From Arsukibacterium tuosuense (GTDB lineage Bacteria; Pseudomonadota; Gammaproteobacteria; Steroidobacterales; GCA-2729495), in contig CAMBYH010000004.1 of assembly GCA_945872065.1 (NCBI GenBank), positions 1 through 64,000 of the forward strand: 64,000 nt of DNA, read 5' to 3'. The notes under the pieces are model-generated. The model ran no database searches. It was given only the letters and a program-made list of their open reading frames with translations, and had not been told where the DNA came from. Below are positions 1-64,000 of this stretch, piece by piece. Position 1 is the stretch's first letter, and the number at the start of each line of letters is the position of its first letter. The position numbers and the translations under genes are program-made.

Positions 1-298
1 CCGAGGTCGCCATAACCTCAAAGCCCACGCCTCTGGACATGATCGCTGTCATCAGGTGATTGCCCGCGAAGCGGTGGGTCATGCCCGTGCCGAACAGGAT
101 TACTTCCGGGTTCAGGTCCAGAGCGGCCTGAAAGTCGTCCAGTTGCAGTTCAGCGAGCGGTCTTGGCAGCCACCCGGGGATAATTCTGTCCACACTGACG
201 ATCACCGGTCCCTCGTAGCGTGTGCCGCCGATAAGCACCGCTTCCCGGGTGACCGACTGTATATAATTTCCTGAGCCCTTCTCGGCGTGCAGTTTCAT
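1..298 (-). CDS. Mth938-like (DUF498) domain protein, 3' part missing
   Basis: The reverse strand reads from an ATG at 298 without a stop to the window edge, giving 99 residues starting MKLHAEKGSGNYIQSVTREA. The internal stretch ALDLNPEVILFGTGMTHRF is the hallmark of the Mth938-like/DUF498 fold (PF04430), a small alpha/beta family of unknown biochemical role in bacteria; family members are about 120-130 aa, so roughly the last quarter lies outside the window. It is divergent from recJ, whose probable start lies only about 30 bp away, so both must use very short or overlapping promoters. Function is not known; the family call is from motif recognition only. Confidence 0.75.
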   Translation of the reverse strand, partial: MKLHAEKGSGNYIQSVTREAVLIGGTRYEGPVIVSVDRIIPGWLPRPLAELQLDDFQAALDLNPEVILFGTGMTHRFAGNHLMTAIMSRGVGFEVMATS

Positions 299-328
299 GG
301 CGCCTCTCCACTGTCTCCAGACGATAGC

Positions 329-2080
329 ATGAGCACCCGGAACACTGCGTCTGCCGCGCCCAGCGACTTCCGGTCGCGGTCAGTGCCCACTGGCCTCGTG
401 AATGCCTTGCCGCAGGACATGCACCCGGTGCTACGGCGGGTGCTCGCCGCACGGCAGGTCAGCCCAGCGGAGCTGCATCCCGCTCTTGGGCTCCTCCTGC
501 CCGTCGGTGAACTTCCGGGTGTTGGTCCCGCAGCCGAGCGGCTCGTCGCTGCCCGGACCCGCGGCGAAGGGGTCCTCATCATCGGTGACTTTGATGCAGA
601 CGGAGCGACCGCCACGGCGCTGACACTGACCTGCCTGCGAGCCTTCGGGTTCAGGGATCCCGGCTTCCTGGTGCCTGATCGCTTTACGCTGGGCTATGGC
701 CTGTCGCCAGGTATTGCCGATCTGGCAAAGGCCCGCGAGCCGGCCCTCCTGCTAACTGTCGACAATGGCATCACCAGCTTTGAAGGGGTTCGCCGTGCCC
801 GTGATCTGGGCATGGAGGTCATCATTACGGATCACCACCTCGCGGGGTCCGAACTGCCCGCCACGGGGCTGATCGTGAACCCGAATCTGACGGATTCGTG
901 TTTTGGAAGTCCTGCGTTATGTGGGGTTGGCGTGGCCTTTTACCTGATGGCGGAGACTGGCAGGCGACTGGCGGAGCTCGGCCTGGTGTCGGCAGCGCTT
1001 GCCAGAGAGACGGTCACTGGCTGCCTTGACCTGGTCGCGCTGGGTACCGTGGCGGACCTGGTAGCTCTGGACTTCAATAACCGCATCCTGGTTACAGAGG
1101 GCCTGAGGCGCATTCGTGCCGGGCGGACGCGACCCGGCATTGACGCTCTGTTTCGTGTTGCGGGAAAGTCTCCCGGAAGTGCCCGGAGCAGTGACCTTGG
1201 CTTTGCCATTGCCCCGCGGCTTAACGCGGCTGGACGCCTGACCGACATGACGCTAGGCATCGAATGTCTGCTGGCAGCCGATGAGGGGACTGCGCGAGGA
1301 CATGCTGCCCAGCTTGACGCGCTCAACAGGGAGCGGCGAACCCTGCAGGACCGGATGCAGGGAGAAGCACAGGTGTTGCTGGCGGACCTCTCTGAGGCCG
1401 CGTTCGTCTCCGGGGGCGCCTGCTGTATCTTCGATGAACGCTGGCATCCCGGGATAGTCGGTCTGGTGGCCAGCCGCATCAGGGAAATCACGGGTGAACC
1501 AGCTATAGCCTTTGCCCGTTGCACAGAGCCCGGGATGTTGCGTGGCTCGGCCCGATCAGTAGAGGGAATCAATGTACGGGACCTGATCGCCAATGCGCTG
1601 GCCAACGTCCCGGCCCTGGCAGTGCGCTACGGTGGGCATGCCATGGCAGCAGGCCTCACCCTGCCTGAATCCGCCCTTGCTGCCTTCAAGCGCGCCCTGG
1701 CCGATGAGCTCAAGCGGGTGCGTGACCCGCTGGGTGCTCCCGGCATCGTCTGGACCGATGGTGGTCTGCTGCCCGACCAGCTCCATCTGGAGTTTGCAGA
1801 GCTGCTTGCCGCTGCCGGCCCCTGGGGACAGGCTTTCCCGGAGCCATTGTTCGATAACATCTTCCGCCTGGCGGAGCAGCGGGTCGTGGGCGAGACGCAC
1901 CTGAAGCTTCAGGTGCAGCACCTGGATGGCGGGCCGCTGATAGAGGCAATGGCGTTTCGCCGACCCCCGCTCGCTGCCAGCCAGAACAGCCCGTTACGGC
2001 TCGTCTACCGCCTGGATGTCAATCACTACAGGGAGCGGCGAACGGCACAGCTGGTTGTTGAGCATCTGGATTGGGTCTAG
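329..2080 (+). CDS. recJ: Single-stranded-DNA-specific exonuclease RecJ
   Basis: RecJ is a 5'-3' single-strand DNA exonuclease of the DHH family that works in RecFOR recombination, mismatch repair and base-excision repair. From the ATG at 329 the protein is 583 aa, the usual RecJ length. Visible signatures are DFDADG (about residue 87), TVDNGIT and the DHH triad in ITDHHLAG (about 168-170), which coordinate metal, and a C-terminal DHHA1-type region with [14 protein letters not shown]. An in-frame GTG at 287 would add 14 residues but would overlap the start of the divergent DUF498 gene, so 329 is preferred. It lies immediately upstream of prfB, as in enterobacteria (recJ-prfB-lysS). Confidence 0.93.
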
Positions 2081-2110
2081 CATCGCCGTTTTCCCGCATG
2101 ACGCCAGGCC

Positions 2111-3206
2111 ATGGAAACTGCCCAGATCAAGCTTTCAATCCGCGACCTCCGTGAGCGCAGTGGCGCTCTCAGGGGGTATCTTTGACTTCGACGCCAAGCT
2201 CCGCCGCCTGAGCGAGGTTCGCGAGGCCCTCCAGGATCCTGCTGTCTGGAATGATCCATCCCGGGCCCAGACTCTGGGCAAGGAGCAATCTGACCTTGAG
2301 GCTGTCGTCGCCCGCATTGAGAAGATTGATCGCGCTCTCGAGGACTCAGCAGGGCTCCTCGAACTCGCAGAAGAAGAGAACGATGAGGGGACCGTCGACG
2401 AGGTGCTGCGCGATCTGAAAGGTGTCAGTGCTGACGTCGAGCAACTGGAGTTCTCCAGGATGTTTTCCGGCAAGCTCGATGCATCGAATGCCTTTCTGGA
2501 CATCCAGGCGGGTGCTGGCGGCACGGAGGCGCAGGACTGGGCGGCCATGCTGCTCAGGATGTACCTCAAGTACGCGGAGTCAAACGGTTTTTCGGGCGAA
2601 ATGATTGAGGCTTCTTCGGGAGAGGTGGCCGGCATCAAGAGCGCCACTATTCATGTGGTGGGGCCCTACGCTTACGGCTGGCTCCGGACCGAGACCGGCG
2701 TGCACCGCCTGGTACGCAAGTCCCCCTTTGATTCAGGCAACCGCCGCCATACCTCCTTCGCAGCGGTCTTTGTCTCGCCGGAAATCGACGATGACATCGA
2801 GATCGAGATTGACCCGTCCGATCTCAGGATCGATGTCTACCGCGCCAGCGGTGCCGGGGGGCAGCACGTCAACAAGACTGAATCAGCGGTGCGGATAACC
2901 CATGTGCCGACGAATACCGTGGTCCAGTGCCAGAGCGAGCGCTCCCAGCACAAGAATCGAGCTACCGCCCTCAAGCAGATGCGCGCCAAGCTGTATGAAC
3001 TTGAGGAGCAGAAACGGCGCGCGGAAGCCCAGGCACTCGAGGACACCAAGTCGGATGTGGGGTGGGGGCAGCAGATCCGGTCGTATGTGCTCGATCAGTC
3101 CCGCGTCAAGGATCTCCGGACCGGGGTTGAATCCAGTACGCCGGACAAGGTTCTCGACGGGGACCTGACGAAATTCATAGCAGCCAGTCTCAAACAGGGC
3201 CTCTGA
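2111..3206 (+). CDS. prfB: Peptide chain release factor 2 (programmed +1 frameshift)
   Basis: RF2 terminates translation at UGA and UAA. The gene is in two frames. An ATG at 2111 opens 24 codons ([20 protein letters not shown] then RGYL) ending at an in-frame TGA at 2183-2185; a +1 shift that skips T2183 joins these to the main frame beginning DFDAKLRRL. The product would be 364 aa, against 365 in E. coli. The SPF anticodon-like tripeptide falls at about 204-206 and the peptidyl-hydrolysis GGQ at 249-251, as expected. A longer open frame from 2016 without the shift exists but overlaps recJ and lacks the conserved N-terminus, so it is not the start. The stop is followed 2 bp later by lysS, the conserved prfB-lysS operon. 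Confidence 0.97.
2171..2186 (+). promoter_or_regulatory. prfB programmed +1 frameshift site
   Basis: The sequence AGGGGGTATCTTTGAC matches the classical RF2 recoding site exactly: an internal Shine-Dalgarno (AGGGGG, 2171-2176), the slippery CTT codon (2180-2182), the UGA stop and a following C. When RF2 is scarce, slow reading of UGA allows the ribosome to slip to TTT and make more RF2, giving autoregulation. Confidence 0.97.
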
Positions 3207-3208
3207 CG

Positions 3209-4696
3209 ATGACTCAGGATGACAACAAGCTCGTTGCCGAGCGCCGGCGCAAACTGGCCGAGTTGCGAGCCAGCGGGTTCCGTTTCCCGAACGCTTTCCG
3301 GCGCAGCGCCCTGGCGGGCCAGTTGCACGCCGTCTATGCCGACTACAGCAACGAGTCCCTGGAGGCTGAGCCCGTCGAGGTTCTGGTTGGTGGGCGAATG
3401 TTGACCAAACGCATCATGGGCAAGGCGAGCTTTGCGACGCTGCAGGACCGCTCAGGCCAGATCCAGGTTTTTTTGCAGCGGGAGACCCTGGGCGAAGAAA
3501 GTTATGCGGGGTTCAAGAGTCTTGATCTCGGCGACATCGTCGGGGTGCGCGGCCTGATGTTTCGGACCAAGACCGGGGAGCTGAGCGTCAGGGCCACCGA
3601 GCTGACCTTGCTGACGAAGTCCCTGCAGCCACTCCCGGAAAAGTTTCACGGCCTGACGGATCAGGAGGTCCGGTACCGGCAGCGGTATGTGGACCTGATC
3701 GTCAATGAGGAGACCCGCCGGGTCTTCCTCGTCCGCACCCGGGTAGTGCAGTTTCTTCGCTCCTATCTCGACGCCATGGATTTCCTCGAGGTTGAGACGC
3801 CGATGATGCAGTCGATTCCCGGCGGCGCGGCGGCCCGGCCATTCATTACCCATCACAATGCGCTGGACCGGCAGCTTTACCTGCGCGTGGCGCCGGAGCT
3901 CTACCTCAAGCGGCTCGTCGTGGGTGGCTTTGAACGGGTCTACGAACTCAACCGCAACTTCCGCAACGAGGGCGTCTCAACCCAGCACAATCCCGAGTTC
4001 ACGATGCTCGAGTTGTACATCGCCTACGCAGACTACCGGACTCTGATCGAAATGCTGGAGAACCTGCTGCGCAGCCTCGCCGTACATGTTCTGGGCACGA
4101 CCGAAGTTGAGTACCAGGGTGCGACGTACGACCTGGCTACGCCATTCCGGCAGCTCTCAGTGGAGGAGGCTGTCCTGCAGTATGGCCCGGGTATTGTGGC
4201 GAGCCGCCTCCGCGATGTGCCGTACCTGCAGGGCGTGTGCGGCAGTCTCGGCATCCCCGTCAAAGCCGCGTTTGGTGCGGGCAAGCTGCTGATCGAGATC
4301 TTCGAGAAAGCGGCTGAGCATCAGTTGCTGGAGCCGACCTTTGTTACCGGTTATCCGGCTGAGGTTTCTCCGCTGGCGCGACGGTCCGATTCAGATCCGT
4401 TCCTGACTGACCGGTTTGAGTTTTTCATCAATGGCCGTGAGTTGGCCAACGGCTTCTCGGAGCTGAATGATCCGGAGGACCAGGCTGAGCGCTTCCGCTC
4501 TCAGGTCGCACAGAAGGACTCGGGCGACGAGGAAGCTATGTTCTACGATTCGGACTACATTACTGCCCTGGAGTACGGCATGCCTCCGACTGCCGGCCTC
4601 GGTATCGGAGTGGATCGACTCGTCATGTTCATTGCCAACCAGGCGTCGATACGCGACGTCCTGTTATTTCCTCACCTGCGAGACACAGCTTTGTAG
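3209..4696 (+). CDS. lysS: Lysyl-tRNA synthetase (class II)
   Basis: This 495-aa enzyme charges tRNA-Lys with lysine using ATP. An N-terminal OB-fold anticodon-binding domain spans roughly residues 60-150 ([18 protein letters not shown]), followed by a class II catalytic core. Motif 2 is seen in [18 protein letters not shown] and motif 3 in [14 protein letters not shown] near the C-terminus. Length is close to E. coli LysS (505 aa). It starts 2 bp after prfB and is almost certainly co-translated with it. Its TAG stop lies inside the first of two REP-like elements. Confidence 0.97.
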
Positions 4697-4715
4697 GAGC
4701 GCATTCATGCGCGAC
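4693..4715 (+). repeat. REP-like palindromic element, copy 1
   Basis: The 23-nt sequence starts GTAGGAGC and contains a perfect 6-bp stem, GCGCAT-TC-ATGCGC, with a 2-nt loop. A 5' GTAG tetranucleotide followed by a short GC-rich palindrome is the form of REP elements known from Pseudomonas and relatives. The TAG of lysS lies inside the GTAG. A second copy in inverted orientation sits 288 bp downstream (5004-5026). Confidence 0.7.
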
Positions 4716-4734
4716 ACAAACCCCGGGGGGTTGC

Positions 4735-5001
4735 ATGGACGACGAGAAAATTAAGGTTCGAATCACCGAAAGCGACCAGGTCATTGAGGTGGTAGTTCTC
4801 AGTAAACGGCCTGACCGCATTGAGGTCGTTCTTGGCACCGGCATCCACAACGTGCGTTGCGAACTGCTTCCCACCCGTAATGGCAAGGCCTACTCCGGCT
4901 CGATCAAGGGGCGCGAAATCGTCTACGAGCGCACGCCGGAGCAGGTCAAGGTTGACCTTGATCGCCTGAATCCTGCGCTCAGGAAGTCACGGCCGCATTA
5001 G
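4735..5001 (+). CDS. Small conserved-type protein of unknown function
   Basis: The 88-aa product begins MDDEKIKVRITESDQVIEVV and is mixed alpha/beta in appearance, with alternating hydrophobic residues suggesting beta strands (IKVRIT, IEVVVL, RIEVVLG). No signal peptide, membrane segment or catalytic motif is apparent, and I do not recognise the family. It follows lysS by 38 bp and is closed in by two REP-like elements in opposite orientation, so it may be transcribed on the end of the prfB-lysS message. The ATG at 4735 is preceded by a G-rich stretch (CCGGGGGGTTGC) that can serve as a ribosome-binding site. Codon composition resembles its neighbours, so it is probably a real gene. Confidence 0.7.
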   Translation: MDDEKIKVRITESDQVIEVVVLSKRPDRIEVVLGTGIHNVRCELLPTRNGKAYSGSIKGREIVYERTPEQVKVDLDRLNPALRKSRPH

Positions 5002-5003
5002 GG

Positions 5004-5026
5004 GTTGCGCCTGAAGGTGCTCCTAC
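5004..5026 (-). repeat. REP-like palindromic element, copy 2 (inverted)
   Basis: Read on the minus strand, the 23 nt begin GTAGGAGC and end GCGCAAC, like copy 1 (GCGCGAC). The stem is GCACCT-TC-AGGCGC with one mismatch. The TAG stop of ygfZ lies in the GTAG, just as the lysS stop does in copy 1. The two copies therefore point towards each other across the 88-aa gene. Confidence 0.65.
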
Positions 5027-5868
5027 AGGGGGACCTCGTAGGGGAGTTCAAGGTGGAGGACGGGCTGGTGTCTGGCCTCGTCGAGGAAGAACGGGCCCGG
5101 TAGGTCGTCCAGAACGATCACTGCCAGGAACTCACAGCCAGCAGTCGCAGGGGCTGCACTGACGACCTGACCGACGACCCCGCGCTCCCCATACAGAGTC
5201 TGGCTCGGAGCGGGAGGGGTGCCAGCCGCCGAGAAGCGCAACATGCGGCGCTTCACCCTACCCAGGTACTTCATCCTGGCCACGATCTCCTGGCCGGTGT
5301 AGCAACCCTTCGTAAAGCTGATCCCGTCGAGGAGGTCCAGATTCACCATCTGGGGGACAAACTCGCCTGAAGTTGATCCGACGACCGTTGGGATGCCCGC
5401 CTGGATGTCTGCCAGTTGCCACAGTGCGCGTGGGCCCGGGGTGGCGTCGATCGCGCGACCGTCCGCAGAAGCTGCCAGGAACAGGTGCCGCTGATGGTCC
5501 CCCAGGACGCGCACGAGGTGTCCCGGGGCGGACAGGCCCGGCCCGCCCAGCAGGCCGACGACGGCAGTGTCCATCAGCGTTGCGGCGGCCTTCGCCCGCA
5601 GAATGTACATTCGCGCCCGCTTCAGGACAGCCTCAGCAATATCCGCTGGCACCAGCAGGGCCAGAGCCTCCTCCCCGCCAGCTGACATGCTGAAGAGATG
5701 TCCCGCAAACAGCAGGCGCCCCTTGGGATCTGCCCAGCCGGCCATCACAGTGGCGTCGGCCCGGGCGCTGGCCACATCCTGGGTCAGCTGGCCCTGCAGA
5801 AAACTGTGGCGATCGGGTCCACTGACGGCGAGGACGCGGAGATCATCCAGAACAACGCTGCGTAGCAC
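5023..5868 (-). CDS. ygfZ: Folate-binding Fe-S cluster repair protein YgfZ
   Basis: YgfZ is a tetrahydrofolate-binding protein related to the glycine-cleavage T protein that supports iron-sulfur enzyme assembly or repair. The diagnostic loop KGCYTGQEIVAR is present near residue 190, including the conserved cysteine. From the GTG at 5868 (VLRSVVLDDLRVLAVSGPD) the protein is 281 aa, in the family range; the open frame extends further upstream to 6414 but that part runs over the sdh leader and sdhC and has no family similarity. It is divergent from sdhCDAB, whose SdhB subunit is Fe-S dependent, and its stop overlaps REP copy 2. Confidence 0.88.
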   Translation of the reverse strand: MLRSVVLDDLRVLAVSGPDRHSFLQGQLTQDVASARADATVMAGWADPKGRLLFAGHLFSMSAGGEEALALLVPADIAEAVLKRARMYILRAKAAATLMDTAVVGLLGGPGLSAPGHLVRVLGDHQRHLFLAASADGRAIDATPGPRALWQLADIQAGIPTVVGSTSGEFVPQMVNLDLLDGISFTKGCYTGQEIVARMKYLGRVKRRMLRFSAAGTPPAPSQTLYGERGVVGQVVSAAPATAGCEFLAVIVLDDLPGPFFLDEARHQPVLHLELPYEVPL

Positions 5869-6135
5869 TGAAAGCCTTGGATTATGGGCAGTTAGCTGGT
5901 GCCCGGTGTGGAGATAGGTGGTACATTCTGGCACAATATAGTTGTGAAAAAGTCCCAACACGTTGAGCCCCCGGTGAGCGAATCCGCCATGGTTGGCCTG
6001 ACGGTGCCTGAGGCTGGTGTTCCCCCTCCTGCGCCCCCGCCCCGGGAGATCGGGGGTCCGGCGGGCCCCGACCCCACTCGTTTCGGCGACTGGGAACGCG
6101 GTGGCCGCTGCATCGACTTCTGAGTGGAGTACCCC

Positions 6136-6543
6136 ATGTCCCCCCCAGTCTCGCGGCCACGTTCGCCGCCTTTGTCCCCGCATCTCCAGGTTTATCGGTG
6201 GCAGATCAGCAATACCCTGTCGATCCTCCATCGACTCACCGGTGTGGCATTGGCCTTTGGTGGCCTCGCGCTGGTGGGCTGGCTGCTCGCTCTGGCATCT
6301 GGTCAGGCAGCGTATGCGGCGGCTAACTGGGTTCTGACCAGCTTCCCGGGCCAGGCCTTCCTGATTGGCTGGACCTTCTGTTTTTTTTACCACTTCTGTA
6401 ACGGTTTGCGGCATCTGTTCTGGGATGCCGGTTTCGGCTTTGACAAAGCGGTAGCTCGTAAGTCGGGCCTTGCAGTTGTTGCCGCCGCGAGCGTGCTGAC
6501 GGTCATTTTCTGGGTCGTAGCCCTCACCGGGGTGGTGGAATGA
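6136..6543 (+). CDS. sdhC: Succinate dehydrogenase cytochrome b556 subunit SdhC
   Basis: SdhC is one of the two membrane anchors of complex II and takes part in heme b and ubiquinone binding. The 135-aa protein has three hydrophobic segments and the signatures SPHLQVYRWQ, LSILHRLTG and HFCNGLRHLFWD, where the second His is the expected heme ligand region. ATG 6136 is chosen over the in-frame GTG at 6124 because it begins just before the conserved N-terminal segment. A GC-rich hairpin (6050-6071) lies in the leader between ygfZ and sdhC. The stop overlaps the sdhD start by 4 bp. Confidence 0.93.
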   Translation: MSPPVSRPRSPPLSPHLQVYRWQISNTLSILHRLTGVALAFGGLALVGWLLALASGQAAYAAANWVLTSFPGQAFLIGWTFCFFYHFCNGLRHLFWDAGFGFDKAVARKSGLAVVAAASVLTVIFWVVALTGVVE

Positions 6544-6926
6544 GTCTGAAATCCCCGCTCGGCCGTGTACTCGGCCTGGGCTCGTCCGGTACCGGAACTG
6601 AACATTGGGTTGGCCAGCGCCTCAGCGCGATCGCTCTGGTGCCGCTGACGCTCTGGTTTCTCCTCTCGTTGCTGGCGTTCCCCGCGCTGGACTTCTATGC
6701 GGTCACAGCCTGGGTTGCCGCTCCACTGCACGCAGTTCTACTCGTGCTCCTGGTTATTGCACTGGTGTACCACTCGAGTCTCGGTACGCAGGTTGTCGTC
6801 GAGGATTACGTTCACGCCCCAGGCCCGCGGACGCTAATGCTGATCATTCTTCGCCTGGTGCACATTGCTCTCGCGGTGGCGGGTATTCTTGCCGTATTTC
6901 TGATTGCCACCAGGGCGCCCCTATGA
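6540..6926 (+). CDS. sdhD: Succinate dehydrogenase membrane anchor SdhD
   Basis: This 128-aa protein is the second hydrophobic subunit of succinate dehydrogenase. Three membrane segments are evident (about 30-50, 58-80 and 98-122). The segment [18 protein letters not shown] corresponds to the family's H-W-x-x-QR quinone-site region, and [17 protein letters not shown] carries the heme-proximal histidine and the typical DYVH ending. Start and stop both overlap neighbours by 4 bp (ATGA), indicating tight translational coupling from sdhC to sdhA. Confidence 0.93.
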
Positions 6927-8710
6927 CCACGTCCTACACCTTCATTGATCACACCTATGATGTCGTCGTTGTTGGTGCCGGAGGAGCAGGGCTTCGGGCA
7001 ACAGTCGGGCTGTGCGAGGCTGGCTTGTCCACTGCCTGCCTTACCAAGGTTTTTCCGACGCGCAGTCACACTGTGGCAGCCCAGGGTGGGATCAGTGCGG
7101 CCCTGGGCAACATGGGTGAAGACAACTGGCGTTGGCACATGTACGACACCGTCAAGGGCTCTGACTGGCTCGGAGACCAGGATGCCATTGAGTACATGTG
7201 CAAGGAGGCCCCTGCAGCCGTGGTGGAACTCGAGCACTACGGTGTGCCATTTTCCCGAACGGAAGACGGCAGGATCTATCAGCGGCCCTTTGGTGGCATG
7301 ACGACCAATTTTGGCAAGGGTACCGCTCAGCGTACCTGTGCGGCGGCAGATCGTACGGGCCACGCGATGCTGCATACGCTTTACCAGCAGTCGCTGAAGC
7401 ACGAGGCCAACTTCTTTATCGAGTTCTTTGCCATTGACCTGCTGATGGAGGATGGCGAGTGCAGGGGCGTGGTGGCTCTGGAGATGGCTACAGGCCAGCT
7501 GCACCGGTTCCGTGCCCAGCGCACCATTCTCGCCACCGGCGGCTATGGTCGTGCCTACTTTTCCTGCACCTCGGCCCACACCTGCACAGGCGATGGCAGC
7601 GCGATGGCGCTCCGGGCCGGACTCCCGCTGCAGGACATGGAGTTCGTTCAGTTTCATCCAACGGGCATCTATGGTTCAGGCTGCCTCATCACGGAGGGTG
7701 CCCGCGGCGAGGGTGGTTACCTGACCAACTCGTCCGGTGACCGATTCATGGAGCGCTATGCGCCGAACGCCAAGGACCTGGCTTCCCGCGATGTGGTCAG
7801 TCGCGCCATGACTATTGAGATCAGGGAAGGTCGTGGCGTTGGTCCGGACAAGGACCACATATTTCTCCATCTCGAGCACCTGGGTCCCGGTGTCATCCAG
7901 GAACGACTGCCCGGGATTGCAGAGACTGCACGTATTTTTGCTGGAATAGATGTCACGCGGGAGCCGATTCCCGTGCTGCCGACTGTTCACTACAACATGG
8001 GTGGGGTTCCTACCAACATGCATGGCGAGGTCGTCACGCTGAAGAATGGCAACCCCGAATCCCTGGTGCCGGGCCTGATGGCCATCGGCGAGGCTGCCTG
8101 CGTGTCCGTCCACGGCGCTAATCGCCTCGGGTCCAACTCACTCCTCGACCTGGTGGTCTTTGGTCGGTCTGCCGCCCAGCGGTGCGCCGAAATGGTAATT
8201 GGTGGCGCTCGTCAGAAAGCCTTGAGGGCTGACTCCTCGGATCTGGCCGTCACGCGTCTGGACCGTCTGCGTAACGCGCAGGGTACACGGGGCACGGCTG
8301 AGATCCGGCTGGAGATGCAGCGGATCATGCAGGCACACGCCGCCGTGTTCCGCACCGGCGAATCCCTGGAGGCCGGCATCGAGGCGCTGCGCAAGTGCTG
8401 CGCGGCCTTCGGCGACGTTAGGGTGACGGATCGCAGCCTGATCTGGAATACCGATCTGATGGAAACACTGGAGCTCGATAACCTGCTTGGTCAGGCGATG
8501 GTTACCATCACTGGGGCTGCTCGCCGCCACGAGAGTCGCGGCGCCCATGCCCGGGAGGATTTTCCCGCCCGGGACGATGAGCAGTGGCTAAAGCACACGC
8601 TGGCCTGGATCGATTCCGCGGGGCAGGTGCGCCTCGATTTCCGACCGGTCAAACTGCAGACCCTTACCGACGATGTCGAGACGATTGCGCCAAAGGCGCG
8701 AACGTACTAG
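6923..8710 (+). CDS. sdhA: Succinate dehydrogenase flavoprotein subunit SdhA
   Basis: SdhA oxidises succinate to fumarate with covalently bound FAD. The 595-aa protein begins [20 protein letters not shown]; the dinucleotide-binding GAGGAG motif lies at 18-23 and the FAD-linked histidine in [10 protein letters not shown] at about residue 49. [21 protein letters not shown] is the active-site segment and [18 protein letters not shown] the conserved C-terminal flavin segment. A longer frame opening at 6605 overlaps sdhD and is not used; ATG 6923 overlaps the sdhD stop. Flavinylation would be assisted by SdhE encoded downstream. Confidence 0.97.
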
Positions 8711-8735
8711 CGCCAAAGGAGCGTTCAAGTTAGCC

Positions 8736-9530
8736 ATGGCTGAATTTCGTCTCCCCGCCAAGTCCCGCGTTGCCAAGGGCAAGACCCATGGTGCCCCTGG
8801 CAATGTCTCTGCGCCGGGCAAGGTACGGCAGTTCCAGATCTACCGATACGACCCCGACACCGGTGAGAATCCCCGGCTAGATACTTATGCCGTGGATACT
8901 GGCCGCTGCGGCCCGATGGTTCTGGATGTCCTGATCAAGATCAAGAACGAGATTGATTCGACCCTGACGTTTCGCCGTTCCTGTCGCGAAGGAATCTGCG
9001 GTTCCTGCGCGATGAATATCGACGGGGTGAATACGCTGGCGTGCATCCAGGCTGTCGCTGACATCCAGGGCGACGTCAGGATCTACCCCCTGCCGCACCT
9101 GCCGGTAGTCAAGGATCTGGTGCCGGACCTCACCAACTTCTACGCCCAGTACGCGTCGATCAAGCCGTGGCTGCAGACCCGGACTCCACCCCCGCCGCCT
9201 GACCGGGAGCGGCTCCAGTCAAAGGAAGATCAGGAACTGATCAACAGCCCGTCCGCCTGCATTCTTTGCGCCTGCTGTTCGACCAGTTGCCCGAGCTACT
9301 GGTGGAACAGTGACCGGTACCTGGGTCCTGCAGCGCTGCTGGCTGCCTACCGTTGGCTGGTTGATACGCGGGATGAAGCCACGGGGTCGCGCCTTGATGA
9401 TCTTGAGGATCCGTTCCGGCTGTATCGCTGCCATACCATCATGAACTGCACGAACGCCTGTCCCAAGGATCTGAATCCGGCGAAGGCGATTGCAGCCACG
9501 AAGCGCCTGCTCGCCGAGCGTCGTCTCTAG
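8736..9530 (+). CDS. sdhB: Succinate dehydrogenase iron-sulfur subunit SdhB
   Basis: SdhB relays electrons from FAD to quinone through three Fe-S clusters. Cysteine sets are visible for the 2Fe-2S cluster ([16 protein letters not shown], then LAC), the 4Fe-4S cluster ([16 protein letters not shown]) and the 3Fe-4S cluster ([17 protein letters not shown]). The 264-aa protein has a somewhat longer basic N-terminus than E. coli SdhB ([20 protein letters not shown]). AAAGGAG at about 8715 is the likely ribosome-binding site, rather far from the ATG at 8736; the frame is open upstream to 8673, overlapping sdhA, but has no conserved sequence there. Confidence 0.95.
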
Positions 9531-9541
9531 CCCCGCAGGTT

Positions 9542-9790
9542 TTGGACGCCACTCGACTGGCCCGCCTGCGCTGGAGCTGCCGCCGGGGGATGCGGGAGCT
9601 GGACGTACTGCTGGTGCGCTTTCTGGAGCGCGAGTTCCCTGCGGTGGAGCCACCGGTGCAGGCGGCCTTCGAGCTGCTTCTTTCTGCACAGGATCCCGAG
9701 ATTGTCGACTTGCTCGCCGGGCGCATGATCGCCGAGGATCCTGCGCTCAACGATGTCATCCAACGGCTTCTTGCTCAGTCTCGACATTGA
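9542..9790 (+). CDS. sdhE: FAD assembly factor SdhE
   Basis: SdhE (YgfY/CptB) promotes covalent attachment of FAD to SdhA. The 82-aa helical protein contains the family signature RRGMRELD at residues 14-21, with the Arg-Gly dipeptide needed for flavinylation. The likely start is TTG at 9542, 12 bp after sdhB. No ATG precedes the conserved motif. Its 3' end overlaps ygfX by 38 bp, the same gene pair as E. coli ygfY-ygfX (cptBA). Confidence 0.88.
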   Translation: MDATRLARLRWSCRRGMRELDVLLVRFLEREFPAVEPPVQAAFELLLSAQDPEIVDLLAGRMIAEDPALNDVIQRLLAQSRH

Positions 9791-10238
9791 CCGCCGCGGT
9801 TGCTGGCGGGTCGCTGCTCTCGTGGGGTGTGCCACTCTTCTGGCCCTGATCGGGGTCAACCTGGGGTTCCCAGCCGGTCAGCCCAGAGCCCTGGCAGCCC
9901 TGCTGGTCCTTGCTGGTGGCCTGCGGGAGGCGTGGCGCGCGTGGCCGGGCCACCGTGGTAATGCAGCCCGGGTTAACCTCTCGGTGGCAGGGCAGTTTTC
10001 CGTCAGCTGGGCGGGGGAGCCGGAGACCCTGGCGCTGGCCACTGTGGTCCGATGGTGGGTCTTGCCCCGGCTCGCCATCGGTCTGGGGTTTCGCTGCCAG
10101 TCGGGACAACTGGGTCAGGTGATCGTATTTCCCGATCAGCTGTCCGCGGACAGCTGGCGCCGCCTGCAGGTCCGCCTGCGGCACGATTCTGCCCCTGCCG
10201 CGCAGCTCACGGCTCACAGGTCCGATCAGGCCCTTTGA
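9753..10238 (+). CDS. ygfX: YgfX-family membrane protein (CptA-like)
   Basis: This 161-aa protein starts with two closely spaced hydrophobic segments (about 20-38 and 43-58) and ends with a soluble domain containing VVRWWVLPRLAIGLGFRC and IVFPDQLSADSWRRLQVRLR, which fits the YgfX/CptA family. In E. coli, YgfX has been described as a membrane protein affecting cytoskeletal proteins, with SdhE proposed as its antitoxin, though SdhE's established role is in flavinylation. The gene overlaps sdhE by 38 bp in a different frame. Family assignment rests on context and the C-terminal pattern. Confidence 0.75.
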   Translation: MSSNGFLLSLDIDRRGCWRVAALVGCATLLALIGVNLGFPAGQPRALAALLVLAGGLREAWRAWPGHRGNAARVNLSVAGQFSVSWAGEPETLALATVVRWWVLPRLAIGLGFRCQSGQLGQVIVFPDQLSADSWRRLQVRLRHDSAPAAQLTAHRSDQAL

Positions 10239-10337
10239 CGTAGAATGGCCAGTGGCGCTGCGCCGCGCCATGCCCGGCAAAGGTTGCTCGGAGCATCTGG
10301 CGCAACGCCCTGGTTGGCAAGGCGCGTCATGCGGGGC

Positions 10338-10364
10338 GAACTTTCCGGGGGTAGGCCTGTCTAC
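10338..10364 (+). promoter_or_regulatory. Sigma-E-type promoter of rpoE
   Basis: GAACTT at 10338-10343, a 16-bp spacer and TCTAC at 10360-10364 closely match the extracytoplasmic sigma-E consensus (GGAACTT, 16 bp, TCTAA/TCTGA). It lies about 50 bp upstream of the rpoE ATG, which is the position expected for the autoregulated rpoE promoter. Confidence 0.72.
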
Positions 10365-10411
10365 TCGCCTGAAGGTTGCCAGCGCTCGCCATCCGACACA
10401 GGACAGCAAGC

Positions 10412-10990
10412 ATGGCAGTGACAGACGGCGATCAGCTTCTCGTAGAGCGAGCCCGGAAAGGTGATCGGCGCGCTTTCGACCTGCTGGTGCTCAAGTATCA
10501 GCAAAAGATCCTGAAGCTCATCATGCGCTACGTGCGGGACCAGACCGAAGCTCTCGATGTTTCCCAAGAGGCCTTTGTAAAGGCCTACCGGGCCCTGCCG
10601 GCATTTCGCGGCGAGAGCGCGTTCTACACGTGGCTTTACCGGATCGCCATCAACACGGCGAAGAACCACCTGGTTGCGATGCAGCGGAAGCCCGTCGAGT
10701 ACGAGCTTGATTCTCAGGATCCGGAAATTGCCGAGCGTAATCCCCACCTCCGGGAGGAGGACGGTCCCGAGGGCCTGGCCATGCAGGAAGAGTTACGACA
10801 GACCCTCGAGCGGGCTCTTGCGGAACTTCCGGAAGAACTGCGAACGGCGATCCTGCTGCGGGAAATCGAGGGCCTCAGCTATGAGGAGATTGCAGTTGCC
10901 ATGGATTGTCCGGTTGGCACGGTCCGCTCGCGAATCTTTCGCGCCCGGGAAACCATCGATATTGCCATCCGGCCACTGACAGAGAACTGA
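10412..10990 (+). CDS. rpoE: RNA polymerase sigma factor RpoE (sigma-E / AlgU)
   Basis: This ECF sigma factor directs the envelope-stress response. At 192 aa it matches E. coli RpoE (191). Region 2 includes DLLVLKYQQKILKLIMRYVRD and the -10-recognising segment SAFYTWLYRIAINTAKN; region 4 has the helix-turn-helix LSYEEIAVAMDCPVGTVRSR. The ATG at 10412 is preferred over one at 10376 because the protein then begins at the conserved DGDQLLVERARKGD. It is followed by its anti-sigma factor genes rseA and rseB, and its own sigma-E-type promoter lies just upstream. Confidence 0.96.
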   Translation: MAVTDGDQLLVERARKGDRRAFDLLVLKYQQKILKLIMRYVRDQTEALDVSQEAFVKAYRALPAFRGESAFYTWLYRIAINTAKNHLVAMQRKPVEYELDSQDPEIAERNPHLREEDGPEGLAMQEELRQTLERALAELPEELRTAILLREIEGLSYEEIAVAMDCPVGTVRSRIFRARETIDIAIRPLTEN

Positions 10991-11042
10991 CGGTCAGCGA
11001 CCTACTCCAGAAACTTGTCAATTGCCTAAGAGAGAGATGCCT

Positions 11043-11630
11043 ATGACCACTGGATCCCAGGACAAGCCACGCACCGATGAGCAGCTTTCGGCCTGGCTGG
11101 ATGATGAGCTTCCGGAGGTCGAGCAGGAGTTTCTTGTCGCTCGTCTGGTGCAGTCACCCGATAGTGCAGCCCGCCTTGCACGCTACGGCCTGATTGGCAG
11201 CTGCCTTCGAGACCCCTCTGTGGCCGTGGCGGGCAAGTTGTCGCATGAGGAGGCAGCACTGCAGCTGTCCGGTCGCGTCCGGGCAGCGTTGGAGGCCCCG
11301 GGTAGCGCCACGCCGCTGCTGGCACCAGCACGCAGGGGTAGGGCGCTGCCCTATGCCATGGCAGCCGGAATCGCTCTTGTGGGGGTTCTGGTGGCCATTG
11401 TTCAGGCCCCGCTGCTCCGCTCTGCACCGGAACCAATGCAGGCTTCGGTCCAAAGCACCGCTCCGGCGACGCTGCAGAAGGCAGCGCTGTCTACCCGGCG
11501 CATGACCAACTATCTGGTCCATCATGGTGAGTATTCGGGCCTCTTGTCCGCCAGGGTTACCGAGAGTCACATCATTAATGGCCGGCCGAATTTTGTGGCT
11601 CTCCGGACAGCGGACGTTTCGCCCCCATGA
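11043..11630 (+). CDS. rseA: Anti-sigma-E factor RseA (MucA)
   Basis: RseA is an inner-membrane anti-sigma factor whose N-terminal domain holds RpoE and whose periplasmic part is cut by DegS under stress. The 195-aa protein has a short acidic N-terminal domain (DEQLSAWLDDELPEVEQEF), the segment RYGLIGSCLRD typical of RseA/MucA, one membrane segment at about 101-121 (ALPYAMAAGIALVGVLVAIV) and a periplasmic tail. AGAGAG at 11029-11034 fits ATG 11043 better than ATG 11037. The stop overlaps rseB by 4 bp. Confidence 0.9.
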   Translation: MTTGSQDKPRTDEQLSAWLDDELPEVEQEFLVARLVQSPDSAARLARYGLIGSCLRDPSVAVAGKLSHEEAALQLSGRVRAALEAPGSATPLLAPARRGRALPYAMAAGIALVGVLVAIVQAPLLRSAPEPMQASVQSTAPATLQKAALSTRRMTNYLVHHGEYSGLLSARVTESHIINGRPNFVALRTADVSPP

Positions 11631-12619
11631 GGAGTCTGCAGTGCGTCCGCGCGGTCGTCCTGGTCGCCAGCGCAGTCTTGGCCGGGCCCGCGTTGGGTGC
11701 GGACGATGCGCGGGGGTGGCTGGAGCGGATGGGGCAGGCGCTGGAGACCCTGAACTACGAGGGCACCCTGATCCAGTCGCAGGGAACGGATGTGGCGGTG
11801 ATGCGGATCGTCCATCGGGTCGAGAATGGGGTGCAGACCGAGCGCATTACGGCTTTGGATGACGTCGGTCGCGAGATCATCCGTCAGGAACAAGAGGTCA
11901 TCTTCATCCTCCCGGACGAGCGAGCCGTCATGGTGGGCGCACGGGGCGAAAAGGCCGTCGGCATGAGTCCCCTCCAGCAGCAGTTGGGCGGGGTGCGCTT
12001 CGACGACCTGTACTACAAGTTGACAGCAGCCAGCGCAGGCAAGTTGTTGGGACGAACCACCCATCTCGTCACGGTCCAGCCCACTGACACCTGTCGCTTT
12101 GGCTATCGGGTCTGGCTGGATCAGGCAACCGGCATGCCCCTGAAGGTCCAGATCGCTGACAGAGATGGAGAGGTGGTCGAGCAGTTGCGTTTTTCTGACA
12201 TCAGTCTGCCAGAGCGCATTCCCGCATCAGCACTCCAGTCTCCAGCAAAACTCGACAGCTACACCTGGCAGCGTCCCCCGGCCGCTTCCGGGTCGGGCCC
12301 CTCGCCGCCGGAGAAGCAGGGGAAATGGCGTGCTGTGACTCTCCCTCCCGGCTTCAGTCTCAAGGCCGTACGGGCTGAACCGGCCGACGAAGACACGGAA
12401 GCCCTGGAGCAACTGGTGTACTCGGACGGCGTCGCGAGCGTGTCCGTATTCGTCGAGTCTGGGGTTGCGGCAGCAGAGCGGGGCGAAGGGCCGTCGCGCA
12501 TGGGCGCCGCGAATGCCTACACCACGGATCTGGGCGTCCACATGATTACAGCCGTGGGCGAGGTCCCCTTGAGCACCGTCAAGGCCATCGCCCGGGCCAT
12601 CCGGCCGACCGGGCCCTAG
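11627..12619 (+). CDS. rseB: Sigma-E regulatory protein RseB (MucB)
   Basis: RseB is a periplasmic protein that protects RseA from DegS and senses mislocalised lipoproteins or LPS. The 330-aa product has a signal peptide (cleavage likely after LGA, about residue 24), an N-terminal LolA-like fold beginning ARGWLERMGQALETLNYEGTL and a smaller C-terminal domain after about 215. It overlaps rseA by 4 bp. The protease gene mucD/degP and rseC, which often follow, are not present here; a small glutaredoxin-like gene comes next. Confidence 0.9.
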   Translation: MRSLQCVRAVVLVASAVLAGPALGADDARGWLERMGQALETLNYEGTLIQSQGTDVAVMRIVHRVENGVQTERITALDDVGREIIRQEQEVIFILPDERAVMVGARGEKAVGMSPLQQQLGGVRFDDLYYKLTAASAGKLLGRTTHLVTVQPTDTCRFGYRVWLDQATGMPLKVQIADRDGEVVEQLRFSDISLPERIPASALQSPAKLDSYTWQRPPAASGSGPSPPEKQGKWRAVTLPPGFSLKAVRAEPADEDTEALEQLVYSDGVASVSVFVESGVAAAERGEGPSRMGAANAYTTDLGVHMITAVGEVPLSTVKAIARAIRPTGP

Positions 12620-12623
12620 TCCG

Positions 12624-12863
12624 GTGTTGGAACTGGTTGTTTACAGCCGCCGTGGCTGTCATCTCTGCGAACTGATGCTGGAAGAACTGGTCCCCCTGTG
12701 CCGGGATCGGGCGATGATCCGCGTCGTTGATACCGATAGCCGGGAGGACTGGCGATTGGCCTACGGGCAGCGGGTGCCAGTCTTGTGCGCCGAGGGGCGT
12801 GAGATCAGCGTTGCCCGCCTGGACCGTGACGCACTTCTCGCGTGCCTTCCTGCGCTCCCCTGA
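12624..12863 (+). CDS. Glutaredoxin-family protein (DUF836-like)
   Basis: This 79-aa thioredoxin-fold protein carries a CxxC motif, CHLC, at residues 12-15 after the first beta strand (LELVVYSRRGCHLC), and VPVL with a cis-proline position at about 51-54. That layout fits the small DUF836 glutaredoxin-like family; no membrane or export signal is seen, so a cytoplasmic thiol-disulfide role is inferred. It starts with GTG 4 bp after rseB and probably belongs to the rpoE transcript, which would place it under envelope-stress control. Confidence 0.78.
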   Translation: MLELVVYSRRGCHLCELMLEELVPLCRDRAMIRVVDTDSREDWRLAYGQRVPVLCAEGREISVARLDRDALLACLPALP

Positions 12864-12885
12864 GGCCGCTAGTGGCCTGCGTGAT

Positions 12886-12902
12886 ACCCTAACGGGGTTT
12901 TT
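12886..12902 (+). terminator. Weak terminator-like hairpin before lepB
   Basis: A 4-bp stem (ACCC / GGGT) with a 5-nt loop is followed by five T residues. It is short, so termination would be partial at best, but it separates the rpoE unit from lepB. Confidence 0.3.
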
Positions 12903-12920
12903 CGCTCACTGGGATAGCCC

Positions 12921-13697
12921 GTGGATTTTGCTCTTATTCTGGTTGTTGCAACCGGAGTCACCGGCCTTGTCTGGGCTGGTCACGTCGCCTGGGGCCGCTC
13001 TCTGGGCGCCGCTAAGACCTGGGGCCCCTCGGAGGCCGGGCCGGAGCCGGTCATCGTCGAGTACGCCAGGTCCTTCTTTCCGATTCTGCTCGTGGTCCTG
13101 TTGATTCGCTCCTTCCTGTTTGAGCCGTTCCGGATCCCGTCGGCGTCGATGATGCCGACGCTACTGACGGGCGATTTCATCTTCGTGAACAAGTACACCT
13201 ACGGCCTGCGGCTCCCGGTCCTCAACAACAAGGTTCTTGATCTGGGCTCGCCCGGACGAGGTGACGTGGTCGTTTTCCGTCTGCCCTCCGACCCATCGGT
13301 AAACTACATCAAGCGACTGGTCGGTCTGCCAGGTGACTCGGTGACCTATCTGAACAACCAGATATTTGTGAACGGGCAGGCAGTACCGGTGACTGGTCCC
13401 GCTCCCTATCTGGGTGGCGATCAGCCGGGATCAGTTCAGGCCCGGGAGCGGTTGGGCGAACATGATCACGAGGTGCTGTTCATGCCCGGACGCAGCAGTA
13501 TCAATGGGACGTTCATAGTCCCGGCGGGCCACTACTTCATGATGGGAGACAACCGGGATAACAGCCGCGACAGCCGTTATGACGGGGTTGGTATGGTCCC
13601 GGATGGCAATATCGTGGGCAGAGCAGTGCGTATCTGGATGAACTGGGACATTCCGAACATGCCCCGCTGGGGCCGGATTGGACGCGCGATACACTGA
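12921..13697 (+). CDS. lepB: Signal peptidase I
   Basis: LepB cleaves signal peptides from exported proteins at the outer face of the inner membrane. The 258-aa protein has two N-terminal membrane segments (about 3-22 and 52-66), the catalytic serine in PSASMMPTL (Ser76) and the catalytic lysine in YIKRLVGLPGD (Lys131), plus the conserved GDNRDNSRDSR box near the C-terminus. The GTG at 12921 opens it. In many gammaproteobacteria lepA lies directly upstream; here it is absent and the glutaredoxin gene takes that place. Confidence 0.96.
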   Translation: MDFALILVVATGVTGLVWAGHVAWGRSLGAAKTWGPSEAGPEPVIVEYARSFFPILLVVLLIRSFLFEPFRIPSASMMPTLLTGDFIFVNKYTYGLRLPVLNNKVLDLGSPGRGDVVVFRLPSDPSVNYIKRLVGLPGDSVTYLNNQIFVNGQAVPVTGPAPYLGGDQPGSVQARERLGEHDHEVLFMPGRSSINGTFIVPAGHYFMMGDNRDNSRDSRYDGVGMVPDGNIVGRAVRIWMNWDIPNMPRWGRIGRAIH

Positions 13698-13738
13698 AGC
13701 GACTTGGTCTGGAACACTGGTCAATCGAGGGGTGCAGC

Positions 13739-14104
13739 ATGAGGCAACGGCAACAGGGTATAACGGCGATCGGCTTCTTGCTGATCGCAGCGCTGGTTGG
13801 CATCGTCGGCTATGGCGTGCTCCGGCTTTTTCCCCTATACATGACTCAACTGACGATTCGGGATCTGATGGCCGATCTCAAGTTTGAAAATGACGGTAAC
13901 GGTGCCAACCCGACCCGGCTCATGACGGCGATTGGGAAGCGGCTGGACGTCAACAGTGTCGACGTTCCCAAGCGCCAGGATTTTGTGATTACAAAAACTG
14001 ACGGGGGCTTTCTCGTTTCTGTCGACTACGAGGACAGCGTGCCATTTATTGCCAATATCTCGCTCGTGGCCAGTTTCAGCAACTCGGTCGAGATCCAGAA
14101 GTGA
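13739..14104 (+). CDS. DUF4845 membrane protein
   Basis: The 121-aa protein has a pilin-like N-terminus (MRQRQQGITAIGFLLIAALVGIVGYGVLRLFPLYM) with one membrane segment at about 9-30 and a C-terminal extracytoplasmic domain (VSVDYEDSVPFIANISLVASF). This matches DUF4845, a family typically encoded between lepB and rnc in proteobacteria. Its function is unknown. The TGA stop overlaps the GTG start of rnc. Confidence 0.85.
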   Translation: MRQRQQGITAIGFLLIAALVGIVGYGVLRLFPLYMTQLTIRDLMADLKFENDGNGANPTRLMTAIGKRLDVNSVDVPKRQDFVITKTDGGFLVSVDYEDSVPFIANISLVASFSNSVEIQK

Positions 14105-14781
14105 GCCAGCCGGCCGACTGGGCCGCCGGCGCACTAGGTTACCGATTTCAGGACGAAGGCCTGCTGGAGCAGGCGCTGACCCACCGGAGCGTCAGTGGCG
14201 GCAACAATGAGCGGCTTGAGTTTCTTGGAGACGCTGTGCTGGGACTGGTTATGGCGGAAGCAGTGTATGGGGCACACCCGCGCGCCGATGAAGGCACACT
14301 GAGTCGTCTGCGGGCCCGGCTGGTACGCCGCGAAACCCTCGAAGAACTGGCCCGGCAGCTGGCGCTCGGGGATCTGGTCAGGCTCGGTGGCGGTGAGTTG
14401 CGCTCCGGCGGGCATCGCCGGGGCTCTATTCTTGCCAACGCCCTGGAAGCAGTCTTTGGCGCGGTGTTCCTGGACGGTGGCTGGGGCGCCACGCGGTCCT
14501 CGATCCTCAGGGTGCTCGGGCCACGCCTCGCTTCCCTGCAGGCAGACGAAGAACTCCGCGACCCGAAGACCCGCCTGCAGGAGCTGCTGCAGGCCGAGGG
14601 CCACCCTCTGCCGGCCTACGATGTCGAGCAGGTGAGTGGTTCTGCCCACGCCCAGCACTTCGCAGTGGTGTGCCGGCTTGAGATACCAGGCCTGGAGGTC
14701 CGTGGCGAGGGCGCAAGCCGCCGCGCGGCCGAGCAGCAGGCAGCGGAGAAGGCGCTGCTGGCGCTGACCGACGATGCCTGA
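14101..14781 (+). CDS. rnc: Ribonuclease III
   Basis: RNase III cleaves double-stranded RNA in rRNA maturation and mRNA control. The 226-aa protein contains the catalytic signature NERLEFLGDAVLG at about 36-48 and the second acidic site in NALEAVFGAVFLDGG, then a C-terminal double-stranded RNA-binding domain (DPKTRLQELLQAEGHPLPAY to the end). The GTG start overlaps the previous stop, and the 3' end overlaps era by 8 bp, so DUF4845, rnc, era and recO appear translationally coupled. Confidence 0.96.
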   Translation: MSQPADWAAGALGYRFQDEGLLEQALTHRSVSGGNNERLEFLGDAVLGLVMAEAVYGAHPRADEGTLSRLRARLVRRETLEELARQLALGDLVRLGGGELRSGGHRRGSILANALEAVFGAVFLDGGWGATRSSILRVLGPRLASLQADEELRDPKTRLQELLQAEGHPLPAYDVEQVSGSAHAQHFAVVCRLEIPGLEVRGEGASRRAAEQQAAEKALLALTDDA

Positions 14782-15673
14782 AAACTTCCGGACCGGTTTC
14801 GTCGCCATCGTGGGGCGCCCTAATGTGGGCAAGTCCACGCTCGTGAATGCGCTTGTAGGGCGCAAGATCAGCATCGTCACGCCGCGCCCGCAGACTACCC
14901 GTCACGCGATCATGGGAGTGCTGACGCGGCCGGATTCCCAGGTGCTGTTCGTCGACACGCCCGGTCTGCACACCCGGCAGCGCAACCTGCTGAACCGGGC
15001 CATGAACCGGGCAGTCGAGGGTGCTCTGGTGGGCGCAGAGGTGGCCCTCTTCGTCGTGGAGGCCGGGGCCTGGAAGGCTGCGGACTCTTTTGTGCTGGAG
15101 CATGCGCTCGCGGCAAAGATTCCGGTGATTCTCGCCGTCAACAAGGTTGATCTGGTGCGGCCAAAGTCTGCCCTGCTGCCCTACCTTCTGGCCTGCGAGA
15201 AGCGCGCTACGTTCCACGCTATTGTCCCTATATCGGCCGCCAACTCGGACAACCTGGACCGTCTTCTGGAGCAGATTACTGCGCTCCTGCCGGTGGGCCC
15301 GCCGCTGTATCCGCTCGATGCCACCACCAACCGGAGCATGGCCTTCCGGGTGGCCGAGATGCTTCGCGAGAAGCTCCTCATCGCCCTGCGGCAGGAGGTG
15401 CCCTACGGCCTTGCTGTGGAAATCCTGGCCATCGAGGAGAAGCCCGGTGTCGTGCTGGCCGACGCCGTGATCTGGGCGGACAGGGAGTCCCACAAGGGCA
15501 TTGTGGTGGGCAAGGGTGGCGCGACAATCAAGGAGGTGGGGACTGCAGCCCGGCTTGAACTCGAGAAAATCTTCGGCCTTCGGTTCCATCTTGAGACCCA
15601 CGTGAAGGTCAAGACCAACTGGGCCGACAGTGCCCGGGCCCTCCAGCAGTTCGGCTTCGAGACCAACTCGTGA
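14774..15673 (+). CDS. era: GTPase Era
   Basis: Era binds the 3' end of 16S rRNA and aids 30S subunit assembly. G1 (GRPNVGKST, about 14-22), G3 (DTPG, about 60) and G4 (NKVD, about 121-124) are all present in the 299-aa protein, followed by a KH domain with KGIVVGKGGATIKEVGTAAR. The ATG at 14774 lies inside the end of rnc, and its stop overlaps the GTG of recO. Confidence 0.97.
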   Translation: MPENFRTGFVAIVGRPNVGKSTLVNALVGRKISIVTPRPQTTRHAIMGVLTRPDSQVLFVDTPGLHTRQRNLLNRAMNRAVEGALVGAEVALFVVEAGAWKAADSFVLEHALAAKIPVILAVNKVDLVRPKSALLPYLLACEKRATFHAIVPISAANSDNLDRLLEQITALLPVGPPLYPLDATTNRSMAFRVAEMLREKLLIALRQEVPYGLAVEILAIEEKPGVVLADAVIWADRESHKGIVVGKGGATIKEVGTAARLELEKIFGLRFHLETHVKVKTNWADSARALQQFGFETNS

Positions 15674-16389
15674 GCGGTAGCACGAGTAGTGCTGACCACG
15701 AAGATTCCTACGTTCTGCATGCCTGGCCCTATCAGGAAACGAGCCAGATTCTTGAGGCCCTTGGAGCCCAGCACGGACGAGTAGGGCTGGTGGCCCGGGG
15801 TGCCCGCCGCCCCACATCGCGCTGGCGCAGCGTGCTTCAGCCATTCCTGCCACTGCGCCTCTCCTGGGTGGGGCGGGGCGCCCTCTACACGCTCCGCAGT
15901 GCCGAACCTGCCAGTTTCGCCCCCGCCCTCACCGGGCTGGCCCTGATGGGCGGGTTCTACCTCAACGAACTCATCCTCAATTTTGTGCGCCGTGGTGATC
16001 CACACCCGGGTCTCTTCATTGCCTACTCCCAGGCGCTGGCAGATCTGCGGGCAGGCGGCGATACGGAGCCTGCGCTGCGGCGCTTTGAGTTTCAGCTACT
16101 GGCGGAGGTGGGCTACGGGTTAAACCTGGACCATGACGTGCTCAACGATGTCCCACTGGACCCGGCCGCGGTCTACGAGTATCGCCTTGAGCAGGGGCCT
16201 GTGCCGGCTGCTGCCGGGGGTGGCGGCCTCACCTTCACTGGCTCCGAGTTGCTAGCCATCGGTCGGGGCGAATTCTCTTCGCCGGTCATTCTGCGGCTCT
16301 CCAAGAGACTGTTCCGCGCAGTCCTTGCCCATTATCTGGATGGCCGGACCCTGAAAACCCGTGAAGTCATGGCGTCTATGCGGCGCTAG
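15670..16389 (+). CDS. recO: DNA repair protein RecO
   Basis: RecO anneals complementary strands and loads RecA with RecR. The 239-aa protein has the N-terminal OB-fold segment [18 protein letters not shown] and [24 protein letters not shown], followed by a helical domain. The zinc-type cysteines seen in some RecO proteins are not apparent. GTG 15670 overlaps the era stop by 4 bp. Confidence 0.93.
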
Positions 16390-16430
16390 GCGAGCGTCGC
16401 CAGGCAAGGCTCGCTAGAATAGTGGCGATC

Positions 16431-17177
16431 ATGAGCATACGTCTGCCCAACCTTCTTCTCGGCGTTAATGTTGACCACATCGCCACGCTCCGGCAGGCCC
16501 GGGGCACACGCTATCCGGACCCGGTCCAGGCAGCCCTGCTGGCCGAGCAGGCGGGCGCAGACAGTATTACTGTCCACCTGCGAGAAGACAGGCGGCATAT
16601 CCAGGATGCCGATCTTCCCCTTCTTCAGTCACTCCTGCAGACCCGGATGAATCTGGAGCTCGCGGTTTCCCCGGACATGATTGCCATCGCCTGCCGGCTC
16701 CGGCCGGCAGACTGCTGTCTGGTTCCGGAGCGCCGTGCCGAGCTCACTACGGAGGGCGGTCTGGACGTTCAGCGCCATTTCGCCGCGGTGGCGGAAGCCT
16801 GCAGCCAGTTCCGTGGCCACGGCATCAGGGCTGGCCTGTTTATCGATGCCGACGAGCGGCAGATTGAAGCGGCCCTCCGCACCGGTACCCCGGTCATCGA
16901 GCTGCACACAGGGGGCTATGCGGACGCCACGACCAGCGAGCAGCGCGCAGCGGAGCTCTACCGGATTGCGAACGCGGCCCGAATGGCTGCGGGCGCGGGG
17001 CTTGAGGTTCATGCGGGTCATGGCCTCAACTACCACAATGTCGAACCCATCGCCGCCATTCCCGAGATTGTCGAACTTAATATCGGCCATGCGATTGTGG
17101 CCCGGGCCTTGTTCACCGGGCTGGCAGCTGCAGTGGCGGACATGAAGAACCTGCTGCGGGATGCCCGGTCGACATGA
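16431..17177 (+). CDS. pdxJ: Pyridoxine 5'-phosphate synthase
   Basis: PdxJ condenses 1-deoxyxylulose 5-phosphate with aminoacetone phosphate in vitamin B6 synthesis. The 248-aa TIM-barrel protein shows [34 protein letters not shown] and [13 protein letters not shown], all family hallmarks. ATG 16431 is chosen; an in-frame GTG nine bases upstream is possible. Its stop overlaps acpS by 4 bp, the usual pdxJ-acpS pair. Confidence 0.97.
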
Positions 17178-17563
17178 TCTACGGTGTCGGCACCGACATC
17201 CTCAAGGTCGAGCGGGTGGCGTCAGTCTACGAGAGGTTCGGGGACCGGTTTGTCAGGCATTTGCTGATGCCGGAAGAGTTGCTGGATTTTGGCCGGACGA
17301 AAAACAGCGTTCGCTTTCTCAGTATGCGTTTTGCTGCGAAGGAGGCTATTGTCAAAGCGCTTGGAACTGGTTTCGCCAACGGGATGTGGCTGCGGGATTC
17401 CGGGGTTGTGCACGATCCGCGGGGCAAGCCGGAAATCATTTTCTCCCCGCGGGGCCAGGAGGTCTGCCGGACCTTCGGTGTGGGGAGCGGGCACATTACA
17501 CTGTCCGACGAGGCGGGCCTGATTGTTGCCGTCGCCATCCTCATGAAATCGCCACCGCACTGA
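17174..17563 (+). CDS. acpS: Holo-[acyl-carrier-protein] synthase
   Basis: AcpS transfers phosphopantetheine from CoA to acyl carrier protein. The 129-aa protein begins [15 protein letters not shown], with the Mg-binding Asp in GTDI, and has the second conserved motif [16 protein letters not shown] at about 52-67. It overlaps pdxJ by 4 bp. Confidence 0.96.
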
Positions 17564-17585
17564 GTCGAGGGAGCATTCTCAAGTC

Positions 17586-18392
17586 ATGCGCGCACTGGTC
17601 TTTGATATCGAGACGATTCCCGACGTGGATCTGGGACGGCGCCTTTTCGGCCTTGAGGGCCTCCCGGACGAGGAAGTCGCCAAGGCGATGACCTTCCACC
17701 GCCTGCAGGAAACCGGTTCAGACTTTCTGCCACTCCATCAGCATCGCGTGGTCGCTATCTCGGTGGTCTGGCGCCACCGGGATGGGCTGAAGGTCATGAG
17801 TCTTGGGGAGCCGGATAGTCCGGAGCGTGACCTCGTGGCCAAATTCTACGAGGCTATCGAGAAGTACACCCCCGACCTGATCTCCTGGAATGGCAGCGGC
17901 TTTGACCTGCCGGTCCTGCACTACCGGGCGCTCCTCCATGGGATTCAGGCCCCCCGGTACTGGGAAATGGGCGAAAACGAGAACAGCTTTCGCTTCAACA
18001 ACTACCTGAGTCGTTTCCACTGGCGGCACCTGGATCTGATGGACGTACTTTCTGCCTGGCAAGGCAGGTCCCGGGCCAGCCTCAATGACGTCGCCACGTT
18101 ACTGGGCTTTCCGGGCAAGCTCGGCTTCGGCGGTGATCAGGTTTGGGATACCTGGCTTAAGGGTGAGATAGGGGCGATCAGGGACTATTGTGAGACGGAT
18201 GTGATGAACACCTACCTGATCTGGCTGCGCTTCCAGTTCATGCGCGGACAACTCGATCAGCAGGGACTGGCGGACGAACTGGCCCGGGTCCAGCGTTTTC
18301 TGGCGGCGACTGATGCGAGTCACTGGCGGGCCTTCTCGGCGGCCTGGACCACACGAACGAACAGCGTGCCGGCGGCCGGGGGCGGTACCTGA
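17586..18392 (+). CDS. 3'-5' exonuclease (DEDD / PolB-like)
   Basis: The 268-aa protein carries the DEDD exonuclease motifs: ExoI FDIETIPD at residues 6-13, ExoII SWNGSGFDLPVL at about 99-110, and ExoIII with YCETDVMNTY at about 201-210. This matches the predicted 3'-5' exonuclease family related to the DNA polymerase B proofreading domain. It stands alone, with no polymerase domain. The substrate (DNA or RNA) cannot be read from the sequence. It lies between acpS and rlmD in the same orientation. Confidence 0.88.
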   Translation: MRALVFDIETIPDVDLGRRLFGLEGLPDEEVAKAMTFHRLQETGSDFLPLHQHRVVAISVVWRHRDGLKVMSLGEPDSPERDLVAKFYEAIEKYTPDLISWNGSGFDLPVLHYRALLHGIQAPRYWEMGENENSFRFNNYLSRFHWRHLDLMDVLSAWQGRSRASLNDVATLLGFPGKLGFGGDQVWDTWLKGEIGAIRDYCETDVMNTYLIWLRFQFMRGQLDQQGLADELARVQRFLAATDASHWRAFSAAWTTRTNSVPAAGGGT

Positions 18393-18403
18393 AAGACCGC
18401 CCC

Positions 18404-19720
18404 ATGACAGCGCCTTCTGCCATCGAGACCGCCGAGGTTACCGCCCTTACCCTGGAAGGCAGTGGGGTCCTGGCCCCCGGCGGCAAGCGCGTCCTGGTGC
18501 CGGGAGCATTGACCGGCGAGGAAGTCACGTTTCGGCGGCAGCGGCGCCGGCGAAACTACGACGAAGGAGTCCTTCTCGACATTCGCCGCCCGTCCCCGGA
18601 CCGGGTTGTGCCCCCCTGCGAGTACTTCGGACGGTGCGGTGGCTGCTCTCTCCAGCACCTCTCTCCGGACGCGCAGCTGGCGATGAAGCAGACCACCCTG
18701 CTCCAGAGCCTGGCACGAATCGGTGAGGTACAGCCGGCTTCGGTTCTGCCGCCCATTCGCGGAGCCGTGTGGGGCTATAGGCGCAGAGCCCGCCTTGCGG
18801 TCCGCCATGTCGAGCGCAAGGGGCGGGTACTGGTTGGCTTTCGGGAGCACGAGAAGCCCTGGGTGGTGGATATGCTGTCCTGCGCGGTTGCCGACCCCGC
18901 CATCAGCCGGCTGATCGAACCCTTGTCCGGACTGATCGGCGCGCTGTCCATCCGCGCCCGACTGCCCCAGGTGGAAGCCACCGTGGCAGACAATGCCACC
19001 GCCCTGGTGTTTCGCGTCCTGGACGCGCCGACAGCTGCGGACCTGGAGCAACTGGCGGAGTTCGCCGCGCGCCACGCAGTGCGCATCTACCTGCAGCCAG
19101 GAAATCCGGATTCGGTAGTCCCGCTCCATCCGGAAGAGCCTGCGGACGAGCTGCACTACCGGCTCCCGGCCTATGACCTGGCCCTCACCTTTGGGCCAAC
19201 TGATTTCATCCAGGTGCATGGTGAGGTGAACCGGCAGATGGTGGATCAGGCCATCCGCCTGCTGGCACCCACTGCTGCCGACCGCGTCCTGGATCTCTAC
19301 TGCGGCATTGGCAATTTCACGCTTCCGCTAGCCCGGCAGGCCGGCGAGGTCCTGGGCCTTGAAGGAGCGGGGGCCATGATCCGGCGGGGGCAGCACAACG
19401 CCGCGCTGGCCGGTCTCGCCAGCGTGCGCTTTGTCGAGGCGGACCTCTCCGGTGCAGGCGTTGAGGGTGCATGGACCCGGGAGCGCTTCGATCTGGTGCT
19501 GCTCGATCCGCCGCGAACCGGGGCAGTCGAGCTGCTGCCGGCGCTGGGCAAGCTTGCGGTACGGCGGATCGTCTATGTGTCCTGTCACCCCGGGACCCTG
19601 GCCCGGGATGCCGGGCTCCTTGTCCGGGAGCACGGTTACAGGCTCATCAGCGCGGGCGTGATGGACATGTTTCCCCACACCAGCCATGTGGAATCCATGG
19701 CGCTCTTCGAGCGCGCCTGA
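18404..19720 (+). CDS. rlmD: 23S rRNA (uracil-1939-C5)-methyltransferase RlmD
   Basis: RlmD methylates U1939 of 23S rRNA using S-adenosylmethionine. The 438-aa protein has an N-terminal TRAM domain, the Fe-S cysteine set CEYFGRCGGC plus a later Cys (MLSCAV), the SAM-binding motif VLDLYCGIGNFTLPLA and the catalytic cysteine in YVSCHPGTLARD. Length and motifs are typical. It starts 11 bp after the exonuclease gene. Confidence 0.96.
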   Translation: MTAPSAIETAEVTALTLEGSGVLAPGGKRVLVPGALTGEEVTFRRQRRRRNYDEGVLLDIRRPSPDRVVPPCEYFGRCGGCSLQHLSPDAQLAMKQTTLLQSLARIGEVQPASVLPPIRGAVWGYRRRARLAVRHVERKGRVLVGFREHEKPWVVDMLSCAVADPAISRLIEPLSGLIGALSIRARLPQVEATVADNATALVFRVLDAPTAADLEQLAEFAARHAVRIYLQPGNPDSVVPLHPEEPADELHYRLPAYDLALTFGPTDFIQVHGEVNRQMVDQAIRLLAPTAADRVLDLYCGIGNFTLPLARQAGEVLGLEGAGAMIRRGQHNAALAGLASVRFVEADLSGAGVEGAWTRERFDLVLLDPPRTGAVELLPALGKLAVRRIVYVSCHPGTLARDAGLLVREHGYRLISAGVMDMFPHTSHVESMALFERA

Positions 19721-19725
19721 GCCCT

Positions 19726-20217
19726 GTGGTGGTGTCGACCGTGGAGCTCTCGATCAGCCTGACGCGGCAGACTCTGCAGGTCATCCGTGAGGAGCATGTT
19801 GAGCGAGAGTTTCTCGTTTCCACCTCGCGCTATGGACCGGGGGAGCAGCAGGGCAGCCTCTGCACGCCCCGGGGTCGCCACGTCATTCGCGCCAGGATTG
19901 GTGGCCAACTGCCAGTAGGCGCGGTGCTCCGGGGTCGACGGCCAACGGGCGCGGTGTACTCGCCGGAGCTGCAGCGGCAGTCGCCCGGAAGGGACTGGAT
20001 ACTGAGCCGAATCCTGTGGCTCTCGGGCCTGGAGCCGGGCAGGAACCGCCTCGGCAGCGTGGATACGATGCGACGGTACATCTACATTCATGGGACACCC
20101 GATCAGGAACCGATGGGCGTGCCCTTCTCCCACGGATGCATCAGAATGCGTAACACCGACGTGTGCTGGCTGTTCGACGCTGTCGTGCCGGGCACGCTGG
20201 TAAATCTGGTTCCCTGA
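19726..20217 (+). CDS. Small L,D-transpeptidase (YkuD domain)
   Basis: The product is a minimal YkuD catalytic domain of about 163 aa. The active-site region IHGTPDQEPMGVPFSHGCIR contains the paired histidines and catalytic cysteine, followed by an M-R-N extension. Three consecutive GTG codons at 19726, 19729 and 19732 precede the conserved sequence STVELSISLTRQTLQV, so the exact start is uncertain. No clear signal peptide is seen, unlike the larger L,D-transpeptidase at 57139. It sits directly before nagZ, a peptidoglycan-recycling gene. Confidence 0.85.
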   Translation: MVVSTVELSISLTRQTLQVIREEHVEREFLVSTSRYGPGEQQGSLCTPRGRHVIRARIGGQLPVGAVLRGRRPTGAVYSPELQRQSPGRDWILSRILWLSGLEPGRNRLGSVDTMRRYIYIHGTPDQEPMGVPFSHGCIRMRNTDVCWLFDAVVPGTLVNLVP

Positions 20218-20232
20218 CGCAACGGACTGGCG

Positions 20233-21282
20233 ATGACCCTCGGGCCCCTGATGGTGGATGTTTACGGCCTGGCGCTCACGCCCGCTGAGAGGGTCCGGCT
20301 TCGGGATCCCCTGGTGGGCGCCGTTATTCTCTTTAGCCGAAATTTCCAGGACCTTGCCCAGGTTCGGGAACTGGTCGCTGAAATCCGCAGTGTGCGTTCA
20401 CCCCCGCTGCTGGTCGCTGTGGATCAGGAGGGTGGGCGGGTCCAGCGTTTCCGCACCGGGTTCTATCCCCTCCCGCCACTGCGCTGGCTGGGGCACCAGT
20501 ACGATCTCGACAACGCCCGCGGCGTGCAACTGGCCCAGACCTGCGGCTGGCTGATGGCTGCCGAGGTCCTGGATACCGGCGTGGACTTCAGCTTCGCGCC
20601 CGTGGTGGATCTGGACTATGGCTTGAGCGAGGTTATCGGCGACCGCTCCTTTCACCGGGAGCCGGAGATCGTGGCGGAACTCGCCTCCGCTTACGTCCTC
20701 GGCATGCACAAGGCCGGGATGATCGCAGTCGCCAAGCACTTCCCGGGCCATGGCTACGTCGTCGCTGACTCTCATCTGGACCTGCCAGTGGATCACCGCA
20801 CGCTGCCGGAGCTCTACGACGATCTGCTGCCCTACGGGCGGCTGATCCGCCAGGGCGTGAATGGCGTCATGATTGCCCACGTGCGCTACCCGCAGGTGGA
20901 TGCTGACGTGGCGAGCCTTTCATCCTACTGGCTGCGGACAGCATTACGTGGCGACTTTGGCTTTGGCGGGGTGATTTTTTCCGATGACCTGAGCATGAAG
21001 GCGCTCGTGAGCGAAGGCGACATGCCCGAACGGGCCCGGCGGGCCCTCAGTGCCGGTGCTGACATGGCCCTGATCTGCAACGATCCCCTTGCGGCCGACG
21101 CGACTCTCGAGGCCCTGAAGCACGATAGCCACCCCGCGGGCCAGGTTGTCAGCCAGGCTCGCCTCGTCACGCTGCGTCGGCGGCCCGTCGCGGACGATGG
21201 TTTTCGCGGGTCGCTTCCCTGGCGACAGGCCGTAGCTGCCCTGGACAGGGCCCAGGCTCCACCGGGACTGTCCCTCAGCTGA
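20233..21282 (+). CDS. nagZ: Beta-N-acetylglucosaminidase NagZ
   Basis: NagZ removes GlcNAc from 1,6-anhydromuropeptides in the cytoplasm during cell-wall recycling. The 349-aa family 3 glycoside hydrolase has DQEGGRVQRFRTGF, the signature KHFPGHGYVVADSH (with the catalytic His of the Asp-His dyad) and the nucleophile segment FSDDLSMKAL. The TGATG arrangement overlaps the next gene's start by one base. Confidence 0.96.
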   Translation: MTLGPLMVDVYGLALTPAERVRLRDPLVGAVILFSRNFQDLAQVRELVAEIRSVRSPPLLVAVDQEGGRVQRFRTGFYPLPPLRWLGHQYDLDNARGVQLAQTCGWLMAAEVLDTGVDFSFAPVVDLDYGLSEVIGDRSFHREPEIVAELASAYVLGMHKAGMIAVAKHFPGHGYVVADSHLDLPVDHRTLPELYDDLLPYGRLIRQGVNGVMIAHVRYPQVDADVASLSSYWLRTALRGDFGFGGVIFSDDLSMKALVSEGDMPERARRALSAGADMALICNDPLAADATLEALKHDSHPAGQVVSQARLVTLRRRPVADDGFRGSLPWRQAVAALDRAQAPPGLSLS

Positions 21283-21827
21283 TGGACCCCACCGTACCTG
21301 GAGCACACCTGCTGGTAGCACGGGGCGAGGTCGATGCCGCCTTCGGCAGGCTTGCGGCAGCCACACAGCCTCTAATCGACCGCGACACCTGCGTCCTGAT
21401 GGGCGTGTTGCTCGGGGGTCTGCTGCCCCTCGCGCGGCTGGCCAGCCAGCTCCAGGGTGACTTCATCCTGGACACTTGCCGGGTCGGGCGCTACGGCGAC
21501 GCCACGCGGGGTGGTTTACCCCAGTGGCTGGCCCAGCCCCGGGCCACGCTTCGGGACCGGCATGTCATCCTTGTGGACGACATCTACGACGAGGGCGTGA
21601 CGCTGGAATTCCTGATCCGTCATTGCCAGCAGGCGGGTGCCCGGCATATCACCACACTCGTGCTGGTGCACAAGCGCCACGGCCGGGTGCAGTTCGGACC
21701 AGCGCCGGATCTGGTGGGTCTCGAAGTCGGAGACGAGTACGTGTTCGGGTGCGGGATGGACTACCAGGGACACTGGCGGCACCTGCCGGATATCTGGGGC
21801 GTGCCCGGTGCCTCCGGAGGCGCATGA
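21282..21827 (+). CDS. Hypoxanthine-guanine-type phosphoribosyltransferase
   Basis: This 181-aa type I phosphoribosyltransferase has the PRPP-binding motif VILVDDIYDEGVTLEFL at about 97-113 and GVLLGGLLPLARLAS, the pattern of the hypoxanthine/guanine group. Its likely role is conversion of hypoxanthine to IMP. The next gene is a methylthioinosine-type phosphorylase that releases hypoxanthine, so the two would form a consecutive salvage step, as in the nagZ neighbourhood of Pseudomonas. Confidence 0.85.
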   Translation: MDPTVPGAHLLVARGEVDAAFGRLAAATQPLIDRDTCVLMGVLLGGLLPLARLASQLQGDFILDTCRVGRYGDATRGGLPQWLAQPRATLRDRHVILVDDIYDEGVTLEFLIRHCQQAGARHITTLVLVHKRHGRVQFGPAPDLVGLEVGDEYVFGCGMDYQGHWRHLPDIWGVPGASGGA

Positions 21828-21834
21828 AGGGCCG

Positions 21835-22581
21835 ATGATGCGCCTGGGCGTTATCGGTGGTACGGGGTCGGCGCAGCTGTTTGGCCCCGGTGAAGTGCTG
21901 GCGCTGGAACCCGGGCCTTGGGGCCCTGTATCGGCTCCGCTGCAGCGGCATCGCTTTGGTCATGCCGAAGTGCTGTTTCTGGCCCGCCATGGCGCACCTG
22001 CTGGCCCGACGATTCCGCCCCACAGGATCAACTATCGGGCCAACCTGTGGGCCTTCCGGGAACTCGGTGTGGACCAGGTGCTGGGCATCAATGCTGTGGG
22101 GGGCATCACGCCGCCAGCGACCCCCGGGCGACTGGTCATACCTGATCAGCTTATCGACTACACCTGGGGCCGCGAGCACACCTTCACGGGCAACGAGGTG
22201 TTTCCCCTGCAACATGTGGATTTCACCCAGCCGTTCACTCGGTCCCTTCGCGACTGTCTGCTGGCAGCTGGCAAGGCGTCCGGGCTGGATCTGGTTCCAG
22301 CCGGCACCTATGGCGCCACCCAGGGCCCGCGCCTGGAGACGGCGGCTGAGATTGACCGCCTTGAGCGGGATGGCTGCGACGTGGTGGGCATGACGGCCAT
22401 GCCCGAGGCGGTACTGGCCCGGGAACTGAACATTGCCTACGCCATCTGCTGTGTCGTGGTGAACAGGGCTGCAGGCCGCAACCCGGGCGGGGAGTCCATT
22501 CACGCTGAAATTGCCGCCTCTCTGGGGACCGGAATGGCCGACGTGAAGCGCCTCGTCATGGGCATGCTGGCAGCGCATTGA
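21835..22581 (+). CDS. S-methyl-5'-thioinosine phosphorylase (MTIP/MTAP family)
   Basis: The 248-aa protein belongs to the MTAP/PNP phosphorylase family (MRLGVIGGTGSAQLF at the N-terminus, RHG and HRINYRANLWAF phosphate-site segments, GMTAMPEAVLARELNIAY). Where adenine-specific MTAPs have Asp in a TDYDCW motif, this protein reads VVNRAAGRNPGG: an Asn at the base-recognition position as in 6-oxopurine enzymes, supporting methylthioinosine (or another 6-oxopurine nucleoside) as substrate. The start could be ATG 21835 or 21838; AAGGG at 21827 favours the second by spacing. Confidence 0.85.
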   Translation: MMRLGVIGGTGSAQLFGPGEVLALEPGPWGPVSAPLQRHRFGHAEVLFLARHGAPAGPTIPPHRINYRANLWAFRELGVDQVLGINAVGGITPPATPGRLVIPDQLIDYTWGREHTFTGNEVFPLQHVDFTQPFTRSLRDCLLAAGKASGLDLVPAGTYGATQGPRLETAAEIDRLERDGCDVVGMTAMPEAVLARELNIAYAICCVVVNRAAGRNPGGESIHAEIAASLGTGMADVKRLVMGMLAAH

Positions 22582-22672
22582 ACAGATTCGCCGGGCTTCG
22601 CGCCGGTCAGTGACCGCCTTCACAGAACTCCGCTTTACCTAAGGCTAGGATTCGCGTCCGGGTGGTGCGCAG

Positions 22673-22690
22673 CCGCGGAGGGGTCCGCGG
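22673..22690 (+). other. Leader hairpin upstream of the PAS-GGDEF gene
   Basis: A perfect 7-bp stem (CCGCGGA / TCCGCGG) with a GGGG loop ends 24 nt before the ATG of the downstream gene. There is no T-tract, so it is not a terminator; it lies in what should be the 5' leader. Confidence 0.45.
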
Positions 22691-22714
22691 TGACGTATCG
22701 CATAAAGTTGAGAT

Positions 22715-23677
22715 ATGACTTCTAACTCATTGAAAAAGCTTAATCGCCATATGCTGCGCCAGGCCCTGGATGCGGTCGCCGCGCCGGCTCTGATTATCGA
22801 TGCCCAGCACCGGGACCGGCAGGTCGTCTATGCCAACGCTGCTGCCGGCCGGGCCCTTGGTCTCCACCCCAATGAACTGATCGGCCGCTCTACCGACAGC
22901 CTCGCCGATGGCGCGTTCGATCCCGCATCTCCGGATCCCTGGCGGCCCCGAACTTCCCAGGGCGGCACTGTGGAACTCCGTCCCGCACCGCTGTATGACC
23001 AGCCCGGCAAAGCCAGTTACTGGCTGCTGACCGCGGTTCCTGGCAGCGATATGGCCCCACCTCGTGCCATGGAACCTGCTGCCCTGAAGACCACCCCCCC
23101 GATGGCCGGGACGGGCGTGTTTACGGCCACGGACGTCTGGGCCCGCAGCCTGCGGGATGAGCGAACAGACGCCGTGACGGGTATCCCCGGCCGGAACGCA
23201 CTCCTCGAAGTCCTGCTCCGCGACTGGTCAGTGGCGCGCCGCGAGCAGCAGCGCCTGAGCATCATCGTTTTCCGGATCGATGCACTAGAGAGCTATCACA
23301 GTCTGTTTGGTCGCCACGCCACGGAGGCCTGTCTGCGCAAGGTGGCGCATGCCATTGCGAATTCCCTGCAGCGCGCTGCGGACTACTGCGCCCGGGTTGG
23401 GCACGACCGGTTTGCCGTCATGATCGGTGGCGCGGAAGAAGACCGGGTGGCAGCGTTTGCCGAACGCATTGCCCAGCGGGTCCGCGACCTGGCGATTCAT
23501 CATCCCCGTTCCCAGCTTGCCCGCTATCTCACGGTGTCGTGGACGCTTGCCTCAGAGATCCCGTCGGCCCTGGCAGAGGAGCCCGGGCTGCTGGAAGACG
23601 CTGAAGCATGCATCAGGGGCAAGAGTCGACTGGAAGCCCAGGAAAAAGACCAGGACCTGAGTGCTGACGTCGGCTGA
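22715..23677 (+). CDS. PAS domain protein with degenerate GGDEF domain
   Basis: The 320-aa soluble protein has an N-terminal PAS-like domain (about 18-85: APALIIDAQHRDRQVVYANAAAGRALG) and a C-terminal GGDEF-type domain (about 150-305: TGIPGRNALLEVLLRDW to ARYLTVSW). The active-site loop reads RVGHDRFAVMI where active cyclases have R-Y-G-G-D-E-F, so the second Gly and the catalytic Glu are replaced (GHDRF). It is therefore unlikely to make cyclic di-GMP. It may bind nucleotides or act through protein contacts. It is a single gene, convergent with the HupE-like gene. Confidence 0.8.
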   Translation: MTSNSLKKLNRHMLRQALDAVAAPALIIDAQHRDRQVVYANAAAGRALGLHPNELIGRSTDSLADGAFDPASPDPWRPRTSQGGTVELRPAPLYDQPGKASYWLLTAVPGSDMAPPRAMEPAALKTTPPMAGTGVFTATDVWARSLRDERTDAVTGIPGRNALLEVLLRDWSVARREQQRLSIIVFRIDALESYHSLFGRHATEACLRKVAHAIANSLQRAADYCARVGHDRFAVMIGGAEEDRVAAFAERIAQRVRDLAIHHPRSQLARYLTVSWTLASEIPSALAEEPGLLEDAEACIRGKSRLEAQEKDQDLSADVG

Positions 23678-23689
23678 CGAGCACGTCAG
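23664..23689. other. Inverted repeat between convergent genes
   Basis: CTGACGT and ACGTCAG form a 7-bp stem around a 12-nt loop, spanning the last codons of the PAS-GGDEF gene and its stop region. It may contribute to bidirectional termination but lacks a T-tract. Confidence 0.3.
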
Positions 23690-23695
23690 GCTGAC

Positions 23696-24856
23696 TTAGC
23701 CCAGGACTCTGGCTATCGTCCAGTAGGCGCCCACCAGGGCGATCAGTGCGGAAGCCGGGACCACGACCCGATTCCGGTACCAGGGTCGCCGGCTGAACCA
23801 GAAGCCCACCGTTAGCAGCGCTGCTCCGATCACCGTGAGCTGGCCGAGTTCCACCCCGACGTTGAAGGCGATCAGCGCTGGCAGGAATTCCCCGGCGGGC
23901 AAGCCCAGTTCCTTGAGCACACCGGCAAAGCCCAGCCCGTGCAGCAGGCCGAAGCCGAAGACGATCCAGACCCGCCAGGGCTTGAGTTCGCCGCTCACGA
24001 TGTTCTCCACGGCGACGTAGACGATGGACAGGGCGATCAGTGGTTCCACGACCGACGCCGGCAGCGAAATGAGTCCGTACAGGGACAGACCCAGTGTGAT
24101 CGAGTGGGCGACGGTAAACGCTGTTACCTGATAGAGCAGCGGTCGCCAGTGCACTGAAAGCAGGAAGATCCCCAGGACAAACAGAATGTGGTCGAGGCCC
24201 TTCGGCAGGATGTGGGTGTAGCCAAGAACTGTGTAGTCGCGGAACACATCGGCCCTGGTGCGCACAGGGACCAGGGCCGGGTCCAGCTGAAACGGCGCGC
24301 TCTCCGTTCCTGCAGTCAGCCAGTCGGCACGGACAATGGTCCCGTCGGGCAGCGCGAGGCGCAACGCGCTCTCGCCAAACTCCGGTGCGTAGCGCCACGT
24401 CAATGCCTTGCTCCCGGCTGGAATGGCGCCACTGAGCGTGACCGTCGTCAGCCGCTCCACCCCAGTGTTGCCGACCGGCGGAATATCGACTTGAGTCTCG
24501 GCGGGAGACACCGGCCTGCCGTCGAAGCGCAGGGTGATACCCCCAAGCAGTCGCGGGGCAAACTCCTCATACCGGGCCTGCAAAGACGCCGGTGGCAGTT
24601 CCCGCAACGCGTTGTAGGTCCCCGCCTGGGGGGCCTGGCTCGTGTCTTCATGCTCCGGGCCGATACCCGCCAGTAGTGCCTCCAGATTCAGCTGCAGGGC
24701 CGCTGTGTAGGTGCCATCGGCATTGAACGTGACGGTAACGATAGCCGGACGGAGCCGGTGCGCCATGGCCATCTGGGTAGCGAGGAGCCCACCGAGGAGT
24801 GCAAGAGTCAGGACCCCGGTAAGCAGCGAGGTGGGTGGTCGCAGTCGTCGGCTCAC
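23696..24856 (-). CDS. HupE/UreJ-family membrane protein
   Basis: The 386-aa protein has a signal peptide (likely cleavage at AMA-HRLRP, about residue 32), a periplasmic N-terminal domain of about 170 residues and then six or seven membrane segments. The membrane part carries HILPKGLDHILFVLGIFLL, TAFTVAHSITLGLSLYG and FGFGLLHGLGFAGVL, the histidine-rich motifs of HupE/UreJ, a family linked to nickel or cobalt entry. The first residue of the predicted mature protein is His. The GTG at 24856 is 39 bp from the divergent DUF4198 gene. No hydrogenase or urease genes occur in the window, so the metal is unassigned. Confidence 0.85.
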   Translation of the reverse strand: MSRRLRPPTSLLTGVLTLALLGGLLATQMAMAHRLRPAIVTVTFNADGTYTAALQLNLEALLAGIGPEHEDTSQAPQAGTYNALRELPPASLQARYEEFAPRLLGGITLRFDGRPVSPAETQVDIPPVGNTGVERLTTVTLSGAIPAGSKALTWRYAPEFGESALRLALPDGTIVRADWLTAGTESAPFQLDPALVPVRTRADVFRDYTVLGYTHILPKGLDHILFVLGIFLLSVHWRPLLYQVTAFTVAHSITLGLSLYGLISLPASVVEPLIALSIVYVAVENIVSGELKPWRVWIVFGFGLLHGLGFAGVLKELGLPAGEFLPALIAFNVGVELGQLTVIGAALLTVGFWFSRRPWYRNRVVVPASALIALVGAYWTIARVLG

Positions 24857-24895
24857 GGCAACATCTCGCTCGAGGGACTGTGAGAGACTAACTGA

Positions 24896-25753
24896 ATGAA
24901 AGCGCTACTCACCAGTTCCCCGCTACGCGGCATTGCGCTGGTTTTCCTGGCGGGCGTCTGGGGCGAGCCGGCAGGGGCGCACGACTTCTGGATCGAGCCA
25001 GCGGTGTTTGTGGCGGCTATTGGCACCAAAGTACCCGTCAGCCTGCGCGTTGGCGAAGACTTCAATGGCACGAGCCAGCCCTACGTGAAGGACTGGTTTC
25101 TGGATTTCTCGGTCACTTCAGCGGCGGGACGCGAGCCGGTGATGGGTTTTGCCGGTGACGATCCGGCCGCCACGCTCATCCTTAAGTCTCCGGGGCTGAG
25201 GCTGATCGGCTATCACAGCGCCCGATCCTTTGTGGATCTCGAAGCGGAGCGCTTCAACAAGTACCTGCGCTCCGAGGGGCTCGAGCGGATTCAGGCGCTG
25301 CGCGAGGAGCGCGGGGCAGCCCAGGCCAACGGGCGGGAATACTATTCCCGGTGTGCCAAGTCTCTGATCGGTGTTACTGGTCCCGCAGTCACCTCTGTGG
25401 ACCGTTCTGGCTACGACCAGCCGCTGGGCTATCCACTGGAACTGCTGCCGCGAGCCAACCCCTACGCGCTGTTCCCGGGCGACCGGTTGCCGATTGCCCT
25501 CTGGTACCAGGGAAAACCCATCGAGGGCGTGCTGGTCATTGCCTTTACTGCCGACCAGCCAGCCCGGCGATTCCAGGCGCGCACCGGGAAGGACGGTATC
25601 GTCAAGCTGCCCCTCGATCGCGCCGGGAGCTGGCTGGTCAAGGCCGTACACATGATCCCTGTGCCGGCCACCGACCCGGCGGCGGACTGGGAGAGCTTCT
25701 GGGCTTCCCTGACCTTTGAGGTTCGCGCCCGGGACGCCTTGTCGGCGCGCTGA
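24896..25753 (+). CDS. DUF4198 exported protein
   Basis: The 285-aa product has a signal peptide ending AGA, with the mature protein predicted to begin HDFWIEPAVFVAAIGTKVPV, the typical start of DUF4198 proteins, a beta-rich periplasmic family often encoded beside metal transporters (NikK-like). A second domain after about 175 has the appearance of a beta-sandwich (GKPIEGVLVIAFTADQPARR, GSWLVKAVHM). Its closest neighbour is the divergent HupE/UreJ gene, with only 39 bp between, so they probably share a regulatory region. Metal binding by the N-terminal His is an inference. Confidence 0.82.
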   Translation: MKALLTSSPLRGIALVFLAGVWGEPAGAHDFWIEPAVFVAAIGTKVPVSLRVGEDFNGTSQPYVKDWFLDFSVTSAAGREPVMGFAGDDPAATLILKSPGLRLIGYHSARSFVDLEAERFNKYLRSEGLERIQALREERGAAQANGREYYSRCAKSLIGVTGPAVTSVDRSGYDQPLGYPLELLPRANPYALFPGDRLPIALWYQGKPIEGVLVIAFTADQPARRFQARTGKDGIVKLPLDRAGSWLVKAVHMIPVPATDPAADWESFWASLTFEVRARDALSAR

Positions 25754-25766
25754 CCGGAAGTGCCTG

Positions 25767-28514
25767 CTACCTGGGTTGCTCACTCCGGATCCGCTCCAGG
25801 GTTTCACCGAGTTTCCTGATTTCCTCACCGTACAGTGCCCAGTTGCCCGCGCGTTGTGCCTGCATGGCCTGCTGATACTGGAGTTGCGCCTGCTCCGCGA
25901 GGCCGCCCACCCCTGTCCCGGTGCGATCTGAGGCATCGGCGGTGGCGGATCCAGCAGCCGTTGGAGAGACCAGACCAACGCTGCCAGCGGCGGGCGCCTT
26001 CTGCCGCGCGGTGCCGCTGCCCGGGAACAAGCGGGCCAGCGCCATATCCAGGGTTGGCTCCATCACGATCTGATTGCGGTAGGCAACCACCACGCGCTTC
26101 AGCTCCGGAATCCGGCCGCCGGCCGCCCGCAGGTAGAGAGGGCGGATGTAGACCAGGGATTCTTCCACCGGAATGACCAGAAGCGTGCCCTGGATGACCT
26201 CCGAACCCTGCTGGTTCCACAAGGTGATCTGCGGCGCAATCACCTGGTCCTGACTGATGCGCGCCGAAATCTGGCGTGGGCCGAAGATCACCGTCTGCTT
26301 GGGGAGCTGGACGACCATCAGCTTGCCGTAGTTCTCCCCGTCGCTGCGGGCGACCAGCCAGGCGGCGAGATTGTCTTTCTGCTTTGGCGTGTAAGGCAGC
26401 ATCTGGACAAACTCCGGGTCCGTGCCTCCGGGAAGCTTCATGATGGTGTAGTAGGGCGCCATGGGCTGGCCGCCTTCCTGGGCATCAAGAGAGGGGATGT
26501 CCCACTGATCTTCCCGGTTGTAGAGCGCGTCGGGACTGGTCATGTGAAAGGTGGCGTACATCGCCGCCTGCAGGCCGAAGATCCCCTGGGGGTAGCGAAG
26601 ACGCTCCCGCAGGTCTGCCGGCATGGCGGCCAGCGGCCGAAACAGTTCAGGGAAGACCCTGGAGAGCGTGGCCGCCAGTGGATCTGCGGGGTCCACGAGG
26701 TGAAACACGACCGTGCCGTCGTAGGCGTCGATCGTGACCTTGACCGAGTTGCGGATGTAGTTCACACCACCAGCGCCCGGCGTGGAGTAGGGGTAGCGTG
26801 AGCTGGTGGTATAGGCATCCTGCACCCAGACCAGGCGCCCGCCAGAGATCGCGAGGTAGGGATCCGGATCGTAGGTCAGAAAAGGGGCAATGCGCCGCAC
26901 GCGCTCGGCGATCCGGCGGTACATCAGGACCCGGCTACCCTCGATGAGGTTTGGCGAGAACAGCACTTCCGGTGAGCCGAACCGGAGGGCAAACAGCAAG
27001 CGGCGGAGCAGGGTGTCCACCGCAATACCGCCCTGGCCCGCGTAACTGCCGAAGACGTTGTCGTCACCCTTGGGGTAGTCAAACTCCGCCGTGCCGGTCT
27101 TCACGAACACGTGGTCGTTGGACAGCTCGCCGTAGTAGATGGCGGGCTGTTCAACCTTCAGGTCCACCGACGATGCCAGGGGCAGATCCTTGATAAAGAG
27201 CACCGGCAGCCCTTCGGGCGTCACTTCGTTCACCGGGCCCAGAGTCAGGCCGTACCCGTGGGTGAAGGTCAGACGTTCGTTGATCCAGGTGCCGCTGGGC
27301 AGGGCAGCAGAATTCATCTCCCGGGCGGAAAGCATGATCTGCCGGTACTTGCCGTCAATCACGTAGCGATCGTTGTCGACCGACGCGAAATCGTAGTACG
27401 TGCGGATTTCCTGCAACTGGCCAAAGGTATCCAGCAGTGGCTGTTCATTCCACAACGGCACGTTGTCGAAGGTGGCCCGGTTGCGCTCGATGTCTGCGGC
27501 CGTCAGGGTGGCCTCGCCCGACAGCTGGCGCTCCTCCACCTTGTCGAGGTCAAAACCCGTCCGTGTGGCAGCGATCGAGTGGACGATGTAGGGGCCCTCA
27601 CTGACCTGCTCGTTGGGCGCTACCACCAGGCGCTGCAGGGCGATGCCGTAGGCCTGGCCCGCCACTCCCACCAGGATGTACCCGCCCACCGCAGCCAGCA
27701 GTGGCCAGAGGCGCTGGGTGCGCGTCTGCCAGAGCGCCAGTGCCGCCCCCAGGCACGCGACAACGACCAGCGCCCACTGCGTGGGAATGCCGGCATGCAC
27801 GTCTACATAGGAGGCGCCGTAAACGATCCCGGAAGGAGAGACCAGCAGCTCTGACAGTCCGAGCCACGCCCGAAAAGCCAGTAACAGCAGGAGTAACGCG
27901 GCCAGCACACTGAGATGGAGCCGCGCGCTGGCGCTCATCTGGATGCCCCGCACCGGATCCAGCTGGAGATTCTGGCCGGCAAAGTACCCGAGGGCGGCAG
28001 CCAGTCCGGCGAGAAGCGTGGTCCAGAAGGCGAAATTGAGCAGCGCGTGCAGCAGCGGCACGTGAAAGATGTAGAAAGCGACGTCGTGGCCCAGGATCGG
28101 GTCGCTGTTGCCAAAGGACACCGCGTTCCGGGACATCAGCCAGGTGTCCCATTGACCGGCGGCGTAAAGGCCCATCAGGCCCGCGGCCACGGCACTGCCG
28201 ACCAGGAATATGGGTTTCAGGCTCGCTGCGTCGAACGCGACCGTGCGTGCCCCTTCCGGACCGAAGACGGTGAATGACCGCGGCCCGAGGGACCGCTGCA
28301 TAAGGCGCACGTTCGCGTAGAGCGCAGCAAACGCGACGGCCAGGCCCGCCGCACCAAGCGCCACTTTCGTGCTCAGGATGCGCAGGAATATCTGCTGGTA
28401 ATCGACCTCGGCAAACCACAGCCAGTCAACGTAGAACCCGGCCATCGAACTCACGAGCAGGAACGCGAGAAAGAGGGCGATCAGAACGGGGCCAAAGAGC
28501 TGCTGGAGATTCAT
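25767..28514 (-). CDS. UPF0182 family membrane protein
   Basis: The 915-aa protein matches UPF0182 (COG1615): about seven membrane segments in the first 330 residues (starting MNLQQLFGPVLIALFLAFLLV; DWLWFAEVDYQQIF is a typical segment), then a large extracytoplasmic domain with WNEQPLLDTFGQLQEIRTYYDF, LPVLFIKDLP and YRQIMLSAREM. The function is unknown. ATG 28514 is preferred over the GTG at 28646 because it begins at the first membrane helix and AGGA lies about 10 nt upstream. The C-terminal 60 residues are predicted to be low-complexity. It is convergent with the DUF4198 gene. Confidence 0.88.
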   Translation of the reverse strand: MNLQQLFGPVLIALFLAFLLVSSMAGFYVDWLWFAEVDYQQIFLRILSTKVALGAAGLAVAFAALYANVRLMQRSLGPRSFTVFGPEGARTVAFDAASLKPIFLVGSAVAAGLMGLYAAGQWDTWLMSRNAVSFGNSDPILGHDVAFYIFHVPLLHALLNFAFWTTLLAGLAAALGYFAGQNLQLDPVRGIQMSASARLHLSVLAALLLLLLAFRAWLGLSELLVSPSGIVYGASYVDVHAGIPTQWALVVVACLGAALALWQTRTQRLWPLLAAVGGYILVGVAGQAYGIALQRLVVAPNEQVSEGPYIVHSIAATRTGFDLDKVEERQLSGEATLTAADIERNRATFDNVPLWNEQPLLDTFGQLQEIRTYYDFASVDNDRYVIDGKYRQIMLSAREMNSAALPSGTWINERLTFTHGYGLTLGPVNEVTPEGLPVLFIKDLPLASSVDLKVEQPAIYYGELSNDHVFVKTGTAEFDYPKGDDNVFGSYAGQGGIAVDTLLRRLLFALRFGSPEVLFSPNLIEGSRVLMYRRIAERVRRIAPFLTYDPDPYLAISGGRLVWVQDAYTTSSRYPYSTPGAGGVNYIRNSVKVTIDAYDGTVVFHLVDPADPLAATLSRVFPELFRPLAAMPADLRERLRYPQGIFGLQAAMYATFHMTSPDALYNREDQWDIPSLDAQEGGQPMAPYYTIMKLPGGTDPEFVQMLPYTPKQKDNLAAWLVARSDGENYGKLMVVQLPKQTVIFGPRQISARISQDQVIAPQITLWNQQGSEVIQGTLLVIPVEESLVYIRPLYLRAAGGRIPELKRVVVAYRNQIVMEPTLDMALARLFPGSGTARQKAPAAGSVGLVSPTAAGSATADASDRTGTGVGGLAEQAQLQYQQAMQAQRAGNWALYGEEIRKLGETLERIRSEQPR

Positions 28515-28662
28515 CGGTACGGGGTCCTGACTGAACGGCAAAACGCTGAAGTTGTTTCTGCCCGAGTGCCGGCGCAAGGTGCCGGAAACGGTGTCGGCTG
28601 GTCTAGCGGAGTGGACATAACCATAAATGGCACGGGAACGCGACACCCTTCCGCGCTGCGAC

Positions 28663-28671
28663 TGCTAAAAT
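28663..28671 (+). promoter_or_regulatory. Candidate extended -10 element for the MFS gene
   Basis: TGCTAAAAT has the TG extension and five of six bases of the -10 hexamer. No good -35 is visible 17 bp upstream. It would give a leader of about 100 nt for the MFS gene at 28778. Confidence 0.3.
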
Positions 28672-28777
28672 GAACGAGTAAGCAGTTAGCAACCTCCGCG
28701 TGCCCCGGAAGGGGCGCTAGTGCGGGTCGCCTTTTTGCCCGGCAGCATCCAACTGATCCTGACTGACGAATTAGACG

Positions 28778-30187
28778 GTGTCTCGCCGGGGAATCATCTT
28801 GCCTCCGAAAACTTCAAAGTCGCTTCAGGCCCTGCTTTTTCTCGGCGTCCTCATGGGCGCCCTCGACCTGGCAATCATTGGGCCGGCCCTGCCTGGCATC
28901 CAGGCCGAGTTCGGCATATCGACGCGTCAGCTTTCGGTGTTGTTCAACGCCTACGTCCTGTGCCAGATGATCGGCACCCCCCTGCTCGCAAAGTTCTCCG
29001 ATCGGGTCGGTCCGCGCACAGCCTACGTCGTCAGCGTAGGGTTGTTTGGGCTGGGTTCCCTCCTGCTGGTGCTGGCCACCGAGCCCGCCATGCTCTACTG
29101 GGGCCGGGCCATCCAGGGCTTCGGCGCTGGCGGCGTGGTCCCCATCGCGGCGGCCATCATCGGCAGCACGCTGCCGCCGCAGGAGCGGGGTCCGGCGCTC
29201 GGCACCCTGGGCACTGTCTTTGGTCTGGCCTTCATCATCGGTCCGGTGCTGGGCGGATTGCTGTTGCCGTTCGGCTGGCACTGGCTGTTCCTGATCAATC
29301 TGCCGATTGCCGCTGTACTGATCGCTGGCGCGTTTCGCCTGTTACCCGCGACCAAGCCCCCGGCCAGGAAGCCGCTTGACGTTGCGGGGATTGCAACGCT
29401 CTCGCTGTTGCTCACCGCTCTGGTCTTTGGTCTCAACGGGCTGGATACCACTGCCATCTTTGCCAGCCTGCTCTCCTGGCCCGTCGCGCTGGCGCTGGTG
29501 CTTGCCCTGAGCCTGATGCCGGTGTTCTGGCGGATCGAAACCCGGGCTGTGGACCCGATCATTCGCCCAGGACTCTTCAAGTCCGGTCCCGTAGTGATCG
29601 CGTCGCTGATCGGCGCCGGAATTGGCGCAATCCAGTCTGCTGGTACCTTTTACCCGGCGCTGGCGATTGCAGCGACCGGCGTGTCAGCCAGCACAGCGTC
29701 GTGGCTGCTGCTGCCCGGCGTCGTCGGGGCGACCATTGCCTCGCCAGTTTCCGGCCGCCTGATCAATAGGGTGGGGACCCGCAGGATCGTCATCGTCAGC
29801 CTGGCCATGGTCGTGGCGAGCGTGCTCATGTTCGCCTTCGCACCGATCTCAATCCCGGTCTTTGTCCTGGCAAGCTTCGTTGGCAGCACTGGCCTGGGCG
29901 GCGTCCTTGGCGCCCCCTTGCGACTCGTAATCCTCGACAATTGCCTGCCCGCCGAGCGGGGTTCTGCTCAGGGCATCCTCAGCAACCTGACCTCAGTAGG
30001 TCGTCTGCTGGGCGCTACCTTCGTTGGCAGCGTTGCTGCCTCAGTTGGCGGGGGTATCGAGGGCTACCAGGCGGCCTTCATGGGCATGGTGGTGGTGGCA
30101 GCGGCAATGCTGGCTCTCGGCCTTGCGCTGACCCCCCCGGCAGCCAAACAGCCGCTAAACTCAGACCAGGCGCCAATGAGACCCTAG
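28778..30187 (+). CDS. MFS transporter (DHA2-like)
   Basis: This 469-aa major facilitator has about 14 hydrophobic segments. The first loop contains KFSDRVGPRTAYV (motif A), helix 4 LYWGRAIQGFGAGGVVPIAAAI and helix 5 GTVFGLAFIIGPVLGGLLLPFGWHWLFLINLPI (motif C plus the drug/H+ antiporter pattern W-R/H-W-x-F-x-I-N-x-P). This points to the DHA2 drug-efflux group. The substrate cannot be predicted. It starts with GTG and ends 11 bp before the SCO1-like gene. Confidence 0.87.
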   Translation: MSRRGIILPPKTSKSLQALLFLGVLMGALDLAIIGPALPGIQAEFGISTRQLSVLFNAYVLCQMIGTPLLAKFSDRVGPRTAYVVSVGLFGLGSLLLVLATEPAMLYWGRAIQGFGAGGVVPIAAAIIGSTLPPQERGPALGTLGTVFGLAFIIGPVLGGLLLPFGWHWLFLINLPIAAVLIAGAFRLLPATKPPARKPLDVAGIATLSLLLTALVFGLNGLDTTAIFASLLSWPVALALVLALSLMPVFWRIETRAVDPIIRPGLFKSGPVVIASLIGAGIGAIQSAGTFYPALAIAATGVSASTASWLLLPGVVGATIASPVSGRLINRVGTRRIVIVSLAMVVASVLMFAFAPISIPVFVLASFVGSTGLGGVLGAPLRLVILDNCLPAERGSAQGILSNLTSVGRLLGATFVGSVAASVGGGIEGYQAAFMGMVVVAAAMLALGLALTPPAAKQPLNSDQAPMRP

Positions 30188-30198
30188 TCGGTCGGGAG

Positions 30199-30789
30199 TT
30201 GCCCCTGCGTTTTCACGGCAGAATACTGGTGACCCTGGCGCTGCTCGTCGCGACGGCAACCTGGGCGGAGCCGGCGCGGGTTCTCGAGGCCACCCCCCCC
30301 AAGGCTGTTACCGACTTCGAACTGACCAGCCAGGACGGCCAGCCCTTTCGTCTCAGTCAACTCCGGGGCTCTCCCGTGCTGGTGTTTTTCGGCTTTGCCC
30401 ACTGCCCCGACATCTGTCCGATGACGCTGGGGCAACTGCAGGCCGTCGTCAGCTCCCCGGACATCGCGGCGAACCAGGCCCGCGTGGTAATGATCAGTGT
30501 CGACGGCGACCGGGACACCCCCGCCGTCCTAAAGCGGTATCTGGCGCCCGTATCCCCGGATTTCATCGGCCTGACCGGCAATCCCCGCAAGGTGCGGGAC
30601 ATTGCCGCGCAGTTTTCCGCCGTGTTCTTCCAGGGCATGCCCGCCGATGCCGCCGGCAACTATCTGGTAGAGCACACCTCCCAGGTGTACCTGCTGGACA
30701 AGCAGGGCCGGCTGCACAGCACGTTCTTCAATGCTCCCGCGGATGTCATCGCCGCGGCGACCCGGCAGGTGGGTCTGGCCAAGCCCTGA
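30199..30789 (+). CDS. SCO1/SenC family copper-binding protein
   Basis: The 196-aa thioredoxin-fold protein has an N-terminal hydrophobic export segment (RILVTLALLVATATWAEP), the copper ligands CPDIC (Cys69 and Cys73) and the conserved distal His in YLVEHTSQVYLLD. SCO proteins deliver copper to cytochrome c oxidase or act as periplasmic thiol reductants. The only plausible start before the signal segment is TTG 30199, since the frame is blocked by nothing upstream but overlaps the MFS gene. No cytochrome oxidase genes are near; its pairing with an MFS transporter is unusual. Confidence 0.85.
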   Translation: MPLRFHGRILVTLALLVATATWAEPARVLEATPPKAVTDFELTSQDGQPFRLSQLRGSPVLVFFGFAHCPDICPMTLGQLQAVVSSPDIAANQARVVMISVDGDRDTPAVLKRYLAPVSPDFIGLTGNPRKVRDIAAQFSAVFFQGMPADAAGNYLVEHTSQVYLLDKQGRLHSTFFNAPADVIAAATRQVGLAKP

Positions 30790-30916
30790 AGCAGGGCACC
30801 TGCCTGGCACTGCCCCGGCGCAAGTGCAGGTCAGCGCGCACTCCTGTAGTGCACTGCGGGCCGGCAGCGTTCACCGGATCCCTGTCGTTCCGTGACCGGG
30901 CCTCCATCAGGGCTGC

Positions 30917-30932
30917 TGGCACGAATCCTGCT
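30917..30932 (+). promoter_or_regulatory. Sigma-54-type promoter of the TorF porin gene
   Basis: TGGCACGAATCCTGCT has the invariant GG and GC dinucleotides separated by exactly 10 bp and matches the consensus TGGCAC-N5-TTGCW at all but one position (C for T). It lies 89 bp upstream of the ATG of the TorF-like gene, giving a leader of about 75-80 nt. Confidence 0.65.
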
Positions 30933-31020
30933 TGAGGGTTCCCGGACGCGTGGTCACCGGCTCCAGGCCCCACCGCCGCGTGCGTCGAAACCTTCAACTC
31001 ATCCAGGAGTGTCTCTGCCC

Positions 31021-31752
31021 ATGAAAGTTCTATTTTCCAGTCAGTTGGTGCGGGCAGCCGCAGTCGTTTCCGTGCTTGCCATTGGCGGCGTTACGTCGGC
31101 CTCCGCCGACATCGCCGGCAACATTGCTCTGGCCACGGACTATCGCTTTCGTGGCATTTCCCAGACCGACCGGGACCCGGCCGTCTCTGGCGGCTTCGAC
31201 TTCACTGCCGAGAATGGCCTCTACGCAGGCATCTGGGGTTCCAACATCTCCTTCGGGGGTAGTCTGGAACTGGACTACTACGGCGGTTATCGGGGCAAGA
31301 TCAACGACGACCTCGGCTATGACGTCGGGTATGTTTACTATGACTATCCGTCCGAAGAATCCGGTGAGGACCTAGGCTACGGTGAGGTTTATGCAAGCCT
31401 CTCCTTTAGCGGGGCCAAAGTTGGCCTGAACTACTCGAGCGACTACTTTGCCGGGACCGATCCCTACTGGTATCTCTACGGCCAGTACTCCAGGGAGGTC
31501 ATCGACAACGTCACCGTTAGCGGGAGCGTCGGCTATAACTCGTTCGACAGTTCCGAGGACATGGCCAGCTTCCTCGCGAGCGAAGATGATCCGGGTGACA
31601 ACTATACGGACTGGAAAGTGAGCGTCTCCACCACCTGGCAGGGCCTGGGCTGGAGCCTGGCCTACGTCGACACGAACCTGTCCAAGAGCGACTGCGGCGG
31701 GTTGGACGTCTGCGACGTGACGGCGGTATTCACCATTTCGAAGTCACTCTGA
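31021..31752 (+). CDS. TorF family putative outer-membrane porin
   Basis: The 243-aa protein has a signal peptide (cleavage near SASA-D, about residue 30) and a beta-barrel body rich in aromatic and acidic residues. ALATDYRFRGISQTDRDPAVSGGFD and YAGIWGSNISF are the hallmarks of the TorF/gcw_chp family (TIGR02001), and the protein ends with alternating residues and a final hydrophobic strand (DVTAVFTISKSL). In many proteobacteria such genes sit next to glnK-amtB; here none is present. A sigma-54-type promoter precedes it. Confidence 0.87.
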   Translation: MKVLFSSQLVRAAAVVSVLAIGGVTSASADIAGNIALATDYRFRGISQTDRDPAVSGGFDFTAENGLYAGIWGSNISFGGSLELDYYGGYRGKINDDLGYDVGYVYYDYPSEESGEDLGYGEVYASLSFSGAKVGLNYSSDYFAGTDPYWYLYGQYSREVIDNVTVSGSVGYNSFDSSEDMASFLASEDDPGDNYTDWKVSVSTTWQGLGWSLAYVDTNLSKSDCGGLDVCDVTAVFTISKSL

Positions 31753-31758
31753 CGATCA

Positions 31759-31791
31759 GCCGCCCCCGGGGCCCGGGAGCCCGGGGGCGGC
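31759..31791. terminator. Strong hairpin between convergent torF-like gene and mfd
   Basis: A perfect 12-bp GC stem (GCCGCCCCCGGG / CCCGGGGGCGGC) with a 9-nt loop starts 6 nt after the TorF stop. It is followed by ATCGGGTTT, only a weak T-tract, but the stem strength and position between converging genes support terminator function for one or both. Confidence 0.6.
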
Positions 31792-31826
31792 ATCGGGTTT
31801 CACATCCACTGGGCTCCATGCACCTG

Positions 31827-34800
31827 TCAGCGCTGCCGCTGCCCGACCGCCGTTGCTTTGGACGGTGCTTCCCGCGTCTCCTGATTCGCGAGCATTTCCC
31901 CGATCAGGGTCTCGACAAACGCAAACCGCTCCTGCGGGTCTTCCAGCTCGGCTGAAAACCGGAATTTCTGCTGCCGGTCGAGGCGGTAGGTCATCGGGTC
32001 GGTCCGCACCCGGGTCACGATCCAGGCGGGACTGAGCGTCGTTCGCGGGCCGAACTCGACAAAGCCGCCCACCGCGCTCGCATCCAGCCGGCGGATGGAC
32101 AGGGGCTCCGCCCGCAGGCGCAGCGCTGTCATGCGGAACAGGTTGCGCGTGGCCTCCGGCAGCGGGCCGAAGCGGTCCACCAGCTCCACCTGCAGTTCCC
32201 GCAGCGCCTCGTTGCTGCGGGCACTCGCGATGCGCTTGTAGTGCACGAGGCGCAGGTGTACGTCGTTCAGGTAGTCGTCGGGGAGCAGGGCGGGGAGGTG
32301 CAGGTTGATCTCGGTCACCGGCGCCATGGCTGTGTCCAGGTCCGGCTCCAGGCCCTCCTGCAGCGCCTTGACCGTCCGGGCCAGCATGTCGTTGTAGAGC
32401 TCGAAGCCGATCTCCTGGATCTGGCCGCTCTGGTCTTCGCCCAGCAGTTCGCCGGCGCCGCGGATCTCCATGTCGTGGGTCGCCAGCATGAAGCCGGAAC
32501 CCAGGTCTTCCAGGGCGGCGATGGCATCCAGCCGCTTGATCGCATCGGCCGTCAGCGCTTCCCGGGGCGGTGCCAGCAGGTAGGCAAAGGCCTGGTGGTG
32601 GGAGCGTCCCACCCGGCCGCGCAGCTGGTGCAGCTGGGCCAGGCCGAAACGATCCGCCCGGTTGATGATGATGGTGTTGGCCGACGGAATATCGAGGCCG
32701 CTCTCGATGATGGCGGTGCACACGAGGATGTGGAAGCGCCGGTGGTGGAAGTCCAGCATGATCTGCTCGAGATCCCGTTCCCGCATCTGGCCGTGGGCCA
32801 CTTCCATGCGGGCCTCGGGGACCAGCTCGGCGAGCTGGGCCGCGATCTTGTCGATGTCCTCGATATGGTTGTGGACGAAGTAGATCTGGCCGCCCCGCTT
32901 CAGTTCCCGGAGGCATGCCTCCCGCACCACCCGGTCCTCGAAGCGCGTAACGAAGGTCTTGATGCTCAGCCGGGTTTCCGGCGGCGTGGCTATCAGAGAT
33001 AAGTCCCGCAGGCGGCCGAGGGCCATATTCAGGGTGCGGGGAATCGGCGTGGCGGTCAGCGTCAGTACGTCGGCCTCGATGCGCAGGGCCTTGAGCCGCT
33101 CTTTGTCGCGGACGCCGAAGCGGTGCTCCTCGTCCACGATGATGAGCCCCAGGTTCTTGAAACGCATGTCGCCCTGGAGCAGCCGGTGCGTGCCGATGAC
33201 GATATCCACACTGCCGGCTTCAGCGCCTGCCATGACCTTGCGGCTTTCCTGGGCCGAGCGAAATCGGGACAGCACCTCCACGGTGACCGGCCAGTCCGCG
33301 AAGCGGTCGGCAAAGGTCTGGTAGTGCTGCTGGGCCAGCAGGGTGGTTGGCACCAGGACCGCCACCTGCCGCCCGGACGAGACCGCCATGAATGCGGCCC
33401 GCAGCGCCACCTCGGTCTTGCCGAAGCCCACGTCGCCACAGACGAGCCTGTCCATCGGTTTGCCGCTGGTGAGATCGCTGACCACAGCCTCGATGGCCCG
33501 GGCCTGATCCTCGGTGGGCTCAAAGGGGAAACCGGCGGCAAAAGCGGCGTAATCGTGCTGGGTCGCTGTCGGCCGGACCGTCTGCCGGGCAGCGCGCTTG
33601 GCATAGAGTTCCAGCAACTCGGCCGCGACGTCCCGGATGCGGGCCGCTGCCTTGCGCCGCGCCTTGTCCCACTGATCCCCACCAAGCCGGTGCAAAGGGG
33701 CTTCTTCAGGCGAAGTTCCGGTGTAGCGGGACACCATGTGCAGCGAGGCAACGGGCACGTGGAGCAGGTCGCCCCCCGCGTACTCCAGGGTGAGAAACTC
33801 TGTGGGCAGGGTATCGATGGTGATGGTCGTCAGGCCCCGGTAGCGGCCCACCCCATGGTTCACATGGACGATAGGGTCGCCCCGGTGCAGGTCGGTGAGA
33901 TCGCTCAGGATCTGTTCCGGATCCCGGACGCGACGCTGACGGCGCCGGCTGCGGGGCCGCTCGCCGTAGAGTTCCCTTTCCGTGATCAGCGCAATGTTGG
34001 CTTCCCGCAGGAGCAGCCCCTGGCTCAGTGGGGCGATGCCCACGAGCGCGGGCCGGTCCGAGCTGAGAAAATCCTGCCAGCTGGCCGCCTCGCCGGAGGG
34101 CACGGCTTCCTGGCGCAGGAGATCGGCAAGCATCTCCCGGCGCCCGGCCGACTCTGCCGCGAACAGAATCCGGCCCGTAAAGCTGCGGATGAACGCTCGC
34201 AACCGGTGCGTGGGCTCCTCGGCGTGGGGTTCCAGCAGCAGTTGCGGGAGCGGGGCCAGGCCCGCCGTGGCGGCGCGTTGCTCGCTGACGGTGGGGTCTG
34301 GTGTGCCCGGATCCAGCACCAGCAGCGGGGCGGCGGCGATCCGGCTCCGATGTTCGTCCGGCGTACCGTTGAGTTCGCCGGGCTCCAGCGCTGGGCGTTC
34401 CGAGTCTTCCCGGGAGTCCTGGTAACGCTCGTTGATCTGCTGCCACGCGGGTGCGAGTAGCGTTTCAGGATCTCCCAGCGTGATGGTGAGGCGGTCTTTT
34501 GGCAGGTAGTCCCAGAGCAGGGCAGTGCCTTCAAAAAAGAGTGGCAGGTAGTTTTCCACGCCCCCCGGCATGCGACCCTCGGACACTTCCCTGTAGATGA
34601 TCGAGCGGGCAGGATTGCCCTCGAAGCGCCGCCGGTATGCCTGGCGAAACTGCTTGATGGCAACCGCATCCACCGGCATCTCCCGGGCCGGGAGCGTTTC
34701 CAGGGACTGCAGCACGGTACCCGACAGCTGGGTGTCCGGATCGAACTGCCGCAGGCTGTCGATCTCGTCGTCGAGGAAGTCCACCCGCACCGGCAAGCCG

Positions 34801-35366
34801 GAGCCCATGGGGTAAAAGTCGAGGAGCGAACCACGCACGGCGAAGTCCCCGTGCTCCAGCACCTGGGAAACCCGCTGATAGCCCGCGGCTTCGAGTTGCA
34901 AGCGCAGTTGCTCGGGGCGCAACTTCTGCCCGGCGGCCAGTGACACGCTATAGCCGCCGATGTACTTCACCGGTGGCACCCGGGGCAGCAGTGTGGAAGC
35001 CGCCACGATCAGGGTGTCGATCAGCCCGGACGCCACATCCTTAAGGATCGTGAGGCGGCGGGAGATCAGGTCCTGGTGGGGGCTGAAAGTGTCGTAGGGC
35101 AGGACTTCCGTGTCCGGAAACAGCGCGATGCGCGCCGCGCCGCTGGCGAAGAAGCGCAGTTCCGCTTCGAGGGCTTCCGCCCGCGCGACCGTGGGCACGA
35201 TGATTAGCCAGAAGGCTGGGCTGGATGGGCGCAGCGTGGCCAGCCCCAGGGCATGGGCGCAGTCGGCCAGACCCGCCCAGTCGCGGCGGCCGCCGGGGGC
35301 GGTGGGCAGCGGCAGGGGCAGGGGCAGGGGCAGCAGCGTTGGGGAAAGGGACGGGGTGCCGGTCAT
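31827..35366 (-). CDS. mfd: Transcription-repair coupling factor Mfd
   Basis: Mfd removes RNA polymerase stalled at DNA lesions and recruits UvrA. The 1179-aa protein has a UvrB-like N-terminal region (ALFPDTEVLPYDTFSPHQDLIS), the RNA-polymerase interaction domain around DPIVHVNHGVGRYRGLTTI, Walker A in CGDVGFGKTEVALRAAF, the DEEH box (VDEEHRFGV), helicase motifs III-VI (TATPIPRTLNMAL; RADRFGLAQLHQLRGRVGRS) and a C-terminal TRCF domain. The extreme N-terminus carries a Leu-Pro repeat from a tandem 6-bp DNA repeat (about 35310-35335). The start is ATG 35366. Confidence 0.97.
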   Translation of the reverse strand: MTGTPSLSPTLLPLPLPLPLPTAPGGRRDWAGLADCAHALGLATLRPSSPAFWLIIVPTVARAEALEAELRFFASGAARIALFPDTEVLPYDTFSPHQDLISRRLTILKDVASGLIDTLIVAASTLLPRVPPVKYIGGYSVSLAAGQKLRPEQLRLQLEAAGYQRVSQVLEHGDFAVRGSLLDFYPMGSGLPVRVDFLDDEIDSLRQFDPDTQLSGTVLQSLETLPAREMPVDAVAIKQFRQAYRRRFEGNPARSIIYREVSEGRMPGGVENYLPLFFEGTALLWDYLPKDRLTITLGDPETLLAPAWQQINERYQDSREDSERPALEPGELNGTPDEHRSRIAAAPLLVLDPGTPDPTVSEQRAATAGLAPLPQLLLEPHAEEPTHRLRAFIRSFTGRILFAAESAGRREMLADLLRQEAVPSGEAASWQDFLSSDRPALVGIAPLSQGLLLREANIALITERELYGERPRSRRRQRRVRDPEQILSDLTDLHRGDPIVHVNHGVGRYRGLTTITIDTLPTEFLTLEYAGGDLLHVPVASLHMVSRYTGTSPEEAPLHRLGGDQWDKARRKAAARIRDVAAELLELYAKRAARQTVRPTATQHDYAAFAAGFPFEPTEDQARAIEAVVSDLTSGKPMDRLVCGDVGFGKTEVALRAAFMAVSSGRQVAVLVPTTLLAQQHYQTFADRFADWPVTVEVLSRFRSAQESRKVMAGAEAGSVDIVIGTHRLLQGDMRFKNLGLIIVDEEHRFGVRDKERLKALRIEADVLTLTATPIPRTLNMALGRLRDLSLIATPPETRLSIKTFVTRFEDRVVREACLRELKRGGQIYFVHNHIEDIDKIAAQLAELVPEARMEVAHGQMRERDLEQIMLDFHHRRFHILVCTAIIESGLDIPSANTIIINRADRFGLAQLHQLRGRVGRSHHQAFAYLLAPPREALTADAIKRLDAIAALEDLGSGFMLATHDMEIRGAGELLGEDQSGQIQEIGFELYNDMLARTVKALQEGLEPDLDTAMAPVTEINLHLPALLPDDYLNDVHLRLVHYKRIASARSNEALRELQVELVDRFGPLPEATRNLFRMTALRLRAEPLSIRRLDASAVGGFVEFGPRTTLSPAWIVTRVRTDPMTYRLDRQQKFRFSAELEDPQERFAFVETLIGEMLANQETREAPSKATAVGQRQR

Positions 35367-35422
35367 AAGAACCCGCTCTTCGGCGGGCCGGTATTATCCC
35401 ACCGATGGGGGGCGAGCGGGGC

Positions 35423-35716
35423 CTAGCGGCGAACCGAATGCAGGACGTGGTCGTACTCGAAGTAGACGCTGAAGCCGTTGTAGTCCCAGCGGGTGATCGG
35501 CGGCTGGCCGACAGCGCCAGAGCGTGTGGCAGGCGGTCCAAAGCGTGCTTCTACACTGGCCGTGCTGCTGCCACGCTTCGGCCGTTCGGTGCTGGTGGGT
35601 TGGGCCGCATCGACGCCCTCGATCAGCAGGGTGTCGGCCCGGGCGGTGCCGTAAGGGCTGAGTAGACCCCCGGCCATTGCCAGGATCAGGACGAAGGCTT
35701 GTGTGCTTGCAGCCAT
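35423..35716 (-). CDS. Small exported protein of unknown function
   Basis: The 97-aa product has a signal peptide ending ARA (about residue 27) and a short mature part ending ITRWDYNGFSVYFEYDHVLH plus SVRR, a C-terminal motif I recall from small periplasmic proteins of other gammaproteobacteria. The rest (AAQPTSTERPKRGSSTASVE) looks disordered and is followed by FGPPATRSGAVGQPP, which gives it a resemblance to SmpA-like outer-membrane assembly modules, but this is weak. It lies upstream of mfd and divergent from sfsA. Confidence 0.7.
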   Translation of the reverse strand: MAASTQAFVLILAMAGGLLSPYGTARADTLLIEGVDAAQPTSTERPKRGSSTASVEARFGPPATRSGAVGQPPITRWDYNGFSVYFEYDHVLHSVRR

Positions 35717-35770
35717 GCTAACCTCTCCTTACGCTTGCACGGCCGAATATAGCACTCGGTCTTCGCTTAG

Positions 35771-35816
35771 ATAAACGACCTATCCCATGGACTTGGCTGG
35801 ATAAATGAGCTACCCG
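35771..35816. repeat. Imperfect 16-nt direct repeat before sfsA
   Basis: ATAAACGACCTATCCC (35771-35786) and ATAAATGAGCTACCCG (35801-35816) match at 12 of 16 positions and are spaced exactly 30 bp. The second copy contains the sfsA start codon. This could be a regulator site or chance. Confidence 0.3.
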
Positions 35817-36539
35817 CCTGGTTCTCACGGGATCCGCTTTACCACCCCTCTGCAGGAGGGCCGGCTGGTCCGCCGCTATCAACGCTTTCTGGCCGACGTG
35901 GAACTGCCGGACGGGAGCACGGTGACCGCCCACTGCCCCAATACCGGGGCGATGCTTGGTTGCCAGACCCCGGACTCCCGAGTGTGGCTGAGCCCGGCAG
36001 CCCGGCCTGGCAGGCGTTGCCCGTTTACCTGGGAGCTGGTGGAGGTCGATTCGGGAACGCTGGTGGGGGTGCACACTGGCCGGACCAACCAGCTGGTCGC
36101 TGCTGCCCTGCGTGCAGGCCTGGTCGCTGAACTGTCTGGCTATACGGCGTTGCAGGCGGAGGTCTCTGTGCCCGAAGCGGGTGTGCGCTTCGACTTTGTA
36201 CTGCGGGGACCGGGCTTGCCGGACTACTACCTGGAGGTGAAAAACGTGACCGCGGCTGTGACCGACCGACGCGCAATTTTTCCCGATGCGGTGAGCACGC
36301 GGGCCGCGCGGCATGCCCGGGAGCTGGCGGTATTACGCCGGGCAGGTGCACGGGCGGGGGTGCTTTTTTGCGCCCAGCGTGCCGATGTGGACGTCGTGGC
36401 ACCCGCAGACGAAGTGGATCCGGATTACGGTCGGGCCCTGCGCGCGGCCGTAGCTGACGGAGTGGAGGTGCTGGCTATCGGGGCGACGGTCTCCCCGGAG
36501 GGCATCTGGATCAATCGCCGGATCGCCGTGGAGCTCTGA
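35805..36539 (+). CDS. sfsA: DNA/RNA nuclease SfsA
   Basis: SfsA proteins (sugar fermentation stimulation protein) are OB-fold plus PD-(D/E)xK nuclease-like proteins. The 244-aa product has LVRRYQRFLADVEL, the signature HCPNTGAMLGC, GVHTGRTNQLV and the nuclease core VRFDFVLRG...YYLEVKNVT followed by FPDAVSTRAARH. The E. coli protein is 234 aa. ATG 35805 begins just before the conserved strand. It is followed 2 bp later by the LolC-like gene. Confidence 0.93.
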   Translation: MSYPPGSHGIRFTTPLQEGRLVRRYQRFLADVELPDGSTVTAHCPNTGAMLGCQTPDSRVWLSPAARPGRRCPFTWELVEVDSGTLVGVHTGRTNQLVAAALRAGLVAELSGYTALQAEVSVPEAGVRFDFVLRGPGLPDYYLEVKNVTAAVTDRRAIFPDAVSTRAARHARELAVLRRAGARAGVLFCAQRADVDVVAPADEVDPDYGRALRAAVADGVEVLAIGATVSPEGIWINRRIAVEL

Positions 36540-36541
36540 CG

Positions 36542-37795
36542 ATGCTGCGACCCGCCACGGTCTGGATTGCCCTGCGCTACCTGGGAGCCCAACGAACGAA
36601 CCAGTTTGCCTCGCTGGTGGCCCTGGCCTCCGTGGTGGGCGTGGCTCTCGGCGTGGCAGCACTGATCGTCGTGCTCTCGGTCATGAACGGCTTTGAGAAC
36701 GAGTTGCGGTCCAGGCTCGTGGCGATCACCGGACACGCGGCGGTGCTGACGGGTAACCGGGAGCCGGCCTGGCGGGAGCTCCTCGCTGACGTCAAGGGGT
36801 TCCCCGGTGTGGAATCGGCAGCGCCGTACATCGAACTCGAGGCCATGGTGGCAGTTGGCGGTGAACTGGCCGGCGCCATTATTGAAGGAGTAGACCCGAC
36901 GCGCCGGGCGCCAATTGCCGGCCTTGAGGGTGCGCTGACCGGGGGTTCCCTTGGCGACCTCGCGCCCGGTTCCTGGCGGACCCTGATGGGGCGCGCCCTT
37001 GCCGTCCGCCTCGGCGTGGGCACCGGCGATACCGTGCGGGTACTGGTCCCCGCCCGGGATGCCCGGGGCCGCGTTACCTCCCGCCTCCGGGAACTGACCA
37101 TTGCGGGAATCTTCGAGGTGGGTGTTCGGGACCACGATGCTGTCCGTCTGCTCATGAATCTCTCCGACGCAGCAGTGCTGGCTGGCCTCAGCGACAACGT
37201 CACGGGTATTCGTCTCCAGACCACCGACATCTTTGCGGCGCCACAGATCCTTCAGGGCTGGCTCGCGCAGTGGACAGCAGGTGGGCGGAGCGCGCCTGGC
37301 ACCACCGACTGGACGCGGGACAACGCCACCTATTTCCGGGCGGTACGGATTGAGAAGACGATGATGACGCTCCTGCTTTCCCTGATCGTGGCAGTGGCGG
37401 CGTTCAATATCGTGGCCACTCTGGTGATGGTCGTCACGGACAAGCGGCCCGGGATTGCCATCCTGCGTACCCTCGGTTTCTCCCGGCGCGCAGTGGTGGC
37501 GATGTTTGCCCTGCAGGGCATCCTGATCGGCTGGGCAGGTGTGCTGATGGGCATTGGCGGCGGCGTCCTGCTGGCAACCAACATCGGGACAGTGGCTCCG
37601 GCGCTGGAGCGCTTCTTCGGTTTTCAGTTCATGCCAGCTGATGTTTACTACCTGACCTCCCTACCTGCGGACCTGAAGGGTGGCGATCTTTTCTGGGTCA
37701 GCTTCATCGCACTGGCGCTGACGGCGTGTGCGACCATTTATCCCGCGCTGCGTGCAGCGGCTGTGGCCCCAGCTGAAGTTCTGCGGTACGAATAG
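36542..37795 (+). CDS. Lipoprotein-releasing ABC transporter permease (LolC/LolE family), first copy
   Basis: The 417-aa protein is a MacB/FtsX-type permease with one N-terminal membrane helix ([23 protein letters not shown], a LolC/E hallmark), a large periplasmic domain and three C-terminal helices, ending EVLRYE. With LolD it extracts outer-membrane lipoproteins from the inner membrane. Two related permease genes occur in tandem here, consistent with the LolC-LolE heterodimer; which is LolC and which LolE I cannot decide by eye. Confidence 0.9.
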   Translation: MLRPATVWIALRYLGAQRTNQFASLVALASVVGVALGVAALIVVLSVMNGFENELRSRLVAITGHAAVLTGNREPAWRELLADVKGFPGVESAAPYIELEAMVAVGGELAGAIIEGVDPTRRAPIAGLEGALTGGSLGDLAPGSWRTLMGRALAVRLGVGTGDTVRVLVPARDARGRVTSRLRELTIAGIFEVGVRDHDAVRLLMNLSDAAVLAGLSDNVTGIRLQTTDIFAAPQILQGWLAQWTAGGRSAPGTTDWTRDNATYFRAVRIEKTMMTLLLSLIVAVAAFNIVATLVMVVTDKRPGIAILRTLGFSRRAVVAMFALQGILIGWAGVLMGIGGGVLLATNIGTVAPALERFFGFQFMPADVYYLTSLPADLKGGDLFWVSFIALALTACATIYPALRAAAVAPAEVLRYE

Positions 37796-37808
37796 GAACG
37801 CTGCCGGT

Positions 37809-39056
37809 ATGTTGCGTCCCTACGAGCTGGCCATTGCACTCCGTTACGTCCGGTCCCGGAACAAGAACCAGTTCATCTCCTTTATCTCCATCATTTCGAT
37901 GGCCGGCATTGCACTTGCCGTTGCTGTACTGATCATCGTCCTGTCGGTCATGAACGGTTTCGAGGCTGAGGTCCGCAACCGGATTCTGCAGGTGGTCGCC
38001 CACGCGTCAATCACCGGCCTCGACGGCCGGATCAGCGACTGGGAGTCGCTGGCCACTGTCGCGGGCCAGGATCCTGAGGTAGAGGCCGTTGCCCGCTTCG
38101 TGGATGGTCAGGCCATGCTCCTGGGTGCAACTGAGATCCGTGGCGTGCAGGTGCGGGGAGTGGATCCGGCCGCTGAACTCAGGACCTCAGCCCTTGGTAG
38201 CCTCATGGTTGCGGGCACCCTGGAGGGACTCAAGCCTGGTGGCTTCGGGATCGTCCTGGGCAAGACTCTGGCGGAGCAGCTCGACGTGCAGGTTGGCGAC
38301 GCCGTGATCATGCTGGTCTCCCAGGGCATTACCACTCCCGCCGGGGTTGTGCCCCGCATGCGCCGCTTTCGTGTCACGGGCATCTTCTATGCAGGCATGT
38401 ACGAGTTCGATCGGGCGCTGGCCTTTGTCAACATCAGTGACGCCCAGCGGCTACTGCGCTTTGGTGAGGATGTTTCCGGAGTGCGCCTTGCGATCCGTGA
38501 TCCCTTGCAGGCGGCGACGGTAGTCCGGGCCGTAGCCAACGCCTGGGGTGGCGGGGTCTACGTGACTGACTGGACCCGGGAGCATGGGAACTTCTTCCGC
38601 TCGATCCAGCTGACGCGCTCCATCGTGTTCGTGATCCTGCTGCTGGTAGTCGGCGTGGCCGCTTTCAATATTGTTTCCACCCTGGTGATGGTGGTCCGGG
38701 ACAAGCGGGGGGAGATCGCCATTCTCCGGACCCTCGGGGCAGCGCCCGCTGCTATCCTGACCGTCTTCGTCCTTCAGGGCGCGGTGGTTGGCGTCGTGGG
38801 GACTGTCGTGGGTGTGGTGTGTGGGGTTCTGGGGGCCTGGAACGTGAGTGCGATTGCCGCGTTCATCGAGCGGCTTACAGGCTTTCAGTTTCTGGCGCCC
38901 GATGTCTATTTCATCAGTGAGTTGCCGAGCCGCCTGCTCTGGACAGATGTCTGGCAGATTGCGGGCATTGCCCTGCTCCTCGGCCTGGTTTCGACGATCT
39001 ATCCCGCCTGGCGGGGTGCTGTCACGGCGCCGGCGGAGGTGTTGCGTTATGAATGA
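37809..39056 (+). CDS. Lipoprotein-releasing ABC transporter permease (LolC/LolE family), second copy
   Basis: This 415-aa protein is similar to the preceding permease along its length: [40 protein letters not shown], periplasmic domain, three C-terminal helices and the same EVLRYE ending. In LolC, a Hook loop recruits the chaperone LolA; the segment around [20 protein letters not shown] lies where that loop is expected, making this the more likely LolC, as inference. ATG 37809 follows the first permease by 13 bp and the gene overlaps lolD by 8 bp. Confidence 0.9.
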
Positions 39057-39786
39057 AGTGCCGGCGCTCGAGTGTCGTGACCTCTGCAAGTCGTTTGCCG
39101 AAGGCGCCGCAGTCCTGGAGGTTCTCAAGGGTATCAATCTCATCGTTGCCCGCGGCGAGCGGGTGGCGATCGTGGGTCCCTCCGGGGCGGGCAAGACCAC
39201 TCTGCTCCAGCTCCTCGGCGGGCTCGACACGGCCACGTCCGGCCAGGTGCTGATCTGCGGCCAGGACATGGCTGCGACCGGCGACGCGGAGCGCGGCCGC
39301 ATCCGCAACCAGCATCTGGGCTTTGTCTACCAGTTCCATCACCTGTTGCCGGAGTTCACGGCCCTCGAAAACGTGGCCATGCCCCTGCTGGTACGAAGGG
39401 AGTCACTTGAGGCCGTCCAGGCCCGGGCCCGTCAGGTCCTGGAGCGGGTGGGTCTCGCTGATCGGCTGGAGCACAGGCCGGGCGAGCTGTCAGGGGGTGA
39501 GCGTCAGCGGGTCGCCGTGGCGCGAGCCCTTGTGACAGAGCCTGCAGTGGTTCTGGCTGACGAACCCACGGGCAATCTTGACCGGAAAACCGGCGACAAC
39601 GTGCTCAAACTGATGCTGACCTTGAATCGTGAAGTGGGCGCGAGCCTGGTGATCGTCACCCACGACCCGCGGATAGCCAGCCGGATGAACCGGGTGCTGC
39701 GCCTGACCGATGGCGGCCTCGAAGATGCTACAGCTGACTACCGCGGCGACGCGCTTCCCGGTGCCGCAAGCGCCGCTGCGTCATGA
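39049..39786 (+). CDS. lolD: Lipoprotein-releasing ATPase LolD
   Basis: LolD powers lipoprotein release by the two Lol permeases encoded before it. The 245-aa ABC protein has Walker [10 protein letters not shown] (about 43-51), the Q-loop region [10 protein letters not shown], signature [15 protein letters not shown] and Walker [29 protein letters not shown] is a strong LolD marker. The C-terminus overlaps the convergent DUF2062 gene by 59 bp, so the last about 20 residues ([19 protein letters not shown]) are encoded in both strands. Confidence 0.95.
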
Positions 39787-40261
39787 GCCGCCAGCCGGTA
39801 TTGCTCAGCAGATAGGCCGCACCGGCCAGCGTAAGCCCCGTGACGACGGCGCCCAGCCACAGCGGGCGCCACGTCTCAGCCAGCGCCAGCGCCAGTTCCA
39901 TCCAGGGCTGGCCCAGGTGGAGATCCGAGGGCGGGAGCTGCATCAGGAAGCTGCCCAGCATGTACTCACCATAAATTATCGGGCCGTAGGTGAGCGGATT
40001 GGCTATCCAGGTGCTGAGCACGGCGACGGGCAGGTTTACCCGGAGCAGCAGGGCGGCCACCACCACCACCGGCGTGTGGCCCAGAAACGGCATGACACCC
40101 ACAAAGAGGCCGAGGACCAGGCCGCCAGTGACGCTGCGCCGGTTGATCGAGAAATAGACGGGGTGGGCCAGCAAGGCCCGAAAGGGCCGGAGGTACCACG
40201 CCGCATGCTCCTGATTCCCGCGATATGGGGCAGATAGTCGCCTGAAGAATTTGCGGAGCAT
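39728..40261 (-). CDS. DUF2062 membrane protein
   Basis: The 177-aa protein has an N-terminal soluble stretch and three or four membrane segments ([60 protein letters not shown]). GLFVGVMPF and the N-P-x-T motif are typical of DUF2062, whose function is unknown. In Pseudomonas a DUF2062 gene also lies between lolCDE and comEC. It ends inside lolD in the opposite direction. Confidence 0.87.
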
Positions 40262-40325
40262 CCGGTACCTTGGGCCAAGCAGCGTCGTAAACCTTCATTA
40301 TCCAGAGTCCGGACCTTGATTTGCC

Positions 40326-42674
40326 ATGGCCCTGGCAGCCAGTTTGAGCCTTTTGCTTGCCGGGATCCTGCTCTGGAGCCCGGTTCTGCTGATCTCGGCT
40401 AACCAGGCACTGGCGCTGCTATTGGTGGCTGCCGCTCTCGCGGGCTGGCGGGGCGGACGGCGACCGCTGACCATAACCCTGCTGGCGGGTCTGCCCCTGG
40501 TTCTGGTGGCAGCCTCCGTTGACAGCCTCCTGCGGGAGTCCTGGTCTGCCGGCTCTGCGACGCTCCCGGGCTCTCCCCCAGACATTCTCGTGGCTGGAAG
40601 TGTCTGTGAGTTCCCCCGGGCGCAGCCCGGTTCCCGGCGCTTCATCCTGAGCACCGATGCCGAGTCGCACAGCCGTGGCGTCCCGGAGCGGGTATTAGTC
40701 ACCTGGTACAAGAGCAGCACCGCGCCTGCGGCGACGCCGGAGCCCGGTCAGCGCTGGCGGCTCAGTCTGCGCCTGCGAGCACCCCGGGGTCTGAGCAATC
40801 CCGGTGGCTTCGACTATGAGCGGTGGCTCTTCAGCCAGCATATCGGCGCGACGGGGTGGGTCCGGGAGTCGGCAGCGAATGCCCGCCTGCCAGGGAGCAC
40901 GCCGCTTTGTCCCGCAGCCGGATGGCGCGCGGAGATTGCCCGGCAGATCGCCACTGCACTGAAGGGCAGGGACGCAGCACCCTATGTACTGGGACTCGCC
41001 ATCGGTGCTTACCAGGCTCTGCCCGAGAGTGAATGGGACAAACTCCGGCGCACCGGCACGATTCACCTGATCTCCATCTCGGGCTTCCACATCGCCCTGG
41101 TCGCAGGTCCCGCGGCCTTGCTGGGACTGCTCCTCGCCAGGTTTCTCCTCGCGGCAGGTTGCCGCTGCCGGCCGCGGGTACTGGCTGCCTGGACAGCGCT
41201 GCTTGCCGCCAGCCTCTATGGCGCACTGGCCGGCTTCAGCGTGCCTACCGCCCGGTCAGTGCTCGCCGTCGGTCTCATTGCGGTGCTGGCCACCTGGCGA
41301 CGGGGCCTCTCGGGAGCCGAGTTTTTCGCCGCCGTGGTCCTGGGTGTGTTGCTGATCGAACCTCTCGCGCCGCTGGTGCCGGGATTCTGGTTGTCCTTCG
41401 CCGGCGTGGTGGTCCTGGTCGCGGTGGGTATGGCTTTAAGGACGCCTGTGAGTGCGCCAGGTTCCGTCCGACTGCTTGTGGTAACCCAGGCGGGCATGAC
41501 GGTGGGCCTCGCGCCACTGCTGGTGGTCTTCTTTGGCCAGATTCCACTCAGTGGGACGCTGGCCAACCTCGTCGCCGTCCCGGCGTTCAGTTTGGTCCTG
41601 CTGCCGGTGACGCTCATCGGGACCGCGACGGTGGTAGTTGCGCCCCAAGCAGGGGCGGCCATTCTCGGGATGGCGGCAGACTGCTTCGACGTCTGGCGAT
41701 GGTTCCTGGACTGGTGCGCCAGTCTGCCGATGGCGGTGTGGTATCTGCCAGAACCACCACTGGTGGCCATCCTGCTGGCCGGTGTGGGGGTGGTTGCCGC
41801 TCTCTGGCCACCTCCCGCGCCCTGGCGCTGGCTCGGTCTTGGGATGCTGGCGGGCCTCATGGCGGCCAGGAGCGGGCCCGTGCCGCCCGGGGGCCTCCGT
41901 GTGACTGTCCTCGACGTGGGGCAGGGGCTTGCCGTTCTGCTGCAGACGGCAGGCCATACGCTGCTATACGACACCGGGCCCGCCTTCCGGAACAGTGATG
42001 CGGGAGAACGGGTGGTGGTTCCTGCCCTTCAGGCGCTCGGCGTCCGGCGCGTGGACACGCTGCTGGTGTCCCACGCTGACGCCGATCATCGCGGAGGCGC
42101 TGCCAGCGTTCTGGAGCGCTATCCGGCCCAACGCTTGCTTGGTGCCGGACCCGACCAGCAGCCGTGGCCGCCGTGTCAGGCGGGAAGCAGCTGGCGCTGG
42201 GACGGATTCCTGTTTGAGATACTTCATCCTGTCGCGGCTGGTACCTGGACCGATGACAACGCGACCTCCTGCGTGCTCCGCGTCTCCGGCGCCGGCGTGA
42301 GCTTGCTGTTCCCCGGCGATATCGAAGCCAGTGTCGAGCATGATCTGGTGGCGCAAGCCGGCTTTCGCGGTGCAGATCTGGTCGTCGCTCCCCACCATGG
42401 CAGCCGAACCTCATCCTCTGCTGAATTCGTTGCGGCCACCAGGCCACGCTATGTGGTCTTCGCGACGGGTTTCCGGAATCGTTGGCACTTTCCCGCCACC
42501 GAAGTGGTCGAGCGCTGGCGAGAGGCCGGCGCCTGTGTACTGGACACCGGAGCCGACGGTGCGCTGCAGTTCGAAGTGACGCCCGGCAACAGTCTCCGTC
42601 TGGTGCGCCGGCAGCGCGCTGTCGTTCCGGGCGTCTGGGTGGCGCGTCCCGGTGCACAGCCGCCTTGCAGGTGA
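40326..42674 (+). CDS. comEC: ComEC/Rec2 DNA-internalisation protein
   Basis: ComEC forms the inner-membrane channel for DNA uptake in natural transformation. The 782-aa protein has N-terminal membrane segments, an OB-like DUF4131 domain (about 90-190), a central Competence domain with SISGFHIALVAGPAALLGLL, then a C-terminal metallo-beta-lactamase domain from about residue 520 (VTVLDVGQGLAVLLQTAG) with the metal motif SHADADHRGG at about 577-586 and APHHGS. All zinc ligands of that fold are present. No other competence genes are in the window. Confidence 0.95.
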   Translation: MALAASLSLLLAGILLWSPVLLISANQALALLLVAAALAGWRGGRRPLTITLLAGLPLVLVAASVDSLLRESWSAGSATLPGSPPDILVAGSVCEFPRAQPGSRRFILSTDAESHSRGVPERVLVTWYKSSTAPAATPEPGQRWRLSLRLRAPRGLSNPGGFDYERWLFSQHIGATGWVRESAANARLPGSTPLCPAAGWRAEIARQIATALKGRDAAPYVLGLAIGAYQALPESEWDKLRRTGTIHLISISGFHIALVAGPAALLGLLLARFLLAAGCRCRPRVLAAWTALLAASLYGALAGFSVPTARSVLAVGLIAVLATWRRGLSGAEFFAAVVLGVLLIEPLAPLVPGFWLSFAGVVVLVAVGMALRTPVSAPGSVRLLVVTQAGMTVGLAPLLVVFFGQIPLSGTLANLVAVPAFSLVLLPVTLIGTATVVVAPQAGAAILGMAADCFDVWRWFLDWCASLPMAVWYLPEPPLVAILLAGVGVVAALWPPPAPWRWLGLGMLAGLMAARSGPVPPGGLRVTVLDVGQGLAVLLQTAGHTLLYDTGPAFRNSDAGERVVVPALQALGVRRVDTLLVSHADADHRGGAASVLERYPAQRLLGAGPDQQPWPPCQAGSSWRWDGFLFEILHPVAAGTWTDDNATSCVLRVSGAGVSLLFPGDIEASVEHDLVAQAGFRGADLVVAPHHGSRTSSSAEFVAATRPRYVVFATGFRNRWHFPATEVVERWREAGACVLDTGADGALQFEVTPGNSLRLVRRQRAVVPGVWVARPGAQPPCR

Positions 42675-42753
42675 CGCTGCTGCCTGGCTGATCCTGTGAC
42701 CACCCAAGGACGTCGATGTATAGTGGCGGTCGTCTGGTTCGGAACGGGTGCTC

Positions 42754-43440
42754 ATGCTCGAGATCGTGATTGCTGGCGGCTGGGTCATGGTGCCCATCAT
42801 CCTGTGTTCCGTGATGGCCGCCGCCATCGTCCTGGAGCGTCTCTGGACCCTCCAACCCACCCGGGTCGTGCCGCGGGACCTGTCCCGTAAGGTGTGGGAC
42901 TGGGTAAGCAGCAACCAGCTGAACCCGCAGCACATCCAGGAACTGCGCCTGAACTCGCCCCTGGGGCAGATCCTCGCCGCCGGACTCGCCAGTCGCCAGC
43001 AGGATCGCGCCACGATGAAGGAGGCCGTTGAGGATACGGGCCGGCACGTCGTCCACGAACTGGAGCACTACCTGAACACACTGGGCTCCATTGCTGCGGT
43101 TACCCCGCTACTCGGCCTGCTGGGCACCGTTACGGGCATGATCCGCACGTTCGGCGCGCTGACCTCCGGTGGCGCCGGGGACCCGGCCGCGCTGGCTGGC
43201 GGAATCTCGGAGGCCTTGATCACGACGGCTGCGGGTCTGATGGTGGCGATCCCCTCCCTGATTGCCTATCGCTATCTCCGGGGCCGCGTCGACACCCTCA
43301 TAGTGCAGATGGAAAAAGAAGCCATCGCTCTGGTCGAAGCTCTGCAGCGCAAGCAGTTCGTCGACACACTGGGACGGTCCAGTAATGCGACAGCGGCGCA
43401 GATCGGCGCCCGCAACGCAGCCCCGGCGAGCGGCCACTGA
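42754..43440 (+). CDS. exbB: ExbB/TolQ-type proton channel subunit
   Basis: The 228-aa inner-membrane protein has three membrane segments (about 4-26, 108-130, 148-170). GSIAAVTPLLGLLGTVTGMIRTF and LAGGISEALITTAAGLMVAIPSL are the conserved TM2-TM3 segments of the MotA/TolQ/ExbB family. With ExbD it would convert proton-motive force into work on an energy-transducing partner. No tonB is adjacent; a similar exbB-exbD pair precedes lpxK in Pseudomonas. ATG 42754 is preferred over the GTG at 42748. Confidence 0.9.
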   Translation: MLEIVIAGGWVMVPIILCSVMAAAIVLERLWTLQPTRVVPRDLSRKVWDWVSSNQLNPQHIQELRLNSPLGQILAAGLASRQQDRATMKEAVEDTGRHVVHELEHYLNTLGSIAAVTPLLGLLGTVTGMIRTFGALTSGGAGDPAALAGGISEALITTAAGLMVAIPSLIAYRYLRGRVDTLIVQMEKEAIALVEALQRKQFVDTLGRSSNATAAQIGARNAAPASGH

Positions 43441-43441
43441 C

Positions 43442-43870
43442 GTGAAGATGCGCAGGTCCGCCACGCGGGACGAGCCTGAGCTCAACGTCGTGTCCCTGGT
43501 CGACGTGGTCCTGCTTCTTTTGATTTTCTTCATGCTGACGACGACCTTCGTGCGGCCGTCCCAGATCTCAATCCGCCTGCCGGAAGCGGGCGTCAGTTCT
43601 GATGTCGCGCTGGACGGGCAGGAGCTGGAGATCTCCGTGACCGGCAAAGGCGAGTTTAGGGTGAATGGCCGGGCACTGGTCGACTCCCGTCCGGAGACTC
43701 TGGAGGCCGCGATTCGCAAGGTCGTGCCCGACGTGCTCCCGCGGCACGTCACGCTGAGTGCAGATGGTCGGGCCAGTCATCAGGACGTGGTCACCGCGAT
43801 GGACGTGGCAGGCCGTCTCGGCTTTGTCGAAGTCCGCATCACGACGGTAAGAGCGCGGCCGCCGGAGTGA
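43442..43870 (+). CDS. exbD: ExbD/TolR-type proton channel subunit
   Basis: The 142-aa protein has one membrane helix (VVSLVDVVLLLLIFFMLTTTF) with the essential Asp of the family (LVDVV, about residue 18), and a periplasmic domain ending GFVEVRITT. It functions with ExbB in the proton-driven complex. The frame is open upstream from ATG 43385, overlapping exbB by 56 bp, but the GTG at 43442 lies directly after the exbB stop and begins at the family's usual N-terminus. Confidence 0.88.
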   Translation: MKMRRSATRDEPELNVVSLVDVVLLLLIFFMLTTTFVRPSQISIRLPEAGVSSDVALDGQELEISVTGKGEFRVNGRALVDSRPETLEAAIRKVVPDVLPRHVTLSADGRASHQDVVTAMDVAGRLGFVEVRITTVRARPPE

Positions 43871-43877
43871 GGGGATC

Positions 43878-45659
43878 GTGAGCGCCCCCGGTTCGCCCAG
43901 CGTTGCGCCAACGGTGATTTACCGGCGCCTTCTGGAGTATGCACGGCCGCACTGGCCGGTCTTCATTATTGCGGCGCTGGGCATGGCGTTCTATGCCGCT
44001 ACGGATACCGGCTTTGCCTGGCTGATCAAGAACCTTCTGGTTAGCGTCAATGCACCCGGTACTGAAGTAACTCCGGAGGCAGAGCAGATCCGGCACTGGC
44101 TGCCGCTGGCGATCCTCGTGCTCTTTCTGGTGCGTGGCACGGCAGAGTTCGCCGCGGCCTTCAGCATCGGCTGGATCGGCCGCCGGGTCGTCAAGCACCT
44201 CAGGGCGCTCGTCTTCGACAAGTTCCTGCACCTGCCGACTCGCTTCTTTGATGGGACGTCTACCGGGCAACTCCTCTCCAGACTCACGTTCAATATTGAG
44301 CAGATAGCGGACGCCGCTTCCAATGTGGTGACCGTTCTGATCCGGGACAGCCTGACGGCCATCGGGCTGATTGCCTACATGGTCTACCTCAGCCCGCCGC
44401 TGTCCGCATTTGTCTTCCTGGTCGCGCCTTTGCTGGCGGTGCTCATCCGGATCCTGAGTCGCATGTTTCGCCGGCACAGCACCCGTATTCAGGAATCAAT
44501 GGGCGAGCTAACCCGGATCACGGGCGAAACCCTGCAGAGTCACAAGACCATCAAGATCTTTAACGGACAGGAGTTCGAGGCGCGGCGGTTCGAGGCGGCC
44601 AACGAGCGCAACCGTCGCATGAATATGCGGCTCTACGCCACCAGGGGCGCAGGGGATGGCGTCACCTCGCTGCTTGCGGCCTTCGGCATGGCCGGGGTGG
44701 TGTTTATAGTTAACCAGGAATTTGTCCGGGAATCGCTGGAGTTGGGTGATTTCGGTGGTTTTATAGCGGCGCTATTGCTGCTCATGCGACCGATCCGGGC
44801 GCTGACCGGCATCAACGTGAGCCTCCAGCGCGGGATAGCAGCGGGCGAGAGTGTGTTTCAGGTGCTCGACTCGGATGTCGAGCGGGACACGGGCACGCTG
44901 GAGCCGGCCCGGGTGTCCGGCAAGGTGGAGTTCCGCCACCTCAACTTCGAGTACGCCGCAGACAAGGGCCTCGTGCTCCGTGACATCAACCTCGTAGTGC
45001 CGGCCGGCCAGACACTCGCCATCGTGGGCAAGTCGGGGAGTGGCAAGTCGACGCTCGTAGGCCTGGTGCCGCGCTTCTATGACGCGGCACAGGGCGCAGT
45101 GCTGGTGGATGATCAGCCGGTAGGCGACTACCGCCTCAGCGCGTTAAGGAACCAGATCAGCCTCGTCAGTCAGGAAGTTATCCTGTTCAACGACACGATC
45201 GCCGGCAATATTGCCTATGGCAGCCTCGGCCCCGTGTCTCGGGCAGAAATTGAGGCAGCGGCCCGGGCCGCTCACGTGGATGAATTCGCCAGCCAGCTGC
45301 CAGAAGGTCTCGACACGTCCATCGGCGACCGGGGCCTGCTGCTCTCCGGCGGGCAGCGCCAGCGCATTGCCATTGCCCGGGCGCTGCTCAAGAACGCACC
45401 TATCCTGATTCTGGACGAAGCCACCTCTGCCCTCGATACCGAATCCGAGAGGCACATTCAGGATGCACTGGGCCGGCTGATTCAGGACCGCACGACGTTC
45501 ATCATTGCGCACCGGCTGTCCACCATCGAGAACGCGGACCGTATTCTGGTGATGGGCGATGGCGCCATTCTTGAGGTGGGCAGCCACGCCGAACTGATGG
45601 CAGCCGGTGGTCACTACGCGCATTTGCACCGCTTGCAGTTCCGGGATGACCCGGCCTGA
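43878..45659 (+). CDS. msbA: Lipid A export ABC transporter MsbA
   Basis: MsbA flips core-lipid A across the inner membrane. The 593-aa protein is a half-transporter: six membrane helices (about 25-300), then the ATPase domain with Walker A GKSGSGKSTLVGL, signature LSGGQRQRIAIARALL, Walker B ILILDEATSALD and the H-loop IIAHRLSTIENADRI. It directly precedes lpxK, with which it overlaps by 14 bp, the normal lipid A order. GTG 43878 starts it 7 bp after exbD. Confidence 0.95.
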   Translation: MSAPGSPSVAPTVIYRRLLEYARPHWPVFIIAALGMAFYAATDTGFAWLIKNLLVSVNAPGTEVTPEAEQIRHWLPLAILVLFLVRGTAEFAAAFSIGWIGRRVVKHLRALVFDKFLHLPTRFFDGTSTGQLLSRLTFNIEQIADAASNVVTVLIRDSLTAIGLIAYMVYLSPPLSAFVFLVAPLLAVLIRILSRMFRRHSTRIQESMGELTRITGETLQSHKTIKIFNGQEFEARRFEAANERNRRMNMRLYATRGAGDGVTSLLAAFGMAGVVFIVNQEFVRESLELGDFGGFIAALLLLMRPIRALTGINVSLQRGIAAGESVFQVLDSDVERDTGTLEPARVSGKVEFRHLNFEYAADKGLVLRDINLVVPAGQTLAIVGKSGSGKSTLVGLVPRFYDAAQGAVLVDDQPVGDYRLSALRNQISLVSQEVILFNDTIAGNIAYGSLGPVSRAEIEAAARAAHVDEFASQLPEGLDTSIGDRGLLLSGGQRQRIAIARALLKNAPILILDEATSALDTESERHIQDALGRLIQDRTTFIIAHRLSTIENADRILVMGDGAILEVGSHAELMAAGGHYAHLHRLQFRDDPA

Positions 45660-46653
45660 CGCAGGCCGGGGCCTGGAGGGGAACCTCGAGGCGCTCTGGT
45701 ATGGCCAGTCACCGCTGGCCTGGCTGTTGCTGCCATTGTCCTTTTTGTTCGGCTGCGCGGTGTGGCTTCGACGACGTGCCTACGGGGCCGGCTGGTTCCG
45801 GATGCAGCGCCTCTCCGTGCCAGTGATCGTGGTGGGGAATCTCACCATCGGTGGCACCGGGAAGACGCCGGTGACCGGGTGGCTCGTCGAGTTCTGTCGC
45901 GCAGCGGGCTACACCCCGGGCATCGTGAGCCGGGGTTATGGCGGGCGAGGGTCCCGGGAGCCGCGTCTCGTGGCTCCGGACGACGATGCGCGGGACGTTG
46001 GGGACGAACCGCTACTGCTTCGCCGTCAGACCGGCGCCCCCGTGTGCGTCCATCCGGACCGGGTTGCCGCTGGCCAGTGCCTGATTGCCGCGGGTGTGAA
46101 CCTCATCATTGCCGACGATGGCCTGCAGCACTACCGACTCGAACGGGACCTGGAGATTGCGGTCCTCGATGGCGAGCGACGCGTGGGCAATGGCTTCCTG
46201 TTGCCTGCCGGCCCCCTGCGGGAGTCGGCGAGGCGGCTGCGTGACGTCGACCTGGTCCTGGTGAACGGTGGTCCGGCAGGGCCCCAGGAGTTCGTCCTCG
46301 GGGTTCGCATCAGTGGACTTCGTGAACTCGATGGGGAAGGTGAGTGTCCTCTGGAGGCGCTTCGCGGCCAACGAGTGCGTGCGGTCGCCGGGATTGGTAA
46401 TCCTGGGCGCTTCCACGCCCAGCTGACTGACGCTGGGCTCCAGGTCATCCCGGTCCCGGTTCCCGATCATGGGACGGTCGACCTGGTCGCCCTCAGTCGG
46501 GAGAGTGATGTGCCGATCATCATGACGGAGAAAGACGCCGTAAAGTACGCGAAGACCGGGGGCTGTCCGGTGTGGGTAGCCCGGCTGGAGGTCCGGCTCC
46601 CGCCGGAGGTCGGTGCCCGGGTTCTCGAGCGACTGCGAGCTGTGGGGAGTTGA
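45646..46653 (+). CDS. lpxK: Tetraacyldisaccharide 4'-kinase
   Basis: LpxK phosphorylates the 4'-position of the lipid A disaccharide. The 335-aa protein has a hydrophobic N-terminal helix (PLAWLLLPLSFLFGCAVWL), Walker A GNLTIGGTGKTPVT at about 65-77 and the family motifs SRGYGG and DDGLQHYRLERDLEI. ATG 45646 overlaps msbA by 14 bp. The small trm112-like gene that often lies between lpxK and kdsB is absent here. Confidence 0.95.
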   Translation: MTRPDAGRGLEGNLEALWYGQSPLAWLLLPLSFLFGCAVWLRRRAYGAGWFRMQRLSVPVIVVGNLTIGGTGKTPVTGWLVEFCRAAGYTPGIVSRGYGGRGSREPRLVAPDDDARDVGDEPLLLRRQTGAPVCVHPDRVAAGQCLIAAGVNLIIADDGLQHYRLERDLEIAVLDGERRVGNGFLLPAGPLRESARRLRDVDLVLVNGGPAGPQEFVLGVRISGLRELDGEGECPLEALRGQRVRAVAGIGNPGRFHAQLTDAGLQVIPVPVPDHGTVDLVALSRESDVPIIMTEKDAVKYAKTGGCPVWVARLEVRLPPEVGARVLERLRAVGS

Positions 46654-46663
46654 TGGCTGTTTT

Positions 46664-47422
46664 ATGAGCGGCAGCAGTTTTCAGGTGGTGATACCGGCCC
46701 GCTACGCGTCGTCGCGCTTTCCGGGGAAGGCGCTGGCCCTGCTGGCAGGGCGTACTTTGCTGGAACACGTCTGGCGCCAGGCTGTGCAAAGTGCTGCTGC
46801 TCACGTGGTGATAGCGACCGATGATGAGCGCATCGCGACCGTGGGGCGCCGCTTCGGTGCCGATGTGGTGATGACCCTCGCTACCCATCGCTCTGGAACC
46901 GAGCGGGCTGCCGAGGTCGCCCGGGAGAGGGCGTGGCCAGAGCAGAGTCTCGTCGTGAACTGTCAGGGGGATGCGCCGCTGATTCCTCCAAGCGCCATCA
47001 ATCAGGTTGCCGCCCTGCTGGCTGCCCATCCGGGCGCCGCTCTTTCGACTCTTTGTACTCCGGTCCGGTCCACCGAGGAGTATCTCAGTCCGAATGTCGT
47101 CAAGGTCGTGTGTGCCGCTGATGGGCGCGCACTCTATTTCAGCCGGGCCCCGATTCCGTCGTTAAGCCACGCTGCCCAAGCACCAGACAGCCTTCGCCAC
47201 GTTGGCCTCTATGCCTACAGGGTTGGAGCCCTGCGGCAGCTGGCCGCCGCGCCAGCCTGTGCCCTCGAGATGGCAGAGAGCCTGGAGCAGTTGCGCGCGC
47301 TGTGGCTTGGTCTTGCCATACAGGTGGGGCTGGCCGCAGACCTGCTTGGTCCCGATGTGGATACCCCGGAGGATCTGGAGCGCGCCGAAGAGTTTCTCCG
47401 TAGCAGGGGCAGTCCCTCGTGA
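46664..47422 (+). CDS. kdsB: CMP-KDO synthetase
   Basis: KdsB activates KDO as CMP-KDO for LPS core synthesis. The 252-aa protein shows VVIPARYASSRFPGKAL at the N-terminus (nucleotide-binding loop), VNCQGDAPLIPP, and RHVGLYAYRVGALRQL. The QGDAP motif differs slightly from the more common QGDEP. ATG 46664 is preferred over the upstream frame start at 46613, which overlaps lpxK. Confidence 0.95.
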   Translation: MSGSSFQVVIPARYASSRFPGKALALLAGRTLLEHVWRQAVQSAAAHVVIATDDERIATVGRRFGADVVMTLATHRSGTERAAEVARERAWPEQSLVVNCQGDAPLIPPSAINQVAALLAAHPGAALSTLCTPVRSTEEYLSPNVVKVVCAADGRALYFSRAPIPSLSHAAQAPDSLRHVGLYAYRVGALRQLAAAPACALEMAESLEQLRALWLGLAIQVGLAADLLGPDVDTPEDLERAEEFLRSRGSPS

Positions 47423-47985
47423 ACATCTTCCGGCGGAGGCCGCCGGCTCCACCGGCCATTCCTCCAGTCCGCGTCCTCATGGTCTGCATGGGTAACATCT
47501 GCCGCTCCCCCATGGCCGAGGGCATGCTACGTCAGCGGGCTACCGAGCGTGGCTTCGCTGTCCCGGTTGAGATTGATTCTGCCGGCACGCACAGCTACCA
47601 CGAAGGCGCGTCGCCCGATCCCCGCGCCCAGGCCGCAGCGCTGCGCCGGGGCATTGACGTCTCCAGGGTCCGGGCCCGGCGCGTGGTCCCCGGCGATTTC
47701 GAGCGCTTCGATCTCCTGCTGGCCATGGACGATGACAACTATGCCGTCCTGCTGGAGCAAGCAGGCGACCTGCATCAGCATAAGGTCCGCCTGCTGCTGG
47801 AGTTTGCCGCGTCGGGGTCAGCGGGGAACGCCCTGCGGCGGAATGTGCCGGATCCCTACTACGGGGGAACGCTGGGTTTCGAGCGGGTCCTCGATCTCGT
47901 CGAGGAGGCCATGGCTGGCCTCCTCGACGAAGTGGAGCGGATTGCTGCCCGTCGCCCAACCGGGGGCGAGAGCTCTGCCGGCTAG
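47419..47985 (+). CDS. Low-molecular-weight protein-tyrosine-phosphatase
   Basis: The 188-aa protein has the phosphatase loop CMGNICRSP (Cys23 and Arg29) and the general-acid segment NVPDPYYGG. Low-molecular-weight phosphatases of this type dephosphorylate tyrosine kinases that regulate exopolysaccharide export, or arsenate-like substrates; the DPYYGG pattern favours a tyrosine phosphatase. The GTG start overlaps kdsB by 4 bp. Its TAG and the stop of the convergent rne share the palindrome CTAG (47982-47985). Confidence 0.9.
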
Positions 47986-50615
47986 TCGGTTCCGGACTCG
48001 CGATTCTCGCTGTTGCTGTTGGCGCTTCCCGACCAGACCGTATGGGTGGTCGCCGGGCGAATGGCAGGCGGCGGTGTGGGTGCGGCGGCAGGCACCGGAG
48101 CCACAGCAGGTGGAGTGACGGCGGCCGGAGCCGGAGCCGGTGCGGAGGCTGCTGCATTGCTGCTTTCCCAAGGCAGACGCCGCTGGCTGTCCCGTTCGAT
48201 GTAGGGTTCACTGCGGGACTCAGTGGCGGCGGCGTCGGGGACGCTTACCGTCTGCCCAGTATTGTTTGCGGCGTTGTTCGGACGGATCGGCGTCAGCATG
48301 GGCATAGTGTCTTCATGCGTCTGCTGAGACCGGGCCTCCGGGCTCGCCGGAGGGGCTGTGTCGGGCTGCTGGCCATTGGTTCGCTCGTCATCGCCACGCT
48401 GGCTATCGCCGCCGGGACTTTCCTGGCCTTGCCGCTGGGGATCCCGGTCAGCGCCGCCCCGACGTCTGCGATTGCGTCGTGGGCGATCTCCACCGGGGGC
48501 TCCCGGAGCCCCATTCTGTCCCTGAGCTGGACCCTGTCCCTGAGGCTGAGCCTGGCCCTGGCTGGTGTTCTGGCTGGTATTCTGGCCGGGATTCCGGTTA
48601 CCGCCGCGGTTACCGTCCCTGCGCGGGTCAGGAGTGACCGCATCGCCGGCGGGGCGCGCGTCGCCCCCGCTGCCATTACTGCTGTTTCTTGCCCCGCCAT
48701 TCCGGCCGTCCTGCTGAGGCGGGCGCGGCTGGCTGGGATCGAACTCGCGACGGGGAGGCCGGGGCCCGCGCCGGGGGGCGGATCGATCCCCACCCGGACC
48801 GCGATGCCGGCCTTGCTGCTGCCGGCCATCGCCTCGGGTGCGTTGGCCCTGCTCGGGGCGCCGCTGTGGCGCCGTCTCAGTCGACGGCGATGGCGAAGCA
48901 GGTTCCCCGGAGCCGAACAGCCACACCTTTAGCCGCGTAATCAGGCCTGGCACCGGTACTGCCGGGGCCGGCGCAACGGCGACTGCCACTGGGGTTGGAG
49001 CCGGCGTCGATGGCAGGATGCTGGCTACTGCCGGTGCCTGAATCTTGGGCTTCTGGGGCCCGACATCATCGCTCTCAAGAGGCTTGTCTTCAGATGGAAT
49101 CGCCAGCTGATAACTGGCCACCGCGTTTTCCGGGAGCGTGGTCTGATCGTCCCGCACACGCCTAAGGGTGTAGTTGGGGGTCTGCAGTTCCGGATTCGCC
49201 ACCAGCACAATCTGCAGGTTGTCGCGAGCTTCGATAGTCCGGATCCATTCCCGCTTTTCATTCAGCAGGTAGTTGGCTACATCAACCGGCAACTGCGCAA
49301 TCACCTTCGACGTGCGGTCTTTGCGGGTTTCCTCACCGATGAGGCGTAACACCGCCAGAGCCAGGGACTCGACGCTGCGAATATTACCCATGCCACTGCA
49401 GCGCGGGCAGGTCTGGTGTGCGGATTCACCGAGGGATGGCCGGAGCCTTTGCCGGGACATCTCCAGCAGCCCGAAGCGCGAGATCTTGCCAATCTGCACG
49501 CGAGCCCGGTCCATGTGCACGGCATCCCTGAGGCGATTCTCCACGTCCCGCTGATTTTTCTGCGGCCCCATATCGATGAAATCGATAACGATCAGGCCGC
49601 CAAGGTCGCGCAGACGCAGCTGCCGGGCAATCTCCTCCGCCGCTTCCATATTGGTGGCGAAGGCGGTGGCCTCGATGTCGCTGCCCTTGGTTGCCCTGGC
49701 GGAGTTGATGTCGATCGATACCAGTGCTTCGGTGTGGTCGATGACTATGCTGCCGCCGGAGGGTAGCTCAACAGTGTGGGAGAACGCTGACTCGATCTGG
49801 CTTTCGATCTGGTAGCGGGTAAAGAGGGGCACGGGGTCCGAGTACTGGCGCAGCTTGCGCAGGTTCTGGGGCATGGCCCGCTCGACAAACTGCCGGGCCT
49901 CTTCGTAGGCGGCCTCGTCGTCGATGAGGATCTCGCCGACGTCATTGGCCAGGTGGTCCCTGAGGGCACGGATGATGGCGTTGCTGTCCTGGAAGATCAG
50001 GAAGGGAGCCGGACGGCTCACGGCCGCCTTCTTTATGGCTTCCCAGATACCCAGGAGATAGTCCATGTCCCACTTGAGTTCTTCGGGGGACCGGCCGACG
50101 CCGGCGGTCCGCACGATGACGCCCATACCGTCCGGCACGGCAACATCGTTCAGGGCCTCCCGCATCTCATCCCGGTCAGCGTCACTGATACGCCGGGAGA
50201 CGCCCCCTGATCTGGGGTTGTTTGGCATCAGGACAATGAAACGTCCTGCCAGGCTGATAAACGTCGTGAGGGCAGCGCCCTTGGTGCCGCGTTCTTCCTT
50301 TTCAACCTGAACAACGATGTCCTGGCCTTCGCGGATGACGTCGCGGATGTTGATCCGCCCGTCCGGGCCTGGATCGTTGACAAAGTACTCGGGGGAGACT
50401 TCCTTTAGGGGCAGGAAACCGTGGCGGTCTGCACCGTACTCGATGAAAGCGGCGTCCAGGCTGGGTTCGATCCGCGTAATGCGGCCCTTGTAGATGTTGG
50501 CTTTCTTCTGTTCCCTCGACTGGCTCTCGATATCAAGATCAAACAGCCGCTGGCCATCGACCATCGCTACGCGCAACTCTTCTTCCTGAGTTGCATTGAC
50601 GAGCATTCTCTTCAT
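47982..50615 (-). CDS. rne: Ribonuclease E
   Basis: RNase E is the central mRNA-decay and rRNA-processing endonuclease. The 877-aa protein starts [21 protein letters not shown], with an S1 domain ([20 protein letters not shown]), the 5'-sensor, the DNase I-like catalytic core ([31 protein letters not shown]) with its two Asp positions, and the zinc-link CPRC. From about residue 540 the C-terminal half is disordered, with several Arg-rich runs (RRNRRRRGG) and Gln/Gly/Pro-rich tracts that would be the scaffold and RNA-binding part. It has a long leader (see 50616-51096). Confidence 0.96.
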
Positions 50616-50940
50616 AGGACCCTGCATGCGAAAAATGACAGGTGACGAGACTGGTCACAGGACGTGCGCCTGCAGCCATGTCTGTACTTGGATGCGAACC
50701 TGTATCAATAAAAAATGGGCTTCCCGGGTGGTGCCGGTCAGGTTGTTGGTCAGGACTTGGGGCAGGGTTGAACGCGAACGACTGTCCGACCGTTCCGTGC
50801 CCGGATTCGAGTCTGCGGTGAGTTCTTAGTGCCTTGCAGCTAGCCACGCGTCAGATCCTCGGAATTCTCGCCTGACCGACCCCGACATGGCTCTCTTGGT
50901 TCAGTCCAAGTCAACCACACCAGCAGGAGGCCCGCTCTTG

Positions 50941-50955
50941 CCCGCCAGGGGCGGG
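50941..50955 (-). other. rne leader hairpin, distal
   Basis: CCCGCC-AGG-GGCGGG forms a 6-bp GC stem with a 3-nt loop. It is followed closely by the stronger hairpin at 50966-50987, and both repeat the CCCGCC / GGCGGG core. Confidence 0.45.
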
Positions 50956-50965
50956 ATTTGCCTTG

Positions 50966-50987
50966 CGACCCGCCAAGCGGCGGGTCG
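50966..50987 (-). other. rne leader hairpin, proximal to promoter
   Basis: CGACCCGCC-AAGC-GGCGGGTCG is a perfect 9-bp stem with a 4-nt loop, located about 75 nt from the inferred start of the rne transcript. No T-tract follows, so it is not a terminator. Confidence 0.5.
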
Positions 50988-51067
50988 ATGGAGACTGCAT
51001 GGGCCAGTCGGGGGCTGGAAAGCCGCGGGGGATTGACAGCCGACTACGCTTGGCCTGGCAGTTGGTT

Positions 51068-51096
51068 ACTATAACAGCGGTAACTCACGCCAGCAA
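51068..51096 (-). promoter_or_regulatory. Candidate rne sigma-70 promoter
   Basis: On the minus strand, TTGCTG (51096-51091), a 17-bp spacer and TATAGT (51073-51068) form a promoter with a good -10 and a partial -35. It would start transcription near 51061. The same -10 overlaps a TACTATAAC on the plus strand, so rluC may initiate here too. Confidence 0.5.
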
Positions 51097-51117
51097 TGCA
51101 GACAGAGGCCTAAGCCC

Positions 51118-52107
51118 TTGGCAGCGACAGGAAATCCGGCGACCGCTGCCGCCCCGAAAGCCGTCCGTATCACCACGGGCGCCGACGAAGCCGGTCGCAG
51201 GCTCGATAACTTCCTGCTCACGCAGCTCAAGGGGGTTCCCCGGGCCCACGTTTATCGACTGATTCGCAGTGGCCAGGTGCGGGTCAATAGCAAGCGCGTC
51301 CAGGCGAGCTACCGACTGGTTTCCGGGGACGAAGTCCGGGTGCCGCCGGTGCGGCAGCCGGATGCCACCAACGCGCCGCCGCCGAGCCGCCTGCATACCG
51401 ACTGGATCGAAGCGCTGGTGCTCCATGAGGACACTGATCTGCTGGTCCTCAACAAGCCGTCCGGGCTGGCAGTCCATGGCGGGAGCGGTATCAGCCTGGG
51501 CGCCATTGAGCTGCTCCGGGCGACCCGGGGCCCCCACAGCAAACTGGAGTTGGTGCACCGGCTGGATCGGGATACGAGTGGCTGCCTGCTGATTGCCAAG
51601 CGGCCAGCCGCTCTCCGGGCACTCCATGCCCAGTTTCGAGAGGGCAGCATCGATAAGCGCTATCACGCCCTGCTCCTCGGCAACTGGCACGGACGAGAAC
51701 GCACGGTCGATGCACCACTGTTGACCGATGAGCGTCGCGGCGGGGAGCGGCACGTTCGCGTTGATGCTGCCGGCAAAGAGTCAGTCACGCACTTCGTGCC
51801 TCTGGAGCGGTTTCCTGACGCGGTGCTTGCCGAAGTGCATCTGGCCACCGGGCGCACCCACCAGATCCGGGTCCACGCCGCGTCGATCGATCATCCGGTG
51901 GCTGGCGACGAGCGCTATGGACCGGCAGTGGATCTCATCATGGCGGGGCAGGGGCTGAAGCGCCTGTTTCTCCATGCCAGAAGGCTGGTTTTTGCGCACC
52001 CGGCCAGCGGAGACAAGATCACCGTTGAGGCGCCGCTTGGCGAGGACCTGACCGCCCCGCTGGAGCGCTTGCGCCGGACAGTCCCGGCGACCCGGCACTC
52101 TGGCTGA
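51118..52107 (+). CDS. rluC: 23S rRNA pseudouridine synthase RluC
   Basis: RluC makes pseudouridine at positions 955, 2504 and 2580 of 23S rRNA. The 329-aa protein has an N-terminal S4 domain (GRRLDNFLLTQLKGVPRAHVYRLIRSGQVRVN), then the catalytic core with HRLDRDTSG (catalytic Asp) and ATGRTHQIRVHAASIDHP. The start is a TTG at 51118; no ATG fits. It is divergent from rne, as is usual. Confidence 0.93.
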   Translation: MAATGNPATAAAPKAVRITTGADEAGRRLDNFLLTQLKGVPRAHVYRLIRSGQVRVNSKRVQASYRLVSGDEVRVPPVRQPDATNAPPPSRLHTDWIEALVLHEDTDLLVLNKPSGLAVHGGSGISLGAIELLRATRGPHSKLELVHRLDRDTSGCLLIAKRPAALRALHAQFREGSIDKRYHALLLGNWHGRERTVDAPLLTDERRGGERHVRVDAAGKESVTHFVPLERFPDAVLAEVHLATGRTHQIRVHAASIDHPVAGDERYGPAVDLIMAGQGLKRLFLHARRLVFAHPASGDKITVEAPLGEDLTAPLERLRRTVPATRHSG

Positions 52108-52127
52108 ATCAGCCCACCCTTCAGACC

Positions 52128-52715
52128 CTAGAGCAGCGGCACGCCCCGCCCCAGCAGGACCTGTCCCAGCCAGATGAGCGGTAGTCCCTGGATCGCCGTG
52201 GGGTCCTGGCTGTCGATGCTCTCTAGCAACAGGACGCCACGACGTTCGGCCTTGAAGCTGCCGGCGCAGTCCAGAGGCTGGTCCGCTGCGACATAACTCT
52301 CCGCCTCAGGCCGGGTGAGGGGCCGGAAGCGGACGCGGGTCGTATCCACATGGCTGACCCCGGGGGTGTCTCCGGGCCCCTCGACCCAGACTGCGGTATG
52401 GAACTCCACCAGCTGCCCTGAGCAGCGGAGCAGCTGTTCTATGGCACGCTCCTCAGTGCCGGGCTTTCCCAGGGTCTCATTGCCCAGGGCGGCAACCTGA
52501 TCGCTGCCGATAATCAGGGCCGGCGGGCGGTGAATCCTGCCAGCAGACGCCTTCAGCTGGGCCAAGCGGAGCGCCAGTGCCTTGGGCCCTTCCCCCGGCT
52601 GGCGCGACTCATCCACGTGGGGCGCAAAGGTCTCAAATTCCTCCAGAAGGCGGCTCAGGAGTTCCCGGCGATAGGGGGACTGGGAAGCCAGCAGGATGTG
52701 TGGGGGTGGAATCAA
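52128..52715 (-). CDS. Maf family nucleotide pyrophosphatase (YceF type)
   Basis: Maf proteins hydrolyse abnormal or modified nucleoside triphosphates; the YceF branch acts on 7-methyl-GTP. The 195-aa protein starts LIPPPHILLASQSPYRRELL (S-x-S-P-x-R motif), and has HVDES, IIGSDQVAALGNETLGKPG and HTAVWV. The TTG at 52715 with AGGAG 11 nt upstream is preferred; the frame extends to a GTG at 52757 but that region overlaps the divergent yceD start. It lies between rluC and yceD. Confidence 0.88.
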   Translation of the reverse strand: MIPPPHILLASQSPYRRELLSRLLEEFETFAPHVDESRQPGEGPKALALRLAQLKASAGRIHRPPALIIGSDQVAALGNETLGKPGTEERAIEQLLRCSGQLVEFHTAVWVEGPGDTPGVSHVDTTRVRFRPLTRPEAESYVAADQPLDCAGSFKAERRGVLLLESIDSQDPTAIQGLPLIWLGQVLLGRGVPLL

Positions 52716-52777
52716 GGCCTTGACGCTCCTGAAGGTGCAGTGACTGAATTTTGACACACTCCCGCAGGGTACCTATC

Positions 52778-53326
52778 ATGCGTACCGCGATGGAGGTGGG
52801 GCGCATCGGATCGGCTGAACTTAAGGATCTGGTCGCCGGCGGGTCGACTCTGGATCTGGTCTTTCCTGTAGCCTCACTCGCACGCCTGGCGGCCCTTTCT
52901 CCTTCGGCAGGTCACGAGACGAGCCTGCGGGCCAGCTTGAGTTTCCAGTCGGCAGCGGAAGGATATTCGCAGGTTTTCCCCCAGGTTCACGTGAGGGTGT
53001 CTGGAGCGGTTGACCTGGCCTGTCAACGCTGCCTGCAGCCGCTGGTTCTGCCGGTGGCAATAGATGCCCTGCTGACCATGGTCAGTAGCGAAGAGCAGGC
53101 AGCGGAGCTGGCCGATCCATTTGATACGGTGCTGCTTGAAGACGGCGAGCTTGCGCCAGCACAGGTGGTTGAAGACGAGGTTCTGGCGGGGCTGCCGCTG
53201 GCGCCGAGGCACTCGGACGAGACGTCCTGTGGCCGTGACGCGAGAATGATTTCAGGCGAGACCCATCGGCCGATGGCCGGGCTCGCCGACCTGTTTGGTC
53301 GCGGTGACCGGCAGGGTGAGGAGTGA
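52778..53326 (+). CDS. yceD: YceD (DUF177) family protein
   Basis: YceD/DUF177 is encoded before rpmF in most bacteria and has been implicated in 23S rRNA accumulation. The 182-aa protein has CQRCLQPLVLPV at about 87-98 and the typical later segment DTVLLEDGELAPAQVVEDEVLAGLPLAP. The ATG at 52778 is used; a TTG 27 bases upstream is possible. The second Cys pair seen in some members is reduced to a single Cys (SCGRD). Confidence 0.9.
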   Translation: MRTAMEVGRIGSAELKDLVAGGSTLDLVFPVASLARLAALSPSAGHETSLRASLSFQSAAEGYSQVFPQVHVRVSGAVDLACQRCLQPLVLPVAIDALLTMVSSEEQAAELADPFDTVLLEDGELAPAQVVEDEVLAGLPLAPRHSDETSCGRDARMISGETHRPMAGLADLFGRGDRQGEE

Positions 53327-53344
53327 TTTACCAGGAGATCTGCA

Positions 53345-53536
53345 ATGGCAGTACAAAAGAGTCGTGTGACCCCTTCCCGCAAGGGCATGCGTCAATCCCA
53401 CGACCGGCTGAAGAGCCCGCCCATCTCTGTCGAGCCGACGAGCGGCGAGACGCATCGGCGGCATCACATCAGCGCCGATGGCTATTATCGTGGCAAGAAA
53501 GTCCTAGAGACCCGCGACGACAGCGACACCGAGTAG
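53345..53536 (+). CDS. rpmF: 50S ribosomal protein L32
   Basis: The 63-aa protein begins [20 protein letters not shown], the normal start of L32, and continues [18 protein letters not shown]. No zinc-binding Cys pairs are present, so it is the zinc-independent form. CAGGAG lies 9 nt before the ATG. It follows yceD by 18 bp and precedes plsX, the conserved yceD-rpmF-plsX-fab order. Confidence 0.97.
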
Positions 53537-53545
53537 TCGCTTCCG

Positions 53546-53564
53546 CCGCCCGGTCACCGGGCGG
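53546..53564 (+). other. Hairpin between rpmF and plsX
   Basis: CCGCCCGG-TCA-CCGGGCGG is a perfect 8-bp GC stem with a 3-nt loop, starting 9 nt after the rpmF stop. Only ATTCTTT follows after 8 nt, so it is either a weak terminator or a stabilising stem that sets the level of plsX-fabH relative to ribosomal protein mRNA. Confidence 0.5.
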
Positions 53565-53642
53565 GAGTCCATTCTTTCCCGGGCCCGTAATGCGGGTGCC
53601 CGTGGTTGACGGGTCAACGACATCACGCACAAGGGGCCACTG

Positions 53643-54653
53643 ATGGCAGAGCCCGTAACGATCGCCGTTGATGCCATGAGCGGAGATGCGGGAGCAAAGG
53701 TTTGCGTCCCTGCGTCCATCGAGTTCGTGCGCGGCCATCCTGGCGTGCGCATCCTCCTGGTTGGGCAGCGCGAGGTGCTCGAGCAGCTTGCCATTGCCTC
53801 CGGTGGCATCCCGCCGACGGTCGAGATTCGTGATGCTCGCCAGATTGTGCTGATGGATGAGCCACCGGCGGAAGCCCTGCGGAAAAAGAAAGACTCGTCC
53901 ATGCGGGTCGCTATCGACCTGGTGAGGGATGGCGCTGCTCACGCCTGTGTCAGTGCCGGGAATACAGGCGCCCTGATGGCAACCGGCCACTTTGTCCTCA
54001 AGATGCTGCCGGGTATTGAACGCCCCGCCATCATGGCCCGGCTGCCGACCCGGCATGGCGCCATATACATGCTGGATCTGGGTGCCAATGCAGACTGCAC
54101 GGTGGAGCAGCTCTGCCAGTTCGCCATCATGGGCTCGGTAGTGGCCCGGGTTACGGAAGGCATCGAGAAGCCCCGGATTGGTCTCCTCAATATTGGCGAG
54201 GAAGACATCAAGGGAAATGAAACCGTCAAGCAGGCGGCCCTGCGCCTGGCGGCTGGCCACCTTAACTACGTTGGATTCGTCGAGGCCGACGCCATTCAGG
54301 ATGACCGCGCTGATGTGGTGGTCTGTGATGGCTTCAGCGGCAACGTGGCCCTCAAGTCGATGGAGGGCACCGCGAAACTGATCCGGCACTTTCTTGAGGT
54401 GGAGTTTCACGCCAGCCTCTATGGCCGACTGGCGGGCCTGGTGGCCTGGCCGGTGCTGACGTCCCTGGGTCGCCGTCTCGATCCGCGGCGCTACAATGGC
54501 GCGAGCCTGGTAGGACTCAACGGCATCGTCATCAAGAGTCACGGTGGTGCCGACGTGCTGGCTTTCCAGCAGGCAATTTCCGTAGCGGAACTGGAAGCCA
54601 CGAAGCGTGTTCCCGCTCAGATCAGGGAACTCATGGGCGAGCAGGTGGCATGA
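53643..54653 (+). CDS. plsX: Phosphate acyltransferase PlsX
   Basis: PlsX converts acyl-ACP to acyl-phosphate for phospholipid synthesis. The 336-aa protein shows [20 protein letters not shown] at the N-terminus, [22 protein letters not shown] and [13 protein letters not shown], all family marks. A usual PlsX N-terminus reads DxMGGDxG; here it is MSGDAG. ATG 53643 is 106 bp after rpmF. It overlaps fabH by 4 bp. Confidence 0.96.
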
Positions 54654-55618
54654 TCTACTCGCGGATTGCCGGCACCGGACGCTATCTGCCCGAGCGTATT
54701 CTCTCGAACCGCGAGCTGGAGTCGATGGTGGATACCACGGAGGAGTGGATCCGGACCCGAACCGGCATTGAACGTCGGCATATCGCAGCGGATAACCAGG
54801 CCACCAGCGACCTCGCTGAGCAGGCGGCTCGCCAGGCAATGGATGCTGCTGGCGTTACGGCAGATGACATTGATTTCCTGGTGGTAGGCACGACGACCCC
54901 CGATCTGATCTTTCCGAATGTCGGCTGCCTCGTCCAGCGGAGGCTCGGGATTCATGGCTGTCCGGCCTTCAGTCTCGAGGCGGCGTGCAGTGGCTTCATC
55001 TACGCGCTGACCATGGCTGACCGTTTCGTAGCCAGTGGTGCTGCCAAGTGTGCGCTGGTGATTGGTGCTGAGACCCTGTCGAGGATCGTTGACTGGAGCG
55101 ATCGATCTACGTGCGTGCTGTTCGGTGACGGCGCCGGAGCCGTAGTCCTCAAGCCAGCAGATGAACCGGGTCTGCTTTCCTGCCACCTGGGCGCCGACGG
55201 TCACTACGGGGACCTGCTCTACCACCCCTATGGCACGTCGCGGCCGCAGCAGCCCGAAGACACAGCGCAGCCCTTCATACAGATGAAGGGCAACGAAGTC
55301 TTCAAGGTGGCGGTCAAGACGCTGGAGGGCATTGTCGACCAGGCGCTGAGTGCCAATAATCTCGAGCGCAGTGCCATCGACTGGCTGATACCCCACCAGG
55401 CCAATATCCGCATCATCCAGGCTACTGCCCGCCGTCTCGACATGCCCATGGAAAAGGTCGTGCTCACGCTTCCTGACCACGGCAATACCTCTGCCGCGTC
55501 AGTCCCGATCGCACTGGATGTTGCGGTCCGGGACGGGCGGGTGAAGCGGGGCGACCTGTTGTTGCTTGAAGCCTTCGGCGGAGGCCTCACGTGGGGCTCC
55601 GCTCTGGTCCGCTACTGA
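54650..55618 (+). CDS. fabH: 3-oxoacyl-ACP synthase III
   Basis: FabH starts fatty-acid synthesis by condensing acetyl-CoA with malonyl-ACP. The 322-aa thiolase-fold enzyme has Cys113 in [12 protein letters not shown], the catalytic His in [12 protein letters not shown] and Asn in [13 protein letters not shown]. It begins [20 protein letters not shown]. fabD, fabG and acpP, which normally follow fabH, are missing; a DASS transporter gene comes 21 bp later. Confidence 0.96.
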
Positions 55619-55639
55619 CCCTCCCGGCAGGGCTGCCCC

Positions 55640-57139
55640 ATGCTTGAAATGCGGCATCGGTGGCTGGCGATCCTGGCCGGGCCCCTGCTGGCGGTCCTCG
55701 TGTACTTCCAGTTGCCGTCCGAGTATCTCTCGCCCGAGGGCGTCCAGCGCACCCTGGGGCCCGGCGCTCACGGGGCTGCGGCAGTGACTGCCTGGATGGC
55801 GCTCTGGTGGATCACGGATGTGATTCCGGTTTATGTCACCGCCTTGCTGCCACTGGCACTGTTTCCGCTGTTGGGCGCAGCAACAGTGGGGGAGGCCGCT
55901 GGCGCCTATGGTGACCCGCTGATCTTTTTGTTCTTCGGTGGCTTCATTGTGGCGCTTGCACTGGAGCGCTGGGGCCTGCATCGGCGCGTCGCGCTTACCG
56001 TGCTGCCCTTCGTCGGTTCGCGTCCGGCTCATATCATTGGCGCCTTCATGGGCATTACGGCATTTCTCAGTCTCTGGGTCACCAATACGGCCACGACGCT
56101 GATGATGCTGCCGGTTGCCGTCAGTGTGATCGATACCCTGGAGGAGGGCAGTCCTGCCGATCCCCGTACGCAGAAGGTCGGCACGGCACTGGTGCTCGGT
56201 GTCGCCTACGCCGCATCGATTGGCGGCATGGGCACCATGATTGGCACGGCGCCGAATGTCTTTGTCGCGTCATTCATCAACGGCCAGTTGCAGCAGGAGA
56301 TTACGTTTCTCGACTGGATGACCGTGGCAATGCCCCTCGTCGTTCTCCTCCTTCTCGGAGCCTGGTGGCTGCTGACGCGCGTCGTCTTCCGGCTGGGGCA
56401 CGAGCCGCTGCCGGGGACCCGGCAGGTCCTCCAGCGGCTGGCGAGTCAGCTCGGGCCAGTTACCCGGCCCGAACGCCTGACGGCGGGTGTCTTCCTCCTT
56501 ACGGCCGCTGCCTGGATTTTTCGTGCCCCTCTGACGGAGCTGACTGTTGCCGGGGTGAGCCCCCTGTCCGGTCTGACCGACGCCGGTATCGCGAGCAGCG
56601 CCGCGATTCTGCTGTTCGTCCTGCCCGCGGGCACCCGGAGCGGGGGTGACCCCCAGTTCCTCATGGACTGGCCCACCGCTACTCGTGTCCCCTGGGGGCT
56701 GCTCCTCCTGTTTGGTGGCGGCCTGAGTCTGGCGACCAGCTTTGAACGGACAGGGCTTGCTGAGTACGTGGCTGCGCAGGGGCAGGGCCTTGAGCGCCTC
56801 CCCACCTGGTTGCTTATCGCCGTGGTTGCAGCGACCGTCGTTTATCTTTCTGAGATTGCCAGCAATGTGGCCACAGCCACCACCGTGGTGCCTGTCGTGG
56901 CGTCCCTGGCCATCGGGGCGGGCCTTGCCCCGGTCCCGATCGTACTGGCTGCCTGCTTTGCCGCGAGCTGCGGCTTTATGCTCCCGGTGGCCACGCCGCC
57001 GAACGCGATCGCCTACGGCACTGGTCGCATCACAGCAGGGCAGATGGCCAAGGCCGGCTTTTTTCTCAATATTCTGGGGATTCTGTTTATTACCGCAGTT
57101 ACTTGCGGGATCATTATCCCCTTCATCGGAGCGAAGTGA
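55640..57139 (+). CDS. SLC13/DASS family sodium-coupled anion transporter
   Basis: The 499-aa membrane protein has about 12 hydrophobic segments. The first signature motif is LWVTNTATTLMMLPVAVS and the second EIASNVATATTVVPVV, equivalent to the two Ser-Asn-Thr type carboxylate/sodium sites of DASS proteins (here TNT and SNV). FFGGFIVALALERWGLHRRVAL is also typical. Substrates are likely dicarboxylates or sulfate-like anions; the exact one cannot be inferred. Its stop overlaps the next gene in TGATG. Confidence 0.9.
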   Translation: MLEMRHRWLAILAGPLLAVLVYFQLPSEYLSPEGVQRTLGPGAHGAAAVTAWMALWWITDVIPVYVTALLPLALFPLLGAATVGEAAGAYGDPLIFLFFGGFIVALALERWGLHRRVALTVLPFVGSRPAHIIGAFMGITAFLSLWVTNTATTLMMLPVAVSVIDTLEEGSPADPRTQKVGTALVLGVAYAASIGGMGTMIGTAPNVFVASFINGQLQQEITFLDWMTVAMPLVVLLLLGAWWLLTRVVFRLGHEPLPGTRQVLQRLASQLGPVTRPERLTAGVFLLTAAAWIFRAPLTELTVAGVSPLSGLTDAGIASSAAILLFVLPAGTRSGGDPQFLMDWPTATRVPWGLLLLFGGGLSLATSFERTGLAEYVAAQGQGLERLPTWLLIAVVAATVVYLSEIASNVATATTVVPVVASLAIGAGLAPVPIVLAACFAASCGFMLPVATPPNAIAYGTGRITAGQMAKAGFFLNILGILFITAVTCGIIIPFIGAK

Positions 57140-58113
57140 TGCAGCGACGAGCCAACAAATCATGGCTTTTTACCCTGGGAGTACTGCTCCTGCCGTTGGG
57201 TATGTTCTTGCCCGGCAGTGCGCGGGCCACTGGTGACACCTTTCCCCTGTTGCCGGGCGTGCAACTGGTCGGCGAGTCCACCACCGTGGCGGCCAGCCAG
57301 GCTGACACACTGACGGATATCGCACGGGTTCATGGTCTTGGCTATAACGAGATTGTCTGGGCGAATCCGGCGGTAGACGTGTGGCTGCCTGGGGGTGGAA
57401 CCCCGGTGACCTTGCCAACGAGGTTCGTGCTGCCAGGAGCAACCCGGGATGGTGTTGTCGTCAATATTGCGGAGTACCGGCTCTATCACTATTTCAAGCG
57501 GGATGGCCAGTCCATGGTCTCGACCTACCCGGTCAGCATTGGCCGCATGGACTGGGCCACACCGATTGGGCGCTGGGTCGTGACGGCCAAGCAGAAGGAC
57601 CCGGCCTGGTACCCGCCTGAATCGATTCGCCAGGAGCACCTTGAAGACGGTCGCGGTTTTCTGGCCAAGATGATCCCAGCGGGTCCCGACAATCCACTTG
57701 GCCAGTACGCCATGCGACTCAGCGCCAGTGGTTACCTGATTCACGGCACCAACAAACCCGTCGGCGTGGGCATGCAGGTGACCCACGGGTGTATTCGCAT
57801 GTACCCCGAGGATATTGAGAAGCTGTATCCCCAGATTCCTGTCAAGACGCCGGTGACCATCATGAACCAGCCCTACAAGTTCGGCTGGTCCGGCAATGAT
57901 CTCTACCTCGAAGTCCACCCCCCGCTGGATGACGATCGCTCCACGCGGGAGAGGGAGATGACGGCGCTTACCGAGCAGTACGTCCTGCTCACCCGTGATC
58001 GGCCCGCCCGGATCGACTGGCAGATAGTCGAAGAGGCTTATCGTCAGCGTGATGGCATTCCGGTGAAAGTTGGTTCCGCGCTTTCCGTGGGACAGTCGGT
58101 AGCTGCTTTCTGA
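57139..58113 (+). CDS. L,D-transpeptidase (ErfK/YbiS type)
   Basis: The 324-aa periplasmic enzyme has a signal peptide (cleavage after SARA, about residue 31), a LysM-like segment (AASQADTLTDIARVHGLGYNEIVWANP) and a YkuD catalytic domain with the HGTNKPVGVGMQVTHGCIRM active site (catalytic Cys). This architecture matches ErfK/YbiS/YcfS, which join Braun lipoprotein to peptidoglycan. A convergent Lpp-type lipoprotein gene lies 175 bp away, fitting that role. It starts in a TGATG overlap with the transporter gene. Confidence 0.9.
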   Translation: MQRRANKSWLFTLGVLLLPLGMFLPGSARATGDTFPLLPGVQLVGESTTVAASQADTLTDIARVHGLGYNEIVWANPAVDVWLPGGGTPVTLPTRFVLPGATRDGVVVNIAEYRLYHYFKRDGQSMVSTYPVSIGRMDWATPIGRWVVTAKQKDPAWYPPESIRQEHLEDGRGFLAKMIPAGPDNPLGQYAMRLSASGYLIHGTNKPVGVGMQVTHGCIRMYPEDIEKLYPQIPVKTPVTIMNQPYKFGWSGNDLYLEVHPPLDDDRSTREREMTALTEQYVLLTRDRPARIDWQIVEEAYRQRDGIPVKVGSALSVGQSVAAF

Positions 58114-58179
58114 GAGGTACCGGGTTTGGCATCTGGCGACTTGGCCGCCAAGTTGCCAGATGCCAAACCCGGTACCTCT
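58113..58179. repeat. Near-perfect 33-bp inverted repeat
   Basis: The two 33-nt arms pair at every position except one (G58138 against T58154, a wobble pair in RNA) around a single central base at 58146. The first base is the last base of the L,D-transpeptidase stop codon. It contains two KpnI-type GGTACC ends and the core GGTTTGGCATCTGGC. As RNA this would be a 67-nt hairpin of very high stability. Confidence 0.85.
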
Positions 58180-58185
58180 GAATCC

Positions 58186-58219
58186 AAAAAAAAAGCCGCA
58201 GCAAACGCTGCGGCTTTTT
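58186..58219. terminator. Bidirectional rho-independent terminator
   Basis: GCCGCAGC-AAAC-GCTGCGGC is a perfect 8-bp stem with 4-nt loop, flanked by nine A residues on the left and five T residues on the right. On the minus strand it ends the lipoprotein transcript with nine U residues; on the plus strand it can end the L,D-transpeptidase transcript. Confidence 0.9.
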
Positions 58220-58221
58220 CG

Positions 58222-58246
58222 TCAGGTCATACGTGGTATGACCTGA
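58222..58246. repeat. 11-bp inverted repeat
   Basis: TCAGGTCATAC and GTATGACCTGA form an exact 11-bp inverted repeat with a 3-nt centre, between the terminator and the lipoprotein stop codon. It is a candidate protein-binding operator or a stabilising mRNA 3' hairpin. Confidence 0.6.
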
Positions 58247-58290
58247 AGCGGTAGCTAGACCGTCTTAGAAGCGGTAGCTAGACCGTCTTA
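58245..58290. repeat. Tandem 23-bp direct repeat at the lipoprotein stop codon
   Basis: Two exact copies of a 23-bp unit abut each other (58245-58267 and 58268-58290), each starting GAAGCGGTAGCTAGACC and ending TTA. The second TTA is the reverse of the lipoprotein's TAA stop codon. This looks like a recent tandem duplication. Confidence 0.85.
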
Positions 58291-58593
58291 CTTGGCCTGG
58301 CTGCGCTTGAACATCCGGTCCATCTTTTCGTTGGTGGCGTCGCAGCAGGACTGGGACTGGTTCGCAGCATTCAGTGCCTGATTGGCCGTGCTCTGGGCAC
58401 CGGAAGCCGTCTGCTTGGCTTCGGCAGCAGCAGCACCGGCAGCATCAGCGGCCGACTTGGCAGCATTGGCAGTGGCTGCCACGGCATCGACACGGGCGGA
58501 GAGTGCATCGGCCTTCTTGGTGGACTCGCAGCCGGTGGTGACCAGGATCGCGAGTGCCAGGGCGGCCCCCTGAAGAGCGGTAGTGATTTTCAT
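58288..58593 (-). CDS. Lpp/OprI-type alanine-zipper lipoprotein
   Basis: The 101-aa protein begins MKITTALQGAALALAILVTT and has a lipobox (LVTTGC) with the lipidated Cys at about residue 22. The mature part is rich in Ala in heptad spacing (VAATANAAKSAADAAGAAAA), a trimeric coiled coil, and it ends NEKMDRMFKRSQAK with a C-terminal Lys for covalent linkage to peptidoglycan. Two adjacent Cys (SQSCCDATNEK) occur before the last helix. AAGGA lies 8 nt upstream of ATG 58593. Its terminator and the L,D-transpeptidase that would cross-link it are directly downstream. Confidence 0.9.
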   Translation of the reverse strand: MKITTALQGAALALAILVTTGCESTKKADALSARVDAVAATANAAKSAADAAGAAAAEAKQTASGAQSTANQALNAANQSQSCCDATNEKMDRMFKRSQAK

Positions 58594-58878
58594 AGTAAAG
58601 GTCCTTAAAACAACAGATAAATTAAAGGTAAAAACACACCCGGAGAAGCAGTCGCCGAGAATCAAGAAACCGCCTCGTGGCGGACTCTTATGAAAATGAT
58701 GACCGAATCAAAGTTAAATCGCAATCTGGAAATGGCTTGGCGCATGGGTTTCAGCCTGCCGCTGCAGTTGCCCGCCAGTGGGGTTGACCGGCGAGAAGCA
58801 GAGCGATCTGGTGCGGAGGCTGAACATTCGTGGGGTGGCAGTAGAGTCACGCCGGACCACAGGAGGGGGAAGACGGGC

Positions 58879-58906
58879 TTGCGGACCTCCGGTATCTGTA
58901 TACAAT
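58879..58906 (+). promoter_or_regulatory. lexA promoter
   Basis: TTGCGG at 58879-58884, a 16-bp spacer and TACAAT at 58901-58906 form a sigma-70-type promoter 35 bp upstream of the lexA ATG. The -10 lies inside the first LexA box, which gives direct repression. Confidence 0.6.
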
Positions 58907-58911
58907 CCCAG
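58896..58911 (+). promoter_or_regulatory. LexA box 1
   Basis: CTGTATACAATCCCAG matches CTGT-N8-ACAG with one mismatch (C for A). It overlaps the promoter -10. Confidence 0.75.
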
Positions 58912-58913
58912 TG

Positions 58914-58929
58914 CTGTACAGATATACAG
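58914..58929 (+). promoter_or_regulatory. LexA box 2
   Basis: CTGTACAGATATACAG is an exact CTGT-N8-ACAG site, 18 bp from box 1 and 12 nt before the lexA ATG. Two tandem boxes upstream of lexA are also found in E. coli. Confidence 0.9.
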
Positions 58930-58940
58930 GATAACAACCC

Positions 58941-59588
58941 ATGGCCACGCCCGTTGCTGCTGACCTCACTGCCAGGCAGGCAGAAATTCTTGAATTTATT
59001 CAAAGATTTATAGAAGTTACTGGAATGCCGCCCACCCGGGCAGAAATGGCCCGGGAGCTGGGTTTTCGGTCCGCGAATGCAGCGGAAGAACACTTGCGGG
59101 CTCTGCAGCGCAAGGGGGTGATCGAGCTTCTGCCCGGCACGTCCCGGGGCATCAGGCTGCTGGAAACCGGCCGCCTTCTTTTGACTGAAGAAGAGGGTTT
59201 GCCCCTGGTGGGGCGGGTGGCTGCCGGCCAGCCCATCCTCGCTACCGAACATATCGAGGCCCGCTACCGGCTTGACCTGGCGCTGTTCAATCCGCGTCCC
59301 CATTACCTCTTGCGCGTGCAGGGCATGAGCATGCGGGATGCCGGCATTCTCGACGGCGATCTGGTGGCGGTCCGCCGCGAGCCCGAAGTCCGTAACGGCC
59401 AGATCGTGGTGGTCAGGCTGGAAGAAGAAGTCACCGTCAAACGCTACCGACAGACCGGCACCATGGTCACGCTGCTGCCGCAGAACCCGGATTTCAAGCC
59501 CATCAAGGTCGATCTCAAGGCCGAGCATATGGTCATCGAGGGCGTGGTGGTGGGCGTTATCCGTAACGGCATGTCGACTGCTGCGTGA
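58941..59588 (+). CDS. lexA: SOS repressor LexA
   Basis: LexA represses SOS genes until RecA-stimulated self-cleavage. The 215-aa protein has a winged-helix N-terminal domain ([23 protein letters not shown]), cleavage site Ala95-Gly96 in [11 protein letters not shown], catalytic Ser130 in [15 protein letters not shown] and Lys167 in [10 protein letters not shown]. All positions match functional LexA. It leads the imuA-imuB-dnaE2 genes and is autoregulated through two upstream boxes. Confidence 0.97.
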
Positions 59589-59594
59589 GTTGCT

Positions 59595-60212
59595 GTGTTC
59601 GCTTCGGCTGTTACTCGGCTGCCAACGGGGTTTGCGGCGCTCGACCACCTGCTCGGTGGTGGCTGGCCCAGGGGCCTGCTCACGGAGTTACTGGTATCCG
59701 GGCATGGAGGTGGTGAGTTCGGCCTGCTGAGCCCAGCACTGGCGCGCCTCACCACCCTGTCCCAACTGCCGTCGCAGGCACCGTCAACGCCACTGGCCGC
59801 TGGCGGCTGGGTTCTCCTGATCGCACCACCCTGGATCCCCTATGGTCCCGGTCTCTGCTGGCAAGGATTCGCCCTCAACCGGGTACTGATGGTCAGCGTG
59901 GGGCAACCTCTGGAGGCGCTATGGGCGATGGAAGAGGCCCTGCGTTCGGGATCCTGTAGCAGTGTGATCGCGTGGGTTGGCGCCAGAGCCACCGAGCGGG
60001 CAGGGCACTCCCTGCTGCAGCGGCTGCATCTTCTGGCCGGCAGGCAGCAGGCCTGGGCTGTCCTGATCCGGGAGACACGGTTTCGTCGTGAGCGGTCCCC
60101 CGTCCGCTTGCGGCTCGAGTTGCGGTGTCCATCGCCGGCCACGCTGCAGATTGAGATCTTCAAAAATGGCTGGCGAGGTGCGGGCACAGTCACCGTGGAA
60201 CGCCGATTCTGA
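59595..60212 (+). CDS. imuA: ImuA (SulA-like) translesion-synthesis factor
   Basis: This 205-aa protein begins LPTGFAALDHLLGGGWPRGLLTELL, the RecA/SulA-like N-terminus of ImuA, and continues with WVLLIAPPWIPYGPGL and WVGARATERAGHSLLQRL. Proteins of this type act with ImuB and DnaE2 in SOS mutagenesis and are not cell-division inhibitors, although sometimes annotated SulA. GTG 59595 lies 6 bp after lexA. Confidence 0.88.
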   Translation: MFASAVTRLPTGFAALDHLLGGGWPRGLLTELLVSGHGGGEFGLLSPALARLTTLSQLPSQAPSTPLAAGGWVLLIAPPWIPYGPGLCWQGFALNRVLMVSVGQPLEALWAMEEALRSGSCSSVIAWVGARATERAGHSLLQRLHLLAGRQQAWAVLIRETRFRRERSPVRLRLELRCPSPATLQIEIFKNGWRGAGTVTVERRF

Positions 60213-60236
60213 AAAAGCATTGGCGTTTCTATTGGC

Positions 60237-61838
60237 ATGGCTCGTTTTACCAAAGTACAGGCCCGGACCAGGTCCGGGAAAGACCCAGCCGCGCTCCTGC
60301 CGGTAACGGCCGGCCACGCGCCAGAGCCACTGACGGCGGCTCCTGCCCAACTCTGGCTTTGTCTGTATTTCCCACAGTTGCCGCTGGAGGCGCGAGCCAG
60401 CCGGTCGGATCAAAGGCAGCCAGATTCCAGTCAGAAGGTGCCGCTGGTCATCTGCGCAGAACAGGGCCGAAGGACTCTCGTAGTAACCCCGAATGCACTG
60501 GCTGCTGCCCGGGGGGTGCGCTCAGGTATGCCGGTCAGTTCAGCTCTCGCACTGGCACCTGACCTGGTTATCGAGAGCCGCAGCGTGCCGCTCGAAGCCA
60601 TCGCTCTGACCCGGCTGGCCATCTGGGCATCCCAGTTCACACCGACTGTGAGTAGTAGTGCAGGCAATGCCCTGTTACTGGAAATCCAGGGGAGTTTGCG
60701 TTTGTTTGACGGATTCGAAGCATTGCAGACCAGGGTAGCCGAGGGCCTGGTAGCTCTTGGCCATGAGGCGCGTATTGCCTGTGCTCCCACAGCGCGGGCT
60801 GCCCTGTGGCTGGCCAGAGCCAGTGTCTATCGTCCAGTCCGGACTATCGTCGAGGTGCGTCAGGCACTTGCCCGGATCCACATACGGCACCTTGAGTGGC
60901 CGGAACGCACTGTCCAGGCTCTCCTGCAGATGGGTGTCACGACGGTGGGCGATTGCGTGCGGTTACCCCGTGAGGGCTTTGCCCGGCGACTGGGACCTGC
61001 CTGCCTGCGCCAGCTCGATCAGGCCTACGGTCGCCATCCGGAGCCGCGGCAGCTCCACGTGTTGCCCGTCCGTTTTTCTGCCGAGCTGGAACTGCCCATG
61101 GAAACCACAGTGGTGTCTGTTCTGCTGGATAGCTTCAATCAGCTTTTTCAGCGCCTCCGGCAGTCCCTCGAATCCCGCCAGGCCAGTGTCCGTAGCGTGA
61201 GATGCGTGCTCACCCATCCGGGTGGTCAGGAAACAGACCTGTATCTGGGAGCGGGCCACGCAGCGGGCCCCCCGACAGGAACGGGCCTCTTGTCCGGGCT
61301 ACTGCTGCTACGGCTCGAGGCCATGACTTTGCCCGCCCCGGTTACTGGCCTGGCGGTGCAGGCGGATCTGGACTTCAGGCAGGTACTGGCGGGTATCGAC
61401 CTGCTGGGCAAGGACCTCCAGCCGGATGGCGGACTGCACGCACTGCTGGAACGCTTGCGTGCACGACTGGGCGTCCAGTCAGTGCAGGGGCTGGCGCTAC
61501 GCGCCGAGCACCGGCCGGAGAGTGCCTGGCGAGCAGTGGCGGATCCGCTGGCAGCATCTGGGTCGAAGGGCGATACCAGCGAGGCCTGCATTGTGGTTCG
61601 TTCCCGACCTCTCTGGCTGCTGCCGGTGCCGGAGTCTCTGGGGCTGATTAACGGCCGGCCTGCGTGGCATGGATTGTTAGCTCTCGAGCGTGGCCCCGAG
61701 CGTATCGAAAGCGGCTGGTGGGATGGGGGCGATGTACGCCGGGATTACTACCGGGCCAGTAACCCACAGGGCGCAATGCTCTGGGTATACACGGACCTGC
61801 GTACTCAGGCCTGGTACCTGCAGGGTATCTTCGGGTGA
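60237..61838 (+). CDS. imuB: ImuB, Y-family polymerase-like protein
   Basis: The 533-aa protein is Y-family in outline but is expected to be catalytically inactive: the position of the metal-binding Asp in IIHVDMDCFF-type motifs here reads [14 protein letters not shown]. It links the beta clamp, ImuA and DnaE2 in the mutasome. A finger/palm region (about 40-170) and little-finger region (about 260-400) are recognisable, followed by a C-terminal tail ([14 protein letters not shown]) that is a common ImuB ending. Start ATG 60237; the stop overlaps dnaE2 by 4 bp. Confidence 0.92.
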
Positions 61839-64000
61839 GCGCCTACGCAGAACTCCACTGCATCAGCAACTTCACGTTTCTGCGGGGAGCATCGCACCCG
61901 GCCGAACTGGTGGGCCGAGCCGCAGCCCTCGGGTACCGCGCCCTTGCGCTCACCGACGAGTGTTCCGTAGCTGGCATCGTCCGGGCACATGTAGCAGCGC
62001 GAGATCATGCCCTGCGGTTGCTCATCGGCAGCGAGTTTCGCCTCGCCGATGGCCTGTGTCTGGTGGTCCTGGCTGCCGACCGGGAAGGCTACGCCGCACT
62101 GTGCGGGCTCATTACCCGTGGACGCCGGGCGGCGGAGAAGGGGTCCTACCTCGTCGTGCGCAGTGACTTCGAGCAGCTGCCAGCCGGTTGCCTGGTTCTG
62201 TGGCTGCCACCCGAGTTTCCTGAGTCCCGGGATGCCAGCTGGCTACAGAAACATTTTAGTGGGCGCATCTGGCTGGCGGTGGAGCTGCATGCGGACGGCG
62301 ACGAAGCGAGCCGTCGGACCCAGCTGGTGGCATTCGCCGAAGAGGCTGGTATTCCACCGGTGGCTGCCGGTGCTGTCCACATGCACGTACGGGGTCGCCG
62401 GGCAATGCAGGACACCCTCACGGCGATTCGCCGTAAATCGCCACTAGGGAGCAGCTCGACGGGCCTCTATCCCAATGGGGAGCGACATCTCAGGACCCTC
62501 ACTGAGTTGCAGCGGATCTATCCCGACCCGTTACTCGCGGCTACGGTGCAGATCGCGGAGCGCATGCATTTCTCCCTCGATGAACTGCGCTACCAGTATC
62601 CCCGCGAGCTGGTACCCCCCGGCCACACACCCGCCAGCTGGTTGCGCTATCGAACCCTGCAGGGCGTGGGGGAGCGCTGGCCTGCAGGCGCTTCGCCGGA
62701 CATTCTCAAGCTGGTTGACCGGGAGCTGCAGCTGATCAGTGAGCTGCGTTACGAGGCCTACTTTCTTACGGTGGACGACCTCGTCTGCTTCGCCCGCAGC
62801 CAGGGCATCCTCTGCCAGGGGCGCGGGTCGGCGGCAAATTCCGCTGTGTGTTTCTGCCTGGGGATAACCGAGGTGGATCCCGCCCACATGTCGCTGCTCT
62901 TCGAGCGCTTCATGTCACGGGAGCGTAATGAGCCCCCCGACATCGACGTGGATTTTGAGCACGAGCGGCGGGAGGAGGTGATCCAGTACATCTATACCCG
63001 CTATGGTCGGGACCGGGCGGCGCTGACAGCTACCGTGATCACTTACTGTCCCCGGAGCGCCCTGCGTGATGTGGGCCGGGCTCTCGGCTTGTCCGAGGCA
63101 CAGCTCAGCCGGGTTACGCGCAATCTGCATTGGTGGGATGGCCGGTCGGTGGCGCCTGAACGCATCCGGGAGGCAGGCTTTGATCCGGCCAGCCCACTGA
63201 TGCACCGACTGGTGATGCTGGTGGGGCAGCTGATCGGCTTCCCCCGGCATCTTTCCCAGCATGTGGGCGGGTTTGTGATTGCCGAGGAGCCTCTGTGCCG
63301 GCTGGTCCCCATCGAGAACGCATCCATGGTGGACCGGACAGTTATCCAGTGGGACAAGGATGACCTGGATGAGATGGGCCTGCTCAAGGTGGATGTGCTC
63401 GCGCTGGGCATGCTCTCGGCTATCCGCCGCACTTTTACATTATTACGGGAGCACAAGGGGCGTGAGCTTTCCCTGCATACCGTGCCAGCTGAAGATCCCG
63501 CGGTTTACGCCATGATTTCCCGGGCTGACACCATGGGCGTTTTTCAGATTGAGTCCCGGGCCCAGATGGCCATGTTGCCGAGACTGAAACCCCGGACTTA
63601 CTACGACCTGGTCATCGAGGTGGCCATCATCCGGCCGGGACCAATCCAGGGGGACATGGTCCATCCTTACCTGCGACGCCGGAACGGGGAGGAGCCGGTG
63701 ACGTATCCCAGTCCGGAAGTGCGCCAGGTGCTGGAGCGCACGCTCGGCGTGCCCATCTTCCAGGAACAGGTCATGCAACTGGCGGTCGTGGCGGCCGGGT
63801 TCACACCGGGCGAGGCTGATCAACTGCGCCGGGCCATGGCCGCCTGGCGCCGCCGTGGTGGCCTCGGTCACTTCGAGGAGCGACTGATTGCCGGTATGCA
63901 GGCCCGCAACTATTCCATGGAGTTCGCCCGCCAGATATTCAACCAGATCTGTGGTTTTGGTGAGTACGGTTTTCCCGAGTCCCATGCTGCCAGCTTCGCG
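61835..64000 (+). CDS. dnaE2: Error-prone DNA polymerase DnaE2 (ImuC), 3' end outside window
   Basis: The GTG at 61835 opens 722 codons without a stop to the window edge; DnaE2 proteins are about 1000-1050 aa, so roughly 70% is present. The N-terminal PHP domain begins [20 protein letters not shown], the DnaE2 form of this domain. Polymerase active-site segments are [39 protein letters not shown] (two catalytic Asp), [14 protein letters not shown] and [19 protein letters not shown]. It is the translesion polymerase of the ImuA-ImuB-DnaE2 mutasome. Confidence 0.95.

Follow-up and report, generated by a model that had tools for sequence, protein, structure and literature searches.

The DNA under study is a stretch of 64,000 nucleotides (the window) from a genome of 2.71 Mb that is distributed over 130 contigs with a listed completeness of 100%. 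The leftward of two divergent genes (23696–24856, minus strand) starts with a GTG codon at 24856 and specifies a 386-residue HupE/UreJ-2 permease with an N-terminal Ang-1 ectodomain. The protein matches PF13795 (E-value 4.7e-49) with a Pfam score of 166.5 bits against a cut-off of 24.5, and the transmembrane HupE_UreJ_2 domain delineated by Pfam spans residues 208–355 (23792–24235, minus strand). The rightward gene (24896–25753, plus strand) starts with an ATG codon at 24896 and encodes a DUF4198 protein of 285 residues which is predicted to be secreted and which matches PF10670 over residues 26–253 (E-value 7.1e-32; 111.7 bits against a cut-off of 34). The open reading frame coordinates leave a gap of 39 bp (24857–24895) between the divergent start codons. 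The positions, divergent orientation and 39-bp gap described in the initial annotation were reproduced in full, with both open reading frames and both Pfam families at those sites.

Pfam names HupE_UreJ_2 and UPF0182 as the neighbors of the DUF4198 gene at this locus. Neither protein of the pair matched NCBIfam at an E-value of 0.1, no Rfam family reached its gathering score in the window, and viral contigs searched with the HupE protein yielded no relative. The closest named relatives of the DUF4198 protein are from gammaproteobacterial metagenome genomes, with identities of 90% (L002) and 71% (L003) over the best segment, which makes a gammaproteobacterial origin of the window probable. A profile, A1, was built from the window DUF4198 protein and 14 relatives, other phyla included, and proteins that score ≥100 bits on A1, a line chosen by the analyst, are termed the window-type subfamily. 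A phmmer search of the PDB with the single window protein matched 6ner, 9mhk and 9mhi only and did not reach 9GCB; profile A1 matched 9gcb weakly (E-value 4.7e-5) and 9mhk with an E-value of 4.4e-16. The AlphaFold2 model of the DUF4198 protein has a mean pLDDT of 87.4, and the solved fold closest to it is 9mhm_B (Zcp; Z 24.9, rmsd 2.5, 217 residues). The corresponding model of the permease, which derived from three sequences only, had a pLDDT of 52 and was left unused.

Histidine at the predicted mature N-termini

Both proteins bear putative signal peptides that end directly before a histidine. In the permease, the sequence and its alignment with 15 other paired homologs predict a signal peptide of residues 1–32 (24761–24856, minus strand) that ends in A-M-A before His33 (codon at 24758–24760, minus strand; AMA-HRLRP). 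In the DUF4198 protein, the peptide predicted from the sequence comprises residues 1–28 (24896–24979, plus strand) and ends in A-G-A before His29 (codon at 24980–24982, plus strand; AGA-HDFWIEP). Most of residues 1–26 of the latter have pLDDT values <50 in the AlphaFold2 model, consistent with a cleaved peptide. Both predicted cleavage sites fit the -3,-1 rule of signal peptidase (A-x-A). In the PDB, the permease is matched best by 9gce_A (phmmer E-value 5.8e-12 over residues 33–168), by which the Ang-1 β-sandwich domain is recognized by sequence and in which His33 falls on chain residue 1, also a histidine. Similarly, chain residue 1 of 9gcb_A is matched by residue 29 of the DUF4198 model (Z 19.4, rmsd 3.7 over 204 residues).

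The conservation of these residues was assessed by applying motif patterns to stop-to-stop frames at 37 paired loci, which comprise 14 loci of the genus and family (the window counted), the contig-truncated G026, six from the class sample, two from plasmids and 14 from other classes. A small residue followed by histidine was located in 36 of the 37 HupE and in all 37 DUF4198 proteins; the lone HupE protein without the motif is encoded by a Mesorhizobium plasmid (LAWPHEIG). In alignment A2 histidine occupied mature position 1 of every paired HupE sequence (16/16, the window counted), and His215, His223, His251 and His306 of the transmembrane domain were invariant in 17 sequences. Among the rows of the DUF4198 subfamily with a readable start, mature residue 1 was histidine and residue 2 was D or E without exception (36/36), a count that omits L037 whose start is cut off by a contig end. 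The other HupE_UreJ_2 protein of the same genome that exceeds the cut-off (L101; G000:C9) provided an internal control. At the aligned site this protein has Asp (AHA-DEFRP), and its copy of the membrane motif HI-x-P-x-G-x-DH, which is complete in 16/16 paired sequences, is missing one residue; the 12 kb read around its gene contained no DUF4198 match.

Judged from these alignments, the conservation of histidine at both predicted mature N-termini is beyond chance, and cleavage exactly before the histidine is predicted for both proteins by motif, conservation and homology. The proposal in the initial annotation that both mature proteins begin with histidine thereby stands as a prediction, on the A-x-A motifs, the alignments with 9gce_A and 9gcb_A and the conservation at paired loci.

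Linkage and arrangement of the two genes

Linkage was scored within the fetched stretches only, most of which were 3–8 kb. The class sample consisted of 274 genomes, including that of the window, and contained 41 DUF4198 places over the cut-off beside that in the window, all of which were fetched. A HupE gene lay beside 6/6 window-type members, but beside 0/35 other DUF4198 genes within the fetched stretch (Fisher p 2e-7), counting as paired a locus at which HupE is split over two contigs (G145) and as other-type a place without an A1 match (L099). In the genus, family and order set (the window's genome plus 59 relatives), DUF4198 was found in 25/60 and HupE_UreJ_2 in 37/60 genomes. Here 14/16 testable window-type loci were paired, the window counted, compared with 0/8 others in stretches of ~3.7 kb; L023 and L028 were the unpaired exceptions, L037 was cut by a contig end, and L038 and L039, which fall below the Pfam cut-off and have no profile match, were excluded from the eight. 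The tables place HupE ~4 kb from one of these eight unpaired genes (G057:C8).

The phylum sample (398 genomes, including that of the window; coordinates matched by eye) revealed adjacent DUF4198 and HupE genes in at least 14 genomes of other classes from three families, all of them divergent. Thirty-two phylum places were fetched as a non-random set that comprised all those with a nearby permease in the tables plus others of middling score, and among these HupE accompanied 15/22 window-type members, one of which (L119) has a HupE fragment only, and 1/10 others. This lone other-type locus (L133) is an odd case. Overall, 9/44 testable subfamily members lacked an adjacent permease: 2/16 from genus to order, 0/6 in the class and 7/22 in the chosen phylum set. 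The stretches examined around 11 DUF4198 loci of Planctomycetota and Acidobacteriota (L004–L006, L008–L015) contained no HupE gene, with little or nothing upstream in L008 and L012, and the same held for the stretch examined in a gammaproteobacterial MAG contig (L007). TonB-receptor-like barrels adjoin four of the acidobacterial DUF4198 genes (L008, L013, L014 and L015; Pfam on 10 neighbors), and such neighbors would also fit a periplasmic carrier role for DUF4198. Two plasmid pairs, L102 and L103, come from the two top-scoring records among the 488 from plasmids that the HupE protein matched. Linkage to the Ang-1 permease follows one DUF4198 subfamily, and the co-occurrence of the pair in other genomes that the initial annotation anticipated is evident from the 37 paired loci and from the class sample.

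Thirty-four of the 37 pairs are arranged head to head, one is tail to tail (L063) and the two plasmid pairs are on the same strand, with 2.7 kb (L102) or 42 bp (L103) between the genes. The distance from His codon to His codon was 111–296 nt (median 183.5) in 32 of 33 divergent loci analyzed, a set that omits L058 and in which L032 was not matched. With start codons picked by rule, the start-to-start gap ranged from -30 to 140 bp in 27 loci and was ≤0, that is touching or overlapping, in nine of these. As each signal peptide takes up ~60 nt, the promoters of at least the most closely spaced pairs must each extend into the partner gene. A block within the gap (24878–24892), CTGTG(A/C)GAGACTAAC, is identical at 14/15 positions in an alignment of four related genomes (the window, L042, L043 and L050) and possibly constitutes a shared control element, and a search for sigma-70-like promoters between 24700 and 25060 found none. 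Joint control of the pair, as conjectured initially from the short gap, is plausible in view of the conserved head-to-head arrangement.

The flanks of 20 paired loci (3.7–22 kb) were inspected, with Pfam naming at loci other than the window confined to 10 neighbors and seven proteins. Outside the family to which the window belongs, no additional gene family was observed in three or more loci, save fasciclin (L046, L048 and L063), the only recurring family to which Pfam gave a name. As flanking families do not recur beyond the window's family with this exception, the pair itself is the unit, which agrees with the earlier description of a stand-alone module. Only L043 retains the gene order of the window, and its contig ends inside the MFS gene, short of SCO1. 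Because the flanks lack conservation, the SCO1 gene 4.4 kb away was dropped as a clue to copper. In the Leisingera plasmid L102, HupE has ABC-transporter genes 2–4 kb away, together with a gene annotated as an efflux RND adaptor.

Metal site, metal identity and proposed function

Both families have been identified previously through the histidine that follows their signal peptides (Franco Cairo et al., Nat Commun 2025; PMC12537917). According to that report, IsDUF4198 (structure 9GCB) binds nickel with a Kd of 18 nM through His1 and His18 and prefers Ni2+, and RbAng-1a, a HupE/UreJ-2 ectodomain (9GCE), binds copper (74 nM) and nickel (220 nM) through His1 and Asn41, the latter being stated as not highly conserved. 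The ectodomains were named anglerases and were proposed to capture metal that feeds the permease for import; DUF4198 is among the prevalent neighbors of Ang-1, and 79% of the DUF4198 family possess a mature N-terminal histidine (PMC12537917). In addition, CutF-like proteins with only His-rich motifs are described with HupE/UreJ neighbors (PMC9973294). Within the literature searched, PMC12537917 alone names both DUF4198 and HupE, and it alone uses the term anglerase. The analogy with histidine-brace proteins drawn in the initial annotation is substantiated by this published His1 metal binding in members of both families. The central idea of His1 metal binders from two families that are neighbors has been in print since 2025 and the pair is less novel than was supposed at first; the subfamily-bound linkage, the mostly head-to-head layout, the touching or overlapping starts and the missing His18 are new here.

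In the alignment, Glu26 of the mature window DUF4198 protein (LRVGE) occupies the position of the ligand His18 in IsDUF4198 (LLLGH). The equivalent position in 22 paired members is E (11), V (5), Q (4) or N (1), these four residues accounting for 21/22. The subfamily thus departs from the solved IsDUF4198 at the second ligand, and as His18 is absent the metal and affinity of window-type DUF4198 may differ from those of IsDUF4198. Conservation nominates Glu6, Glu120 and His224 of the mature protein as candidates for the second ligand: position 6 is acidic in 22/22 paired DUF4198 proteins, Glu120 is kept in 36/36 subfamily members and His224 in 17/22 paired proteins.

The most probable function of the two genes is that of a periplasmic module for metal capture and import, an assignment that is made with reasonable, but not high, confidence. 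In this scheme the DUF4198 protein would be exported and cleaved, which would free His1, and would bind a divalent transition metal and carry it in the periplasm. The permease of the inner membrane would be the HupE/UreJ-2 protein; its Ang-1 domain, likewise periplasmic, also would begin with a free histidine and would take the metal either from the periplasm or from DUF4198. The permease then would pass the metal to the histidine motif in the membrane (HILPKGLDH, H251, H306) for import, and the divergent genes would share one short control region.

The main competing explanation is that the genes form a classical HupE-type uptake pair for nickel (or cobalt) that serves nickel enzymes. HupE/UreJ relatives have been described as nickel transporters (PMC5557971; PMC4771312), IsDUF4198 prefers Ni2+ and RbAng-1a binds nickel as well as copper (PMC12537917), and further clients could be found among other nickel enzymes, glyoxalase I for example. 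Against this, NiFe hydrogenase (PF00374), urease alpha (PF00449), Ni-SOD and CbiC had no match either in the window's genome or in 13 relatives of the genus and family with a clear pair. The absence of hydrogenase and urease noted initially for the vicinity of the pair therefore extends to the whole genome, as judged by PF00374 and PF00449. Moreover, PF00374 hits occurred in 6/37 genomes of the genus and family, four of them partial, and the pair in 14/37 (the window's genome counted), and the two never coincided, a non-overlap that is borderline and uncorrected for relatedness (p 0.04; Fisher 0.06). The subfamily also lacks the nickel ligand His18. Among the pair-bearing genomes G025 is 78% and G031 is 87% complete, making absences soft there. 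None of the 60 genomes had a CbiC match or a urease alpha match over the cut-off, and neither is discriminating as each is absent at that level from the entire set; corrin synthesis as a cobalt client was dropped on the same CbiC result. Nickel or cobalt as the metal, with whose handling the initial annotation had associated both families, finds no backing in these searches, and the solved Ang-1 domain prefers copper. As none of the four markers shows up in the 14 clearly paired genomes, classical nickel or cobalt use by pair-bearing genomes is doubtful, and the nickel uptake explanation is judged fairly unlikely.

COX1 was detected in the window's genome, which thus has a copper client, and in 58/60 genomes overall, with or without the pair, but was not found in the pair-bearing G031; with this distribution it is not discriminating and was discarded as a clue to the metal. 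Copper nonetheless is the favored metal, as a guess of modest confidence that draws in part on the copper preference of RbAng-1a, and copper is likelier, although uncertainly so, than nickel for classical enzymes. A more specific version of the capture and import module may be envisaged, in which, in genomes that lack classical nickel or cobalt enzymes, a mono-histidine DUF4198 protein without His18 would hand copper, not nickel, to the Ang-1 permease, and in which the starts are so close, overlapping in about one-third of loci with both starts chosen, that the promoters would reach into the signal-peptide code of the partner and tie expression of the two genes. Taken as a whole, this elaborated relay is speculative and unlikely to be correct in every part.

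That the pair handles excess metal by periplasmic sequestration, sensing or detoxification, instead of acquiring it, is distinctly unlikely. In Sphingobium exposed to nickel, no gene was more strongly up-regulated than one with a HupE/UreJ domain (PMC5557971), and the transporter and efflux adaptor genes near the pair in L102 point in the same direction, but the published Ang-1 model is one of capture for import (PMC12537917) and, beyond the window's family, no family besides the pair and fasciclin occurs in at least three of the 20 loci. It is highly improbable that the neighborhood is incidental and that the two proteins act separately, a view for which the unpaired subfamily members, L007 and the 11 loci of other phyla speak, as the linkage is subfamily-specific in the class sample and persists across three gene orders, and in three families belonging to other classes, despite changes in the flanking genes.

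The capture and import module unites two N-terminal-histidine metal binders, both described only recently, in a single unit that can be tested. The subfamily indicates which DUF4198 proteins are prone to accompany the Ang-1 permease, and with no nickel clients found the identity of the substrate becomes an easily tested question. If the module operates as proposed, it would exemplify a simple uptake design in several classes of Pseudomonadota, in which the carrier and the permease both grip the metal by their first residue.

Comparison with known systems

Classical HupE belongs to hydrogenase operons, as in Rhizobium leguminosarum. The window protein shares the HupE/UreJ permease family with this transporter, but the window's genome has no hydrogenase or urease match and the window permease carries an N-terminal Ang-1 ectodomain. 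Zcp (PDB 9MHI–9MHO), a DUF4198-like protein with entries in which Zn, Cu or Co is bound, is the closest solved fold to the window DUF4198 protein, although identity is ~20% and the HTH stretch of Zcp is absent from the latter. The title of one entry refers to the triple mutant H29A/H31A/H142A, which suggests that other ligands operate in Zcp; a literature search for a paper on Zcp found none. IsDUF4198, of the NikK type (9GCB), resembles the window protein in fold, in histidine at residue 1 and in PF10670 membership, but the two are 17% identical, His18 of the former is Glu in the latter and the neighbor here is HupE. The Ang-1-HupE/UreJ-2 anglerase exemplified by RbAng-1a is likewise similar to the window permease in its signal peptide, mature His1, Ang-1 domain and C-terminal PF13795 permease. 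The two differ at the metal ligand Asn41, with which Ser73 of the window permease aligns in the comparison with 9gce_A. As Asn41 is not highly conserved and thus is not defining, this substitution does not exclude the window permease from the anglerase family.

Genes flanking the pair

In the window, the DUF4198 gene is followed tail to tail, with 13 bp between the two, by the gene for a UPF0182 protein of 959 amino acids (25767-28646). At a distance of 4.4 kb from the pair, a gene for a SCO1/SenC copper chaperone (30184-30789) comes after an MFS gene; its assignment to the same system is unsupported by the evidence. Among relatives, a gene for a fasciclin-family protein adjoins the pair in L046 (10291-10863), L048 (10074-10601) and L063 (5630-6193). 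The domain was confirmed by Pfam in L046 and L063, the two loci covered by that check, and the L048 gene belongs to a gene family that recurs among the loci. In four acidobacterial loci (L008, L013, L014 and L015), TonB-receptor-like outer-membrane barrels (OMP_b-brl_4, CarboxypepD_reg) directly adjoin relatives of the window DUF4198 protein.

Permease variants

The HupE gene of L050, which is the same HupE as that of L024, carries an exact in-frame tandem duplication of 72 bp close to its 3′ end (L050:2866-3010) that adds 24 residues and may be either genuine or an assembly artefact. The HupE of L119 (1857-2987) scored only 98 bits compared to 375-520 bits for the HupE proteins of L104-L117, and its neighbor is an intact DUF4198 gene of the window-type subfamily. 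The L119 permease apparently is broken or partial. The other HupE_UreJ_2 protein above the cut-off in the window's own genome (L101:5790-6809, on G000:C9) possesses a shorter ectodomain and its aligned mature start is Asp, not His.

An atypical locus

Locus L133 (G563:C1:5371040-5371944) differs from the other pairs. The DUF4198 match is weak and partial and is situated within a long frame; this frame and a HupE-like one apparently lie tail to tail.
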